From Thermothelomyces thermophilus ATCC 42464 (Eukaryota > Ascomycota > Sordariomycetes > Sordariales > Chaetomiaceae): 64,000 bases of DNA. The notes under the pieces are model-generated. The model made no database searches. It saw only the letters and a list, made by a program, of their open reading frames with translations, and was not told where the DNA came from. Positions 1 to 64,000 of the stretch are shown in pieces (positions within the stretch are counted from its first letter, which is position 1; each line of letters begins with the position of its first letter). The position numbers and the translations under genes are program-made. The DNA lies in NCBI RefSeq assembly GCF_000226095.1, contig NC_016473.1, positions 4,030,001-4,094,000 of the forward strand, in the 5' to 3' direction.

Positions 1-1269
1 TAACGGATATGGGAATAGATACTGGTTCTATGCCAAGTAAAAACGTCGCTAGGGAGACTGGAAGACAAAGAAAAAAATAAAGATAAGGCTCGGGAGGCTG
101 TACATACATATCATCATTTTTTTTAACGGAAGACATAGTCATTGATGCATGGGTGCGGGCGTTCCGGTGCTGGGATATTACTCGGGGTACGGGGTACTCA
201 ATGTTTTATCTTTAACTAGAATCTAGCGCTTCTGTTCGGGTTAAGCGAGTCTGCCTGGGGCAATGAAGCAGCCGGAGGGGTCGCAGGTTCAACCTCGGGT
301 TGGAGAAACTGTTGCGCACTTGCTGCGTCTTGCACATATTAGTGTAGTCGATACAACAGAAAGTACATACAAATCTGGATCTCAACCGTCCTGGGCCATG
401 GGAAGTGTAGACTAATTAATTAGCACCTTACGGATTAGCCAGGGGCTCCTCTCCACTTTAGGGGTTGTTTTGGCGTCTGTTTGGCTGGCTGTAACTTGAA
501 AGCGCGGCTCCCGACGTTCTTGTCTTGGTTCGATATCCAAGAGCGGAAGGGGAACCAGGGTTGATGAGGGTTAAGGTATAACTAACATTACTGTGTACGC
601 CAATTCGAATTAGCCTATCACGTGGGGCGAGTCTCTGGGGTTTTCTCAGCCTAACAAACACTTGAAAACAAGACAACACCGACGAGTTTCACACTGAGCA
701 TAACCAGTACACGAGCAAAACACGGGATTCAATCCGGCATTAATTGCGCAGATTACCAAGTCAACTACCTGGCTGACCCGGACAGGAAGGAGACGTAGGC
801 TATTCCCCGTTTCTTTCTCCTTCACGATATGGGAAGAGGACAGCCCGCAATCTCGCCCCTCCTCTTGTCCCGCTTCTGTTCTTCGTGCCGATTTTCGTCC
901 GCGCAGATTTGGGTTGCTCTAGCAAGATTCCCTGACCTTCTTTATGTGCAAGAAATATTCCCTCGGCAACGACGCTGGGCGCACAGTATATGTACACACC
1001 AACCAGTCACTCAAGCAGTCAGAAACAGAAGGCTGGGATTGAGGATACCGCCATCGTACTCTCAACCACCAGAACGGCACCCGAATTGGACGCCCCAGGA
1101 CTGTGTCTGTCCCTGTCTTCCCTCGCTGGTCACTAATCGAAGACCGGTCTCTGCGCCACCTGACCAGGGGTGGATGTGGATGTCGTCCACAACTGGCCTG
1201 TCTGATCCTGATCAGGAGTCAACTCCGCTCTTTCCCCGACGGAACTCATCTCTCTCGACTTTGGCGAAG
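1..1269. other. Spacer and 5' region of the FCP1-like gene
   Basis: I see no supported gene here. The DNA is mixed in composition, with an A/T-rich patch near 60-130 and only short open frames. The reading frame of the downstream gene stays open back to an ATG at 829, but the 829-1269 part has no compositional bias or recognisable domain. I therefore treat it as 5' leader and promoter. Confidence 0.5.
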
Positions 1270-2856
1270 ATGGACCAGAACCAACCGTGGAATTGGTTTC
1301 AGCAGGGCTGGGTCGGTGACGGACCACCAATACCTTGTGGCCATTCTCCATTTGGCATGCAGTATCACCTGCCTTTCAATTTCGATCCCAGTTGGATCCA
1401 GCCGATAACCCAGCACTCATCCCCTCGGACAAGCCAGTCCCGCCAGCAACATGATGGTAGAGATAGGGATTATGGTCGGTCCGACCGGACAGGCTCTCAG
1501 CGAGAATTCTTCCGGGCGAGTCGATCGCGTCAGCATACCGACGGCAGAGGCCAGGACTATTCGCCGTTCGGTCGCACAGGCTCCCAGCGCCCTCCCGCCC
1601 GCCAGCAGAATCATGCTCGGAACGAGCGTGCTGCAGACCTTTATCGGCCACCGTCCCGGTTCTCTGATACCCAGCGCAACCAACAACAGGAGCGGCAGCA
1701 CGAGGGCGGAGCTTGGGCCGACCGAGGGTATCGCTCACGCGGAGGGCGCCAATGGGGCAGGCGATCTTCCTCGCCTGAGGCCCCCCAGCCGCGGCGGGCT
1801 CCTGCTCCGTCATGGGGAACCGCGGGCAACCCACCTCCGTCTTTCCCCATGGACAACCACCCGGCCGTGGGCCCGTTCAGCTCGACTAGGCCTCTCTGGC
1901 AGAGCAGCGCAAGGGCTGACACGACCTCACACTCGGCCCAACCGAGCCGTCACCCCCCCGACCTCGACAAGACCGGCGGTGATGCCGTCCGGAACACCAA
2001 CAACACCAGCAAGGTCGGCAATAAGAACGCCCCCGCGCGCATGGCCGCGCGGGCGGCCAACACCAACACCAACACCAACAGCGACCGCCGAGGCAACGCC
2101 CGGCCGTCTGGCCCTGTCAGCCCCGCCCCCATCACGGCGCCCTCGGCCGCCTCGGGCGGCGTCCCGGAGCCGACGGCCGAGTACCTCGAGCGCGCGTCGC
2201 AGGAGGCCCGCCGGCTGCCGGCGCCCAAGCCGACGCTGGTCGTGATCGACCTGAACGGGACGCTCCTCTACCGGCCGCACAGGCGCAACCCGTCGCGGTT
2301 CGTCGAGCGCCCGCTGGCGCGCGCCTTCCTCGAGCGCTGCATCGACAAGTACCACGTCGTCATCTGGTCGTCGGCGCGCCCGGAGAACGTCCGGCGCATG
2401 TGCGCGCAGCTGCTCTCGCCCGACTACCTCGCCCGCGTCGTCGCCGTCTGGGGCCGCGACCGGTTCGGCCTGACCGAGCACGACTACAACCAGCGCACCC
2501 AGTGCTACAAGCGGCTGACCCGGCTCTGGGAGGACCCCGTCGTCGCCGCGTCCCACCCGCGCGCCGCCGAGGGCGCCACCTGGAGCCAGGCCGACACGGT
2601 CCTGATCGACGACAGCGCCGAGAAGGCGCGCAGCGAGCCGCACAATGCCGTGACCCTGCCCGAGTTCGCCGGCGACCTCGACGAGAACCCGAGGGTGCTG
2701 CCGCTGGTCGAGCAGTACCTCGATGCGTTGACAATGCAGCTGGACGTCAGCACGTACATCAAGGCCAATCCGTTCACCATGACGACAAGCATCCAGGGCG
2801 AGCCCGTGGCTCTCGTCAAGGGGGGAGAGAAGTCGGGGCAACCGCCTCCTTCCTAG
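1270..2856 (+). CDS. FCP1/NIF-like HAD-fold protein, probably an atypical phosphatase
   Basis: This is a single-exon gene of 528 residues. The first ~300 residues are low-complexity, rich in R, Q, S, G and P, and probably disordered. The C-terminal ~200 residues form an FCP1-homology (NIF) HAD domain. Motif I reads VVIDLNGTLLYRP (D327, N329), motif II is in VVIWSSARPENV, and motif III is LIDDSAEKA. HAD phosphatases of this group act on phospho-Ser/Thr proteins such as the RNA polymerase II CTD. Here the second Asp of the DxDx[T/V] motif is Asn while the nucleophile Asp is kept, so activity is uncertain. The start at 1270 (MDQNQPWNW) is chosen because the in-frame extension to 829 looks non-coding. 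The FCP1-like fold is confident; the substrate is unknown. It converges with eEF1B-gamma. Confidence 0.85.
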   Translation: MDQNQPWNWFQQGWVGDGPPIPCGHSPFGMQYHLPFNFDPSWIQPITQHSSPRTSQSRQQHDGRDRDYGRSDRTGSQREFFRASRSRQHTDGRGQDYSPFGRTGSQRPPARQQNHARNERAADLYRPPSRFSDTQRNQQQERQHEGGAWADRGYRSRGGRQWGRRSSSPEAPQPRRAPAPSWGTAGNPPPSFPMDNHPAVGPFSSTRPLWQSSARADTTSHSAQPSRHPPDLDKTGGDAVRNTNNTSKVGNKNAPARMAARAANTNTNTNSDRRGNARPSGPVSPAPITAPSAASGGVPEPTAEYLERASQEARRLPAPKPTLVVIDLNGTLLYRPHRRNPSRFVERPLARAFLERCIDKYHVVIWSSARPENVRRMCAQLLSPDYLARVVAVWGRDRFGLTEHDYNQRTQCYKRLTRLWEDPVVAASHPRAAEGATWSQADTVLIDDSAEKARSEPHNAVTLPEFAGDLDENPRVLPLVEQYLDALTMQLDVSTYIKANPFTMTTSIQGEPVALVKGGEKSGQPPPS

Positions 2857-3198
2857 GGTTCGTTTAATCAATTTATTCTAGGACACACAACAAGCGCTGT
2901 ATGCATCTTAGTCTGGTGTTCTCGGAATAGTTTTTCCAAGACGCTTCTCGATATCACGAGGCAGGCGTTGTCATGGGTTATTTCATTGAGCAACAAGCCC
3001 GCAGACGCGGTAGCTAGTGTCTATTTCATCGAGTCATTTCCGTACTCGCGTTGACTACTGGTGATATCAAAAATCACAACAAACCACCAGCGGACCCAGA
3101 TCCCACTTGATTCCCAGTCCATTCCCGTTCATCAGTCATGTCCCATGGTCTAGCACACTGCTACGACCGGCCTGTCATGCGTTCGGCTTATTCTGAAT
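2857..3198. other. Convergent 3' spacer
   Basis: Short region between the 3' ends of the FCP1-like gene and eEF1B-gamma. It should hold both 3' UTRs. No gene or repeat is seen. Confidence 0.6.
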
Positions 3199-4804
3199 TT
3201 ATTTGAAGACCTTGCCGGCGGCGTGGGGGTACTCCTTGCCGTCGACAACGATCGGCTTGTCCCACGACCACTCCCGCTCAACGTACTCACGGTCCTCGGG
3301 GTTGGAGGGGTCGAGCTTGATGAACTCGTAGCTCTCGTAGTCGGGAGCCACATCGAAGACGGGCTTGTACTCCTGGCCGCGGATGACGAAGGCACCCTGG
3401 ATGATGGAGTCGTTGTTGGTGCCGTACACCGAGGCGCAGCCGAAGACATACTTGCGGGAAGCCTCGAGACGGGTGTTGAAGCCGCCGATGAGGTTGTTCG
3501 ACATGAACGTCAAGGTGAGCTCATCGTTGTACTTGTACTTGCACTTCCAGATCGAGTACTCCTCGAAGTTGACGTTCTCCCAGAACCACTTCAGGGCGAC
3601 GGGGGTGTCGTTGTTCGAGTAATAACGCTTCCACTCGTCAAGAGCGAAGGTAGGCTTGGGCAGGGCCTCAAGAGGATGCTTGGGCTTGGGGGCCGGCTGC
3701 TCCTGCTCCTCAGCCTCGGGCTTGGGCTCGGCAGCCGGCTTAGGAGCGGGCTTGGGCTGCTCAGCCTTCTTGGGAGGGACATTGGTCAACTTGGGGGTAT
3801 CGAGAAGTGCGAATGGAGGAACGACAGCCGAGTAGATGGGCTGGTTGTAGACAGTCTCGTACCAGCGCGAGACGTTGGGGTTCTTCTGGCGCCACTCCTT
3901 GTCGAAGAAGTACTCGAAGCCACGCGAGATAAGGCCGGCGCCGAAGATATCAGCAAGGGTGATGCGCTCGCCAACGAGGTAGGTGTTGTCGCGGAGGTGA
4001 GCCTCAACGACTGCAACGACCTCGGCAACAGCCTTCGAGGCATCGTCCACAGCCTTCTTGTTGTAGGGGTCGCGGCCGAGGAGAGGACGGAACCAGCTGC
4101 CGAGCTTGGGCAGCACCTCGCTGTTGAAGAACGACATCCACCTCAGGATGGAGGCATAGCTACCAGTGGTATTAGCGGCGCGATCCGGGGAGGATACGGT
4201 CAGATATCGTAAACTTACTCCTGCTTGGTCTTGCCCAGGAGGGTGGTCTTCTCGTTCTGCGAGGTGACTTATGATACTGTCAGCTTGGTGACCGGGTAAC
4301 GTACAGGCAATGGGAATCCAAGCAGGTGAAAAGGACAGTCAGAAGTTAGAACTATGTCAACAACGTTGTGTTCAGATAGGGATAACTGTTATTGGAGATG
4401 TCTCGGTCATCATTGTCACGGGCGGGCCACCTCAACTAAGGTTGCCATCGCGGGAAAGCGGGGCAAGGACGGTACCCCAAAGCAGAGCGGAGCAAATATG
4501 CCACACATACCGTAGACAGCGATGGCAATGCACTCGGTGAGAACGAAACCATCGGCGCCGACGAAAGTCGGGACCTTGTGAAGGGGGTTGGCCTTCAGGA
4601 AGTCCGCGCTCGGGTTCTTGGTGTCGACCTCGACCTCCTCAAGCTCGAGGTTGTTGGCCTTCGCGACGGCGCGGATGGCCGTAGAGCGGGGGTTGCCCTG
4701 CGTAACGCGCAGCGAGGTCAGCAACGGCGCCCAAAAAAGGAAGACAAATGCTCCTAGTTCATTGTTCAACATACCGAGTAAGTGTAGAGCTTTCCGAACG
4801 CCAT
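3199..4804 (-). CDS. TEF4: Translation elongation factor eEF1B gamma subunit
   Basis: Five-prime to three-prime, four exons on the minus strand: 4804-4775, 4697-4511, 4267-4219 and 4159-3199, giving 408 residues, the usual family length. Joined, the protein opens MAFGKLYTYS, has a GST-like N domain (residues 1-80) with VPTFVGADGFVLTE, and a GST-like C domain (~90-200). A K/P/E-rich hinge follows (~215-260), then the EF1-gamma domain ending in YPHAAGKVFK. The protein scaffolds the eEF1B nucleotide-exchange complex that recharges eEF1A with GTP on ribosomes. All introns are GT..AG and the phases agree across joins. The first exon codes only ten residues. It shares a 328-bp divergent promoter with mitoribosomal protein S9. 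Confidence 0.95.
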
Positions 4805-5132
4805 CTTTGCGCGCGATTTGGCAGGGAGCTGATGGTCGAGGGGCGGAGGGGAGTCGAGTCGGGCAAAAAGAAAGCACTTCTCGAGAGAAAAGTCAATCAC
4901 ACAAAATTTATGTGGCGGGGTAGTTGAGGTGGGGTCAAGCTTGACCTGTTTTGAGTGGTTGACGGCAGGAAGTGCGGACGGACCATAATCTGGCTCGAGC
5001 TTGCACGGCATCTGGAAAAATTGCTGCGCAATTGTTCCGCTCAAGGGTCGCAGCCAGAATGCTCCCGTCCCCTGGCTCCGATGATTCTCCTGGCGCGCGA
5101 ACCGCGATCATGACGGTGGATGCCCACGCGGA
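4805..5132. promoter_or_regulatory. Divergent promoter of eEF1B-gamma and MRPS9
   Basis: Only 328 bp separate the two start codons, so both promoters must lie here or overlap. One gene serves cytosolic translation and the other mitochondrial translation. No specific factor site is assigned. Confidence 0.7.
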
Positions 5133-6174
5133 ATGATGGCATCTTCTTCGCGACAGGGACTCACCTCCGCTCTCCGGGGCGCCTCTAAGGCCCTCAATTG
5201 CGGGCAACGGCAATCGCTCGAGCAACAATTCCGGTCCCTGCGGCTAGGCTCATCGATCGTCTCGGGAAGAAGGCACTTGTCGACCGAGTCGGGTGCCGGC
5301 GAGCAGCAGGGGCTCACTATCACCGCCGCCAGCGAGATTCGGATCAAAGACCTGGCCAAGAAGTACAAAATCGCTCAACATGCCCGCGCAGTGCCCGTGT
5401 CGCCATCCTACTTCTCACGCACACCCACATTCAACGACCGCTACCTCACTCTTGAAAAGCTGGCCAAGGCATATGCCAACCTTCCTGTGGTTCCGGCCGC
5501 CGATGCCGAGCGCGTTGCATGGAAGACGCTGGCAGATCTGAGGCAGTCGTTCGGCGAGCCGGTCAAGGCGACCGAATACGTCAAGTGTCTCGCCATCGTC
5601 AAGAGGCTACATCAGATTCACCCCGACCTCAAACCAGAAGCGGTAACGGCCGCTCTCCAGGACTTCAAGCGCGACGTGCAGGGCTTTCACAACGTGCCCA
5701 CCCCCATACCCATCGACAGATTCGGGCGAGCCCTTGGTGTCGGCAAGAGAAAGTCCTCGACCGCCAGGGCGTTTGTGGTCGAAGGGAACGGGCAGATTTT
5801 AGTCAACGGCAAGACGCTAGCAGAATATTTTGGTCGGGTTCACGACCGGGAGAGCGCCGTCTGGGCGCTGTATGCGGCGGACCGGATCGACAAGTACAAC
5901 GTGTGGGCGCGGGTTGAAGGAGGCGGCACCACAGGACAGGCAGAAGCGCTCACACTGGCCATTGCGAAAGCCCTGCTGGCTCACGAGCCCGCCCTGAAGC
6001 CCGCATTGAGGAGAGGTGAGTGGCAAATCAATTTGGACAGGCATTGCAGCCTTGTGGGCTTCGCTAACCTATTTGTTTCCAGCCGGCTGTGTCACCCGCG
6101 ACCCGAGAAGAGTGGAGAGGAAGAAGCATGGCCGTGTCAAGGCAAGGAAGCGTCCTACATGGGTCAAGAGATGA
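5133..6174 (+). CDS. MRPS9: Mitochondrial small-subunit ribosomal protein uS9m
   Basis: Two exons, 5133-6015 and 6083-6174, encode 324 residues. The N-terminal ~50 residues are basic, Ser/Arg-rich and poor in acids, as expected for a mitochondrial presequence. The S9 domain sits in the C-terminal half: FGRALGVGKRKSSTARAF, then VEGGGTTGQAEALTLAIAKA. The second exon adds the basic tail VERKKHGRVKARKRPTWVKR that contacts the decoding region of the small subunit. Without the 67-bp intron (GTGAGT..TTTCCAG) the frame would run to 6395 and lose this hallmark tail, which is strong evidence for splicing. Family length and order are normal. Confidence 0.95.
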
Positions 6175-9100
6175 TTGTTGGTTGGATGTGCCATTGTGCG
6201 CTTTGGTTTGGCATGGACAAGCGGAGCCTTCTCTCGGCAATGAGGCTCGCGTCTATGTCGGTCCCCTGGAAGCGATTTTCTGTAACAATCTGTACCACGG
6301 TTGACTGTACAATACTACAAGGCATGGAGCTTTCCAGATCGGCGTCTGCGGCTGAGCTGTGCCGAACTCGGCAGTCTTCTCGAAGTTGGATCTGAGTGGA
6401 TGAATCGGAGCGGCATGGCCGAAACGGTCTCAGGTGTAGCGGGCAGTTGAAACGGATGTGAGGGCAAGCTGTCAGGACTACGGGAGTACGGCCCGCATAA
6501 TCCTGGCCCGGTATATCCTGCGCGGCGGGACGAGACAGATCACGCATTCGACCCGGTAATGGTTGGCGAGTCGTAGTCCCAAGACCTGGACCGGCGTCGG
6601 CAGCAACAGAACACGGCGGTTGAGTTCTATACACCACCCGTCCATCACACTGCCGGGACAGCCTGCAGGGAACAGCACCGACATTGTACCGCCCCGAATA
6701 TGCCGAGAGGCGCGTCATGCAAACAGGGTGCGCATGCACGCTGCATCTCCTGGAAGCCCTGCCCACGAGCTTCCCACTCAGGGTACCAAGTATCAGACTT
6801 TCGTTCAAAGCCCAGCGCCTATAACCTCAGCCAGTACCACCTTCTGTGAAACGTCAGCCAGCCTGGGTAAAAGGAGAGTGCTCTCGAGGACACAGACAAG
6901 GAGATTCGGCGTATCGAGAACGGACTATGTTTCCGAGTGCTTCCGGCCACTAACACGATGGGACCTCACAATGCAAAGGCCCATCGGTTCCCAGAGAGGT
7001 CCCGGCTGCCTTGTAGCCACATCCCCAGATGTTGCTTGCTGTCGTTTACTGCACCGCCGCTCGCTCTTCACGGCCGAAAGAAGTCGCAGTCCCTGAAAAA
7101 GGCATATGTACTGTGCCTAGGTAGTAATGTAGATCCGGTACCTTACGTTCGGAATACAATACAACCGGTACAAGTAGGTGCGCACCCGAACCGGTAAGAC
7201 AGTCACACATTTTGCAGGGCGCGGACGGGAGTGTGCAGCTGCGGCTCAATCCTTCTGTGTGTTTTGTCGTGCAGTCCAAGACCGCCCTGTCCTAGCAGGT
7301 CCGCGCGCACCGCCACGCCCAAGCGGCCGGCACGACCGTGCTGCCCTTTCTCCGGGCGACGGCTCCGACGGAGCTTTTGGCAAGCAAACACTCAGACCCT
7401 CTAGACCCTCTAGACCATGCTAACCTGCAGTCCAAGCAGCCAGCCGAATGAACGAGACGTAAGCCGATGGCAAGCGCATGTTGAGGTCATCCCTAGATGG
7501 TAAGCGGGCGGGTTTCGATGCGGAATGCACAGTACTTGTAGTAAGTACTGTACATTCCAGGCTCGCCCAGTTTAACGTGATCTCTGTTCGGGACGCAGGC
7601 GGATGGAGGGTCGGATAGCTATTAGTAGAAAATGGTCAAGTGGCATAGCTATCCGCACCGTACCAGTGAATGGAGGGCGATGATGGCTGATGCCCAACGT
7701 CCAACCTACCCCACGCTCACTGCCGGCTAATTTCATCCTCATGCCCTCGGCAAGTTGTTCCAGAAACTGCGTTCAGTTGCTCTCTGATTTGTGGGCATCG
7801 GGGCTCATTGAAACCGGGTCTTGATCCTGGTCGTGGCGAGCCCACTTGGTGCACGGACGGCGATCGACGTGCAGCATTGGACGTCTTCGACGATGCGCCT
7901 CCACGCGTCAACTACCCTGGCTGACCCCCTGGCTCGAGCTTGGCAGACTCAACCTCTCAACGACCGGGATCCGGGATGTTGAGACGGCCCTCCTTCATCG
8001 AACCAAGACGTGTCGACCAAAGCGCCGCGGCGCTTTGTACCTGCAGTGTACATCCGTACTCGTTCCTTGCGTCGGCGGTCAATCAAGCAAACAAAGGTCG
8101 GTCTCCCCTGCCCGCACCGAAGCCGTCCATGAAACACTCTCCAGCAACCCTTTCCCATGGGTGACTGGCGAGTCATTTGCAACTCATGCTCTCCAGTCTG
8201 AAACAAAGGCATCAATCCTTCCATGTCAGCATTGGGTAGTTAGCCTTGAGGAGCAGCTAACGAGAAGGAAAGTAATGATTTGGACCGAAAGAGCTGCACC
8301 TACCTGCCGTTGATCACCCGACCCACTTCCCAGCAAACCGTTCCCGTCTTCGAGCGCTCTGCCACCAACGAACCAGCAGGCATGGCGAATGGAGACGTCA
8401 GAATGCAGTACGAATCCTTGGAAAGTGCAACAACCATGGCTTAATAATAAAAAAAAACCTCCACGAGATGCGTAAGCTACCTTAGGAACAGCAATCGACA
8501 TGAGGAAGCCCAGGTTCGCCCGCGCGCTCCAGCTCCCTTCCGGACCCCAGGTTCGCTGGGGCCCAAGGTTAGTTAAGTACCTTTCCGTACCTCGAGCCGG
8601 CCAATGTTGCATGGAGATGGTGCGCAGAGCTCTGGTCTGTGTGCAAGGTTTGAACGACGTTCGAGCCCACCATGACGGGCAAACAGAGGATTCGAAACAG
8701 GAAAAAGTACCACTTCGCCCACGCGTTGCTTCTCGCCAATGCGCGTTCAAAACGATATCCGGCATGTCAAAAACCCGGAAGCCGACGGGATAACTTACTC
8801 GTACTGTGAGTAGGCGCTCTCCGTCGGTCAATCTGGGGTTTTTGAGACTCGTCTAGGTACCTGCCCAAAGTACCTCCTACCTTAGGTTATTTTTGCTCCT
8901 TCTGAGTTTATAGCAGTCACTTCCTGGGGAGGGTGGCGCATTATGCGCCATGTGCTCCTTCCTCGCTTGTGGACTCGAGCTCTCCAATCCGTTCAAGGCA
9001 GAAGAAGCACTAGCTCGCCGCGTGCACCTTTGATTGCTTTGAGGTGGATGGAAGTCTCGGCGAAGCCCGGCCATTGGCGCCTTACCCTTGTCTCCATTCA

Positions 9101-11345
9101 ACCTTTTTGCTCTCAGTCACACATCATTCTCTCGCGCCACGAGACCGGAGCGTCGCCCGATCGGGCGGGCCTGCAACCAACCGCACATTCATGGCCGAAC
9201 ACATGGGGGGGGGGAAATCGAGACACGTCCAGTGTTTTCCAAGGCAACACTGCGGAGAAGAGCGGCCAAGCCACTGAAGCTTTAGGCATGCTGAAAGTCA
9301 CAACGCCGTAATCCGGAAGATACCGCCACGCTCTCCCGGCTTGATTGCTCGGTTTTGATTGATCCGTGGGGCTCGACGCGGCCCAGGCCAGAGTACCGCA
9401 CAGAGAAACGTTCGGGACAGAGACAAGCTACCCGGGCCGTTTACGGAAGTGTCTCACGACAGCTCTTCCTTTCTTCCCCCTCCCTTCAAAGGCCTTGTTC
9501 GCATGCCGTCAGCTCCCATGGCCATCGCTGTTCATTCCTCTCATTCGCCGTTCTTTCGGTTTCTGTCCTCCAAGGCAAAGGTGCGGAGCCCAGAAGGTGT
9601 CTGAGGAGCGAAAGCTTGCTTTCCAGCAGCGTGCATGTACATGATGTGTGTGCATCCATGTACATACACGTGCGGCGGGAAGTCTATACACGGCATCTCA
9701 GCCTCTCGTGCCAGATTATCTAGATCGCCAAACGCTCCCCGATCTTGACACAGGCGCGCCGCAGACACACATCAACAATTCTGCAGGCCTGCCGGCCGCA
9801 GATCCACCCGCCCCTCGCGTCAGTCAGCGATCCGGTCCTGTGGGCGCATGGCGTCGCCCTTGTGTGGGGAGGGGGGCGTCGCCGTAGATCTCTCGACCCT
9901 GCTTGCGTTCAACGCACCCCTAGGGCCACACAACTCCCATGTCTGAGCCAAGCAGCAGCCACACTTGGTCAGGTACATGCACGTAACTCCGACAACTAAA
10001 TGCTCGGTCCTGTGGAGTAGTACCCAATCTTCCTCCGGCATCGACCCTAAAGACTAATTGGAGGATACCGTTTCCCATTGGTAGTCTTCATGTACACTAC
10101 CGGCCGCTGGCGGGCTGCATCCATCTTCTCCCACGATCGTCAACTTGCGTTCGTCCTGCACTGGCATTTCAGCCATTGTCCAGGATAGCTGGCCAACAAG
10201 CGCATCTCGTCTGGGGGCTCAGAGCCCTCAAGCCGTTGGCAGCCCTTCGCTAACCTGGAGCCTTACGCTATCGTGCGCACGAGACCACCTGGTTGTGGAC
10301 GGAGTTGTCATCGAGATCCGCATCCCGTTGGTGACCTGGGAGCGAGGGCTTTTACTCTGCACCAACTCGCCAAAGATCTTGGGGTATAAGTGAGCAAACC
10401 GGTGCCCGGCCCGCTCTCAAGACGGCGGTCCCCTGTCTTCGACATTTCCGTCGCCCCAAAAACTCTTCCATTGCGCAGCCCCGAGCAGACAAACGCCACA
10501 AGCATCTTTACTGCCCGATTTCGTATAGGGATTTGGGCGCGCCGGCAAAGTGTTTGGTTATGCGCCGGCGTGTAGACCGAATCATATCTGCCACCTCTTC
10601 TCCTGGTCTTCCGAGCTTCCTGAAGCCTCTACATACCGGTCGGACAGGGCAGCAGATTTGTTTGAGCACAAAGGCCTTCCGGCTGCTTTGGGCTCTGGCT
10701 ATAGGATCGCCGCTAGCCTGTCTCGGTGTTGCTGCTGAGCGAGTCGTTCATCTTGGCCTCCGCACACAACCCTAATCGAACGACCGCGATCAAGTTCCCT
10801 CTAGATCTTGGTTGGCTTTCGTCATCCCCACTTTTGAGTCCCAAGGCCAGATCTCCTAGCAGGCGGGATCCTTGCGAAAGCGACTTTCGAAGCTCGGAAG
10901 ACCCCGTTTGTCACTTCTGCGCCAGTCATCGACGTTGGAGAAAAAGCACGCACGAGGCGACAACGAACGCTGGAAGACGAACAGCGACGCTGCAGCGCGA
11001 CCACTCCTGCAGAAACCGCGTGCATTTTTCCCCGTTAACACGCCCGACGTGTGTGCTGGAGGTTCTGTGTCGGAACGTTTGGCCTCTGCGCAGCGCCGGC
11101 TGCCTTTTCGCCTCCAACAGTTCGGTGCGGTCCGGGCGGCCCAAGCATCGCCGCATTCCGATAACTGCTCAACCCGCCGGGCCTGTCCGCGAAATCATCG
11201 ACGACGCAAGCCTTTCAGGAGGTGTCCGTTCCCTTCTTAGATTGCCAACGGCTCCGAGGTTCTCGCGTCGCAGTTCTGCTCCATACCAGGTGGACTGGGC
11301 GTCTCCGGTTGCAGGGCGGTCATTTCTTTCGAAACCTGAGGGGGG
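6175..11345. other. 5.2-kb gene-poor spacer
   Basis: No open frame here looks like a real protein. Frames at 6164-6808 (minus), 8226-8831 (minus) and 10726-11535 (plus) are Ser/Arg/Cys-rich without domains. The region holds a strong inverted repeat at 7522-7558, short runs of TAC/GTA palindromes, and a single AACCCTAA element at 10768-10775. The last ~0.7 kb before 11346 is probably promoter and long 5' leader of the next gene. Confidence 0.5.
7522..7558. repeat. Inverted repeat, 16-bp arms with 5-base loop
   Basis: The left arm GGAATGCACAGTACTT (7522-7537) pairs with the right arm AAGTACTGTACATTCC (7543-7558), leaving loop GTAGT. Fifteen of 16 positions pair. No gene overlaps it. It could be a hairpin, a dimeric protein-binding site, or the residue of a tiny inverted-repeat element. 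Confidence 0.8.
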
Positions 11346-12651
11346 ATGGACGACAACAGAGGCCAGAGGAGGCAGATTGAACCGCCCATCTACTCCGCTT
11401 CTGGTGGCTCACGGCATCACCCATCGCTGCACGAGCAGCCACAGCAGCAAAGGCGGCCCTTCCCGGGCGCTCAGGGGGAGAGGTTTAGGCCAGCGCCCAT
11501 CAACACATCACCATCGGGTGCGGCGCGGGGGATAGGCGGTTCAACTGGGTACAGCGGGTACTATCAGGATGCGTCGGGTACAAGCTTTCCGGCGACGGCG
11601 ATGCCCCAAGGAGCGATGGGTTACCATCACTCCAACGCCGAATACGGGCAGCCGGACTCGCGGCAGACCCAGAGCTTCGGCGGCACGTACCCCCCGGCAA
11701 TGATGTACCACGTACAGCAAACGGGAGGGCCACAGAGCGCCGCCGTGTACGATGCGAGTCAACAGTTTTCATCCCGGCAGCCTGCAGGCTTGCCGATGAT
11801 GGCGACCGATGTCGCGGGTCCTTACTTCTCAAGCGAGCCAACCACCGCGGCTGCCACGTCCAACCTGCAGGGCCAGTCGGGCTCTTCCAGTGCACCTCAA
11901 GTATATCAGCAGTCGGGAATGCACGGCTATTCGACCGGAGGCATGGGCGCCATCGGAGGGATGGCTGCGCAAACGACTCCCGCCACTGACGTGAGAATGG
12001 AGGAAGAGTACCCCGCTGGCACCGGCCTCGACGACGCTTACCTCAGCTACCAAACGGCGCTCAAGGAAATCTTCCAAAACATTCGGAACGGCGTGCTTGC
12101 GACTGCCAGCGAGTCGCTCCTTAACATATCCGATTGGCTGCTTTCGCATGTTGTGGAGTTGGGTAAGTTTGCAGCAAGGCATTGCCTCCACAAGCAGGTT
12201 GGAGTATCTTACTAACACGACCCTTTGTCTCATGTTTCAGGCCTCACTTCCGACGATCAGAGTCTGCATAGCGGGCGGATCAAATTGTGGAACGATTTCA
12301 ATCACGCCTGGCTGGCCATGTTTCAGCGACAGAAAGAGATGATGGAATCCGGGCAGCAAATACAGCGCCCACAGAGCCTCATCTCACGAGAAGGACTCCA
12401 GAAGATGGGCAAGGATCTGGTCAGGCTCTGTGACAGCGTGGAAAGGCACGGCCTGGTTGATTACCAGTACGGGGTATGGGAAGAACAGATTATCGACAGT
12501 AGGTTCCTCTGCCATGGTTATCGCCATACCGCGTGGCGTCTTGTTGCTAACGAATGTTGTGACAGTACTTGAGGAGTGTTTGGACCTCTACGAGGCTTCT
12601 AACGCACCGGGCGGCCCCAGCGAGGGGAGCCCCTCCAATCGTCGTCGCTGA
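11346..12651 (+). CDS. Conserved fungal protein of unknown function
   Basis: Three exons (11346-12162, 12241-12498, 12566-12651) encode 386 residues. Intron 1 has a clear ACTAAC branch site. Residues 1-230 are Q/G/S/P-rich and probably disordered. Residues ~232-370 form a compact, mostly helical domain, with stretches such as QTALKEIFQNIRNGVLATAS, LLNISDWLLSHVVELG, IKLWNDFNHAWLAMFQRQ, MGKDLVRLCDSVERHGLVDY and ILEECLDLYEA. The regular Leu/Trp pattern across both splice joins supports real coding. I recognise the type as a widespread filamentous-fungal hypothetical protein but cannot assign a function. It stands alone in a 13-kb gene-poor stretch, with an apparently long 5' region, a setting common for regulatory genes. 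Confidence 0.8.
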
Positions 12652-15600
12652 GACGCAATATATATCACGGAATTATGCTGACCGACCGGCCTCTTGCCTT
12701 GGCTGGCTTTTTCGTAGCGGGACGAGGACACCATTGACGGCCACCCGCTTGTGTCTTGTCCATTACCGTTATACTTTGTTTTATTTTGCCTTCCCCCCCC
12801 CCCCCTTTTTTTTTTCTTCATTCTTTTTCCTTCTTCCCTCCTCGACCATTCTTCGCTACGTCTCGAACCAACTTGCCCCAGCAAGGACCTGGAAGGCTCG
12901 GATGTTTGGGGAATTACAGAGGTTTCGCTCATGCGGCCCCTTTCCTTTCTGCATGGGGCTTCCCCTACTCTGGACTCGAGTGGATGGCAAAGGGGGATTG
13001 GAAGGTTTAACGGCGTCCCGGGCGGAAAGGGGCAGCAGGGTTTTCGGGCAACTGCCCCGCCCTAGACGGCGAAAAGGGGATTCCATTTTCCTGGTTCTGG
13101 CGTTTTCGGTGTACCAGCTTGTTTTTTTCACTCGAAAAGGAAGGGGAAAGCAAGGGATGTGCTGAACATACGCTGAAATGTCACCACTCCCGTGTAGGGC
13201 CCTCATTCCACGGTGAGGAGAGGAAGATCGGCATGAGGCCAGAGGACATATCCGATTGGCGACTGCCAGAGAGCCCAGCGGGGCTGTGGACATGAGAGAG
13301 ACGAGCATGACCGGACCACGTTGTTCATGAAGAGGTAGGCATGGGGTCACAAAGACTGGTTATAGGATGGCTACACGGCACGGGTTGGATTCGGAAAAGC
13401 AAAGGGACAACAAGAAAAATTGGCTGGCCTGACTGTTTCGCTTCACGGATGCGCTTGTACAGTACCATTTCATGTACTTGTACATAGTCCTTTTTCTCTC
13501 TCCCATAGACTGTAAGGTAACTCGCCGGTTTTCCGGCAGTGTGCTCACGCACACACAGGTTGCCAGTAGGGAGGCACAGAGAGGCAAAATACATACTTAC
13601 TCCGTATCTAATGCAAGGATCTGTGAGGAGGCGGAGGTGAGTCGGGGGTCACAGAATCGAGGGTCGTACAGGAGCGGGATGCAATGCAGGTCGCGGCAGT
13701 ACCCGATTCCTGCACTTACTGTAGGTAGGGTACTTACCTGATGTACTGTAGGTATGGAATACATACACTACAGTCCAAAGCTCGTACACTACTATACGAT
13801 AATACTACACACGGTGTATACGTACATACAATTCCAGGTTGGATCCCAACGGCTGAAAAAGACCCTGGCCTGGCTGAATGCCATTGTGTTCTTCTGGAAT
13901 AAATAAGTGTCGATTGGACACTCCAAAAAGGCAATGAATACGGCGGAAGCGGCTCTTGATGGGGGTCGGTGGCCACCGGCAAGACATCGGCAGCTGAAAG
14001 GAAAAAAGAGAAGAAACGGGAAGCAGAGGCAAAATTGGCTGTTCCGGGGGCGCACTCGGCGTTATCTCCGCCAGCTGATGAATCCGCGCAAGTGTCGCGA
14101 CTGTATGTCCACCACTCTACAACTTCGGCATCGAGGTCGGCCGATGTCAGATGCCGAATGCAGGTGCAATTTTTTTTATTTTTTTCTTTTGTCTGGCTGG
14201 GCCTCTCGATTTACCAAGTGTGGCCGGCCAATCAGGAGCTACAAGACCGCCAAGTCGACCTCGCTAAACTGCAAACCACTCTATTGGGAGCCAATGAGGC
14301 CGCAAGTTTACCCTTGTGTTCTTTTTCTTTCCGTGTTGTTCCCCTTGTTCACCCGGCGTTACCATCGTAGTGTAGCACACCACCAACTTTTCAAAAAGTA
14401 CTCGGCTTGGTAATACGCGTGGGTTGCCTCGCAACCTCGAGTACACCAAGTAGTGCACATACAGGGTAGTGCAACCGAGGCATGCGCTCGTCTCGAGCAG
14501 TACTGGTACTCTGTGCTATGCATGTATGTGAGGTCACACAGAGAGAATATGGGAAAGAAACGTTGGTCGTATCTCCGCTTCTAAGACATGCTACGTTCAT
14601 GGTATGTAACCTATTATAAGGAATGCACACTACTTATTAGTACATGGTTGCGCGGGCTGCGCGGGCTCCGCGATCTCGCCGTTCACCGGTCGCACTACAT
14701 CCACTCCTCCTACACTACCAAGTATACTACTCTACTATACGCTAGAACTCCCCTCTCCTCTTCCCTCCGGCTCACCTTAGATAAGAATCAGATGCGGCGC
14801 GAACGAACGTAAGGTCGCCGTCATCTTGATGTGCGGGACCTTCCCGGTTTGGGAACCCTTGCGTGGAGGATCGAGCGTGACCAACCATGTGCTGCGAGAC
14901 ACAGCCAGGTGCCGTGGTCTGCTCGACGCGGCAGTTCTGTGTCGTGCATGATATACGGAATACATCGGTGTGCGTATTTGTGTAGTTGCTTGTAATCCGT
15001 ATGTACTCTGTAGGTGCAATGTAACGCGCAGATCGTCTCTTCTCTCGGCCGTGTGGTGGGGAATGACAGCGTGTCACGACCGAGAAGACCCTGTGCCGCC
15101 TCCGTACCTACTAGTAAGGTATCTCCGTGTGCGGTGGGATTACACGTTTCCGGGACGCAACAAGGCAAGAAGGCCGGGGGGGACACAAAGGCCAAGGGCT
15201 GGGATTTTTTGCGGTGTCACCCTCGGTCGGGCCTGCCACGGAGCGAGATCAGAACGCCTGGGGAGGGAAGTAACTACCGTACTTGGGGCGAATATCCGGC
15301 GTATTCTGAAGAGAACATTAACCCGAGCCTTTCGCGTCTCGAACTCGCAACTACCTATGTACAGTACAATGCACTTACATACCAAAGTTGGAGTCTACTG
15401 CCATCCTGGTAGAGTGTACATACATGGAGTTCGCTAACGATCGCCAAGCCCCCATGGCGCAGCAGCGCGCGGTGGGATATGCGATCCATTGGTGCTGACC
15501 TGGGCGGAGAGGATGAACTTTGGTCTCTTTAATGTAACTACTCCCTGCGCAAGTGCACTACGAAGTAACTACTTGTACATACACCAAAAGAGAGCAAAAC

Positions 15601-16378
15601 GGCAGGGAGGGCCGGCGCCGTGGAGCATGCGTCCCCACTCCTCCTTTCCCCGATTCGCGATACGCGCTCTCCAATCAAACGGTGCGTCCTTCTGACCTTG
15701 CTACCAATATACATACATAGTACTTACCTTACGCACAAGTGTTGTACATACAGTACGGTACGAACACGCCCCGATCGCATTGTCACGCGGTTGCGGCTGA
15801 AGGCCGTCATGTCACACACGCCAACCCCGGCACACGAACCCCGGCACACGCACCCTGCTCTGCTGGGCTGAGTCTTCGGGTCAGGCGGGAGCTCGGGGCT
15901 GAGAGATGAGATGGGCCGCGAAATGGATTCGCCGATCGGGCTTTTCCACGTGTGGTGATGAATACTACGCTAGCTGCGTTGTCTGGAGGGTTCCTGGCGT
16001 CTCGTGCATTTCCGTGCCTTCTTTTTCTTTCGGTTTCTCGATGCGGCTTGTTCCATGCACCTCGTACCATCCAAGCACCTTAACCCAATTACTTGCACGC
16101 ATTACTTATTAGTACTTATGTATATGCTAGTCTAGACTTGGAGCCCTCACCGATCAAGAAGCGCCTTCCCCTCTTCCCCCCCGGTAGATTGGGCACCGGT
16201 AAGGTAGTAAGTAGCCGGTTCGAGGCACTTGCAGCTTGACCGAGTCCCCTTCGTGCGTGTTCAGAGACGGAAAGGGCAGGAGCACTCCGCTCTTCACCGC
16301 TGGTCTTCTGACCATCGACCGCTCCTGCCCGCTTGCGAGAGACCCGGGCACCTCTGTCCTACCGACTCTTTCTTTAAT

Positions 16379-16591
16379 TGATGGAAGTTGGTTGGTAAAA
16401 TCAAGATAGTTCAATATTGCGATGTCTAGAGTATTCGTGGGTTCCTGTAAGCTGGCCCTGCAGCCAGGTATAAGAAGAGGGTGGCGCACAGGCCACCCAG
16501 AGAGGGCTCCACCCCACAAAGCCAGGACCCACAAAGACTTATCTAATCTAACCTTACATGCAAGACGCGTCCGTAGACACGTACTGCATCA
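16379..16591. mobile_element. Solo LTR, copy A
   Basis: A 213-bp fossil LTR. It starts TGATG and ends CATCA, so it has TG..CA ends inside a 5-bp inverted repeat. It is flanked on both sides by the same 5-bp word TTAAT (16374-16378 and 16592-16596), a target-site duplication. It shares several long blocks with copy B in the same order and orientation, including a TATA-like GGTATAAG. The internal region is gone, as expected after LTR-LTR recombination. The TGxTGGAA-like start and small size suggest the Ty1/copia group, which is tentative. Confidence 0.82.
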
Positions 16592-17458
16592 TTAATACAA
16601 AAAAAAAACGAGTCCCTGCTCTCCCTCATTCAATCGCAATGCCAAACCACCGAGTGTGGTGATGACCAGGGTGTCGGCATCAACCTCTTGGATTCGATCT
16701 GATTGCCGTGTTTCATGTGATCATAGACAGCAGAGAGGGGCTGGAAATTTGCAGCAGATGTGTAGCAGCATAAAGCGCCCTAGTTGCTAGGGATAGGGAT
16801 GGCGACCTCGTTCGTGAATCGACCTGGCGAAGATGCTTAAGCTCACTTGAAAACCGGAGATTTGGTAATGACTTAGAACCACTCCTGGGAATGTAGTTAC
16901 GTCTCGGCTTCGAGACGTAGGCAGTTATCTGCGGAGCTCAAGGAAAAAACCATCAATCGCGTTCATTGAGGATCAGTGTAATTCGCTTTCGCTGTGTTGA
17001 TAATAAATCCTGCCATTGGTGGCAAGAGAGGAATACCTGGGAGGGATACACCACATACCGTGGCCTCCTGCTGTTGCATCCCCAGCTCTACGGCGGCAAA
17101 AAAGTGATCAAAGTCGAAGGCGACACACATCCCGCAAGGTCCGCGCTTTCTTTTTTGTTTCCTACAATGCTATCCCTTCCTTTCTTTGTTTTCAGTTCTC
17201 CCAGAACGAAGCTGAGGCGAGACTTCGTTTCTATACACTATGATTGTATGTACATGAGCTAGGACATTTTGCCATGGCCCTAAGTATTTGTTACATCTCT
17301 CTTCCTCAGCCTATCTCCCTTTCTTTTCTTTCATATTCTTCTGTTTTGGCTGTGGAACTGAGTAGGAAAAGTTGGCACTATGATCACCCCGTCCATGACC
17401 AGTTCATGAGGATGTCGTAGCCAAGTCCCATCAGCATCGTTCCAGACTAGACCTTGGG

Positions 17459-17649
17459 TGATGGAAGAAGGTTGTAGTAAAATCAAGATAGTTCAAAAGT
17501 GCGATGTCTCTTCTTCTGTTTGATCCTGTATACTGGCTCTGGTATAAGTAGAGGATGGGAACAAAGAACCCACCGTTTGCCAGGATCTACAGGGCTTATC
17601 TCACCTAACCTTATATGATGGACGCGTCCGTAGACAACGGACTGCATCA
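17459..17649. mobile_element. Solo LTR, copy B
   Basis: A 191-bp relative of copy A with the same TGATG..CATCA ends and orientation. It is flanked by its own different 5-bp duplication, TTGGG (17454-17458 and 17650-17654). Because the two copies have different target duplications, they are separate insertions, not the two ends of one element. They have diverged clearly in length and sequence, so neither looks recent, although fungal repeat mutation could exaggerate age. Confidence 0.82.
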
Positions 17650-19275
17650 TTGGGCTTGTCTCAACCCCTGAGCGAGTTTCCCTCCGTCAACGACAATAGG
17701 AAGAACTGGTGAAGATGTCCTGGTCCGAGACTCAATACAGAAACTCAAGGGAGAGATATCGAGCGAGGAAATGACCACTCAGTCTCGGTAGAGGCAGAAA
17801 ATGGATGTACTATCTATAATGGAAAACAAATATCATTGACATTGTGGGCGAAAGGAAGGGACAGCCACAAATCTGCTCAGCCGGTGACATAAGTCCGATC
17901 CACGAGAACGGAAAAAATATATTGAAATGGTCGTGAGACTCTGGATAAACATGAAACTCGAGGGAGATTTGGGCGTTTCCAAATGAACGGCTAAGGAGGG
18001 AGGGGGTGGGGGAACAAAAAGGAGTTGGTTCGACTTTGTAGGACGACGATCAGAACCTACTCAGGGCTCTCAATTGACTCTAGATAGGGTGTATAGGAAG
18101 GCGAGCTCCTTGTTAAAGTGCTATAGAGCATTTAAACTAGCGTGTTAACCATAACATTCATCGGCATAAACTACCAAGAGTATCCCAAGACCTAATAAGA
18201 CGGCATGCTCTCGACTGAAAACAGCAAACTTCGTGCACTACCATGCCACACATGTCACGACCACCTTCACACTGTCCCATACATTCAGGTCTGTGAGTCA
18301 GCTCGGTCGATACGGCCAGCGTCTGGTTGCGCCCCGTTCGAGATTGTTGCCGATGGCTGAGCACCGTGCGGAGGGGGAAAGCAAATGCTTGCGGGACCAT
18401 GGAACGGACTTCTCGAAGCGCATTATGCTCAAGGTGAACCAGAGCTCTCAGGGCCATAATATGGATGAGAGACGAGCACAGGCAGCGGCAAGCCAAAGTC
18501 CCAAAATATTTAGGTATTGTCATCGAACCAACCCCCGTTGACTCGTAGTAGCTGCTGCAGCGGTCGTTGCGAAGGCAATCAAGAGAGAATTGTTTGTATA
18601 TCTGTGGTCATCTCATCGAGGGCAGAAAGCAGAGAAATGAAGGGGGAAGAAAAGACGAAGGCAAAGCAGCGAGCTCCCACAGCTCCCGTCTATATCCTCC
18701 TCCTCGTGCGGGTCCCCCTGTTGGAACTTGGCTCAAGTGTAACCACAAACATATCATTTGAAACCAACCAGGCCCTGGTAAGACTCAGGCACGGGTTAAG
18801 CGGCAGAAGAGAACTCGGATCCGTCAAAGTACTAGGCACGAACCGGCAAAAAAACAAATGATTGTATGGGCCAACATGGGCCCGCGCTCTGAGCAACATA
18901 TTGACAGAAAGACAGGTAGTGCCCCAGTCTGCACGGCGAGCCTGTGAGGCGAATGGGACAGAACCAACTGAGCATGTTCCAGGCGATTTTGCACAACCAG
19001 AGAAAACTCGACCATAGAGGACATTGAGCGGATCACTCTATGCTAAATCAACCACGCGGGGTGAGTGAGGTTAGAAAAAGGTGGCACGAGGGAGCCGGGA
19101 GAGCTTGGGCAAAAAGAGCAGCCAGAAGACCGGTATCTTTTAAGTCGTTGAATACCCAGCTTCCGAGGCGTATCTCATTAGACGAGGTTCTATGGTTATT
19201 CTCCCGACATATACATCTTGACAACGTGAAAAAAGGGGAGTCATCATGCACGTATTCATCTCGTTGCTCATCGCC

Positions 19276-20088
19276 CTAGAATTGATCTTTGCCAGACAGT
19301 TAGCGACCCATGTCATGCAATAGAGACATGCTTCGAGAATTAGAACTCACCCAGAGTCATGCTCATGCTGACATCGGTCGCTTCCACCACGGCGGCAAAC
19401 TCCTCGAAGCTAATCTTGCCGTCATTGTCCTTGTCCGCCTCCATGATGGTCTTATCGACAATCTGCTGCAGCTGCTGGTCCTTGAGGTTGTTGCCCACCA
19501 TCATCTTGAGCACGATGAAGAGCTCCCCGTTGCTGATGTAGCCGTCGCGGTCGATATCGTACACCTTGAACGCGAACCGCAGCTTCTGCTCCTTGTTGCC
19601 CTTGCTGCTGAAGGCGCTCAGCCCGGACACAAACTCCTGGAAATCGACGTCTCCACCGCCGTCCTCGTCAAAGATGGCTATCATTCTGGGGAGGCCCATG
19701 TCAGCCCATGGCTCTGAGGGCACCGCAGTGCGTCACTGGAGATATGGTACCTCGTTGCCAGCGGGTTCGAGGATATTTGCGGCAGGCTGAGGAACTCTTC
19801 GCGCTCGATCGTGCCCGAGTTGTCCTGGGGCCGAAGTGTCAGCACCAAGTCGCCCTTCCCTGCCTCCCTATCCCTCACGAGAGCTCCCGGGGTTCAAATT
19901 ATATCACACCTTATCCAGCTTCATGAACCTCTTCCGTAGTCTGTCAACCTCCTCCCTGTCGACTGCTCTTCCAGAAAACACAACCGGTCAGCCAAACCGA
20001 AGCGTCATGGCGACAGCATAACCAAGAGAATCGCACAGTTCGACCCTTGGACAATGTTGTCCAGCACCGCGCTCGTTGTGTTCCCCAT
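19276..20088 (-). CDS. CNB1: Calcineurin regulatory subunit B
   Basis: Five exons on the minus strand (20088-20037, 19962-19910, 19824-19751, 19685-19351, 19286-19276) give 174 residues, the typical length. The product starts [15 protein letters not shown] with an N-myristoylation glycine. It carries four EF-hands with loops including [36 protein letters not shown] and [12 protein letters not shown]. The last exon is only 11 bases and supplies the final residues DQF and the stop after SMSMTL. The protein binds Ca2+ and activates the calcineurin A phosphatase that controls Crz1-type stress transcription. Phases match at every join and the sequence is near-identical to the family consensus. It is divergent from EPL1. 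Confidence 0.97.
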
Positions 20089-21067
20089 CTTCTCGGCTCT
20101 TGTGCGTCAATCGATTCCGTGCTCCGGTTTCTAAGCTGGGCGTGTTGGACTCGTCGGGAAGCGGAGGTAAGTGCAAGCTTCGCAGGCGAAAGGCGTCTTG
20201 GGCGGATAATGTCAAATGCGGTGCTTGCAAGAGAAAAAAAAAACTGCACGTGGTTTCGCTTGGTCCTCTGACTATACTGTTCAGGTGTCGCCAAGAGTCG
20301 CGATACCAGAACGGCGACTTATTGGGCAAGGCTGCGGCGGAGGCGGTAGCGGAGGCGGGTTTTGGTGGTCTTGCGGTTGCAACCAACAGCGGGGTGTTGG
20401 GCGGGGAAAGGAATGGGTGTCGCACAGTGAAGGTCGCCACAGTTCTGGACCTCCACCAGCCAACGTTCTTCTCCCTCCATGTGGCTAGTGCACAAAAGGC
20501 CGATATGAGAACGCAGTTGTTGACGGGTTGCTGCACACAAGGTACTGACTTGGCGCTCCATGCACACGGCTTGCACATTTGACTTGGGCATCAAAATAGT
20601 AGCGCATAATGATTTATGACATGTGCAGCAGTCCCATAAATGTGGTAATGGTCCGGGCTTCCAGTCACGATCGAAGCAGGAAACCTTCTGCCTACGGAGC
20701 ACTGCGCCTAGAAACTTGCTTGTCTGTCTTGGTGCGGCATGAGAGGCGGGAGTGAGTGCTGGGCGCTGTTTGCGTATCGGGCAGGGCCAGATTGTGTGGG
20801 GCGCGCCCCCCTTCAGGGGAGAGAAAGGGGACCAATCGCTCGAAACAGCGTCGCTGGAACCTGCCGGGAAACGCAAACTCTGCAGAGGCACCGCAACAAC
20901 GTCAGTTCATCAAGAGACGGGACTTTGGCCATCAAAACCTCAACCACAACGCCCGTTTTGCATCAAAAAACTCGACAGATCGATCTTGCATGGCATCTTG
21001 CATGACATAAGGATTTTATTTTTGGGGTTTCCCCAGGCTATTCGCCAACTTACCTCACCAAGCAGCC
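20089..21067. promoter_or_regulatory. Divergent promoter region of CNB1 and EPL1
   Basis: A 979-bp gap between two start codons on opposite strands. It contains a GGAGGCGG-rich patch around 20330-20370 and a T/A-run near 20230. No gene is supported; both promoters and leaders should lie here. Confidence 0.6.
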
Positions 21068-23009
21068 ATGGCGACCCGCAAGGTCCGATACAAGAAACTG
21101 AGCGTGAAAACGCCCCTGGCCGTGCTCAGAGAGGACCAAATCGACCCGGCCGAGTACGAGTCACTCACAAATGAAGCCCAAATCGCGACAGGAGTCGAGC
21201 AAGCCGAGGAAAATGTGAGTTGATATCTGCCATCACTCCGTCGAGTCACGTGCACACGCACGTGACTTATCTTTGTCCGAGACACCGCAACAAGATCCAG
21301 GAAGGGTTGATACTGACCTTGATCCCTTAGGAATACCATCTCCAGGCTGTCCTCAAGAGCGAAGGGGTCGCCGCCGATAAGGAGATTCCCGTACCGCCTC
21401 CTCAGGAGAGTACTTTGAACTATGATGAGCTCTATACTCGCCCCTTCTCCAAGACGTCATCATACATCCGCTTCTCCCAGACTGTGGAGGAATCCATAGG
21501 ATGTACGTATGATATGACGGAGGAGGATGATGAATTCCTGAAGTCATACAACCAGAAGCGACCACCTTCGGCTCAGCTCTCTGAAGATGACTTTGAGAGG
21601 ATCATGGAGGTGTATGAGGACACCTCCTATATCAAGGCTCCCTTCGCTTCGATAGACCAGACCATAGTTCCGTACGAGGAGATGCTCCAGGGCTTGCAAG
21701 ATCTTGACAAGGCAAAGATCATGCCTCACGCCAAGGAGATCTATGAGTATTGGAAATCCCGGCGGCTAGCGCTGAACAATCAGCCCCTTCACCCGACGCT
21801 CAAGTTTGAGAGGCATCAGGAAAGCGATGACACCGATCCGTATGTCTGCTTCCGGCGTCGTGAGGTCCGTCAGACGCGGAAAACGCGAGCTCGGGACGTT
21901 CAGAGTGCGGATAAGCTCAAGCGCTTGCGGAAGGAACTTGAGGAGGGCCGGCAATTGGTCTTGGCCGCGCACAACCGCGAGCTTCTCAAAGCCGAGATGC
22001 TCAAGGCAGATCGCGCCGTTTTTGAGGTCCGAGCCCGACTCAAGGAGCTCAAAGTCCGGTTGGGCATCAAGACCGACGACGAGGACCTCATCAACCAGAA
22101 GGTCAGGACCCCGGATTTTGCCCGCCCCCATGTCGCGATTGTGCTGACGCCTCGCAGCCGCAAAAGAGGAAGGCCCCCGAAGCCCCTGCAGTGCAACGGC
22201 CACCGCCGCCAACACAGCTCCGTATCGCTGCCAGGGCGGATGGCCGATCTGCCGAGGGCGATCTCTCGCTCCTTGCTGATCGCTTGGCTGAAAAGGAGAA
22301 TGAGCTCCGTGCCGATATCGAGAAGAAGGTGCAGAGTCATAATGAATGGAATCGCAACCATCTCGACCTCACACGAGGCCCGCTCTCGCCGGTCCATGGG
22401 CCAAGACAGGCCCCAAGCTTTAGGCCAGCTAAGACGCAGTATCTGATGACGCCACCAGCGTCTGCGTCGTCTGATTCACTGGAGGATCCCACACCCATGT
22501 CTCTGGATAAGCCACAGAATCCCCCGGCGCCGTATAATTTCCGTGGCATAGCCCGGGATGAGGAGTCGAGGAAAAACCCTCCGGCGTATCGCCGTCGGAT
22601 CGGCCGGCTCAACCGGCTATGGATCGACCGTCGCGGGATGGCCAGTCCGCCGCGCGATGTCAGTGAGGAGGTGCTGGACCGGTGGAAGTACGATCAGTCG
22701 TCGGATGACGAGGAATATCCGCCAACCTATGAGGTTGATCCTTTTGACATCAATGCGCTCAGATTCCGCGCTTCAATCCCTCTCCCTCCGTGGATGATGG
22801 CTAGGGCGGCGGTCCCGAGCACCCGAATACCATTGCCACCACCTCAACAACCACACCCGCCGCAACAGCTGCAGCAAGCACAGCAAGTGCAGCAAGCGCA
22901 GCCGCAAGTGCAGCAACCACCCCCACAGCCACAACCAGCCGTATCGCAGCCGCAGCCGCAGCCGCAGCCGCAGCCACAACCACCGGCTCAAGCCCAGAGT
23001 ACGTCATAA
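21068..23009 (+). CDS. EPL1: Enhancer of polycomb-like protein 1 (NuA4 subunit)
   Basis: Exons 21068-21214, 21331-22101 and 22158-23009 encode 589 residues. The protein opens MATRKVRYKKLSVKTPLAVL and carries the EPcA domain, with YDELYTRPFSKTSSYIRFSQ, EESIGCTYDMTEEDDEFL and the basic/aromatic HPTLKFERHQESDDTDPYVC region. A helical segment follows (residues ~190-270, RLRKELEEGRQLVLAAHNRE), then a Pro/Gln-rich C-terminus ending in a (GCAGCC)5-coded PQ run. EPL1 scaffolds the Piccolo/NuA4 histone H4/H2A acetyltransferase and positions Esa1 on nucleosomes. Intron 2 is supported because skipping it would lose the continuation PQKRKAPEAPAVQRPPPPT. A possible GTACGT donor lies just before the stop, so the exact C-terminus is open. 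Confidence 0.92.
22946..22975 (+). repeat. Coding hexanucleotide repeat (GCAGCC)5
   Basis: Five exact tandem copies inside EPL1 encode alternating Pro and Gln. Copy-number change keeps frame, so the run could vary in length between strains without breaking the gene. Confidence 0.9.
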
Positions 23010-25148
23010 AGATGGGACTGAAACGGCCGGCCGTTTGTGCTTTCCCCCATGGTTGTAGTCCGCCGCCGAAGTGCGGCCGGACATTGGCAAGAAGAAAACG
23101 AAATTCTTGCCCTGTATACCATCAACACTCCGATGACTGCATTTTAGCGATAGGATTCCGGTAGAAGAAGGATCGGGCCGGGCGAGGCGTTTTGGTGGAG
23201 GGGTTTCGTGTCGATGATTATGTCAGGCGAAGAAAGCCATGTATATATGATTGCTGATCGTCGGGCAGTGCGCCGTGAGCACCAGCGGCAGCGCTTCTCG
23301 GGCTGTGAAAATTTGAGCAACAGCTCTTTGGACGGATTTCTCGCTCTCCCTTGAGTTGCTCAATGTCGGTGAAGAGGTTGCCGTCGCATAGCAAGCTGTC
23401 CCTTGTGGAAGTGGCGCCATTTGGCGGTGCTAGAAGCCGTGTTGATTGCCACAGAGTGTTGTGGGAGAACAACCTGGCCCGGCATATTCGAGGCGGCAGG
23501 TACACGGCAAGAGAGGGGGAAGTGGCGGTTTTCGGGCGTAACCGGTAAGGCAGGAGTGCGGTGCAGACCTCGTGCATCTCCGACTTCATACCGGTGACGA
23601 TATGATAAGGTAGCTGAAGACGCATGCCCCTGGCGGTGTGGTGCCAGTGTTCGGTCTTCATGTGCTTCATGCGCTTCATGCGCGGGAAGAAGTTCCCGAA
23701 AGTAAAAGTGGGTCTTCCGATCGAATGGTGGCTGCGCTGAGGTGAAGCACCAAAGAGCAGCGGGAAGCGCAGGAAGGCTCACGACGCATGTGCCGGACAA
23801 GAGAGAAGTTGGGGAGCCGAGAATCTCCGCATTGCCTTCATCGCCGAAAGCGGAGAGATAATGTGTTTATCCCCATACCATGGCTGACCCCCCGCTGGCG
23901 CGCGCGGCGGTGCCGCAGAGTCACCCTGAGACAGGGGATAGATAGGCCTGGGCCTCCGTAGCATCCGTTATCACAACCGGCCCTCTGCTGATTCCTGTGT
24001 TTGGGGGCGAGGACAGCCGCCTCCATCACCGGAGTAGACGTCACGCGCTGCCTGTGCCAGGTGCAAGACAGACTTTGCATGTGAGCCGGCTGTCCGTGAC
24101 GACAGGACGGCTTGCCAGGGTACTAACGGCCGTATGCCTCATGTCCCTTTTGTCAACAGAATCCGACAATCGATGACGCGAGTGGTGATGCCAATTGATT
24201 TTTGGTTGGGCTAATGCGGCGTTCCCTGAGAAGACGACACTGAATTAGTCTCTCGAAGCCAGCACCGGAAGAAAGCCCTCCGCCCCTGATCGGACGTCGC
24301 TTCGGGTAACATGTTCAGCCAACGGAGCAAGAACGCATAACATACATTGACGGCGTTTACAGGCAAGACTGCGAGCTTCCGATGCTAGTCTTCTCCCGGA
24401 TCCATGGGTTGCGGGAAGGGCTGGCGTCGGTAGGTCCTGGCATTGGACCCGATGGCTGGCAGCATGAGTGTGCCGCTTCTTGAGGAAATATTTCCGAGGG
24501 GTTCGTCTCGAGCTCGCAAAAAAGAGGATTCGGAGCACAGAGCTCGACCGGGAGCTCTATACAGACGGGGTCTATGGTAGGAGAAAGAGATTGACGCAGA
24601 GACGAAGGGGAGGAATTGTGTACGGTATTGCTCGTTGAGTGGGGGTGTCTGACGGAAGAATACCTACCTTAGCCCCAAAAGACCGTGCCGCTCCACGATG
24701 CGGCTTGGTGGAGCCGAGGCGCCAATCACCGAAAGCAAGTCGGGTGACCTGTGCACGGGTCAGCTTAACAATCGTAAGTTTCGGTACGTATGTAATCCGT
24801 AACATTGTATGCCTCTTGAACCCTGGATTTTTAGCAAATTGACCCCTCCCCGTCCCGATGGGAATGCATGCCCCGCTGACGAAATCAGTGGGCAAGACGA
24901 CCGTACCTTACCCCTCGTTCCCGCAACACCCAGCCCCGAGCCAGCAAATCGATATCAGGTCATCGCGAACGACGCAGGACGCGACGACGCCGCACTCAAC
25001 ACACATACCCAGACTCGCGTTCGAAACCAACATCGTCGTTACGACCTCACCAATAACCCGAAAAGGAGCAGCCCCGTCGACGACCGTTTGTTCAACCCCT
25101 CACTCTCACACACGTATACGCACACACACACACACACACACACACAAT
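23010..25148. other. Spacer between EPL1 and KAE1
   Basis: About 2.1 kb holding the EPL1 3' end and the KAE1 promoter. No gene is recognised; the frames at 23218-23679 and 24245-24538 (minus) lack domains. GTAATCCGTA occurs at 24792-24801, and a CA microsatellite abuts the KAE1 start. The stretch from 24858 is open in frame with KAE1 (see findings). Confidence 0.55.
25121..25146 (+). repeat. (CA)13 microsatellite next to the KAE1 start
   Basis: Thirteen CA units end two bases before the KAE1 ATG, and more CA-rich sequence lies just upstream. In the KAE1 frame it reads Thr-His repeats. Confidence 0.95.
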
Positions 25149-26231
25149 ATGGCTAGCGACATCGCGAGAAAGAAGCGACGTATAGCCCTCGGCTGCGAGG
25201 GGTCCGCCAACAAGCTCGGCATCGGCGTGATCCTGCACGAGGGCGACCTGGGGTCGCCCAAGTCGACGGTGCTGTCCAACGTGCGGCACACGTTCGTGTC
25301 CCCGCCGGGGACGGGGTTCCTGCCCAAGGACACGGCGCGGCACCACCGGGCCTTCTTCGTGCGCGTCGCGAAGCAGGCGCTGGCCGACGCGGGCGTCGGC
25401 CCCGACGAGATCGACTGCGTCTGCTACACGCGGGGGCCGGGGATGGGGGCGCCGCTGACGTCGGTCGCGGTGGCGGCGCGCACGCTCGCGCTGCTCTGGG
25501 GCAAGCCGCTCGTGGGGGTCAACCACTGCGTCGGGCACATCGAGATGGGGCGGGCCATCACGGGCGCCGACCACCCCGTGGTGCTGTACGTGTCCGGCGG
25601 CAACACGCAGGTGATCGCGTACGCGGAGCAGCGCTACCGCATCTTTGGCGAGACGCTCGACATCGCCGTGGGCAACTGCCTCGACCGTTTCGCGCGCGCG
25701 CTCGCCATCAGCAACGACCCGGCCCCGGGGTACAACATCGAGCAGCTGGCCAAGCGAGGGGGCAGGGTGTTGCTGGACCTGCCGTACGCGGTGAAGGGGA
25801 TGGACTGCTCCTTCAGCGGCATCCTGACGCGCGCGGAGGAGCTGGCGGCGCAGATGAAGGCCGGCGTGGGCAAGGGTCCCGACGGGGAGCCGTTCACGGC
25901 GGCAGACCTCTGTTTCAGTCTGCAGGAGACGGTGTTCGCGATGCTGGTGGAGATCACGGAGCGGGCCATGGCGCACGTGGGGAGTAGCCAGGTGCTCATT
26001 GTGGGCGGCGTGGGGTGCAATGAGCGGCTCCAGGAGATGATGGGTCTCATGGCGGCCGACCGTGGCGGGAGCGTCTACGCGACGGACGAGCGTTTCTGTA
26101 TAGACAATGGTATCATGATAGCGCATGCCGGCTTGCTGGCGTACGAGACGGGGTTCAGTACCCCGGTCGAGGATAGCACGTGTACACAGCGATTTAGGAC
26201 AGACGAGGTGCTCGTCAAATGGAGGAAGTAA
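25149..26231 (+). CDS. KAE1: tRNA threonylcarbamoyladenosine synthase subunit, KEOPS complex
   Basis: A single-exon gene of 360 residues, the normal length for Kae1/OSGEP. It has the ASKHA fold motifs [15 protein letters not shown] (N-terminus), [18 protein letters not shown], and [14 protein letters not shown] (phosphate loop). [26 protein letters not shown] and [14 protein letters not shown] follow. The metal ligands are visible: the HxxxH pair in [10 protein letters not shown] (H126, H130) and D319 in [12 protein letters not shown]. In the cytosol and nucleus the KEOPS complex transfers threonylcarbamoyl to A37 of ANN-decoding tRNAs; in yeast it also affects telomeres and transcription. 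The start [11 protein letters not shown] is chosen because conserved sequence begins right after it. The frame is open upstream to an ATG at 24858, which could give an extended form. Confidence 0.95.
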
Positions 26232-26476
26232 TATGCTTTCTCATTGAACATCTAACTTAATCGTGACATTGCGCGAGGGACTCTCAAGTCTCCCGCAGCA
26301 CTTGCTCCATAATAACTCCTAAAAGCCAGGCGTAGCCATGTCGCCGTTGATAAAATCATGCGCTCGTCAAAACCAGATATACCACCAATCCCGGGATAGG
26401 CATCACCCGTGTGCTCACAACACTTCTCTGCGTCACTCTAGACCGTGACTTCTTGAAGGCCACTGAAGCTCCAGGT

Positions 26477-28070
26477 TCATTCTGTCGCTGTGGGCTTGTA
26501 CATGATCGTCGTAACGTACTGCCGGTTTCGTCAGCCTCGGCATGTGGCAATTGGCGAAAGCCATAAAAAAACAGAAAGAAAAAAGGAAAAAAATAAAAAA
26601 GAGGGGGGGGGGCCACTATGAGGACTTACTTTGCTCTTGTATCTCGTCGTTGCCGAAACCGCCAGTACGTTGTTCTTGATACTGCTTGTGGCAAGATGGT
26701 TCAGAACCGTGTGGTTCGGTTGGGTCAGGACGCTATTATCGTCCTTTCTCTGCGTGGCCGCATTCAAAATGGGTTTGCTCAGGAACCCCGGAAGACCAGG
26801 CGGGCTCGGCAACTTCTCGGTGGCGAGAACCGCATGGTGATACTGGGGGGAATCCTCGGGCTGGTCCAAGTCGAGGAGGTATTTGGGAATTTTTTGCTGG
26901 AACTGATCGGCCGGGGGAACTTTCCTGAGCCGCGATGCGGGTACCTGGCCGTCTTTCCCGGCCGGGGCCTCTTCTTCTTGTGCCCGTTGCGGCCGCGCAG
27001 TCTTGTCTCTGGTTGCCGCATCCTTGGCCGCCGGGGCGGGCTGCACATCGTCGGGACTGACCTCGATGTAGTTGACCAAGTTGTTACCAAAATCAACCGT
27101 GGTGGGGTAATCCGGTGCCGTTTGCATCTGGCCATCGACGAGAAACCGGATATGGTGCGTTCCGGGGAGGATGTTGATCGTGGCCGCAAAGACGCCCGGT
27201 TGGCCCTCCCTGCGGTAGACATCTCCGCGTCAGCAACCCAGGGCTCGCCGGGTGTGTGTTGTTGCCTTATCGTCTGGCAGACCAACGCCGCGATACTTAC
27301 ACTGGATGTAACCTGGTCTTGCGGTTCCACTGGAAGATGGTACCCGTGACGTAGACCTTGTCGCCGCCGTGGCGCCATTCCAGCCTCGTCGGAACTGTGG
27401 GCCTCGTTTTGTCGACCAGCAGCTCCTCGGCGTCGTCCTCCTCCGGCGCCGAAGTGTCGCTCAGGCTGGACGTGGGGTGGCCGAGTGCAGCATTGTTGAG
27501 GCCTTCAACATCGTCGATCGGCTCGGTGATGTCTGTGGGCGCGATGATGGGCGATCCCGGGGTGTGGACCTCCTCTTCGATGGGGAGCGGCAGACGTGGG
27601 GGGCGCGTCAGGTACGACACGTCCTGCAAGCTGCTATGCGGCATCGCTGCGGTTTCGTAGCCGTCTTCGGAGCGCGGGGATCGCGGGGATGAGGACTGGA
27701 TGTTCGAGCTGGGAACGGCTACGGGCTTGGCAGGCGCATGGCAGGGGTCGGCCTTCGCCTGCTTGACCTCGACAGGTTTCGCGGAGCTCGCGGAGCTTGC
27801 GGCGGTGGTGGACGAGGAAGCGGTCGAAGAGCCGATGGCTAGGGGCTGCAGCGGCTTTGGCCGGCTGGCCACGCTGCTGTTGCTGCTCGACGGCGGTTGG
27901 ACAGCGCCCTGAGCCTGGGTGAGCGAGGGTTCTGGCGGGGCAGCAACACGGAGGCCCTGCACCGGAATGGGGTTTTTGTTTTCGCGCCTCACCGGCCGGT
28001 CATGCTGCGAGTGTGTCTGTGATGATGATGACTGGCTCGCGGGTTTAGACGTCGAGGGGCTGTTGCCCAT
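26477..28070 (-). CDS. GAL83: AMPK/SNF1 complex beta subunit
   Basis: Three exons (28070-27301, 27209-26630, 26518-26477) encode 463 residues. The protein starts MGNSPSTSK, with Gly2 fit for N-myristoylation, as in Sip2/AMPK-beta. A long Ser/Pro-rich region follows (residues 10-230). The glycogen-binding CBM48 domain begins near residue 233 (TRLEWRHGGDKVYVTGTIFQ) and continues across intron 1 with INILPGTHHIRFLVDG. The ASC (C-terminal) domain includes QQKIPKYLLDLDQPED, YHHAVLATEKLPSPPGLPGF and LNHLATSSIKNNVLAVSATT, and the last 14-codon exon adds YVTTIMYKPTATE. The protein tethers the SNF1 kinase and gamma subunits and sets their location under low glucose. It is convergent with KAE1 and divergent from SPT4. 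Confidence 0.95.
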
Positions 28071-28813
28071 TTTTCAATTCACTTGGTGTTCGTCTGATGG
28101 GATCTCTCATACACTCCGCGCGGACAGGACAAAATGGAAACAGTGTGCTGAAATGCGAGTGGGGGAGGGGAAAGGGGGGAGGTCTCTGTTTTCTTAGTTC
28201 ATGGTCTAGATGGTTTGTATGTAAATTGATGGGTGGAAGACTAGGACTTTGGCCAGAGGGATAGACAGGCGCATTTGCAGAGAGCCAGTCTTCAATTCAG
28301 GACAGCTGTTTGGTAAGAAGGAAAGAAATGCACGGAGTCCCAGGATGTTTCTGATGAACACGGGGAAAGCCTGTCCTTCTCTCTCTCTTTCCCTCTCTCG
28401 ATCCGTCAGACGGAATCCCGCCCCCACTCCGAGCTTCTGTGCTCCGTGCCATCCCTGGTACCAAACGCATTCACTGCAGCTCTTGGCTTTTGGCTCTCGG
28501 CTCGGTTCGCATCAGCCTCACCTCAATACAGGTAACTAAGGTAATTAACTAGTTACAAGTATCGTTCATATCTTACGTAGTAGTGTACGGATTACACCCA
28601 CATACACTACAAGTACGCCCCTGTCTCACTGAAAGCCGAATCTTTCAAAAGGCAAGCCAAACTTGGTCGACAACGAAGCCGGTTCTTTGCGCCCATCCTT
28701 CTTGCGCTCTCCTTTGCGCTCCCTGGTTCTCTGATAAGTCGCCAAAAGAAAAAAAGAAAAAAAATTACAACATACGCTCTTTTTACCACAAGACACGGCA
28801 CTGTACATAGACA
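28071..28813. promoter_or_regulatory. Divergent promoter of AMPK-beta and SPT4
   Basis: A 743-bp gap. It contains a CT-rich tract at about 28375-28400, TACGGATTAC at 28586-28595 with other TAC/GTA words, and an A-rich run at 28745-28765 just upstream of SPT4. No gene is seen. Confidence 0.6.
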
Positions 28814-29381
28814 ATGTCGGAGAATTACGTCGCGCCAGCGCAACAGCGTTACCTGCGCGCCTGCATGGTCTGCTCGATAGTCATGACCTACGCTGTAAGT
28901 CCGCCCGCCTCCCCTCCCTACCCAGATAGGGGGGCTCTTTCAAGAGACTGACAAAGAGGTTTCGGCAGCGCTTTCGCGACGAAGGCTGCCCGAACTGCGA
29001 GGAGTTCCTCCACCTGCAAGGGTCGCCGGACCAGATCGAGAGCTGCACGTCGCAGGTGTTTGAGGGGCTCATCTCGCTGGCCGACCCGGGCAAGTCGTGG
29101 GTGGCAAAGTGGCAGCGGCTAGACAAGTACGTGCGCGGCGTGTACGCGACCAAGGTGTCGGGCCAGCTGCCCGATGACGTGCGGACCACCCTCGAGGAAG
29201 AGTACCGCATCACGTATATTCCGTAGGTTAACCCCTTCCTTCCTCCCCTTCTCCCCCGCTTCCTCTCTCTTTCCATTGCGCGTTTCGTCTCGTCTTTCTT
29301 TCGAGAGGGGCAAAAAGGTCGGGCAGCGTTTCGCTGACAATTCCCGCTAGACGCGACGGCAGCGCGACGGAGGCGGACTAG
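28814..29381 (+). CDS. SPT4: Transcription elongation factor SPT4
   Basis: Three exons (28814-28894, 28969-29222, 29351-29381) encode 121 residues, the usual size. The N-terminal zinc finger is complete: C17 and C20 in RACMVC, C34 and C37 in GCPNC. The Spt5-binding core follows, with [20 protein letters not shown] and a C-terminal [17 protein letters not shown]. The last exon contributes [12 protein letters not shown]4 pairs with Spt5 to form DSIF, which clamps RNA polymerase II and aids elongation through chromatin. Intron 1 falls between the two Cys pairs and intron 2 in the Pro codon of YIP. Both are GT..AG and keep frame. Confidence 0.95.
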
Positions 29382-29653
29382 GCATCAGTTCGGCAGGCTG
29401 TCCCGAGGAGCGAAGCTGGCATTGCGCGACGGAGTTTGGGAGTTGGGGTTCACAAAGGGAGAAGAGAAAAAATTTGGGTTTTTGGTAATTCCCAACTAGC
29501 ATGTTTTATCAACGTTGAAATGCATGATGCTCTCAGAGCTCTGGTATCATAACAAACCCTCCCAAGATACAGTTGAGTCTTCCCCGCCCAAACGCCAATG
29601 AATGCTTGCTATACAACCATCCCGACCCCCCCCCCCCCCGCCAAGTCAAAGTA
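29382..29653. other. Convergent 3' spacer with C-run
   Basis: Between the 3' ends of SPT4 and KIN17. A run of about 14 C lies near 29626-29639. Nothing else is seen. Confidence 0.6.
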
Positions 29654-30706
29654 TTAGAACCTAGGCCTCTTGTTCGGAGGTCCGCTGCCGGCCTCGCGCG
29701 CTCGTTTTTCTTTGCGTTCGAGCTCCTCCTTCATGATCCTCTCCGCCTCGCTCATCTTCTTTGGTTGAGGGGCGATGACCTTCTTGGGCGCGCCGGCAAG
29801 GGCATTCTTGAAGACGTTCTTGGGTTGCGGCTTGGCCCCGAGCTTCAAGGACACCGGTTTTGCAGCGGCGTTCGTCTCGGCCGGCTTGACATCCTCTCCC
29901 GCCCCCTTGTCCGCCGCCGCCGCCCCCGCCGCCGCATTGCCGGGCCCGTCTGTGGCTTTCGCATCGTCCCCTCCCGAATCCTTCGCGCCCGGCGCGGGGG
30001 CCGCGCCCCCATTCTCCGGTGGCGTCGTGCTCTTCCCCGGCGGCTTCACCCCGGCGAAGCTCAGCTTGATCTTCTCTCCCTCCTCCCGCTTCAGCTCCTT
30101 TCCCTCACCCTCGTCCGGCCCTTCCCCGTCCGGGCCGAGCAACCCCCTCGCCTCGGCATCCTTGCGGGCCCGCCGGATCTGCTCCCTCAGCATCATCTGC
30201 TCCCGCTCCTCGTCGCCCTTGTCCTGCATCTCCTTCCTCCTGACGGCCTCCCTCCGCCGCATGGCCTCGGGCGAGTCGTCGATCCACGCGATGAAGATGC
30301 CGTCCTCCTTCTCCTCGGCGCGGACGATGCCCTCGCGCGCAATGTACTTGACAAAGTCGGTCAGCGAGTGCCAGCGGGTGGCGTTGAGGTGGACGTGGTC
30401 GCGCCGCGCGATGATCTCCTGGTAGAACTTGTTGGCGTGGATGCTCTTCTCGCCGTGCGCCGTCTTGAGCTGTCTGATGAACTCGTTCAGGAACTGCCGG
30501 CTGTACTCGTCCTGAACCGCCTTGAAGTTCTGCCCGGCCTCGAGCGCCCGCCGCATGTGGCTCTCGGACTGGCAGTGCATCTTGAAGGCGTTCTCGTCGC
30601 GGCACGCCTTCTCGCAGATCTGGCAGTACCAGCGCAGGCGCGTCAGGCCCTTTTGTTTCATCTTGTTGGAGATGTATTTGGTCGAGCCCGGCTCGGCTTT
30701 GCCCAT
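29654..30706 (-). CDS. KIN17: KIN17-family zinc finger DNA/RNA-binding protein
   Basis: A single-exon gene of 350 residues. The N-terminus MGKAEPGSTKYISNKMKQKG is the family signature. A C2H2 finger follows: C28, C31, H44, H50 (WYCQICEKACRDENAFKMHC). Then comes the KIN17 winged-helix domain, with YSRQFLNEFIRQLKTAHGEK and HLNATRWHSLTDFVKYIARE, then a charged helix and an Ala/Pro/Gly-rich tail to a basic end (NKRPRF). Human KIN17 has an added tandem SH3-like C-terminus, which is absent here, as in other fungal members (family knowledge). The proteins are nuclear and linked to DNA damage response and RNA processing; yeast RTS2 is the counterpart. Its own promoter region contains a double telobox 332 bp upstream. 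Confidence 0.92.
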   Translation of the reverse strand: MGKAEPGSTKYISNKMKQKGLTRLRWYCQICEKACRDENAFKMHCQSESHMRRALEAGQNFKAVQDEYSRQFLNEFIRQLKTAHGEKSIHANKFYQEIIARRDHVHLNATRWHSLTDFVKYIAREGIVRAEEKEDGIFIAWIDDSPEAMRRREAVRRKEMQDKGDEEREQMMLREQIRRARKDAEARGLLGPDGEGPDEGEGKELKREEGEKIKLSFAGVKPPGKSTTPPENGGAAPAPGAKDSGGDDAKATDGPGNAAAGAAAADKGAGEDVKPAETNAAAKPVSLKLGAKPQPKNVFKNALAGAPKKVIAPQPKKMSEAERIMKEELERKEKRAREAGSGPPNKRPRF

Positions 30707-31511
30707 GGTGGATTAAATGAAGTGGCTCGCTGCGCGGAGCCGAGCGAACGACACGATCGGTTTCCGGATGATTTTGTTGACAAGGGGGAAGAGGGGGTGA
30801 GGTTGCGACGGGGCAGTGGGAGGGAATTCGATCGGCTTGGTCGGCAGAGAAAAGAAACGAGCCGTGGTGATAGACGGGCAGCTGTCACGATGCGGCTGCG
30901 AAAAGGGAAGTGCAAGGTACCGAGTATCCGTAGGACGCAGTAGTAGTTGACAATAATTAGTGGGTCGCTGATCAGAGACTTGGGGGACTGTTGATGTTAT
31001 CAATCAACTTAGCCGCCACCGTGATTGGCAGCAATTCAACCCTAACCCTGTATTGAGAGAGTGGTCTGGGCCCCGATCCCTAGAGTAAGATGCTCGGAGA
31101 ATCAGGTTGCATGCGCGTGTAATGTGTTGCTGCTATGATAAGGGTCTCGTCTATTCAGAAAATCCGGAATGAGAGAATCTACCTATATACAATTCGAAAT
31201 GTATGCAACATGCCATGCGGTGAGTATTTCGAGCCCCCGCTCTCTAGATTCCGCCTTCTTTCCATACCACGCCCGCTTGAAAAAAAAAAAAAAAAGGAAG
31301 CAAATGCCCTTTTCCCGCCGCAATTGGATCCCACAATGTCCTTGCTGTAAGAATTCTATGCCAACTCAGGAAAAAAAATCCCTTCCTGCAACGACCGACG
31401 TGGAATGGAGCAATATCTCCTTCCGTGCAAGCCGTTTGGCGGCGACCCAAGCAGGGCGACCGCAAAGCCTGCCTCATCTATTCCAGGTTTTCTTTCTTGT
31501 TCTTTTACTTT
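30707..31511. other. Spacer with KIN17 promoter and aspartokinase 3' end
   Basis: No gene seen. The most notable element is AACCCTAACCCT at 31038-31049. There is also a 15-base A-run near 31280, inside the 3' flank of aspartokinase. Confidence 0.6.
31038..31049. promoter_or_regulatory. Double telobox upstream of KIN17
   Basis: AACCCTAACCCT is two telomere-type repeats and contains the AACCCTAA telobox bound by Myb/TRF-like factors in fungi and plants. It lies 332 bp upstream of the KIN17 start. The regulatory role is inferred from the motif only. Confidence 0.5.
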
Positions 31512-33494
31512 TTACTCGAGGAAGGTAAAGAGATTCGTGTGCAGGATGTTCATAGCCCTCTCTGCATCACGAGCGTCGATGACGCACGAGATATTGATCT
31601 CACTGGCGCCTAAACACATAGGAAAAAAAAAAAAAAAAGAGTTAGCATGTCACCCCAGGTGCTGGGCATCTGTAGCGGTGCAACTACAACGTACCTTGGG
31701 AGATCATCTCCAAGTTAATCTGGTGCTGGCCTAGCGTCGAGAACATCTTGCCGGCAATGCCGACCATGTTCTTCATCTCGGCGCCGACCAGGCTGAGGAT
31801 GGTCATGTCGTGCAGCACGCTGACCTCGCCGCACTCGGCGCGGAGCTGCTCGACCGCCTTGTCGAAGTTTCCAAACTCGGAGCTGGCGGTATGGACGGCG
31901 ATCGAGACGTGCACCTCGCTGGTGGAGATGAGGTCGACCGAGATGCGCTGCTGGCTGAGGATGGAGAAGACGCGGGCCAGGAACATGTGCGCTATAGCTC
32001 GTTTATTGGAGTGGATGTTGATGATGGAGATCTTGTCCTTGACGGTGACGGCGGTCGGCCGCTTCGGCTTCTTCCGCAATGCTGGGTCCGACGGCTGTCG
32101 GGCCCGCTGGATGCGCTGGTCTGCGGCCAGCAGGGGATCCGGCTTCACGATGGTGCCCTCGCCCCGGGGGTTCTTGACGTTCTTGATGCGGATCGGGATC
32201 GGAGGGACCGCCTTGATGACCTGGTCCATGGTCAGGTGGTGAATCACCTCGGAACCGTAAAAGGTCAGCTCTGAAGCCTCGGCAGGCGTGATGGACGGGA
32301 TGAGCCTGGCTGTCGGGACCTTGGTAGGGTCGGCGGTGAAGATGCCGTCCACTTCCTTCCAGATCTGCAGCTCCTCGGCCTTCAACCCCACCGCCACCAG
32401 AGACGCACACAGATCTGTATAACCGCGGCCAATGTCACCGTCCAATAGGCTTCCGGGGACGTTGCCAAAGAAGCCGGTCACTACGGGCACCCTGTCCTCG
32501 CAGACCATGACCTTCTTGCAAATAATCTCGGAGACGTGCTTGTAAAAGCTGGCATCCAGACGGCCCGGGCTGTCGTTGTGCATGATATCGGCCAAGTCAA
32601 TGTATTGAGCGTCCACCCCCTATTGATTTTGGCGCCCGGGAGTTAGCATCATGACTAGGCGAAGGTTGTTGGAAACAACGCACCCTGTCTTTTAGGAGAC
32701 ATGTCATGAACCTGCAACTCAGCTTCTCGCCGAAACTGACGACCCTGTCCTTGGCCCGGGAGTTGATCTCGAGGTTGAATCTTCTCGCGGCCTCGAGATA
32801 GTCAACCAGGAGATGGCATTCCATCTCAGTGTCCGCCTTGAGGAGGGAGCTCAACTGCGGGTCCCGGATGAAGGAGTCGGCGGCAGCAACGTGGTCGAGG
32901 CGGATCTCGTGCACAATGTGCTTGGCCTCTCCCAACAACTCATCCTGAGCATCGTGATCACTAGCAGCGGCCGTGATTGCTCGCAGCTTGTTATACACCT
33001 CGAGGAGCCTGCAGAAACCGGTCACGCAGTCAGTCACCCGACGGTTGGCGGAATTGATCTTCAGAGAGAAGAGAAAGAGGGAGGGGAGGCGGTTTGGGAG
33101 TCGTGGGAATAGCAAGGCTTGGTTGCCCCCGGTGGTACGTTGAGGGTGGTTGGAAAGGCGGGACGGTAGGTGAAGCACAAGGGAATGACCCACCTGCTCG
33201 TGGTGCCCGTCGCCTTTTTGCCGGTGCTCCGCGCCGAACACACGACTACCACCCTGTGATTCTCGACATAATTCCTGCGCGCCCTGGGGTCAGCTCGTTC
33301 TTGTTGGAGTCCCCTCAGCCGGGGAATCAACAAAGGACAAAATGTTGGTACCTGACGATATCCTCCGCGATCTTGTCGGGGAACTTGCCCACGCTTGTGC
33401 CTCCGAACTTCTGGACAACCCAACCGCGGTCGCTGCGGTTCTTCAACGGCGGGCAGGCCATCTCCGGGTTATTCACAGACAACGGTGGACTCAT
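31512..33494 (-). CDS. HOM3: Aspartokinase
   Basis: Five exons (33494-33352, 33274-33194, 33008-32684, 32619-31695, 31609-31512) encode 523 residues. The kinase domain opens WVVQKFGGTSVGKFPDKIAE (KFGGTS at 29-34), continues VVVVCSARSTGKKATGTTSR, and carries VPVVTGFFGNVPGSLLDGDI and GRGYTDLCASLVAVGL. KEVDGIFTADPTKVP completes the nucleotide/aspartate site. Two ACT domains follow (residues ~375-523), with INIHSNKRAIAHMFLARVFS and LVGAEMKNMVGIAGKMFSTL, giving allosteric control, probably by threonine as in yeast Hom3. It catalyses the first step from aspartate to methionine, threonine and isoleucine. The start at 33494 is chosen as the nearest ATG upstream of conserved sequence; M12 is an alternative. 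All five exons join in phase. Confidence 0.95.
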
Positions 33495-34416
33495 TGGCTC
33501 GGATGGGTGAAAAGCCGTTGGTTTGGACGGAGTACGGCGGGAAAGGGTAAGGAGGAAGGGATATGAAAAGTGGCCGATGTGATGCGGCGGGTAGCGGTTC
33601 GTATAGGAGAGAGCAGAATGAGATAGGATGAGAGGGTCCAATGCTTCCTATGTTCCCTCCCGCAAGAGAACAATGGCTGCCGTCGGATGATGTCGATAGT
33701 CGAGGTCGCAATGGGTTTCGGTTGGACGACGAAGTAAACTAGACAAACCGGGGCAGGGTGCTCCCCTTTTCAAGACGGCAGTTGCAGAACGAGACAGGGC
33801 CAATTCCTCGGAATCAAGGGGCCCGACTGCCCATGCAAGCACACCGAACAAGGCTCGGTCTGGCAACGACGGTGTTTCCCTCTTTGAGACGAGACGCAGG
33901 TCGTGGCAGCGGGATGTTGTTCAAGAAGAGAGTGAATTTCGCGAGTGTGTTGGTGGGGGGAGCGAGTCGGCGGGCGGCCGTCTCAAGCCACTGACAAGCC
34001 AGAATGGAGGGGTACCGAGGGTGTTGCGTGGGGAAAGAAGAGGCGCGCAAAGCAACGAAATAGCCGCAGTGTAGGGAGGGACTGGAAAACGAGAACGAGT
34101 CTACCAGGCGTGTGTCTGGTGTCTGTTGAAGGCACCAAGACCCCCAATATACTAACCCACCCGAGCCCGCTCGCCTTTGTTCGAGTCACCCAATGCCCAA
34201 ATCGCCTAAACCGGAGGCAAGGTTTTCCACTCAGACTTGCTCATCGCCAGATCCCTGTCTGTGTTGCAATGGTGGGGCAGGGTGCGGTGGTGGGGCTCGA
34301 CCTCGGACTTGCACGCCACTGTGGAGTGCATGACACGGGTGGTGGTACACTACTGTACCTACCTTATGTGCGGATTACTACTTGGACTCTATAATTTGCA
34401 CATACGTACCAGCGTA

Positions 34417-34432
34417 AGGTAGGTACCTACCT
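34417..34432. repeat. Perfect 16-bp palindrome
   Basis: AGGTAGGTACCTACCT reads the same on both strands. It lies in the gene-free spacer and resembles the shorter AGGTACCT words seen near 8854 and elsewhere. Confidence 0.9.
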
Positions 34433-35683
34433 GTTAGCTCCTGTCGGGTTTTCCGTACACTACACTGGTTTGCATGGTTTGCACGCTACAGAGTCCCCTA
34501 CCCTTCGTAGGGACGGACCACACCCGGGCGCCGAGGCCCGTCACTTGCAGTAGTAACTAGTGTACTGCTCACATATGTTAGCAGACTCGGAAACAACGGT
34601 AGACGCGGAGCCTCCATCACTTTCCACCATGACCGCTTAACCCACGTCTCATGTTTCTTTTTAAGAGAAAGCATTTGTATGCCTCGTAAGGAAAGTTGGT
34701 CCCATTGGTGAGACCCTGCAGTGACTCAAGCTCAAACGGCCTCGAAGTCCCCTGGCCTGTGCGACCCTGGCGGGATGGATCTGAAGTCGGGGGCGGGTAG
34801 GGTAGCAGCAACCCGCAGCCCCGAGAAACTAGCGCTTCTTCCGAGAAACGTGCTTCTGACGATATTACTCCGTAGTACCTTGAAAAATACCTAACTATCC
34901 GTATAGCCGACGGGTCGCGATTTACAGCACTTGATCCTGTAAGCAGTATGTATGTACAGCACAGTTCCTGTTCTTTTTTGACGGCCACTCAACGACCTCG
35001 ACAGAAGCGCGCTCATTTAAAAGTTAGAAAAAGAATTTGATTTTCAGTTATGAAATGGCAAGAAAAAAAAAGAAAACAAAACTGCCAAGCGTCACTACTC
35101 GGTAAAGCGCAGCCCATGCTCACCGAACCTCCCTTTCCCCCGTCCCTCTTTCCGTTTTCCAAACCGGTCCTTGACCTTTGCACTCCCGCTGCATCACCGA
35201 GCCACGCACACACACACATACACACACAGAATGCGGGATGTTTTTCGCGTGCGCCCTGCCTCCGCGCGGGTAGACAACCCCGCCAAGCCACACCGCCCCA
35301 ACCCGGTGCTCCCCCATAGGTGGGAGATGCTCCGTTCTCACATGGCAGTGGGACAACCTACTCGTACATACACATTTACCTTGCGATGCCGACGGGGGAA
35401 GCTGAATCCCCCCCCCCCGTTCTCCCCCTATTCCGACCATGCCTACCGAGGTCGGGAGGTCGCGAGGTCGCGTGCCCCGAGCAGGAAAGGAGCGAGTATA
35501 CGGAGTAGTGTAATCTGCAAGCACCGGCTTGAAACCACATAACAAAACTGGATACTCGCCCTTCCCGCGCTCCCCGGGATTTGTCCCGTCATCACGGCCC
35601 CGCAGGCACATTAATTAGGTAACCCCCTCTCTTGGATCTGTCTTGGAGCTTGATCCCACGCATTCATATAACTTGGCATTTGC

Positions 35684-35722
35684 TTTTTTTTTTTTTTTTT
35701 TTTTTTTTTTTGGGGGGGGGGG
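35684..35722 (+). repeat. Homopolymer pair T28 then G11
   Basis: A run of 28 T is followed directly by 11 G. It is in non-coding DNA. Exact lengths are likely to be unreliable in sequencing. Confidence 0.9.
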
Positions 35723-36448
35723 TTACGAGGTGGTGGCTGAATTGAAATTGACAAGCCGGACATGGCGAGGTGTTGGAACTCAGCTACCAATACGGAGTAC
35801 AAATAGTATGCTAGGGCGGACGCGCAGACATTTATGTCTGATTGCATATGCATTACATACATGTATGTACAGTACAGTAGGGGTCGACAGTGGCCCTGCA
35901 ATGGCGCGCCCGAATGTTGTGTTTCTGTAAGATGGTTATGTGACTTGGCCACTTATTCTCCTCCCAAAGCCCCAGGGGTAGGGCAGCCAGCCTTTCAAGG
36001 ACAAGAGCTTGAGAAAAAAAAAAAAAAAAAAACCTCTCTGGTTGCTTGTCCAACGCCATATACCTCCGTTTTCCCTGTTCGAGTGGGGATTCTTCACCCT
36101 CGAAGGAGATGAGACTCTATATGTACAACACATACCGACGAAATGACAAAGCCACCTCACCCCGCCATGCGCCCATGTGTACAGCTCTAGACTGCCCAGT
36201 TGCCCAGAGAGAGAAAACAAGCCGCCAAAACGGCGAGTAGATGGGCGAGCTCGGTAACGGGAATGGAAAGTCCACGACGTCGAGATCGAGACAACCCCCC
36301 CAGTCGTACTATACTTTTTTTTTTCTTCCCTCTTCTTCAAATCGAGATGACGGGCATTGCTAACCCACCCGCCCTCAAGGGCAACAACACCAGGCGGCTG
36401 AAGATCCGGGCTTGATTCCACAAAGACCGTTACGCTTCCTCAAGCCCT

Positions 36449-38950
36449 CTATTCTTCCCGCTTCGCTTCCTCCTCCTCCTCCTTCTTCTTCTTCTCTTTT
36501 TCTTCGGCCGACTCCCTCTCACTCCCCTCTTCCTCCTCTTCCTCCTCCTCCTCCTCCTCACGGCGGCGCAACTCTTCCTCGATCTCCTCCCTCTCCAAGA
36601 TCCTGCCCCCGGCACTCGGAGGCCTGTGTTCCGGCGGGGCGTCGCCGCCGCTCAGCTGCCACTCCATCAGCTTGCTGAAGGCGCTGTTCTTGTCCGCGCT
36701 GAGCTCCGCGTAGCTGCCGACCTCGGCGACGGTGCCCTCGCTGGAGAGGACGATGATGCGGTCGGAGCGCTTGATGGTCGAGAGGCGGTGGGCGATGGAG
36801 ATGGTGGTGCGGCGGCGGCCCTGGAGGAGGGCGGCGAGCGCGGCGTTGACGAGCGTCTCGGACTCGGCGTCGAGCGCCGACGTCGCCTCGTCCAGCAGCA
36901 GGATGTCCGGGTCCTTGAGGAGCGCCCGCGCGATCGCGATGCGCTGCTTCTGCCCGCCCGACAGCTGCGCCCCGCGCGGCCCGACCTGCGTCTCGAGCCC
37001 GTCCGGGAAGTCGCTGATGAAGCCGCAGTTGGCCTTCTTGGCCGCCGCCACGATCTCGGCCCGGCTGGCCTCGGGCTTGCCGTACGCGATGTTCTCGGCG
37101 ATGGTGCCCGAGAAGAGGACGGGCTCCTGCGCCACCATGCCGATGCGCCGCCGGAGCGACTTGACGTTCATCTTGGAGATGTCGACGCCGTTGATCGTGA
37201 TGGTCCCGCTGGTCGGGTTGTAGAAGCGCAGGAGCAGCGAGGCCACGGTCGACTTGCCGCCGCCCGAGGGCCCCACGATGCAGACGTTGGCCCCCGACGG
37301 GATCTCGAAGTCGAGGTCGCTGAAGATGGTCACCGCCGGCCGCGTCGGGTAGGCGAAGCTGACGTTGGAGAACTTGATGGGGCCCTGAGCCGAGGCTACC
37401 TTCATGCCCGTGGTCTGGTGGATCGTCGGCTTGCGGTCCTGGAGCTCGAACAGACGGCTGGCGGCGCCCACCCCCTTCATAAGTTCCGAGTAGAACCCGC
37501 TGAGCCCGAAGAGGCTGGAGCCCGCAAAGACGGTGTACATCATGAACGAGGTCAGGTCGCCGACCGACATGGACCCGGACCGGACGAGGTTGCCTCCCAC
37601 GATCAGCATGGCCAGGACGGTCATGTTGCCGCCCCAGCTGGTCGAGGCGAAGAAGGTGCCCGAGATGAAGGCCTCCTTCCGGCCGAGCGAGAAGACCTTC
37701 CTGACCTGGTTGCTGTACCGGTGGATCTCCTGGACCTCGCCGGCGAAGGCCTGGCTCGTCTTGACGTTGCCCAGCCGCTCTTCGGCGATCTTGCTCATGG
37801 TGCCGAGGTTCTTCTGGATCTGCCTGCTCAGCTGCCGGATGCTGCGCCCGTACAGGAACGCGCCGATGGCCATCGGCGGCACCATGACGAAGATGACGGA
37901 CGTCAGCTTCGGGCTCAGCCAGGCCATCATGACGAAGCCGGCCGCGCCGCTGACCAGCGCCCGCAGGCCGTCGGACAGGTTCTGCGTGATGCTCTTGCCG
38001 ACGACGACCGTGTCCGAGCTCAGGCGCGAGATCAGGTCGCCGACCCTATTGGCGTCGAAGAACTCGGCGTCCTGCACGTACGTGCGGCGGTACAGCTGGG
38101 TGCGCAGCCGCGCCACGACGCGCTCGCCCACGATGCGGAGCAGTATTATGCGCCCAAAGTTGGCCGACGCGCCGATGGTCAGGACCGCAGCTAGGCCGTA
38201 GAAGAACTGCCGAAGGGTGACTCCGAAGATCTTGGCTTCGTCGATCGAGCCCTGGGTGGAGATATCCATGATCCTGCCCACGGAGAAGGGGATCGACATG
38301 GTGACGGCCGAGGAGATGAGGAGCAGGACAAAGGCGGCACTCAACCACTTGATCTCGGGCCGGGCGATCTTGATGAGCCTCCAGACTTCGGACAAGCCGG
38401 GCTTGCCCCGCGCGCCAACGCCTTCCTTAGAGAGCCGCGCGCTCATGTTGATCTGGGCCGCCTTGGCCGCCTTCTCGCTCCTGTGGAAGTCGCGGGCTTC
38501 GAGAGGCTCGGCGCCAACCTCCTCCTCTTTCGGATCCGTCGTAGCTGGGGCGTTTTTATTGCCGGCTGTGACTCCTACTCCCCTCAAGCCCCCTTTCTCC
38601 TGCTGGAGAGTCGAGCGCGTCATCGAGAGGTATCGAAGCGCGCTGGCCGGCGACGCCCATCTGGGCTGTCCCAGCCATTGCCGGGGCCCGGCAGGCAGAC
38701 ACGACGTAGTGCTCGCGGGGGCGGTGGACGCCGGCGTCCGGGGTATCGAAGGGGTCTTCGGGGCCCCGAAACCGGAAGAGAAAGTGCGGGTGGTCGGTCG
38801 GCATGTGATGGCGAGGGTCGTGGCGGGGAGAGGAACAACAGCGGCTACGGCGGCCGCTGGTATGCTCGCATGGCCGAGGCCGCGTTCGAGGCCGCGTTGC
38901 GGGAGCAGCGTGGCGCGGCGCATCGCCACAGCTGCCGCTCCCGAGACCAT
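36449..38950 (-). CDS. MDL1: Mitochondrial ABC half-transporter, MDL1/ABCB10 type
   Basis: A single-exon gene of 833 residues. The first ~190 residues are Ala/Arg/Ser-rich and basic (MRRATLLPQRG, TTRTFSSGFG), consistent with a mitochondrial presequence. A six-helix transmembrane domain spans ~195-470. The nucleotide-binding domain has Walker A GPSGGGKST (~562), Q-loop VAQEPVLFSG, signature LSGGQKQRIAIARAL (~663), Walker B ILLLDEATSALD (~684) and the switch His in ISIAHRLST. Mdl1 is an inner-membrane homodimer that exports peptides made by m-AAA proteolysis in yeast. The last ~55 residues form an extreme Glu/Lys/Arg run (EEEEEEEEEEE) not expected in the family. Mdl1 rather than Atm1 is favoured by the SGFYSELMKGVGAASRLFEL region. 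Confidence 0.92.
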   Translation of the reverse strand: MVSGAAAVAMRRATLLPQRGLERGLGHASIPAAAVAAVVPLPATTLAITCRPTTRTFSSGFGAPKTPSIPRTPASTAPASTTSCLPAGPRQWLGQPRWASPASALRYLSMTRSTLQQEKGGLRGVGVTAGNKNAPATTDPKEEEVGAEPLEARDFHRSEKAAKAAQINMSARLSKEGVGARGKPGLSEVWRLIKIARPEIKWLSAAFVLLLISSAVTMSIPFSVGRIMDISTQGSIDEAKIFGVTLRQFFYGLAAVLTIGASANFGRIILLRIVGERVVARLRTQLYRRTYVQDAEFFDANRVGDLISRLSSDTVVVGKSITQNLSDGLRALVSGAAGFVMMAWLSPKLTSVIFVMVPPMAIGAFLYGRSIRQLSRQIQKNLGTMSKIAEERLGNVKTSQAFAGEVQEIHRYSNQVRKVFSLGRKEAFISGTFFASTSWGGNMTVLAMLIVGGNLVRSGSMSVGDLTSFMMYTVFAGSSLFGLSGFYSELMKGVGAASRLFELQDRKPTIHQTTGMKVASAQGPIKFSNVSFAYPTRPAVTIFSDLDFEIPSGANVCIVGPSGGGKSTVASLLLRFYNPTSGTITINGVDISKMNVKSLRRRIGMVAQEPVLFSGTIAENIAYGKPEASRAEIVAAAKKANCGFISDFPDGLETQVGPRGAQLSGGQKQRIAIARALLKDPDILLLDEATSALDAESETLVNAALAALLQGRRRTTISIAHRLSTIKRSDRIIVLSSEGTVAEVGSYAELSADKNSAFSKLMEWQLSGGDAPPEHRPPSAGGRILEREEIEEELRRREEEEEEEEEEEGSERESAEEKEKKKKEEEEEAKREE

Positions 38951-39694
38951 GACGATCTATATCGCTGCTTGTCGCACTGTCGCAGACTCGGGTTATATTT
39001 TTCTTTTGGCGAGCTATTTCGGGATGCGGAATGCTCGGAGGGTTGTCATGTCGCTGTTGCGCAGGTCAATGCATAAATTGTCCGGAAACCCATGCCAGCG
39101 CCGTGATGTGTGCTCGTCGCCGGAAAGCAATGGAAGAGAGTGAGTGTGAAACGCGCCCAGAGAGAAAAATCACCGGTCCGAGCCATGAAGGTCCGCCGGA
39201 GCTTCGGCCAAGGCACTGATCTCTGGACCCGCCTTGTTCTGGGCGAATCGGGAACCCTTTCAGGTGCAAATCGCCGAGCCTCCGTCACCTACGGCCGATC
39301 CAGCCGCTTGCGGTTTGGGGGGACGTGCTTTTTTTTTTCCCTCGTGGTCCACAGCGCTCAGAAGGACCCGGCTTGGCGACACAGGACAGCTGCGAACCCC
39401 TGCATATCAGCACTCCCAGCCAACGAGCCAACACCAAAAAGGGGAATCGAGTTCTGATCCAGCACAGTTTGTCCTCCCGAACAGCTAAATGTCCGAAGAA
39501 TACAATCAGCTCACGGAGTGAGCTTAGGCACAACCATAGTCCATCTGAATGCTTCATTCACAACTCGAATCGTGAAAATAGAGAGATGAGCTGAGCCACG
39601 GCGGCACGCTCACCACCTCACCACAAAGTTCAACAAACAGGCCCATCATGCAAGCGATTAAGCCCTTTTCACAATTTCCATACCAAGCCACTAG
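38951..39694. other. Spacer with MDL1 promoter and RTT103 3' end
   Basis: 744 bp between two genes on the same strand. Nothing beyond a short T-run near 39330 stands out. It should hold the MDL1 promoter and RTT103 terminator. Confidence 0.6.
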
Positions 39695-41115
39695 TCAATG
39701 ACTTTCCTTTCTCAGCATCTCCTTAACGTCTGCATCGATCCCATCATCACCGCCCAAGTCTGGAAACTCGTCCGATGATGCCTCGATTTTGCGTTTTTTA
39801 TTTCCATTCAGAGGCACGGCCTGGTATTGAGAAGCGACGTTTGAAAGCATCTCCAGGTCCGGAGCCGAGGTAGAGAATGCAGGCTGTGCATTCCCGGAGG
39901 CCGGTGCACTGTGGAAGGGTACGGGCTGGTGCTGACCATTTGGTGCCTCATGACCAGCGGAGGAAGAAGTCCCGTAGAAATCGTCGCCATGGTCCTGCAC
40001 GTGGGGAGGCGTGAGCGCCTCGACCTGTGGGCGGTCAGGCTCTGGGACGGGACTGTGACCTCGGGTCGACTGCTCCTCGCCGGCCGAGGAGAGACCACCG
40101 ATAATAGCCATTTCCACTGCCTGCTTCTTCTGCTCGACCTCAGTCCGTCTCCCGCTCAGCTGCATCATCTGCTTCTCATCAGCGTCGAGGGCTTCGCGGT
40201 TCATTGCCAGGATCTTTTCAAGCTCCTTGATCAAATCCTTGCGCGCCCGAATGCATTGTGTGACAGCCCCTTCGGCATTAGCTAGTGTCTTCAATAGGCC
40301 ACTAAGTCGCGCCGCCTGAACTGGGAGAGCTGCCGTGGTAGTGCTGGGATCGGCCAGCTTCTCGTAGTCGGAATTGGCCGTGTTGAGCGCGCTTTTCATG
40401 GGCTGGACGGCTTTAGTGATAGCCTGCTGAGGTGCAACCAGAGGAGTGAGCTCTGAGGGGATCGGCGGTCCCGCGGAACTGAATGCATGACCGCCGAAGC
40501 CACCAACGTTGGCTCCCGGGCGCGTCTTGTCGATCTCTGTAGCATGGATGTTGGTATGAGCAGCGCAACAGACCCCACTCTAAACGTTCGAAGGACTCAC
40601 CGGCCAATTTGTTGTCCAAATCCTGCAGGATGTCTCTGTCGAAGATGCTGCGCTCTTTCCACACCTCCACAACCCTGCGCAGCTTCCCTTGGACATCGGC
40701 TGGCGCACCCTTGTATGCCACCGCCGTGGCGTCAGCAATGAAGGGGGAAAAAGCGTTGAGGAAGTCATCCTTGTGCCGAGCCTTGGATTGCTGTGTAACC
40801 TCTGGTGAGGGGTCAGTAATGGCACAGTTATGGCCAGGATAAAAAAAACACGAACCGTTGGCAAGATATATCATGTTAAGCCTCTTGGAGCTTGGTAGAT
40901 CCTTCAGCTTGGTCAGCCACAGATGCACCGTCTGGGATGCATGTCGTCTATAATAGAATCAGACATGGTTAGCTGCAAACGAACATCTTAGCGACTCGCG
41001 AACATGTGAGTTCTTACCGATGGAACATGATCCATTGCGCTGTGGTGGCAATGCTCTCGTGGCTCTCGTTCAGCGCCGAGAGCTTGGAGAGCACGGCATC
41101 ATCCGTGTAGGCCAT
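39695..41115 (-). CDS. RTT103: RNA polymerase II CTD-interacting protein RTT103
   Basis: Four exons (41115-41018, 40947-40856, 40801-40601, 40536-39695) encode 410 residues. The N-terminal CID domain (residues 1-~135) reads MAYTDDAVLSKLSALNESHE, TTAQWIMFHRRHASQTVHLW, SSKRLNMIYLANEVTQQSKA and KLRRVVEVWKERSIFDRDIL. A coiled-coil part follows (~200-260, RARKDLIKELEKILAMNREA), then a Pro/Ser/Gln-rich tail with a basic KKRKIE cluster. CID proteins read Ser2-phosphorylated CTD repeats; Rtt103 recruits the Rat1-Rai1 exonuclease for transcription termination. Without splicing the CID would be broken into unrelated frames, so the exon model is well supported. It is divergent from clathrin light chain. 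Confidence 0.92.
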
Positions 41116-41865
41116 GCTCGGCGGCTGAGGCGAAGGCCCAGCACAATGCTAAATGTGCAATTGGATGGTTGGGCTCGAGCTGGCAAACCGGGCAAGCTCC
41201 GGGTAAGCTCCGGGTAGATGGCTGATTGGGTTGACAATGATGAATCTGGCAGCGATGGTGTGAATGGTCGCGATGCTTGTTTATGTGCAGAAGCTCACTA
41301 AAATTACGATCGCAGATTGCTTGTCCAGTGTTGACAGTAATGGACAGCTGTGGGAGCCTTTGTCGGCTTTTTGCAATTTAAAACTCGCAAACTGGATGCC
41401 ACAGCTTGGACCAAGCAGGTCAAATACAATGTTGTCTTAGGAAACCCTCCCGCCTCTAGTTGCCCTGTTCAGTGCGAAGACCGAGCAGATGCAGTGAAGC
41501 GATGCGTGGTCATTTCAAGTTTGTTTGGCAAAAGTGGAAGGCGGGAAGTTGAAAGGTAAGAAGCTGCTGGATTGGGAGCTTGTCAAGTTGCAGCGGGCAC
41601 TGTTTAAGCTCCAGCTGGCTCGGATAGGTGCATGTCTCACTTCATATCCCTTCGATATTGTGATACTTGTATCATACCCCTTCAGCGTTGCACCTCATCT
41701 CAAGTTGGCCAAGGGGCCCACGCATGGAGCCCAGCAACCTGGCGCGATTCAAAGCACCCTTCGGATTTCCTTGATCCCCCCCCATTCAACACCTGCACGA
41801 ACCTCACAATATTATTTCGGGACCACATATTCTCGTGCAGAGATATCGAGTCCTCGACAATCAAA
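41116..41865. promoter_or_regulatory. Divergent promoter of RTT103 and clathrin light chain
   Basis: A 750-bp gap. ATTGG words (reverse CCAAT) at about 41160 and 41225 lie close to the RTT103 start and could bind the HAP/CBF complex. No gene is seen. Confidence 0.5.
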
Positions 41866-42700
41866 ATGGCTGACCGATTCCCTTCGTTGGAGGATTTCGA
41901 CTCTGGTGGTAAGTCGAAGGCATTCCGTCGCCGCTTAGTGGCAGCCTCTAAACCTTGCGGGCAGCCCAGACCGACATCAAGGACACATCAGACGCACCGT
42001 CTGCGGCCAATTTCCTCGAACGAGAGAAAGCGATTCTCGGTGAAGACGCCAACCAGTTCGCGACAGTTGAGGATGCCGGTTTCGACGACGGCGACAACGA
42101 CCTTCTAGGCGACGGCGGCGTCGTCAGCTCGCCCGGCAACAACGCCGCGTTCGAGTCCCAGTTCCCGGACATTACCAGCTCCAACGAGGTATGCGACCTG
42201 TGCCGATCGCTCGTAATGGGCCTGGTTCTAATCGCGCCGTCTTCCAGGGAGTTGCACCCGGCGGCACAATTACAGGGGGCCCGTCAGTTAGCTATAACTC
42301 GGGCTACAAGACCTCCGCCGATGAGGAGGAGGAGCCTGAGGTGATCAGGGAGTGGCGCGAGAAGCGGGACGCCCAGATTGCCAAGCGAGCCGAGCAATTC
42401 GCCCGTCAGCGGGAGGAGACGATTCGGGAAGCCCAGCGGAACATTGACGACTTCTACGAAAACTACAACAACAAAAAGGAAAAGATGATTGCGCAGACCC
42501 GCAAGGAGGCCGAGCAGTTCCTGGCCAACCGCGAGGACACTACGTCGGGCGGCACCAGCTGGGAGCGCATTGCCAAGCTGGTCGACGTGAGCGGGAAGGG
42601 CGCAAAGGGCGGTGCGGCTGGCTCGGGCAAGGAGCGGTTCCGGGAGCTGCTCATCAGCCTGCGGAAGGACGAGAGGGCACCCGGCGCAACGGGGTATTAG
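41866..42700 (+). CDS. CLC1: Clathrin light chain
   Basis: Exons 41866-41908, 41965-42188 and 42248-42700 encode 239 residues. The N-terminus is MADRFPSLEDFDSG, followed by an acidic region with FLEREKAILGEDANQF and FESQFPDITSSN. The central helix (residues ~110-170) has EPEVIREWREKRDAQIAKRA, DDFYENYNNKKEKMIAQTRK and EAEQFLANREDTTSGGTSWE. The C-terminus has WERIAKLVD and RFRELLISLRKDERAPGA. The light chain binds the hub of clathrin heavy chain and tunes coat assembly at the trans-Golgi network and plasma membrane. Introns are 56 and 59 bp and keep frame. AP-1 gamma and TLG2 lie just downstream. Confidence 0.95.
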
Positions 42701-43055
42701 AGATACCAGGCACAGAATGACTGGCGAGATACACGGCGACGGTGTCTTCGAATCAAGCCATCGCCGCTACAATCATGACAATGACCATCATCAGAATCAC
42801 TCTTAATGTACTTTTAGACGGTGGCCTTTCGATTCGTAAGCAGGGCTTCGGATACTTGACAGTGCGGGCGTCAGAGGGGCCATAGTTTGCATGCAGAGTG
42901 CACAAAGGGAACACCGGTGAGGCGGACGTTAAATTCTTTCAAGTCCCATAAACAAACCACAACGTTCTGTGGCTGCTTCTATATCTCAGCTTCACCCTAC
43001 ATGTACAAGCCACCGCTACATCTATCTCCCTTGCTTGCTTAGGAGCCGCCGAGGC
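42701..43055. other. Convergent 3' spacer
   Basis: Lies between the 3' ends of clathrin light chain and the COX7-like gene. No feature recognised. Confidence 0.6.
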
Positions 43056-43645
43056 TTAGTCGCTGAACCAGGTGTTCTTGCCGAAAATCCTGCGGCCCAT
43101 GGCGTAGAGGGTGGCTGCAAATCCAGCAACGGTCAGCAGTCTGCTCCTCGGGACGATGGATGAGATCGGTTTGTGTGGCGAAATCATACCGGCAGTGGTT
43201 CCCCAAAGGAGGATGTTGTAGGGCGTCAGAAACAAGCTGCTGCGAGGGTTCTGTGTGCCGTCCGTCAGCCAAACGCTCCGAGTCCGTCCCCTAATTTGCC
43301 GCCACAATCTGGATGTGATATTCGCATCTGATCGCACCCTTTCCTATCCACTCTCCTCCCCGCTACGGCAGTCCGAGGCACCCGGGGGGGAACTCACAAT
43401 CCTCCAAATGCGCGTATGCGCCTTGTACGCTTGCTGGTAGAACTTCTGCTGCTCATGCACCTTGTTGGGGGCGTTGATGAGACTGTTGGACGAAGCAAGA
43501 ACCTCCAGTTAGCATCCGGTCGAAGATGATCGTACGATATGCGCGGTAAATCAAGGCCTCCCGATGAACGGGCTCACTGCGTTCAATGGCCCAGGGGCTC
43601 GAGCTCTGGAATATATAGTGCTCAGAAAATCGCTTCTTACCCCAT
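43056..43645 (-). CDS. COX7: Cytochrome c oxidase subunit 7-like protein
   Basis: Four exons (43645-43641, 43482-43398, 43250-43190, 43114-43056) give 69 residues. The joined protein begins MGLINAPNKVHEQQKFYQQA, has the RINPRSSLFLTPYNIL motif that corresponds to RHPRSALYLYPF in yeast Cox7, then a single membrane helix (LLWGTTAATLYAMG) and a short basic end, RRIFGKNTWFSD. Cox7 is a small nuclear-encoded inner-membrane subunit of complex IV. The first exon is only ATGGG; the second exon's frame and the GTAAGA donor fit. Intron 3 (GTATGA..TTGCAG) could be retained in frame, adding 25 residues inside the helix region, but the spliced form matches the family better. Identification is good; the first exon is less certain. 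Confidence 0.8.
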
Positions 43646-44370
43646 TTTGAATGAGTGGAGCGGAGATGCAGTCGGCGTGATCTGGTTGTTGGTGTTGGGA
43701 AAGGACCGTGGTAGTGGTGATGATGCCGGTTGTGTTGTGAGGTGAGCTTTGGCCCGAGCCGGGCGAGTTCGTCACTTCAGATTGGCCAATGCTCATGAAT
43801 GACTAAGCACGCATTTTCGTGGTGCGATGCCAAGCAGTTTTGGAGCTGCAACCCTGGCGAGGCCCGCTTCACAAAGCAGGCCAGAGAGCCAAGCTTGAGG
43901 GTTTACGGAGGAAACTGTACGGAGGAGACACGGAGTAGAGAGCACTTGAGAATTGTGGAGGGCCAGGCAATGGAGTAGAAGCCAAGTTACAACTGTAACT
44001 ATATGCGGAAAGAAACGACACATCTCTCCCATCTCGGCTTAGGTGATCCTCGAATCACCCGTTAGAACGTTCAGAACCGGCGTGAAACAGTCCCTCTCCT
44101 GTCCTCTTTCTGGAAGCCTCATTGCTACCAAGATCTAGATGGTATGTATGTAGTGTACAGGGTAAAAAAAAAGAAAAGAAGAGAAACTCGAACCGTAGAA
44201 CCTCACCATTCTCCCGTAGAGTTCCTCTACCCTGCTGTGCGAATTCCAAATACACCACGCTCTCGTACACGCTCCCAGATCCACAAGCTCTGCATGATGT
44301 GGCCATGCTCTTGGTGGCCGATTTCAAGCAATTAACTCGTCTGCCTCGCTCCACCCCAGGTGAGAGTTTG
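43646..44370. other. Spacer with COX7 promoter and TLG2 3' end
   Basis: 725 bp. A short A/G run at about 44165-44185 and a CACGGAGTAG word near 43929 are the only notable items. No gene seen. Confidence 0.6.
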
Positions 44371-45557
44371 TCACCTGTCCTCGACCGCTGTGGCCCCGTG
44401 TTTCTTCGGTTTGATAACCAGCAATATAATCATCGCGGCAATTATCAGCAGCAGGAGGAAAATGATCTTCCTCTTAGTCGTCTTCTTCTGGTACCCCTCC
44501 GCGGTTTTAATCTCTTTCTCGGCTTCCTTCACATCGCTGGCCATACGCTCCACATTATAGTCAATTCGGTCTAGCATAGTGCCCTGGTCAATAACCATGG
44601 TCTGCAACTCGCGAAAAAGATCGGAGAGTTCAATGATGCCCTGCGCAATCTCCTCGATCTGTCTCTCGCGCTGCGATATGACGGCGTCATTCGAATGAAG
44701 CAGTTGTTGGTGAGCCGGTGCCTGGAGTGCTGACTGCGAATAGCTTCTGTCTGCGTCGGATTCGAGAATTGACGGGTCGGCATAGCTACCCCCAGCCAGT
44801 GGGGTGGTAGAACGTTCAATGGGGTTTGCCAATCCTGCCATACTCCTGAGTTCTGCGCGATTAGAACGTTAGCGCTCTGCTTCGTCAAAACAATCCTATA
44901 GTGTCCCCTTACTCTTAAGGTATGCGCTCTGCTTCTTGCGAAATCCAGCGCTCGCCTCCTGAACCCTGGTCGCTAGGTTGACCTTGATGTTCTTCGCCAT
45001 GGTCTCTTCGGCGCGGGTCATCTGGCCACTTGCCTTGCCTTCGCGCACCATCTGCCCAATCCGCTGAATGCATCTGTTGCATTCGTGGAAGCCACGCGTG
45101 ATGTCCTGCGTCAGCCGCTCAATCTCGCCCTCCTCAGCCTTCTTGGCTTCTTCGTCGTTGAACCCGGGGAGGACGTGCTTTTGATGCAGCCTCTCCAGCT
45201 TCTGGCTTTTGCTCGCGATGTCCGCAAGTAACTCTGTCACCTCGTCCGACACGTCGGCCCAGCGGGGAGGGAGCCGATCCATCTCGATGACTGCATCGCC
45301 GTCATCCACATCGTAGGCGCCTGAGGATAAGAGTCCTCGCCGGTCATCGTCTGCCGAAAATAGGACCCACGTGCTCGCGCCGCTGCCGCCGAAGCGGTCG
45401 CCCGCGCTAGATGGTCCATACCGGTTGCGCTGAGTTGGGTGGTGGGCGTAGGACTGCCGGTACGAGATATAGCTAACGCAGGGAAAGTCAGCTGCATTGT
45501 AGACAGAAAATGTCTTCGAGATGGAGGGTCCTACAGGTTCGTGCGGTCTCGCCACAT
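44371..45557 (-). CDS. TLG2: t-SNARE of the TGN/endosome, TLG2/syntaxin-16 type
   Basis: Three exons (45557-45535, 45472-44913, 44852-44371) encode 354 residues. The protein begins MWRDRTNLYISYRQSYAHHP, the classic Tlg2 N-peptide that binds the Vps45 SM protein. A helical Habc-like domain follows (MDRLPPRWADVSDEVTELLA to residue ~195). The SNARE motif (~252-305) contains RQIEEIAQGIIELSDLFREL and MVIDQGTMLDRIDYNVERMA, with a central Gln (Qa-SNARE). A C-terminal anchor (IIFLLLLIIAAMIILLVI) and a short luminal/basic end complete it. It drives fusion of endosome-derived vesicles with the late Golgi. The 23-base first exon is needed for the N-peptide. It is divergent from calmodulin. Confidence 0.95.
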
Positions 45558-46199
45558 GGCGGACGCCGGAAGGGGGAGAGATCCCCTCAGTCCGCTCCGG
45601 AAGCAGGTGAAGGAGAGGTCGAGTCGTGTGCTTTCTGCCGGAGGCTGGTACAGAACGGCATCACATTGTAATTGTTACCGCTATGCGCCAGCTGTATGGG
45701 TGGCTCCAGTCGCGGCGGACAACGCGGGCACTGCACTTGTGGGCGGCTGATGGCGAGAGCGATGATGAAGCGACAAGCGTTACGAAGTTACTTCGTACAT
45801 GCCAGGTACTCCGTCGGCACGGCCTCTCACAAGCCGCGAGGGACCCGACAGCTGCAGACAGCTGTGGGGTGCAACTTCCAGTTGTGGACCCAGCTTGGCT
45901 TTGGCTGGAACCTCTGATGCCAGAAAACAAGGGCGGGCACAAATAGAGCTGACCAGTCAGTGCCAAGGATGAGAGACCCTGCAACAGCAGCCTCCTCGCC
46001 CCCCCACCCCCCGGCCCTGTTCTGGGTCTGGGACTAATGCCCCGCATCCCCTTGAAATCTCCAGGCTGCGCCTTCAAACATCACAACCCAGCTCAGCGAC
46101 ACCGCTACCCAAGCCATCACCACAAGTTTTCTGCCAAGATCTGCAGCAGGCCCGCGATCGAATCCTCTCTCTTACTCAACCCTACGCGTAACAATCATC
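45558..46199. promoter_or_regulatory. Divergent promoter of TLG2 and calmodulin
   Basis: A 642-bp gap between opposite start codons. A C-run lies near 46000-46013. The 46075-46199 part is C/A-rich, like a fungal 5' leader of a highly expressed gene. No gene seen. Confidence 0.6.
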
Positions 46200-47121
<922 letters not shown>

Positions 47122-48253
47122 ATGGCGCATCCGGGCCATCACACAAACGGTCAACCTCATGCAGATCAACAACTCTCCCTTCCAGTTTGCGTTTTTTTGT
47201 TTCGTTCTGGATCCAACCTAGGTAGCTCTAAGCAGCGTTCTGCGGAGGGTTTGATGTTAAAAGCGCACTGCTTTCTCGCTCTCATCGAGCTGGCCACCCA
47301 GCGCGTACGTACGTAATTGACTAGCAGTCGCTGGAAGCCGTGCTTCTCGACAGCGAGTTGACAAAGTATTCGCCCGTTGCATTCAATGTGTTGCCAACTG
47401 TAACATGAACCTGTGCCCGAGCACGCCAGTTCCAGCGGCAAAGGTTGTCCTGCCAGATCCCCCCGCCCAACCATTCAAAATTGTAGCGTCAACCCCTGGC
47501 GTATGCAGGTGGATTGTGGCAGTGCTGAAACTAGTGGTAGTGTGTGTGCACCTGCACAACACACAAGTGCTGACCTCTCTCCTTCCGCCTCTATGATTTT
47601 GATTTTCATGCAGCCCTATAGGGATGGCGCTGCTGCTTGGCTGCAGGGGTTTTTTTTGGCCAACTTGCGTAGGGCTGAGCTGTATCGCAGCGAGAAATAA
47701 GGAGACCTGGTCAAAATAAACAGCACCGCAACCAAATCCATGGTGTTCAGAATACCAATCAGGCCATTTCAGATATCTCGGGCTTTTGCCTAAATAACTT
47801 GATACGCCGCAGAAGAGGATGGAGGGAACAGTTGATAAAGACGTAGGGCCATTGGGAGTATCCAAGGCGATAGCGGCGACGTCAAATAAAACAGTGAACC
47901 TTCAAGAGTCGGATATCCAGGTTGCATCTCGCAATTGACCACCAGCAGTCGAGAAGTCGATGGGCTTTGTGACCTGGAAACCGAGCACGGGGCGCGGGTA
48001 GCTTCGTAAAAGTGAAGGGTTAGGGTTAATATTTATGCCTCAGGCCTCAATGCTGCCGAAGCTTGGGCGGTCTCAGCGGTCCGTTCAGGAGCGACCACGG
48101 TGCCACCTCGCAGCCATAGTCTCAGGGTCCATGATGCGGGCAGAGGTCGACGGTTGATTTAACTCGCCCACAGCTCCTCTCCCGACAACCGGCCTCGAGT
48201 CTCAGGTCATAACCTGTCCTTTCGCCCCGCAGAGGGCCTTGACGCATTCCATC
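47122..48253. other. Spacer between calmodulin and AP-1 gamma
   Basis: 1.1 kb without a gene. It holds the calmodulin 3' UTR and the AP-1 gamma promoter, including a double telobox at 48016-48029. Frames at 47383-47865 (minus) and 47413-47700 (plus) have no domains. Confidence 0.6.
48016..48029. promoter_or_regulatory. Double telobox upstream of AP-1 gamma
   Basis: AGGGTTAGGGTTAA is two telomere-type repeats, 225 bp upstream of the AP-1 gamma start. It is the reverse-strand form of the element near KIN17. A role as a TRF/Tbf1-like site is inferred. Confidence 0.5.
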
Positions 48254-51072
48254 ATGACCTCCCGTGAGTTCTTTCGCTTCTCGATTATCGATCGACCCAT
48301 CGGGACAGAAGGAATCGCGGCGACGGCAATAGCTGACCACCCCGCTACCCCACAGTCAAGCAGTTCATTCGCAATGTGCGTGCCGCAAAGACGATTGCCG
48401 ACGAGAGGGCTGTTATTCAAAAGGAGAGCGCGGCCATTCGGGCGAGCTTCAGGGAAGAGAGCGCAGACCATGGCGTGAGGTACTCGCGAAGCGACAGAGG
48501 AAGCCCCGTGAAGGCATGCAGGTGCTGACCGCCTCCTTTTTTTGCAGGCGCAACAATGTGGCCAAGCTCCTCTACCTTTTTACCCTCGGCGAGCGAACAC
48601 ACTTTGGCCAGATCGAGTGCTTGAAGCTCTTGGCCTCGCCTCGCTTCGCCGACAAGCGGCTAGGACATCTGGCGACAAGCTTGCTGCTCGATGAGAACCA
48701 AGAGGTCCTGACTTTGGTCACCAACTCTCTGAAAAAGTGCGACACTGTCTGAAGGGCAGCTGGGGCGTATGTGTCTCGGGAATTGCTTACTGACTCGGGC
48801 TCGTTAGTGACCTGTCTCATTCGAACCAATACGTCGTCGGCCTCGCGCTCTGTACCCTAGGTAACATCGCCTCGGTCGAAATGTCGAGAGACCTGTTCAG
48901 CGAGATCGAGAGCCTCATATCCACGGCGAATCCCTACATTCGACGGAAAGCCGCTCTCTGTGCCATGCGGATATGCAGAAAGGTCCCGGACTTACAGGAG
49001 CACTTCATCGAGAAGGCGGCGGCGCTGCTCTCGGACCGCAATCACGGCGTGCTGCTTTGCGGTATTACCCTGGTCACCAGCCTTTGCGAAGCCGACGAGG
49101 ACGAGGGCGGGGAGTTGGGCGTCGTCGACAAGTTCAAGCAATTCGTACCTGTGCTCGTGAGGACGCTGAAGGGCTTGGCCTCCTCGGGCTACGCGCCGGA
49201 GCATGATGTCACCGGGATTACCGACCCCTTCTTGCAGGTCAAGATTCTGCGTCTTCTCAGGGTGCTGGCCCGCGGGGATGCCCAGGTTACGGAGCAGATC
49301 AACGACATCCTGGCGCAAGTTGCGACCAACACGGATTCGTCCAAGAACGTCGGAAACTCGATCCTCTACGAAGCTGTGCGGACCATTCTAGACATCGAGG
49401 CAGACGCGGGGCTTCGGGTTCTTGGTGTCAACATCCTCGGCAAGTTCCTGACCAACAAAGACAACAACATCCGCTACGTCGCCCTGAACACGCTTGTCAA
49501 GGTGGTGGCTATTGACACCAATGCCGTGCAACGGCACCGCAACACAATACTGGAGTGCCTGAGGGACCCGGATATCAGCATCAGGAGGAGGGCTCTGGAT
49601 CTCAGCTTCACGCTGATCAACGAGAGCAACGTCAGGGTGCTGATTCGCGAGCTGTTGGCGTTCCTGGAGGTGGCTGATAACGAGTTCAAGCCGACCATGA
49701 CCAGCCAGATCGGTATTGCCGCTGACCGCTATGCGCCCAACAAGCGGTGGCACTTTGACACGATGCTCCGCGTGGTGACTCTAGCGGGCAACTACGTCAA
49801 GGAACCTATCCTCTCATCTTTCGTCCGCCTCATTGCCACCACCCCCGAACTACAGACATATGCGGTGCAGAAGTTGTATGCCAACCTCAAGAAGGACATC
49901 ACCCAAGAGAGCTTGACACAAGCCGGTGCCTGGTGCATAGGCGAGTACGGTGAAGCTCTGCTGCGGGGTGGCCGGTATGAGGAAGAAGAGCTAGTGCAGG
50001 AGGTCAAAGAGCACGAGATTGTCGACCTGTTTTCGACAATTCTCAACAGCAGCTATGCCTCGCAAGTCACTACCGAGTACATTATCACGGCGCTAGTCAA
50101 GCTTACGACGCGACTATCGGATGCGGCCCAGATCGAGAGGATACGGCGCATCCTGCAGAATCACCAGACCAGTCTGGATGTCGAGGTTCAGCAACGCGCC
50201 GTGGAGTTTGGCAACCTCTTTTCATACGACCAGATTCGCCGAGGCGTGTTGGAGAAGATGCCTCCGCCGCAGATCAAGGAGGAGTCCCGCGTGCTGGGCG
50301 AGGCGGCTAAGAAGACAAACAAGGCGGCGAACCGGAAGTCCAGGGTGATCAAACCAAAGGAGGAGGATCTCCTCTTCGACCTAATGGGCGAGAGCAGCGG
50401 CCCCGCGCCGCCGCCGGTCAACGGCACCGGCAATGCCGACTTGCTCGCAGACATCCTCGGTGGAACCAGCTCACCGCCTCCCGCTACCACATCGCCTCCC
50501 CCAGGTCAGTCAAACGTGGCGTCCATCATGGATCTCTTTTCGCAAGGCCCCGCCTCCACGCCTTCCCCAGCGCAGAGTGCCGCCGCGCATGCCCCTCCCA
50601 GCGCCGACCTCTTCTCGGCAACTGCATCGCCGCCTCCCCAACCCGGCCCTGCTGCTGCGGTCGCCGCAGCCCCCGGATATCCCTGCTATGACAGTAACGG
50701 CTTGGTCGTGACCATCCAGACACAAAGAAACGCCGAGGGCATGATTCAGGCCACTGCCCGGTTCCGAAACTCGTCTGCCGCGGGGCAGCTGTCGAACGTT
50801 GGACTTCAGGCGGCCGTACCAAAGTCGCAGAAGCTGCAGCTGCTGAGCATCTCATCCTCAGAGCTTGCGGTCGGAGCCGAGGCGACGCAGTTGATGAGGG
50901 TTGCGGGATGCAAAGGAGTAAGTGTTGACAATGAAATCTGATTGGTGTGGGTATCGATGTGCTGACTCGATTGTGCTACGCGCAGCCTCTGCGTCTTCGT
51001 TTGAGGATAGGGTATTCCCACCCTACGGCAGGACAGGTCATGGACGTTGTCAACTGGACGGAGCCGTCGTAA
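48254..51072 (+). CDS. APL4: AP-1 complex gamma-adaptin
   Basis: Five exons (48254-48263, 48356-48479, 48548-48736, 48808-50917, 50986-51072) encode 839 residues. The trunk opens [20 protein letters not shown] and has the adaptin N-terminal repeats, with [40 protein letters not shown] and [21 protein letters not shown] Pro/Ala/Ser hinge spans ~590-700 and includes the clathrin-box-like LLFDLMGE and DLFSQGP. The ear follows ([15 protein letters not shown]) and the last exon supplies [22 protein letters not shown]-1 recruits clathrin and cargo at the trans-Golgi network and endosomes. Skipping the last intron would lose the conserved ear end. The first exon is ten bases. Confidence 0.96.
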
Positions 51073-51808
51073 TGCCCTTGAGCGTGCTACGTGGGGGACG
51101 ATCGGATAAGCTGGATGGTATGTTTTTGGAGCATCGTGGGTCAAAACGCCGGCTTGTCTAGGTATACCGCTTTAAAAAGTTTCATGATGCGGCGCCTCTG
51201 GTGAGCGCTGGGCTGAGCGGGGAGCCTTCAAACGTTGGTATGAATCCGTTTCAAGCTGAATGAGCCGCAGCTTGTCACGGTCTATGCTGTTCTGTTCCAT
51301 GGCAATAAATAATGGACGACACGAGTAGAGTGCTTCTCTGTTCCTGTCTAAGATAACATTAGTGGTGATTTTGTACCTGTGCTTGACACCTGACAGTTAG
51401 TTTTAACGTACATTTCAGGATATGTGCGCAGTGCATACAACGTACGGTACGTATAACTATACGTCCGTACTATGTATGTAGATGAGTAGTAGAAGACGTG
51501 CAAGCAGAAGTGGGGCAGTTGCTCACTGACGTTTGTTCCCCAAAATTCATACCTAGCACTTTTGTTACTGCAGAACTTCGCTTCCCTACTGCGTAGCTCC
51601 CGCGGCAAGCTCCGGGAATTTCCAATTCAGAGATTGACAGCAGAGTTCTTGGTGAGGGTCGAGATCACCACACAACAACACTCGAAGCCTCCAGATTCAA
51701 TTTTTTTTCCTTTTTTTTATCTGCAGCCGTTGACATTTAGCCAATTTTCTAGCTGGCTCCTTTCGCCATTGCCAGGTCTAGCGACACAGGTCCATCACAC
51801 ATTTCACA
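51073..51808. other. Spacer with AP-1 gamma 3' end and RRP36 promoter
   Basis: 736 bp. A TAC/GTA-rich patch lies at about 51430-51480 and T-runs near 51700. No gene. Confidence 0.6.
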
Positions 51809-52893
51809 ATGTCTGCAGTCAAACGGAAGATGCCGCCCGCCAGTCTGCTCCAGCGGAGAGTGAGGCCAAGATATGAGCCAGAGCCCGATTCTGATCTCGA
51901 AGACAATGCTATCGAAGATTCCAGTGAGGACGGCGCAGGTTCCTCCGGATCGGATGGGGACCACGACGAGGACCCCAGTGACGACGGTTCCAGGAGTGGC
52001 AGCGATGAGGTGAGCCTGGGCGCGCTCGTTCTCTGGTATCGGTGCGCCTAACTGATTTTGTCTAGGGGAGTTCAAGTTCCGAGTCTGGATCTGAAGGCAG
52101 TGAAGAGGACGAGGAAGGGGAGGAAGGGGAGGAAGAGGAAGAGGAAGAGGACCCGCAGATTGACGCGTCGCAGCTGTCGTTTGGTGCCCTCGCCAAGGCG
52201 CAGGCTGCCTTGGATTCTGCGTCGAAACGGCAGCGCGAGGCAGGGGCGGAAAAGGACAAGGAAGACGAGGGATACGGGCATCCGTCTAAGTCGGGCTCTA
52301 TCAAGAAGAAGCCGGAGAAGCGATCCAGCAAGCACGCGCCCGTCGAGATGTCGAGCAAAAAGCCCGTCTCCCGCAAGCGCGACTTCCTCACGGTCACGGC
52401 AGAGATCAAGAAGCCGCAGCCGCGCGACCCGCGGTTCATGCCCCTCGGCCCCGGGGCCGGCCCGGGCCGCCGCAACAGCAGCACGATCGACGAGATCAAG
52501 GCGCGCAAGGCGTACGCGTTCCTGGACGAGTACCGCGAGTTGGAGATGCAGCAGCTGCGGGAGGCCATCAAGAAGACCAAGGACGCGGCGCAGAGGGAGA
52601 AGCTGGAGCGGGCGCTCATGTCGATGGAGAGCCGCAAGAAGGCGCAGGAGCGCAAGGACCTCGAGAGGGCCGTCCTCCAGGAGCATCGCAAGCGGGAGAA
52701 GGAGCTGGTCAAGCAGGGCAAGAAGCCCTTCTACCTGAAGCGGTCGGAGCAGAAGAAGCGCGCGCTGGTGCAGCAGTTCCGGGGCATGAAGAAGAAACAG
52801 GTGGACAAGGTGATTGAGCGGCGGCGGAAGAAGCTTGCCAGCAAGGAGAAGAAGCTTCTGCCGACGACGAGGAGAACTGCCGAAGACAGGTAA
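51809..52893 (+). CDS. RRP36: rRNA biogenesis protein RRP36
   Basis: Two exons (51809-52009, 52066-52893) encode 342 residues. The N-terminal third is acidic and disordered (DEDPSDDGSRSGSDE, then EEDEEGEEGEEEEEEE). The conserved core begins PVSRKRDFLTVTAEIKKPQP, continues RDPRFMPLGPGAGPGRRNSS and TIDEIKARKAYAFLDEYREL, and is followed by a long basic helix (QREKLERALMSMESRKKAQE). The C-terminus contains GKKPFYLKRSEQKKRALVQQ and VDKVIERRRKKLASKEKKLL. RRP36 acts in the nucleolus in early cleavages of pre-18S rRNA within the SSU processome. The intron removes 56 bp and keeps frame. It is convergent with COQ8. Confidence 0.93.
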
Positions 52894-53060
52894 TGCAGCC
52901 AAAGCAGGTGTGTGCTTGCTGCTGCTGCAGCGTCAAAAATCTTCCAACGCAACATATAAGTGGTCCCCGTGAATCCCTCTTAACTGCGTAATAATGGTAC
53001 ATAACCATGTTTCCGTCTATTTTGACAGTTACAACTTGAAACAGCAGGGTGGTGGGTTCG

Positions 53061-53079
53061 ATATATATATATATATATA
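53061..53079. repeat. (AT)n tract between convergent genes
   Basis: About nine AT units lie in the short 3' spacer between RRP36 and COQ8. A simple repeat; it may fall in either 3' UTR. Confidence 0.85.
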
Positions 53080-53178
53080 CATACATATATGTACACGGTA
53101 TTATTCACATTGCAATTACAAATAACAAAAAACAGATAGGGCGGTTCCCTTCCCTCCCCTCCTCCTTAATTAACCCCG

Positions 53179-55593
53179 TCATGTCTGGATATACCCGGTC
53201 TTGGCCAGGGCCTCCTCGAACAGCTCCCTACACCTGACCCGGCTGCCCAGACGGGCGCACAAGAGGAACGCGCCGCTCAGCTTCCGGTGCAGGCTATAGG
53301 TCTCCTCGGGGGGCGGGGCCAGGCGCTCGCGGATCATGACGGGGATCTGGGCCTTGACGCGCTCGGTGATGGTCTGGTCGCGGAAGTCGTAGACGTCCGG
53401 GGCGTCGCGCAGGAAGGGCTCGGCCAGGGTCAGCACGCTGGTGACGTGGGCGTCGAGCATGGACCTGCTCTCGTGGCCCGTCAGGTAGCCGAGCTGCTCG
53501 CTCAGGTGCTTGACGGCGGCGCGGTCGGCGCGCGACGCGGCCTCGAGCAGGCGGACGTAGAGGGTGACGAAGCGGTCCGGGTACTCGCGCGAGGCGCCGA
53601 AGTCGAGCAGCTCCAGCTTGCCGGTGCCCGCGTTGTACAGGAAGTTGGTCCAGTTGGGGTCCGTCTGCATGAAGCGGAACTCGGTGATCTCGCGCAGGCA
53701 GAGGCGCAGGATCTGCGTGCCGATCCAGTCGCGCTGCGCCTGCGTGAAGGAGGCGATCCGCGTCACGGCCGTGCCCTCCATGAACTCCATCGTCAGCACG
53801 TGCGGGCCGCTGGCCTCGCGGTAGACGCGCGGGACCGAGAAGACGGATTCCTCTTTCGGAGGCGAGGAAGAAGAAGACGACGAAGAAGAGGGGCGGGTGA
53901 GGAGGAGGTCACGGTAGCGTTCGGCGCACTCGGCCTCGCGGGTGTAGTCGCACTCCCAGGCCAGCTCCGTCCGGGCGTTTTCGATGGTCTTGTCGAGGTA
54001 CAGGCCCTTGGGCAGGAGCTTGGTGGCGGCGAGAAGGATGGCGAGGTTGTCGAGGTCCGAGTTGATCGAGTCGGCCACGCCGGGGAACTGGATCTTGACG
54101 GCGACCCGGGCCCCGCTGGACTTGAGGGTCGCGCGGTGGACCTGGCCGATGGAGGCCGCGGCGATCGGCTTGTCCTCGAACTCGCAAAAGAGGTCGCGCC
54201 AGTTCTCGCCCAGGTTGGCCGCCAGGACGCGGTCCCGCTGCCAGCCGGGCATGTAGTCGGCGCGGTCTTGGACCCGCTGCAGGACCTCCTGGATAGGCGC
54301 CGGGAGCATCTTGGCGTCCTGGAAGCTCATCATCTGCCCGAGCTTGAGAGCGGCGCCGCGCATCCGCGAGAGCTTGGCTACCAGCCGCTCCATGTTGGCC
54401 GCGTTGAGCATCACCGGGCCCGAGCCACCGCCGCCAATGGCCCGGCTGAGGCCCTCTCCTATCGCGCCCGCAAACATGCCTGCCGCGAGGCCGCCGTAGT
54501 TCCAGAGCCGGCCGATCCGGGTGGAGGGAACGGCCGACTCGCGGAGCTGGTAGGCGGCAGCAGCGCCCGAGGAGAGAGGGTTTGGCTTGGCCAGGTCCGA
54601 GATGATGCTCGCGTCTTCTCGGGAAGGTGGTTTCTTTTCGGCGGCTTCAGGGGCCCAGCTTGCCGGAGCTTCCTCTGCCGATCTTGCTCCATGCTCCGTC
54701 GTCTCGGCTTGACTTTTTGCAGGGTCAACTTGGACCGGTTTGTCTGCGGCTTGTTCTGGCGCCGGGGGAGACGCCCGTTCCCGTTCCCGATGTGATGTTG
54801 GCGGCGCGGTCACTTCCTGCTCTCTTCTTCCCTCGTGATCCTCGGTCCCTCCAGTGTTCTCCGCGAGAGATCCGCTAGTTGCATCGACAGACGCGGCCGG
54901 CTTTCGAACTTCATCCCCCCCCTTTTCCTCCATCTCCTTCAAAACTTCCAGGATCTGCGATCCTTCTTTAGTCCGGAAATGGCTAAGATCGATCCCGGGT
55001 ATGCCCACCGCGGGCTTCCTCAACAGTTGTGGAGGCCGCTTCGGAGGCACAAAGCCCTGCTTTAAAAGCGCGATGCCACCGTCCGCCCACGGGGCAGGCT
55101 TAAACTCGGAGCTCCCTCCGCTTGCCCGCGGCGCTTCATCTCTCCGGCCCTCCGCCGCTTGCCCAATTGCACCCTCTCGGCCGCGAGTCTCGACCTTACC
55201 CTCTGACCCCGTAGCCGACACAGAACTCGTCTCGGCATCCGGCCTTGCAACGGGCGTCTCGTCAACCCGCAGCCCCGGCTCCCCCGCGGCCCGCTCTTCT
55301 TCCGCCCCTTGACCGCTCCCTGCCCCGGCTTCGGCTCCGGCTTCGGCTTCCTGTCGTGGCTGCTGCTGCTGTTGCTGCTCCGCCGTTGCCGCTGCCGCTG
55401 GTTCTGGACTCTGTGCCTGCTGCTGACCCTCCCGACCCTGCCTCTGCCTCCTCCCCAGGACGGCCCCGACAACGTCGGACCCGCGGCTGTACCTCTCCAC
55501 CTGCCTGGCTCTCAGCGCCACGTGCTTGCTCGCCACCGCACGCGACGCGCTCGCGACGGCGGCGAGGTCGACGAGCAGGTGCGCGAGGCCCAT
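53179..55593 (-). CDS. COQ8: Coenzyme Q biosynthesis atypical kinase COQ8 (ABC1/ADCK)
   Basis: A single-exon gene of 804 residues. The N-terminal ~360 residues are mostly low-complexity (Q, E, A, P), longer than in yeast Coq8 (501 residues). The UbiB kinase-like domain has the KxGQ motif in ALKLGQMMSFQD (~414) and the Ala-rich nucleotide loop AAASIGQVHRA (~477). It also has the ATP-contact lysine in VAVKIQFPGV, the catalytic-loop-like QTDPNWTNFLYN and the metal site LLDFGASREY (~662). COQ8 sits on the matrix face of the inner membrane and supports the CoQ synthome through ATPase activity. The N-terminus MGLAHLLVDLAAVASASRAV could target mitochondria. Its minus strand is very GC-rich, which creates a long false frame on the other strand. 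Confidence 0.95.
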   Translation of the reverse strand: MGLAHLLVDLAAVASASRAVASKHVALRARQVERYSRGSDVVGAVLGRRQRQGREGQQQAQSPEPAAAATAEQQQQQQPRQEAEAGAEAGAGSGQGAEEERAAGEPGLRVDETPVARPDAETSSVSATGSEGKVETRGREGAIGQAAEGRRDEAPRASGGSSEFKPAPWADGGIALLKQGFVPPKRPPQLLRKPAVGIPGIDLSHFRTKEGSQILEVLKEMEEKGGDEVRKPAASVDATSGSLAENTGGTEDHEGRREQEVTAPPTSHRERERASPPAPEQAADKPVQVDPAKSQAETTEHGARSAEEAPASWAPEAAEKKPPSREDASIISDLAKPNPLSSGAAAAYQLRESAVPSTRIGRLWNYGGLAAGMFAGAIGEGLSRAIGGGGSGPVMLNAANMERLVAKLSRMRGAALKLGQMMSFQDAKMLPAPIQEVLQRVQDRADYMPGWQRDRVLAANLGENWRDLFCEFEDKPIAAASIGQVHRATLKSSGARVAVKIQFPGVADSINSDLDNLAILLAATKLLPKGLYLDKTIENARTELAWECDYTREAECAERYRDLLLTRPSSSSSSSSSPPKEESVFSVPRVYREASGPHVLTMEFMEGTAVTRIASFTQAQRDWIGTQILRLCLREITEFRFMQTDPNWTNFLYNAGTGKLELLDFGASREYPDRFVTLYVRLLEAASRADRAAVKHLSEQLGYLTGHESRSMLDAHVTSVLTLAEPFLRDAPDVYDFRDQTITERVKAQIPVMIRERLAPPPEETYSLHRKLSGAFLLCARLGSRVRCRELFEEALAKTGYIQT

Positions 55594-56232
55594 GCCGAGT
55601 ACCTTTTATTTTTTTCTCTCTCTCTCTTTTTTTCCTTTTCCTACCCCTGACGTGACACAAATGGTCGGGATGCTAGAGTTCCTATTTGTTATGCCGTGGG
55701 GGATTCCATCCCGCGGTGAACTAGTGGAAACGATTGACGAGGTATTTGGAAAGTCAGGCGCGGTGAGTTGCAATACTGCGCAGGTACCGGGCTGAGCCGG
55801 GTGGATGCGGTCCCGTTGCTTGCCGTGGTGCGCTGGTCGCGGCCGAGGGAGCAAACCGCAAATTTTTGGGAGCAGGGGCCCCTGCTAGCACCGGGAGCGA
55901 CCCGAGCTGGCGGGACGGGATAGGGCTGATCTTGGTGGGGGGCCAGTCCGCAATGTACGAGTACAGTACTGTACACTACCAATCCCTTCACTAGCGTAGC
56001 CTGCTTTGTCATTTGTGGGGGGTTCCAAAGTCCCTCACGCCCAGGAAAACCTTGGGAGATATGTCAAAAAGGGAGACGTCAGGGTGCTGATTCGAAGCAA
56101 AAATCCAATTTTTTGCTCTCGACTACAACGTTGCTTTCCGCTGTTTACAGATTCCGGGTATCATGACAATATGTGTAAAACAAAACAGCCCGCTCTAGCT
56201 TTCCTCGCGCCTGGGTGACACCAGGAAACTCT
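55594..56232. other. Spacer with COQ8 promoter and ESS2 3' end
   Basis: 639 bp. A CT/T-rich tract (55609-55640) lies immediately upstream of the COQ8 start and a GTACAGTACTGTAC-like palindrome near 55963. No gene. Confidence 0.6.
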
Positions 56233-57690
56233 CTACTTTGCCACGCCTCTCAATCCTGAGCTCTTCGCTCGAGGCGTCGCCTTTGGCGTGAAGCTCACGG
56301 AATTTCCAAACGGGGACTCCGCATTTCTCCTTTCCGATCCGCCAATCTTGCCCCATAACCTCTGCGCCGCCGGCGTCAACCCTCCAGACGCTCTCGGACT
56401 GCTCGGAAACTTGGGTACCGGCGCGCGCTCCACGTTCCCCGTGAACCCCAGCCGTGCCGACGTCCGCTTCGACTGCGAGATCTTGTCGACCATGCGGTGA
56501 TGCAGCAGCTCCCGCTTCCTCCACTCCTGGAGCTTGAACGGATTCGGCGTCGTGTCCCCGGCGCTGAGCTCGATCAGCGGCTGCTGCTTGTCCCGCTCCC
56601 GCTCCCGCTCCGGCTCGGGCTCCTCGTCGTCCACGAACGCGTACCCGTTCACCCTCGGCGTCTCTCCGCCACCGGCCCCGGCCACGCTCGACTCTGCATC
56701 GCACGGCCGCCTGTTGCCCGCGATGGCGCTGCGGATCTCCGACAGCGAGGGCGACGCGGCCCTCGACCGGTCCTCGCCCCCGCCACCCTCGTCCGAGGCG
56801 GCGGCGGCGGCGACGGCGGGACCTCCGGGCCGCGGCGCCCGCGTGTTCTCGTACACGATCTGCTTCGGCGGGGCCCTGCTCTCGGCCTGGGCGCGCTCCG
56901 CGACCGTCTGCAGCCGGCGGCCGCGCCAGCCTTCCTCCACCCCGTCCGGCACAAACATCAGCTCGTTGTGGGGCTTGGCGCCGTTCCAGTGGTCCGGCAC
57001 CGCGGGCCGCTCGGCGGCGTCCTTGTCCGCGATGGCGAGCCGGTCGCGGGCGAAGCCGTCGTCGCGCAGCGCGCCGGCCCCGCGCCGGGCGAGCAGCTTG
57101 GCCTCGACCTCCTTCTGCTTGAGCTGCTGCTTGGACGGGAGCTTGTTCCCCGTCCAGAGCCAGGCGTACTTCTGGACCCGTTTCTGGTTCTGCTTGTCGA
57201 GCAGTCTGTAGAAGGATTCGTTGTCTTCGGAGGTGTACTTGGATTGGAACGTCGCTAGGGAGACGTTTACGTCTATCGCCGGTTTTGTGGAGGAGGTCCC
57301 CGCGGTGGCGGCGGAAGCGGCCGAGGCCGGCGTCTCGCCGACGAAGTTGAGCGGCGTGCGACCTGCTGCGGTCGTCGCCTGACGGAGCGGCGTCCCGAGC
57401 GTTCGTCGCCGTCCCGGGGCCATGACTTGGCGGAGACGCCGGCTGGCGCTTTCGATCCACTCTTCGTCTTTTGATTCGAGTGCGTCGAGGTACTCCTTCT
57501 GTATCTCGCTCTCGAGAAGGCCGGGGAAGAAGTCGCGGGCGATGATGTGGGAGAGGGCCTCGGTGTAGGTCTCTTCGTCGAGCACGCGCTTCGGCCGTTG
57601 GATGCGTTTCGCTGGTGGCGGCGGTGGCATCAGCTCCGTGTCGGTCCGTTTGCGGACAAGCGCCGTCGTCTGATTGTTCGTGGAATCCAT
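56233..57690 (-). CDS. ESS-2/DGCR14-family spliceosome-associated protein
   Basis: A single-exon gene of 485 residues starting MDSTNNQTTALVRKRTD. Family hallmarks are KRIQRPKRVLDEETYTEALS, HIIARDFFPGLLESEIQKEY and LDALESKDEEWIESASRRLR. Later come TPLNFVGETPASA, VSLATFQSKYTSEDNESFYR, KYAWLWTGNKLPSKQQLKQK and the C-terminal LQEWRKRELLHHRMVDKIS. ESS-2 (worm), DGCR14 (human) and Bis1 (fission yeast) are nuclear proteins linked to spliceosomal C complex and stress. The frame is open 40 codons further upstream but without an in-frame ATG start there, so the ATG at 57690 is chosen. It is divergent from the RING gene. Confidence 0.93.
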   Translation of the reverse strand: MDSTNNQTTALVRKRTDTELMPPPPPAKRIQRPKRVLDEETYTEALSHIIARDFFPGLLESEIQKEYLDALESKDEEWIESASRRLRQVMAPGRRRTLGTPLRQATTAAGRTPLNFVGETPASAASAATAGTSSTKPAIDVNVSLATFQSKYTSEDNESFYRLLDKQNQKRVQKYAWLWTGNKLPSKQQLKQKEVEAKLLARRGAGALRDDGFARDRLAIADKDAAERPAVPDHWNGAKPHNELMFVPDGVEEGWRGRRLQTVAERAQAESRAPPKQIVYENTRAPRPGGPAVAAAAASDEGGGGEDRSRAASPSLSEIRSAIAGNRRPCDAESSVAGAGGGETPRVNGYAFVDDEEPEPERERERDKQQPLIELSAGDTTPNPFKLQEWRKRELLHHRMVDKISQSKRTSARLGFTGNVERAPVPKFPSSPRASGGLTPAAQRLWGKIGGSERRNAESPFGNSVSFTPKATPRAKSSGLRGVAK

Positions 57691-59156
57691 GGCCCCTGTT
57701 GATTCCTGTTGGGTGTTGAATCCGGGGAGGGGGGATTGTTTGGTGAGGTTGAGAGTCGTTCCAACTAGGAACTTGGTTAGTTTGGGGGCGATTGTCGCCT
57801 TGCTCGGCAAGTTGTAATGTACGGATTACACAAGTACGGATTACTGTGTACATACAGTACGAGTCAGTGCGGATTACAGTCCGGAGTAACTCGAGTGTAG
57901 TGTGAGTGTGGGGCCCGGCCAGTGCTTCAAGTTAACGATACCTCCTTTCCTAAGTTCTTGCCTCTTGTTTCATTTTTATTTTGCAGATGAAAATATGGCC
58001 AGGCGGTTCGCGAGACAAAAGTTCTCTCCTGAAAGCTTATTCTGACCGGACCCTTGTCTTCACGGCCGGGTGTGTTCAACATCACTGCGTGCGTGACCAC
58101 AAAAATGGGTGGGCACATTTGTTGGCGGCCGCAGTCTAGGCAGGGCAGCTTCCACATGCGGCCCAGTCATGTTTGCTTACCTCTCCGCATCTCTAAGCGT
58201 GGTCACGTAATAACTACACAACAAGGACCAGAGATGCGACTTCCTGTACCAAAGAATGGATTTTGGCAAAATCGTTGCCATGAGGTGGCTGCCAATGCAA
58301 TCTTGCTTTCAGCCGTGCTGGGAGGCATCCATCCGATAAGTGTCGTATCCCGTCCTCAATAAATGTTAGCCAAGCTGTGGAATGTGTTCAGATGCCGGGG
58401 CTATGTCCCATGTTCTCAGGTTTGAGTCACTGCACAGTAGGCATAACATCAACAGCACGCTCACCCCGGCCGTCCATCCCCGCACGGAGGCCTGGCCGAA
58501 TGACCATGGCGTGGTCAGCCTCCCAGGCTTCCTAAAGCACCCGCCGGGAGCGATTGGACAAGACATGGCCTCTTGCTTCGGAAACGATTTGGCTTCGCTA
58601 CCGTGCACACCCAACCCAGCTCTTGCATGACTGATTGGGGAAGATCCCCGGCAGCCACTTGCAGCCTAGAATATCCCTTATCGTAAAGCTGCCTCCTCTT
58701 CGGCGGAAGCTTTGGCGCGGGGTCCAAAGGCTCTTTTGTTTGCAACATTCTAGTTTTACCTCTTAGCTATCGGCTCCTTCCACTCACTCTCCCAGTTCAA
58801 CCCCCTCGAAGCTCGCTCATCTCGTCCACCACTTTACGCTCCGCATCTCTACTGTCTTCTTGTTCGTCAGGTCTCGCGAGCACACCAATAACCCTCCTCT
58901 GCCCTCCCGTTCCCTTCCTCACCAGCCACCTCCCCACCCTCCTCCCCCCCCCTTCCCCAAAAAAAAAAGAAACCAAGAAACGGTTTCTTTCTCTCCCTCC
59001 CCTCCCCTCCCACTCCCGGCGCCGTAAAACGGGCCAGCCAGCTGCCCTCCTAAACTCTGGATCACCGGATATCTTGCGAAACAGCGCAGCTGAAGCTGCC
59101 GCGGACACAGCGACTTGTATTCACCCACGCTCTTGTCGTCCGCCCAGGTCAGGTCC
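57691..59156. promoter_or_regulatory. Divergent region between ESS2 and the RING gene
   Basis: About 1.5 kb with no supported gene. Close to ESS2 (57820-57887) is a cluster of TACGGATTAC-type words. A CT-rich and C-rich tract (58900-59020) precedes the RING gene, as in many fungal promoters and leaders. Confidence 0.55.
57820..57887. repeat. Cluster of TACGGATTAC-type motifs
   Basis: TACGGATTAC occurs at 57820-57829 and 57835-57844, GCGGATTAC near 57869 and CCGGAGTAAC near 57881, with GTACATACAGTAC between them. It lies 130-200 bp upstream of the ESS2 start. Confidence 0.8.
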
Positions 59157-60044
59157 ATGTCCGACACCAGCGGCCCGCTATTTCAGCGGCCCAGTCTCTC
59201 GATTGTCCACCACCTCTTTCGAGTCCCCCTTCTCCCCGCCATCGCGGCAAAGCACGTTGTCACCTTTGCGCTTACCACCCTTGTCGCCTTCGCTATGGGT
59301 CGGTCAGTACGAGGCCGATCCGACGTTAAACGACGCCTAAACCCCTCGACATCGGAGAAGCAACACTCGGCCATCCAGATCGAGGATCGAATATGTCTCA
59401 TCTGCCAGGAAATCGTTGGCACCCGCAACGTCGAGGGCATCAAGGAGGGATTCAGCATGCTGCCTTGCGGCCACCGCTTCGGCAGCTACTGTATCAAGCG
59501 CTACCTCAGCCTGACCGCTGACGAGGAGCCGCTGTGCCCCATCTGCCGGCATGTCGCGTACCACGATGCCTGCGGCCATCCCGTTCTCCCCTTTCTCCTC
59601 AAGTCCGACGGCACGCACCCCGACCTCATCACGGACGTATCGGGCAAGGTACGCCCGCCCAATAGCAGCGCCGAGGCCTTAGCGGCGCCCTGCGAGTACT
59701 GCCGGCTACCACAAGAGCAAGCGGAGCGAACGGTTGGGAAGTTGGCCGGCCGCCTGTCCTCGATCAAGAAGCCGCTGCGCTGGCTCCGCGACATGGTGCC
59801 ATTTGCACCCAAATGGAGACTCCGGCTCCTCCTTGCCGGTAGCGAGGACTCGAGCGAGGACTCGAGCGAGGCGGAGGAACGCCCATCCAGCACCGGGGAG
59901 CGACGATTGACACGCCAGGAGATGCGCTCCAGGAGAAGAACCCCCGTCAACAACGGAGTTTGGGAAGGGCCATGGGTCGATGTTCAGACCCGGGACGCGG
60001 AGTGGGAGAAGTGGTGGATGGCTCAGTCCCCTCGCGGGGTCTGA
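59157..60044 (+). CDS. Membrane-anchored RING-type protein, probable E3 ligase
   Basis: A single-exon gene of 295 residues, from ATG at 59157 (MSDTSGPLFQRPSLSIVHHL). One hydrophobic segment (residues 33-48, VVTFALTTLVAFAMG) could anchor it in a membrane. The RING is C80-x2-C83, C104-x-H106, C112, C127-x2-C130 (CLICQEI; LPCGHRFGSYCIKRYL; CPICRHV). The position for the fifth zinc ligand, three residues after H106, is Gly109. After the RING come Ser/Glu-rich stretches (SEDSSEDSSEAEERPSSTGE) and a conserved-looking end with NGVWEGPWVDVQ and EWEKWWMAQS. RING proteins usually recruit E2 enzymes for ubiquitin transfer. I do not recognise a named orthologue. Confidence 0.8.
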   Translation: MSDTSGPLFQRPSLSIVHHLFRVPLLPAIAAKHVVTFALTTLVAFAMGRSVRGRSDVKRRLNPSTSEKQHSAIQIEDRICLICQEIVGTRNVEGIKEGFSMLPCGHRFGSYCIKRYLSLTADEEPLCPICRHVAYHDACGHPVLPFLLKSDGTHPDLITDVSGKVRPPNSSAEALAAPCEYCRLPQEQAERTVGKLAGRLSSIKKPLRWLRDMVPFAPKWRLRLLLAGSEDSSEDSSEAEERPSSTGERRLTRQEMRSRRRTPVNNGVWEGPWVDVQTRDAEWEKWWMAQSPRGV

Positions 60045-60584
60045 GTTCCGTCGCTATCGAGCCAAATCTTTCCGGCATCTCATTCTCGGTATCACACATT
60101 CTCTAATTGGGCATGATATGGATGGCATCTACACTAGATTTTTTTTCTTTTGTCGCAACGGGCATGGGCAGGCAATACACCACGGATGGTGGAGGATGTT
60201 TGGGCCCGCAGATCGGTGGGGGCTCACTCTACACTACACTACACTACACTACTATGAGTATAGTACTGGGAGGGTGGGGTCGCGGGACGGTTGTGCCACG
60301 AGTGCCCAAGCAAGGTTCCCCGCATTGGCGCGGGGATTGCCTGTGGAAGGTACGAAACCTGGTAATTTACGCAGCAAGTTACAGAGATGCAGGCTGGAGT
60401 CTGGTGTAATTTTCGGCCACTTACGGTACATTACATACATACACGAAGGTTTCCGCAGCTCAACTGCATTTGGTGGATGCGGTGGGGGGCGGGGTTGCAC
60501 TTTACGCGAGCAACGCGACTCGACACGCTTTTAACGGCAAAGGCAACATCTCATTGACATGATCGAAGGCTGCAAATCAACAAG
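60045..60584. other. Spacer between the RING gene and HUS1
   Basis: 540 bp with a TACAC tandem repeat at 60230-60253 and TACATTACATACATAC-like words near 60428. No gene. Confidence 0.6.
60230..60253 (+). repeat. Pentanucleotide tandem (TACAC), about 4.5 copies
   Basis: Four exact TACAC copies are followed by a partial one. Short microsatellite in the RING gene 3' flank. Confidence 0.9.
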
Positions 60585-61763
60585 ATGCGCTTCAAGACCG
60601 ATCTCAAGAATGTGAGGACGTTTTCAAGTAAGCTACTTTACTGCATCACGTAACGAACCTCGTCTAATTTTTTCACTTTCTTTTTTTTTTCTCCGCCCTC
60701 AGAGCTCACGGCAGCCCTGAACTCGCTCGAGAAGATCGCATGGGTTCGCCTTGATGATGATACGGTCCGCTTCACCGTGATTCCCGACACGGGATCCCAA
60801 GTGTGGGCGTCGCTCTCGGTCGACTTGATATTCGATAACTACCACATCCAATCCGCCGAGGTAAACAACACCATCAACCTTGAACTGCCCCTCGGGCCCC
60901 TGCAACGGGCCCTCAAATCCGCCATCGGCAGCATCTATGCCAACTTGCGCCTCACAAAACGGGACGGCATCCCGATGCTGTCCATGACTATCCACACCAT
61001 GACCAAAGACAGCGTCCATGACGCCCGCGGTTTGGGCGGCGGCATACCCGGCGCTGCAGCAGCAGGAGCAGGAGCAGGAGCAGGAGGAGGGCGGCACCAG
61101 GATGGCGACCCGTTCGCCAACCCGGACGTGTTCGCGCAAGAATCCCTCGAGCTCACCATGAAGCGCGAGCGCGAAAAGATCATCACCCAGGACATACCCG
61201 TGCGGGTCCTGCACCCGGACACGGTGGAGACCATCATGCAGCCCAAGGTGCGCGAGCCGGACGTGCACATCCAGCTCCCGCCCCTACTCCAGCTGAAGGC
61301 CATCTCGGACCGCTTCACCAAGCTCGCCCTGACCGCCTCCTCCTCCTCCTCCTCGCACGGCACGGCCACCCGCGGCGGCGGCGGCGGCACCTCGAATCCG
61401 AAACTGACCCTCTCGGCCAACATGCACGGCTCCCTCCGGCTGCGCCTGGCCACCGACACGCTCGACATCACGTCGGTCTGGAACGGGCTCGAGAACCCGG
61501 AGCTGGACCCGGCGCAGCTGGCCGTGCCGCTCGACGAGCACCCGTCCACCCGCTTCCGCGAGGCCGGCCCGGACAAGTGGGCCACCGTCCGCGTCGACGG
61601 CCGCGACTGGAGCCGCGTGCTCAGCGTCGGCCGCCTCGAGGGCCGCGTCATCGCCTGCTTCGTCGACGACCACGCCCTCATCCTCTACGTGTACGTGCCC
61701 CACGCCGACGACATCGGGGCCGAGGACGTCGTGACCTATTATGTTTCGAGTTATAGTGCTTGA
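60585..61763 (+). CDS. HUS1: DNA damage checkpoint clamp subunit HUS1
   Basis: Exons 60585-60627 and 60703-61763 encode 367 residues. The start MRFKTDLKNVRTFSKLTAAL is typical. It continues with LEKIAWVRLDDDTVRFTVIP, VWASLSVDLIFDNYHIQSAE and INLELPLGPLQRALKSAIGS. The C-terminal half has PDVHIQLPPLLQLKAISDRF, LTLSANMHGSLRLRLATDTL and VIACFVDDHALILYVYVP. This is the PCNA-like fold of the 9-1-1 clamp, which loads at damaged DNA and activates Mec1/ATR signalling. Two low-complexity inserts (Ala/Gly at ~131-145 and Ser/Gly at ~222-240) make it longer than many homologues. The intron splits the Lys codon of FSKLT and removes 75 bp. Confidence 0.93.
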
Positions 61764-62041
61764 AAATTTGCATTTGGAAAAGGTCGGGGGCCGCGTAAAG
61801 GCGTTGTTGAGCTCTTTTTTATCCTTTGCTGCTCTTGTGTTATGCTGGAGGACTTGGAAGAGAGAGAGGGGGGGGGGTTGGTCTGGCGTTCATCTGGTTG
61901 GTTGGCTTCAGAGGAGAGAGGAGGCATCTCGATTGGTGTCATGTGCTTGGGCGGGAGCCATTCGACATGGCTCAAATCTAACCTATTTTGCTCGGACCAG
62001 GGCTTTGAGACGGCACAATCCGCGAAATTGATACTGTTTAC

Positions 62042-62117
<76 letters not shown>

Positions 62118-62603
62118 CTTTTTTCTTTCTGGCGTTCCGTAGTTGGTGTTTGTGTGATGGTTAACTCTCCTCCTTCCCAAGATCGAGCTGTCCACCTCGC
62201 AAGAGATCGTGCACAGTCCAGAGAGAACCTTGATTGCATTTGATCGAACCCCTTAGCTTTACATGCTCATCGACGTGTTGCGGCATCGATGAAAAAACAA
62301 GGCCACCGCGCCTCATCATGTTGAGATTCATCCGTTCGCTAAATGTACAAGACAGAGTCTTCCCACCGTTGCCAAGGAGAAACAAAAAAAAAAAAAAAAA
62401 AAAAATGAACCAGGTAAGCCATCATCTGCCTCAAGACGACAGCGCCCTGGCAGGAGGGCATCAGTAATTACGTATACATCGTAAGTTATACAGTATCATC
62501 GTCTTTCCTCGGCCCCTTCTCCCCAACCCCCCCCAATCCTTTCAAACTCCCGATAGCGTGCACAGTCATATATCTCTCTCCCTCTATTCTCCTCGTTCTT
62601 CCT
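61764..62603. other. Convergent 3' spacer between HUS1 and SEC16
   Basis: 840 bp with a very long (CT)n/T tract (62044-62117) and an A22 run (62384-62405). No gene is supported. Confidence 0.6.
62044..62117 (+). repeat. (CT)n followed by poly-T
   Basis: About 21 CT units run directly into about 33 T. It sits 280 bp after the HUS1 stop. Confidence 0.95.
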
Positions 62604-64000
62604 TTACGACTTCCCCATGACATCCACATATCTCGCCCCCTTCCTCGCCTTCTTCGCGGCCCCCGGCTTCCTCGGTCCCGCCGCACCCAGCAGGTCATCG
62701 ATGCTGTTGGAGTTGCTCAGGCTGGTCGGCGGCCTCGACGGCGGGGCGCCCTGACCCAGCGGCGGGGCACTAGCCGTGCTGCTGTTGGACGCCGACCGTA
62801 GCATGGCCACCGGTCCCGGCGGCGGGGGGCCGGCAGGGGCACCATTGTCGGTTGGTCCGCGGCTCGCGGCGCGCGGCGGACCCGTGGGCGGGGGAGGGGT
62901 GCTCGCGCTCGCGCTCGCGCGGCCGGCTGCTTCTGTTGACGAGGGAGGAGACGCCGGGCTGGCGCTAACGGAGCGCTGGGCGGTTCCCGGTGCTGCCCTG
63001 GGCGGCGGGGGTGTCGCCTTCTTGGCCGCGTCTTCGGGCCCGGCGTTCTTGTTGACCCAGCGCTTGAGCTCGGGGTCATAGTAGAACGAGTTGGCCTCGC
63101 CGAGCTTGGCGCGGATGGGCTTGTTGGGGCTGGAGCTCTGGCCGGCCGCGTCCTTCTTCGCGCCGACACCGAACCAGGAGGTGAAGCCCCACCCCTTTTT
63201 GGTCTGTTTGGCTGCTTCGGCCCGTTTGGCTTGGGTCGGGGGTCAGTACGGTCCGAGATTGTGCTCCGGCAAGACGTTATATATATAGACTTACCATCTT
63301 CTTCGGCAACCTTGCGGATCAACTCTTCGTTCTCACGATCCTTTTCTTCCTTTGTCTTCTCGGCAGGCCGCGGAACGGGGAAGTCATCCTCGTCGTCGTA
63401 CATGATGCCCTTCTTCTTGGGCTTCGGCTTCGACTCCTCGTCAGACCCGGCATCCTCGTTTGAGGGTTCCGGGTCGGGTTCGTACGAAGGCGGTTCGTAG
63501 CTATACGGCTGGTACGAGGGCGGCTCGTAGGTGCTGCTGTTGCCATTGGCAGCTTCTTCGGATGTGCCGCTCTTGTCCTCGGCGGGCGCCTCGTAGGGAG
63601 TAAGCGACGGGGGCTCGTACCCATACGAAGGGGCCGGATATCCCGACGATTCGGGAGATTGGGCAGACGCATCGTCGGGTTCCTTGTCAGGCGATTCGCC
63701 ATTGACAGCGGCGCCCGGATAACCAATGGGCTGCGGCGGCGCCGGTTGAGAGGCCGGGCCGTACGGCGACTGTTGCGGGGAACTACTAGACCCCGCGACA
63801 CCTTGGGGTGTGTACATGGCAGCTGGCGAGCCGCTCCGGACCGGACTGTAACTACCCGTGCGCCCGGACTGCAGTTCCAAAGACCGCCTGGGCACCTCGA
63901 ACGAGCTTCTGTTGAGCTCGCTCGACGTCCGCTCCATGGAGGACCGAGGCGCATACGCCGAAGTGGAAGGTCTGCTGTTAGAGGCCGGACCCTGCGGCGC
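62604..64000 (-). CDS. SEC16: COPII coat assembly protein SEC16, C-terminal part (partial at window edge)
   Basis: Two exons are visible, 64000-63295 (open at the right edge) and 63229-62604, coding the last 444 residues. The upstream part is Pro/Ser/Tyr-rich, with repeated YEPPSYxP-like units, then an acidic/basic helix ([20 protein letters not shown]). After the 65-bp intron comes the Sec16 C-terminal signature: [16 protein letters not shown], then [20 protein letters not shown] and [15 protein letters not shown]. The final SNSIDDLLG and [16 protein letters not shown] are also typical. Sec16 organises endoplasmic reticulum exit sites; this region binds Sec23 in yeast. The central conserved domain and start lie outside the window. 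Confidence 0.92.

Follow-up and report, generated by a model that had tools for sequence, protein, structure and literature searches.

Copies A and B are two short repeats in the window, which is the whole 64,000-nucleotide stretch that was analysed (positions 4030001-4094000 of contig C2, in a host genome of 38.74 Mb and 7 contigs). They are most probably solo long terminal repeats (LTRs), the relics of two related Ty3/gypsy (Metaviridae) retrotransposons that inserted separately in the genome of a filamentous ascomycete, a reading to which we give a probability of roughly 0.93. Each element would have integrated through a 5-bp staggered cut, producing the duplications TTAAT at A and TTGGG at B. 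The two LTRs of each element would then have recombined with one another, and the interior and one LTR would have been lost. Recombination between LTRs is an established route to solo LTRs. In the case of B, we infer from the homology of its LTR that the lost interior was also of Ty3 type. A small annotation question is thereby settled: there were two independent insertions, most likely Ty3-type, and A and B are neither a single element nor copia.

The two copies and their flanks

The first-pass annotation had described two copies of 213 and 191 bp with TGATG...CATCA ends, set in the same orientation, and had read them as independent solo-LTR insertions, each with its own 5-bp duplication. The lengths, ends and shared orientation agree with the coordinates (Table 1) and with blastn within the window, by which A and B are about 70% alike across 217 alignment columns (E of about 1e-19 to 1e-20), and the duplications proved exact at both copies. 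No interior lies beside A or B, an exact duplication standing directly at both ends of each LTR. Although the orientation is indeed the same for the two copies, the strand read earlier runs antisense to the element. The strand of A comes from the interior junction of L004, an A-type copy elsewhere in the genome, and from the orientation of the integrase pieces described below, while for B, homology with a large subfamily of related LTRs points to the minus strand as the putative sense of the element. The host DNA between A and B, queried as 861 bp, has a single match in a search of the host genome, namely itself, and A and B are therefore not one element.

A Pfam scan of nine frames in the window identified six of them as ordinary genes, which are included in Table 1.

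Table 1. Coordinates of the features in the window.
Feature	Position	Length	Strand	Remarks
NIF phosphatase	829-2856			Pfam
Ribosomal protein S9	5133-6395			Pfam
Target-site duplication of copy A, left	16374-16378		none	TTAAT
Copy A, solo LTR	16379-16591	213 bp	-	subfamily A; TGATG...CATCA ends
Target-site duplication of copy A, right	16592-16596		none	TTAAT
Host DNA between A and B, as queried	16593-17453	861 bp	none	first 4 bases are part of the right duplication of A
Target-site duplication of copy B, left	17454-17458		none	TTGGG
Copy B, solo LTR	17459-17649	191 bp	-	subfamily B; TGATG...CATCA ends
Target-site duplication of copy B, right	17650-17654		none	TTGGG
TsaD	24858-26231			Pfam
ABC transporter	36449-38950			Pfam
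Adaptin	48881-50941			Pfam
ABC1 kinase-like	53179-55593			Pfam

Related copies and LTR subfamilies

When used as a query against the host genome, copy A matched at least 41 places (64 candidates, 40 scored), copy B at least 40 (121 candidates, 40 scored) and an LTR copy of the large subfamily at least 40 (120 candidates, 40 scored). The searches with A and with the large-subfamily LTR supplied 57 loci, which represent 46 distinct copies, 42 of them testable for a flanking duplication. The 15 loci left out comprise 11 duplicates of another locus (L014, L016, L018, L022-L028 and L030), three in which the 3' end was not recognised (L007, L008 and L013), and L009, where the 3' end is present and the 5' end is not recognisable.

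An exact 5-bp duplication flanks 24 of the 42 tested copies, which are solo LTRs of 166-241 bp. In a control with swapped flanks, a matching 5-mer occurred in 27 of 1722 pairings of different copies. L046 is a less secure case among the 24, its CCAAT being present also in the LTR's own repeat. Because at least 41 and at least 40 genome matches are listed for A and B, and because of these duplication counts, a chance origin of the likeness between the two copies is excluded. The genome search with tabulated flanking 5-mers had been suggested along with the original description of A and B, and it gave, among the copies tested, 24 solo LTRs, together with two elements of about 8 kb that have both LTRs. 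It gave nothing for the proposed preference for targets beginning with TT, which is found in 2 of the 24 duplications, those of A and B themselves. No motif is obviously shared among the 24, and the mean GC of their flanks is 0.53, with values below 0.40 in 3 of 48 flanks.

In the remaining 18 copies, element interior is joined to the LTR at one side. The junction resembles a polypurine tract (PPT-like) in 4 of the 18 (L021, L050, L058 and L062) and a primer binding site (PBS-like) in the other 14. Two pairs of distant LTRs have a common outer 5-mer: CTAAT for L021 and L057, 66 kb apart on C6, and GTAGC for L058 and L052, 69 kb apart on C5. Each pair may mark one element that nested insertions have divided, or the agreement may be a chance coincidence.

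In an LTR tree of 34 rows, drawn with a midpoint root, A clusters with five copies (support 100/99) in a clade without B, and B clusters with L010 and L011 (89/98), the large subfamily forming a group of its own (97/96). Judged by this tree, A and B fall in different subfamilies within one LTR lineage, so that their earlier description as one family is right for the lineage but not for the subfamily. At L004, an A-type LTR adjoins a stretch of about 203 bp from the same interior (blastn, L073:8311-8514), which ties subfamily A to that interior. In the clade of B, all three inspected copies are solo (L010, L011 and L012), and there are further close relatives at C1:2401334 (87%) and C5:1023155 (86%); subfamily B would be tied to the interior through LTR homology only.

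The outer U5 end of the large-subfamily LTR carries between 0 and 2 additional tandem repeats, each about 20 bp long (L019, L020, L029, L041, L042, L046, L053 and others), and the target duplications sit outside the outermost of these. The first 30 bases 3' of the 5' LTR, read in the sense direction, look like an inverted repeat, which was seen in L004, L047-L049, L052, L054, L056, L057, L059-L061, L063 and L067. Both arms in L004, the sole A-type copy among these, differ from those of the large subfamily and still pair by eye. It is conceivable, if rather unlikely, that the lineage has an unusual start site, the inverted repeat and the U5 repeats being perhaps the trace of a reverse transcription that primes itself or slips in the primer region.

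Superfamily of the lineage and rival readings

Copies A and B had been assigned tentatively to Ty1/copia. That assignment is not supported by the interior carried by the same LTR lineage, which looks like Ty3/gypsy by its integrase C-terminal pieces and by Ty3 protein matches in two of seven interior stretches. On the sense strand of the large subfamily, the purine-rich GGCAGGGGA precedes the LTR (PPT-like), and TGGTAGC... starts two bases 3' of it (PBS-like). Three of seven integrase C-terminal pieces match the Pfam domain SH3_Tf2-1 (E 6.7e-7, 1.7e-4 and 0.21), the best with a score of 29.8 bits, just below the Pfam cut-off of 30; the other four have no match. A 75-aa integrase piece was found at 29 genome places, 9 of which have an LTR 411-438 bp downstream among the 67 LTR places listed, on the expected strand relative to the piece in 9 of 9 cases; the other 20 say little, the comparison set being those same 67 places. 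A search of solved-structure sequences with a 75-aa piece gave one irrelevant match (E 0.18), and a search of plasmid DNA gave none.

The protein query was a 466-aa stretch of an intact Ty3 element from the same genome that spans H2C2, rve, SH3_Tf2-1 and Chromo. Searched by tblastn against the seven interior stretches, it matched L021 (2.5e-11) and L050 (1.2e-10) with 24-27% identity, and gave no match at E 0.01 in L062, L058, L018 (the same copy as L058), L072 or L075. The two alignments cover part of the integrase core and extend as far as the beginning of the chromodomain. The best match of this query is to L037 (2.7e-26), one of ten Ty1/copia control loci, and is read as a probable Ty3 fragment next to a nested copia insertion. 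Against a Ty3/gypsy assignment, neither 8-kb element contains a listed place for rve (108 of 108 candidates scored) or, among the matches listed, for RVT_1 (150 of 1117 scored), Chromo (PF00385, 150 of 330) or SH3_Tf2-1 (150 of 912), which may be explained by decay and by the number of candidates scored. When five pieces of a 1.2-kb stretch, L075, were compared with Pfam, one gave no domain but RNaseH (E 0.064 and 0.1), and the other four had no Pfam match. The integrase pieces and the protein matches fit the Ty3/gypsy order.

A Ty1/copia origin of the LTRs is very improbable, even though RVT_2 is common in the host genome (88 places) and short LTRs with 5-bp duplications are compatible with copia too. 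Parts of six interior pieces, from five copies (L058/L018, L049, L052, L056 and L057), do match 4 of the 10 RVT_2 loci that were fetched (L032, L035, L037 and L039; blastn). However, these parts do not start directly at the LTR but farther in, and they are absent from seven copies that align over the full 1.5 kb (L047, L048, L059, L060, L061, L063 and L067), as expected of nested copia insertions. Furthermore, the LTR was found in none of the 10 fetched loci (of 88, with 1.5-kb flanks each), and Ty3-like integrase sequence precedes the LTR on the PPT side. Nor did a search with 88 of 88 RVT_2 candidates scored place any of them within either 8-kb element, a result that is not absolute, both elements being decayed.

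Another reading would make A and B the LTR pair of a single short, non-autonomous (TRIM-like) element whose interior is 867 bp, as their common orientation, the 867 bp between them and their matching ends would allow. This is scarcely credible, as each copy has its own duplication, the clade of A (100/99) excludes B, and the spacer DNA matches nowhere else in the genome. In addition, the four exact PBS-like and PPT-like patterns of the large subfamily are absent from both strands of the window, the A-type PBS variant being outside this pattern set. A third idea, for which the TGATG/CATCA ends and the small size might speak, is that A and B are DNA elements of the MITE-like type, whose short inverted ends are flanked by 5-bp duplications. 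It can be dismissed with near certainty, as related repeats bound the 8-kb elements and lie beside integrase sequence as well as PBS-like and PPT-like motifs.

Decay by RIP and comparison with known systems

The two-LTR elements of this lineage consist of L050 and L060, about 8.35 kb on C7 with CTCAT outside both LTRs, and L062 and L048, about 7.9 kb on C1 with CTCGC outside both. Within the pairs, 7 differences separate the LTRs over 221 sites and 8 over 240 sites, respectively; all 15 are transitions, 12 of them in CpA/TpG context, which is the context preferred by RIP. The interiors contain many stops. One paper (PMC7882544) gives RIP thresholds of a product index >1.15 and a substrate index <=0.75, and places Thermothelomyces thermophila among the genomes with high RIP. 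By these thresholds, of the 17 interior-side pieces (1.5 kb each), some of which include other nested repeats, 16 are RIP-like, L018 and L058 among them being one copy; the exception is L049, with a product index of 1.17 and a substrate index of 0.86. No RIP-like signature is seen in the DNA that flanks and separates A and B (product 1.09, 0.64 and 0.69; substrate 1.00-1.36). The two indices are 1.00 and 1.04 for copy B and 1.17 and 1.19 for copy A, so that A's product index alone is marginally over its threshold, and RIP-type decay is not clearly present in A and B themselves. Short solo LTRs may escape RIP, being under its length threshold.

The tested copies of the family are thus either solo LTRs with exact duplications or copies joined to a mostly RIP-decayed interior, as is to be expected, and A and B are ordinary genome debris. 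No description of this LTR family was found in the literature searched, which consisted mostly of titles and abstract openings, and we do not claim that the family is unpublished.

The Ty1/copia elements of the same genome, with their 88 RVT_2 places, are likewise LTR-type retrotransposons in many copies, but the LTR lineage described here was not found in the ten of the 88 loci compared. Many Ty3-type copies with open frames of 1264 and 1287 aa and equal Pfam scores coexist with decayed ones in this genome (for example, C1:6988754-6989782). Compared with these chromovirus-type Ty3/gypsy elements, the interiors of the lineage are stop-ridden and, in the parts that align with the intact stretch, have 24-27% protein identity to it, and the chromodomain is merely touched by the alignment, with none found by Pfam among the matches listed. 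Nevertheless, the lineage resembles them in its SH3_Tf2-1-like integrase C terminus near the 3' LTR, its TG...CA ends and its 5-bp duplications. In Aspergillus flavus, one report (PMC9910759) counts solo LTRs in AT-rich elements, unlike the flanks here with their mean GC of 0.53, but in both fungi gypsy-type solo LTRs are counted beside decayed gypsy elements.
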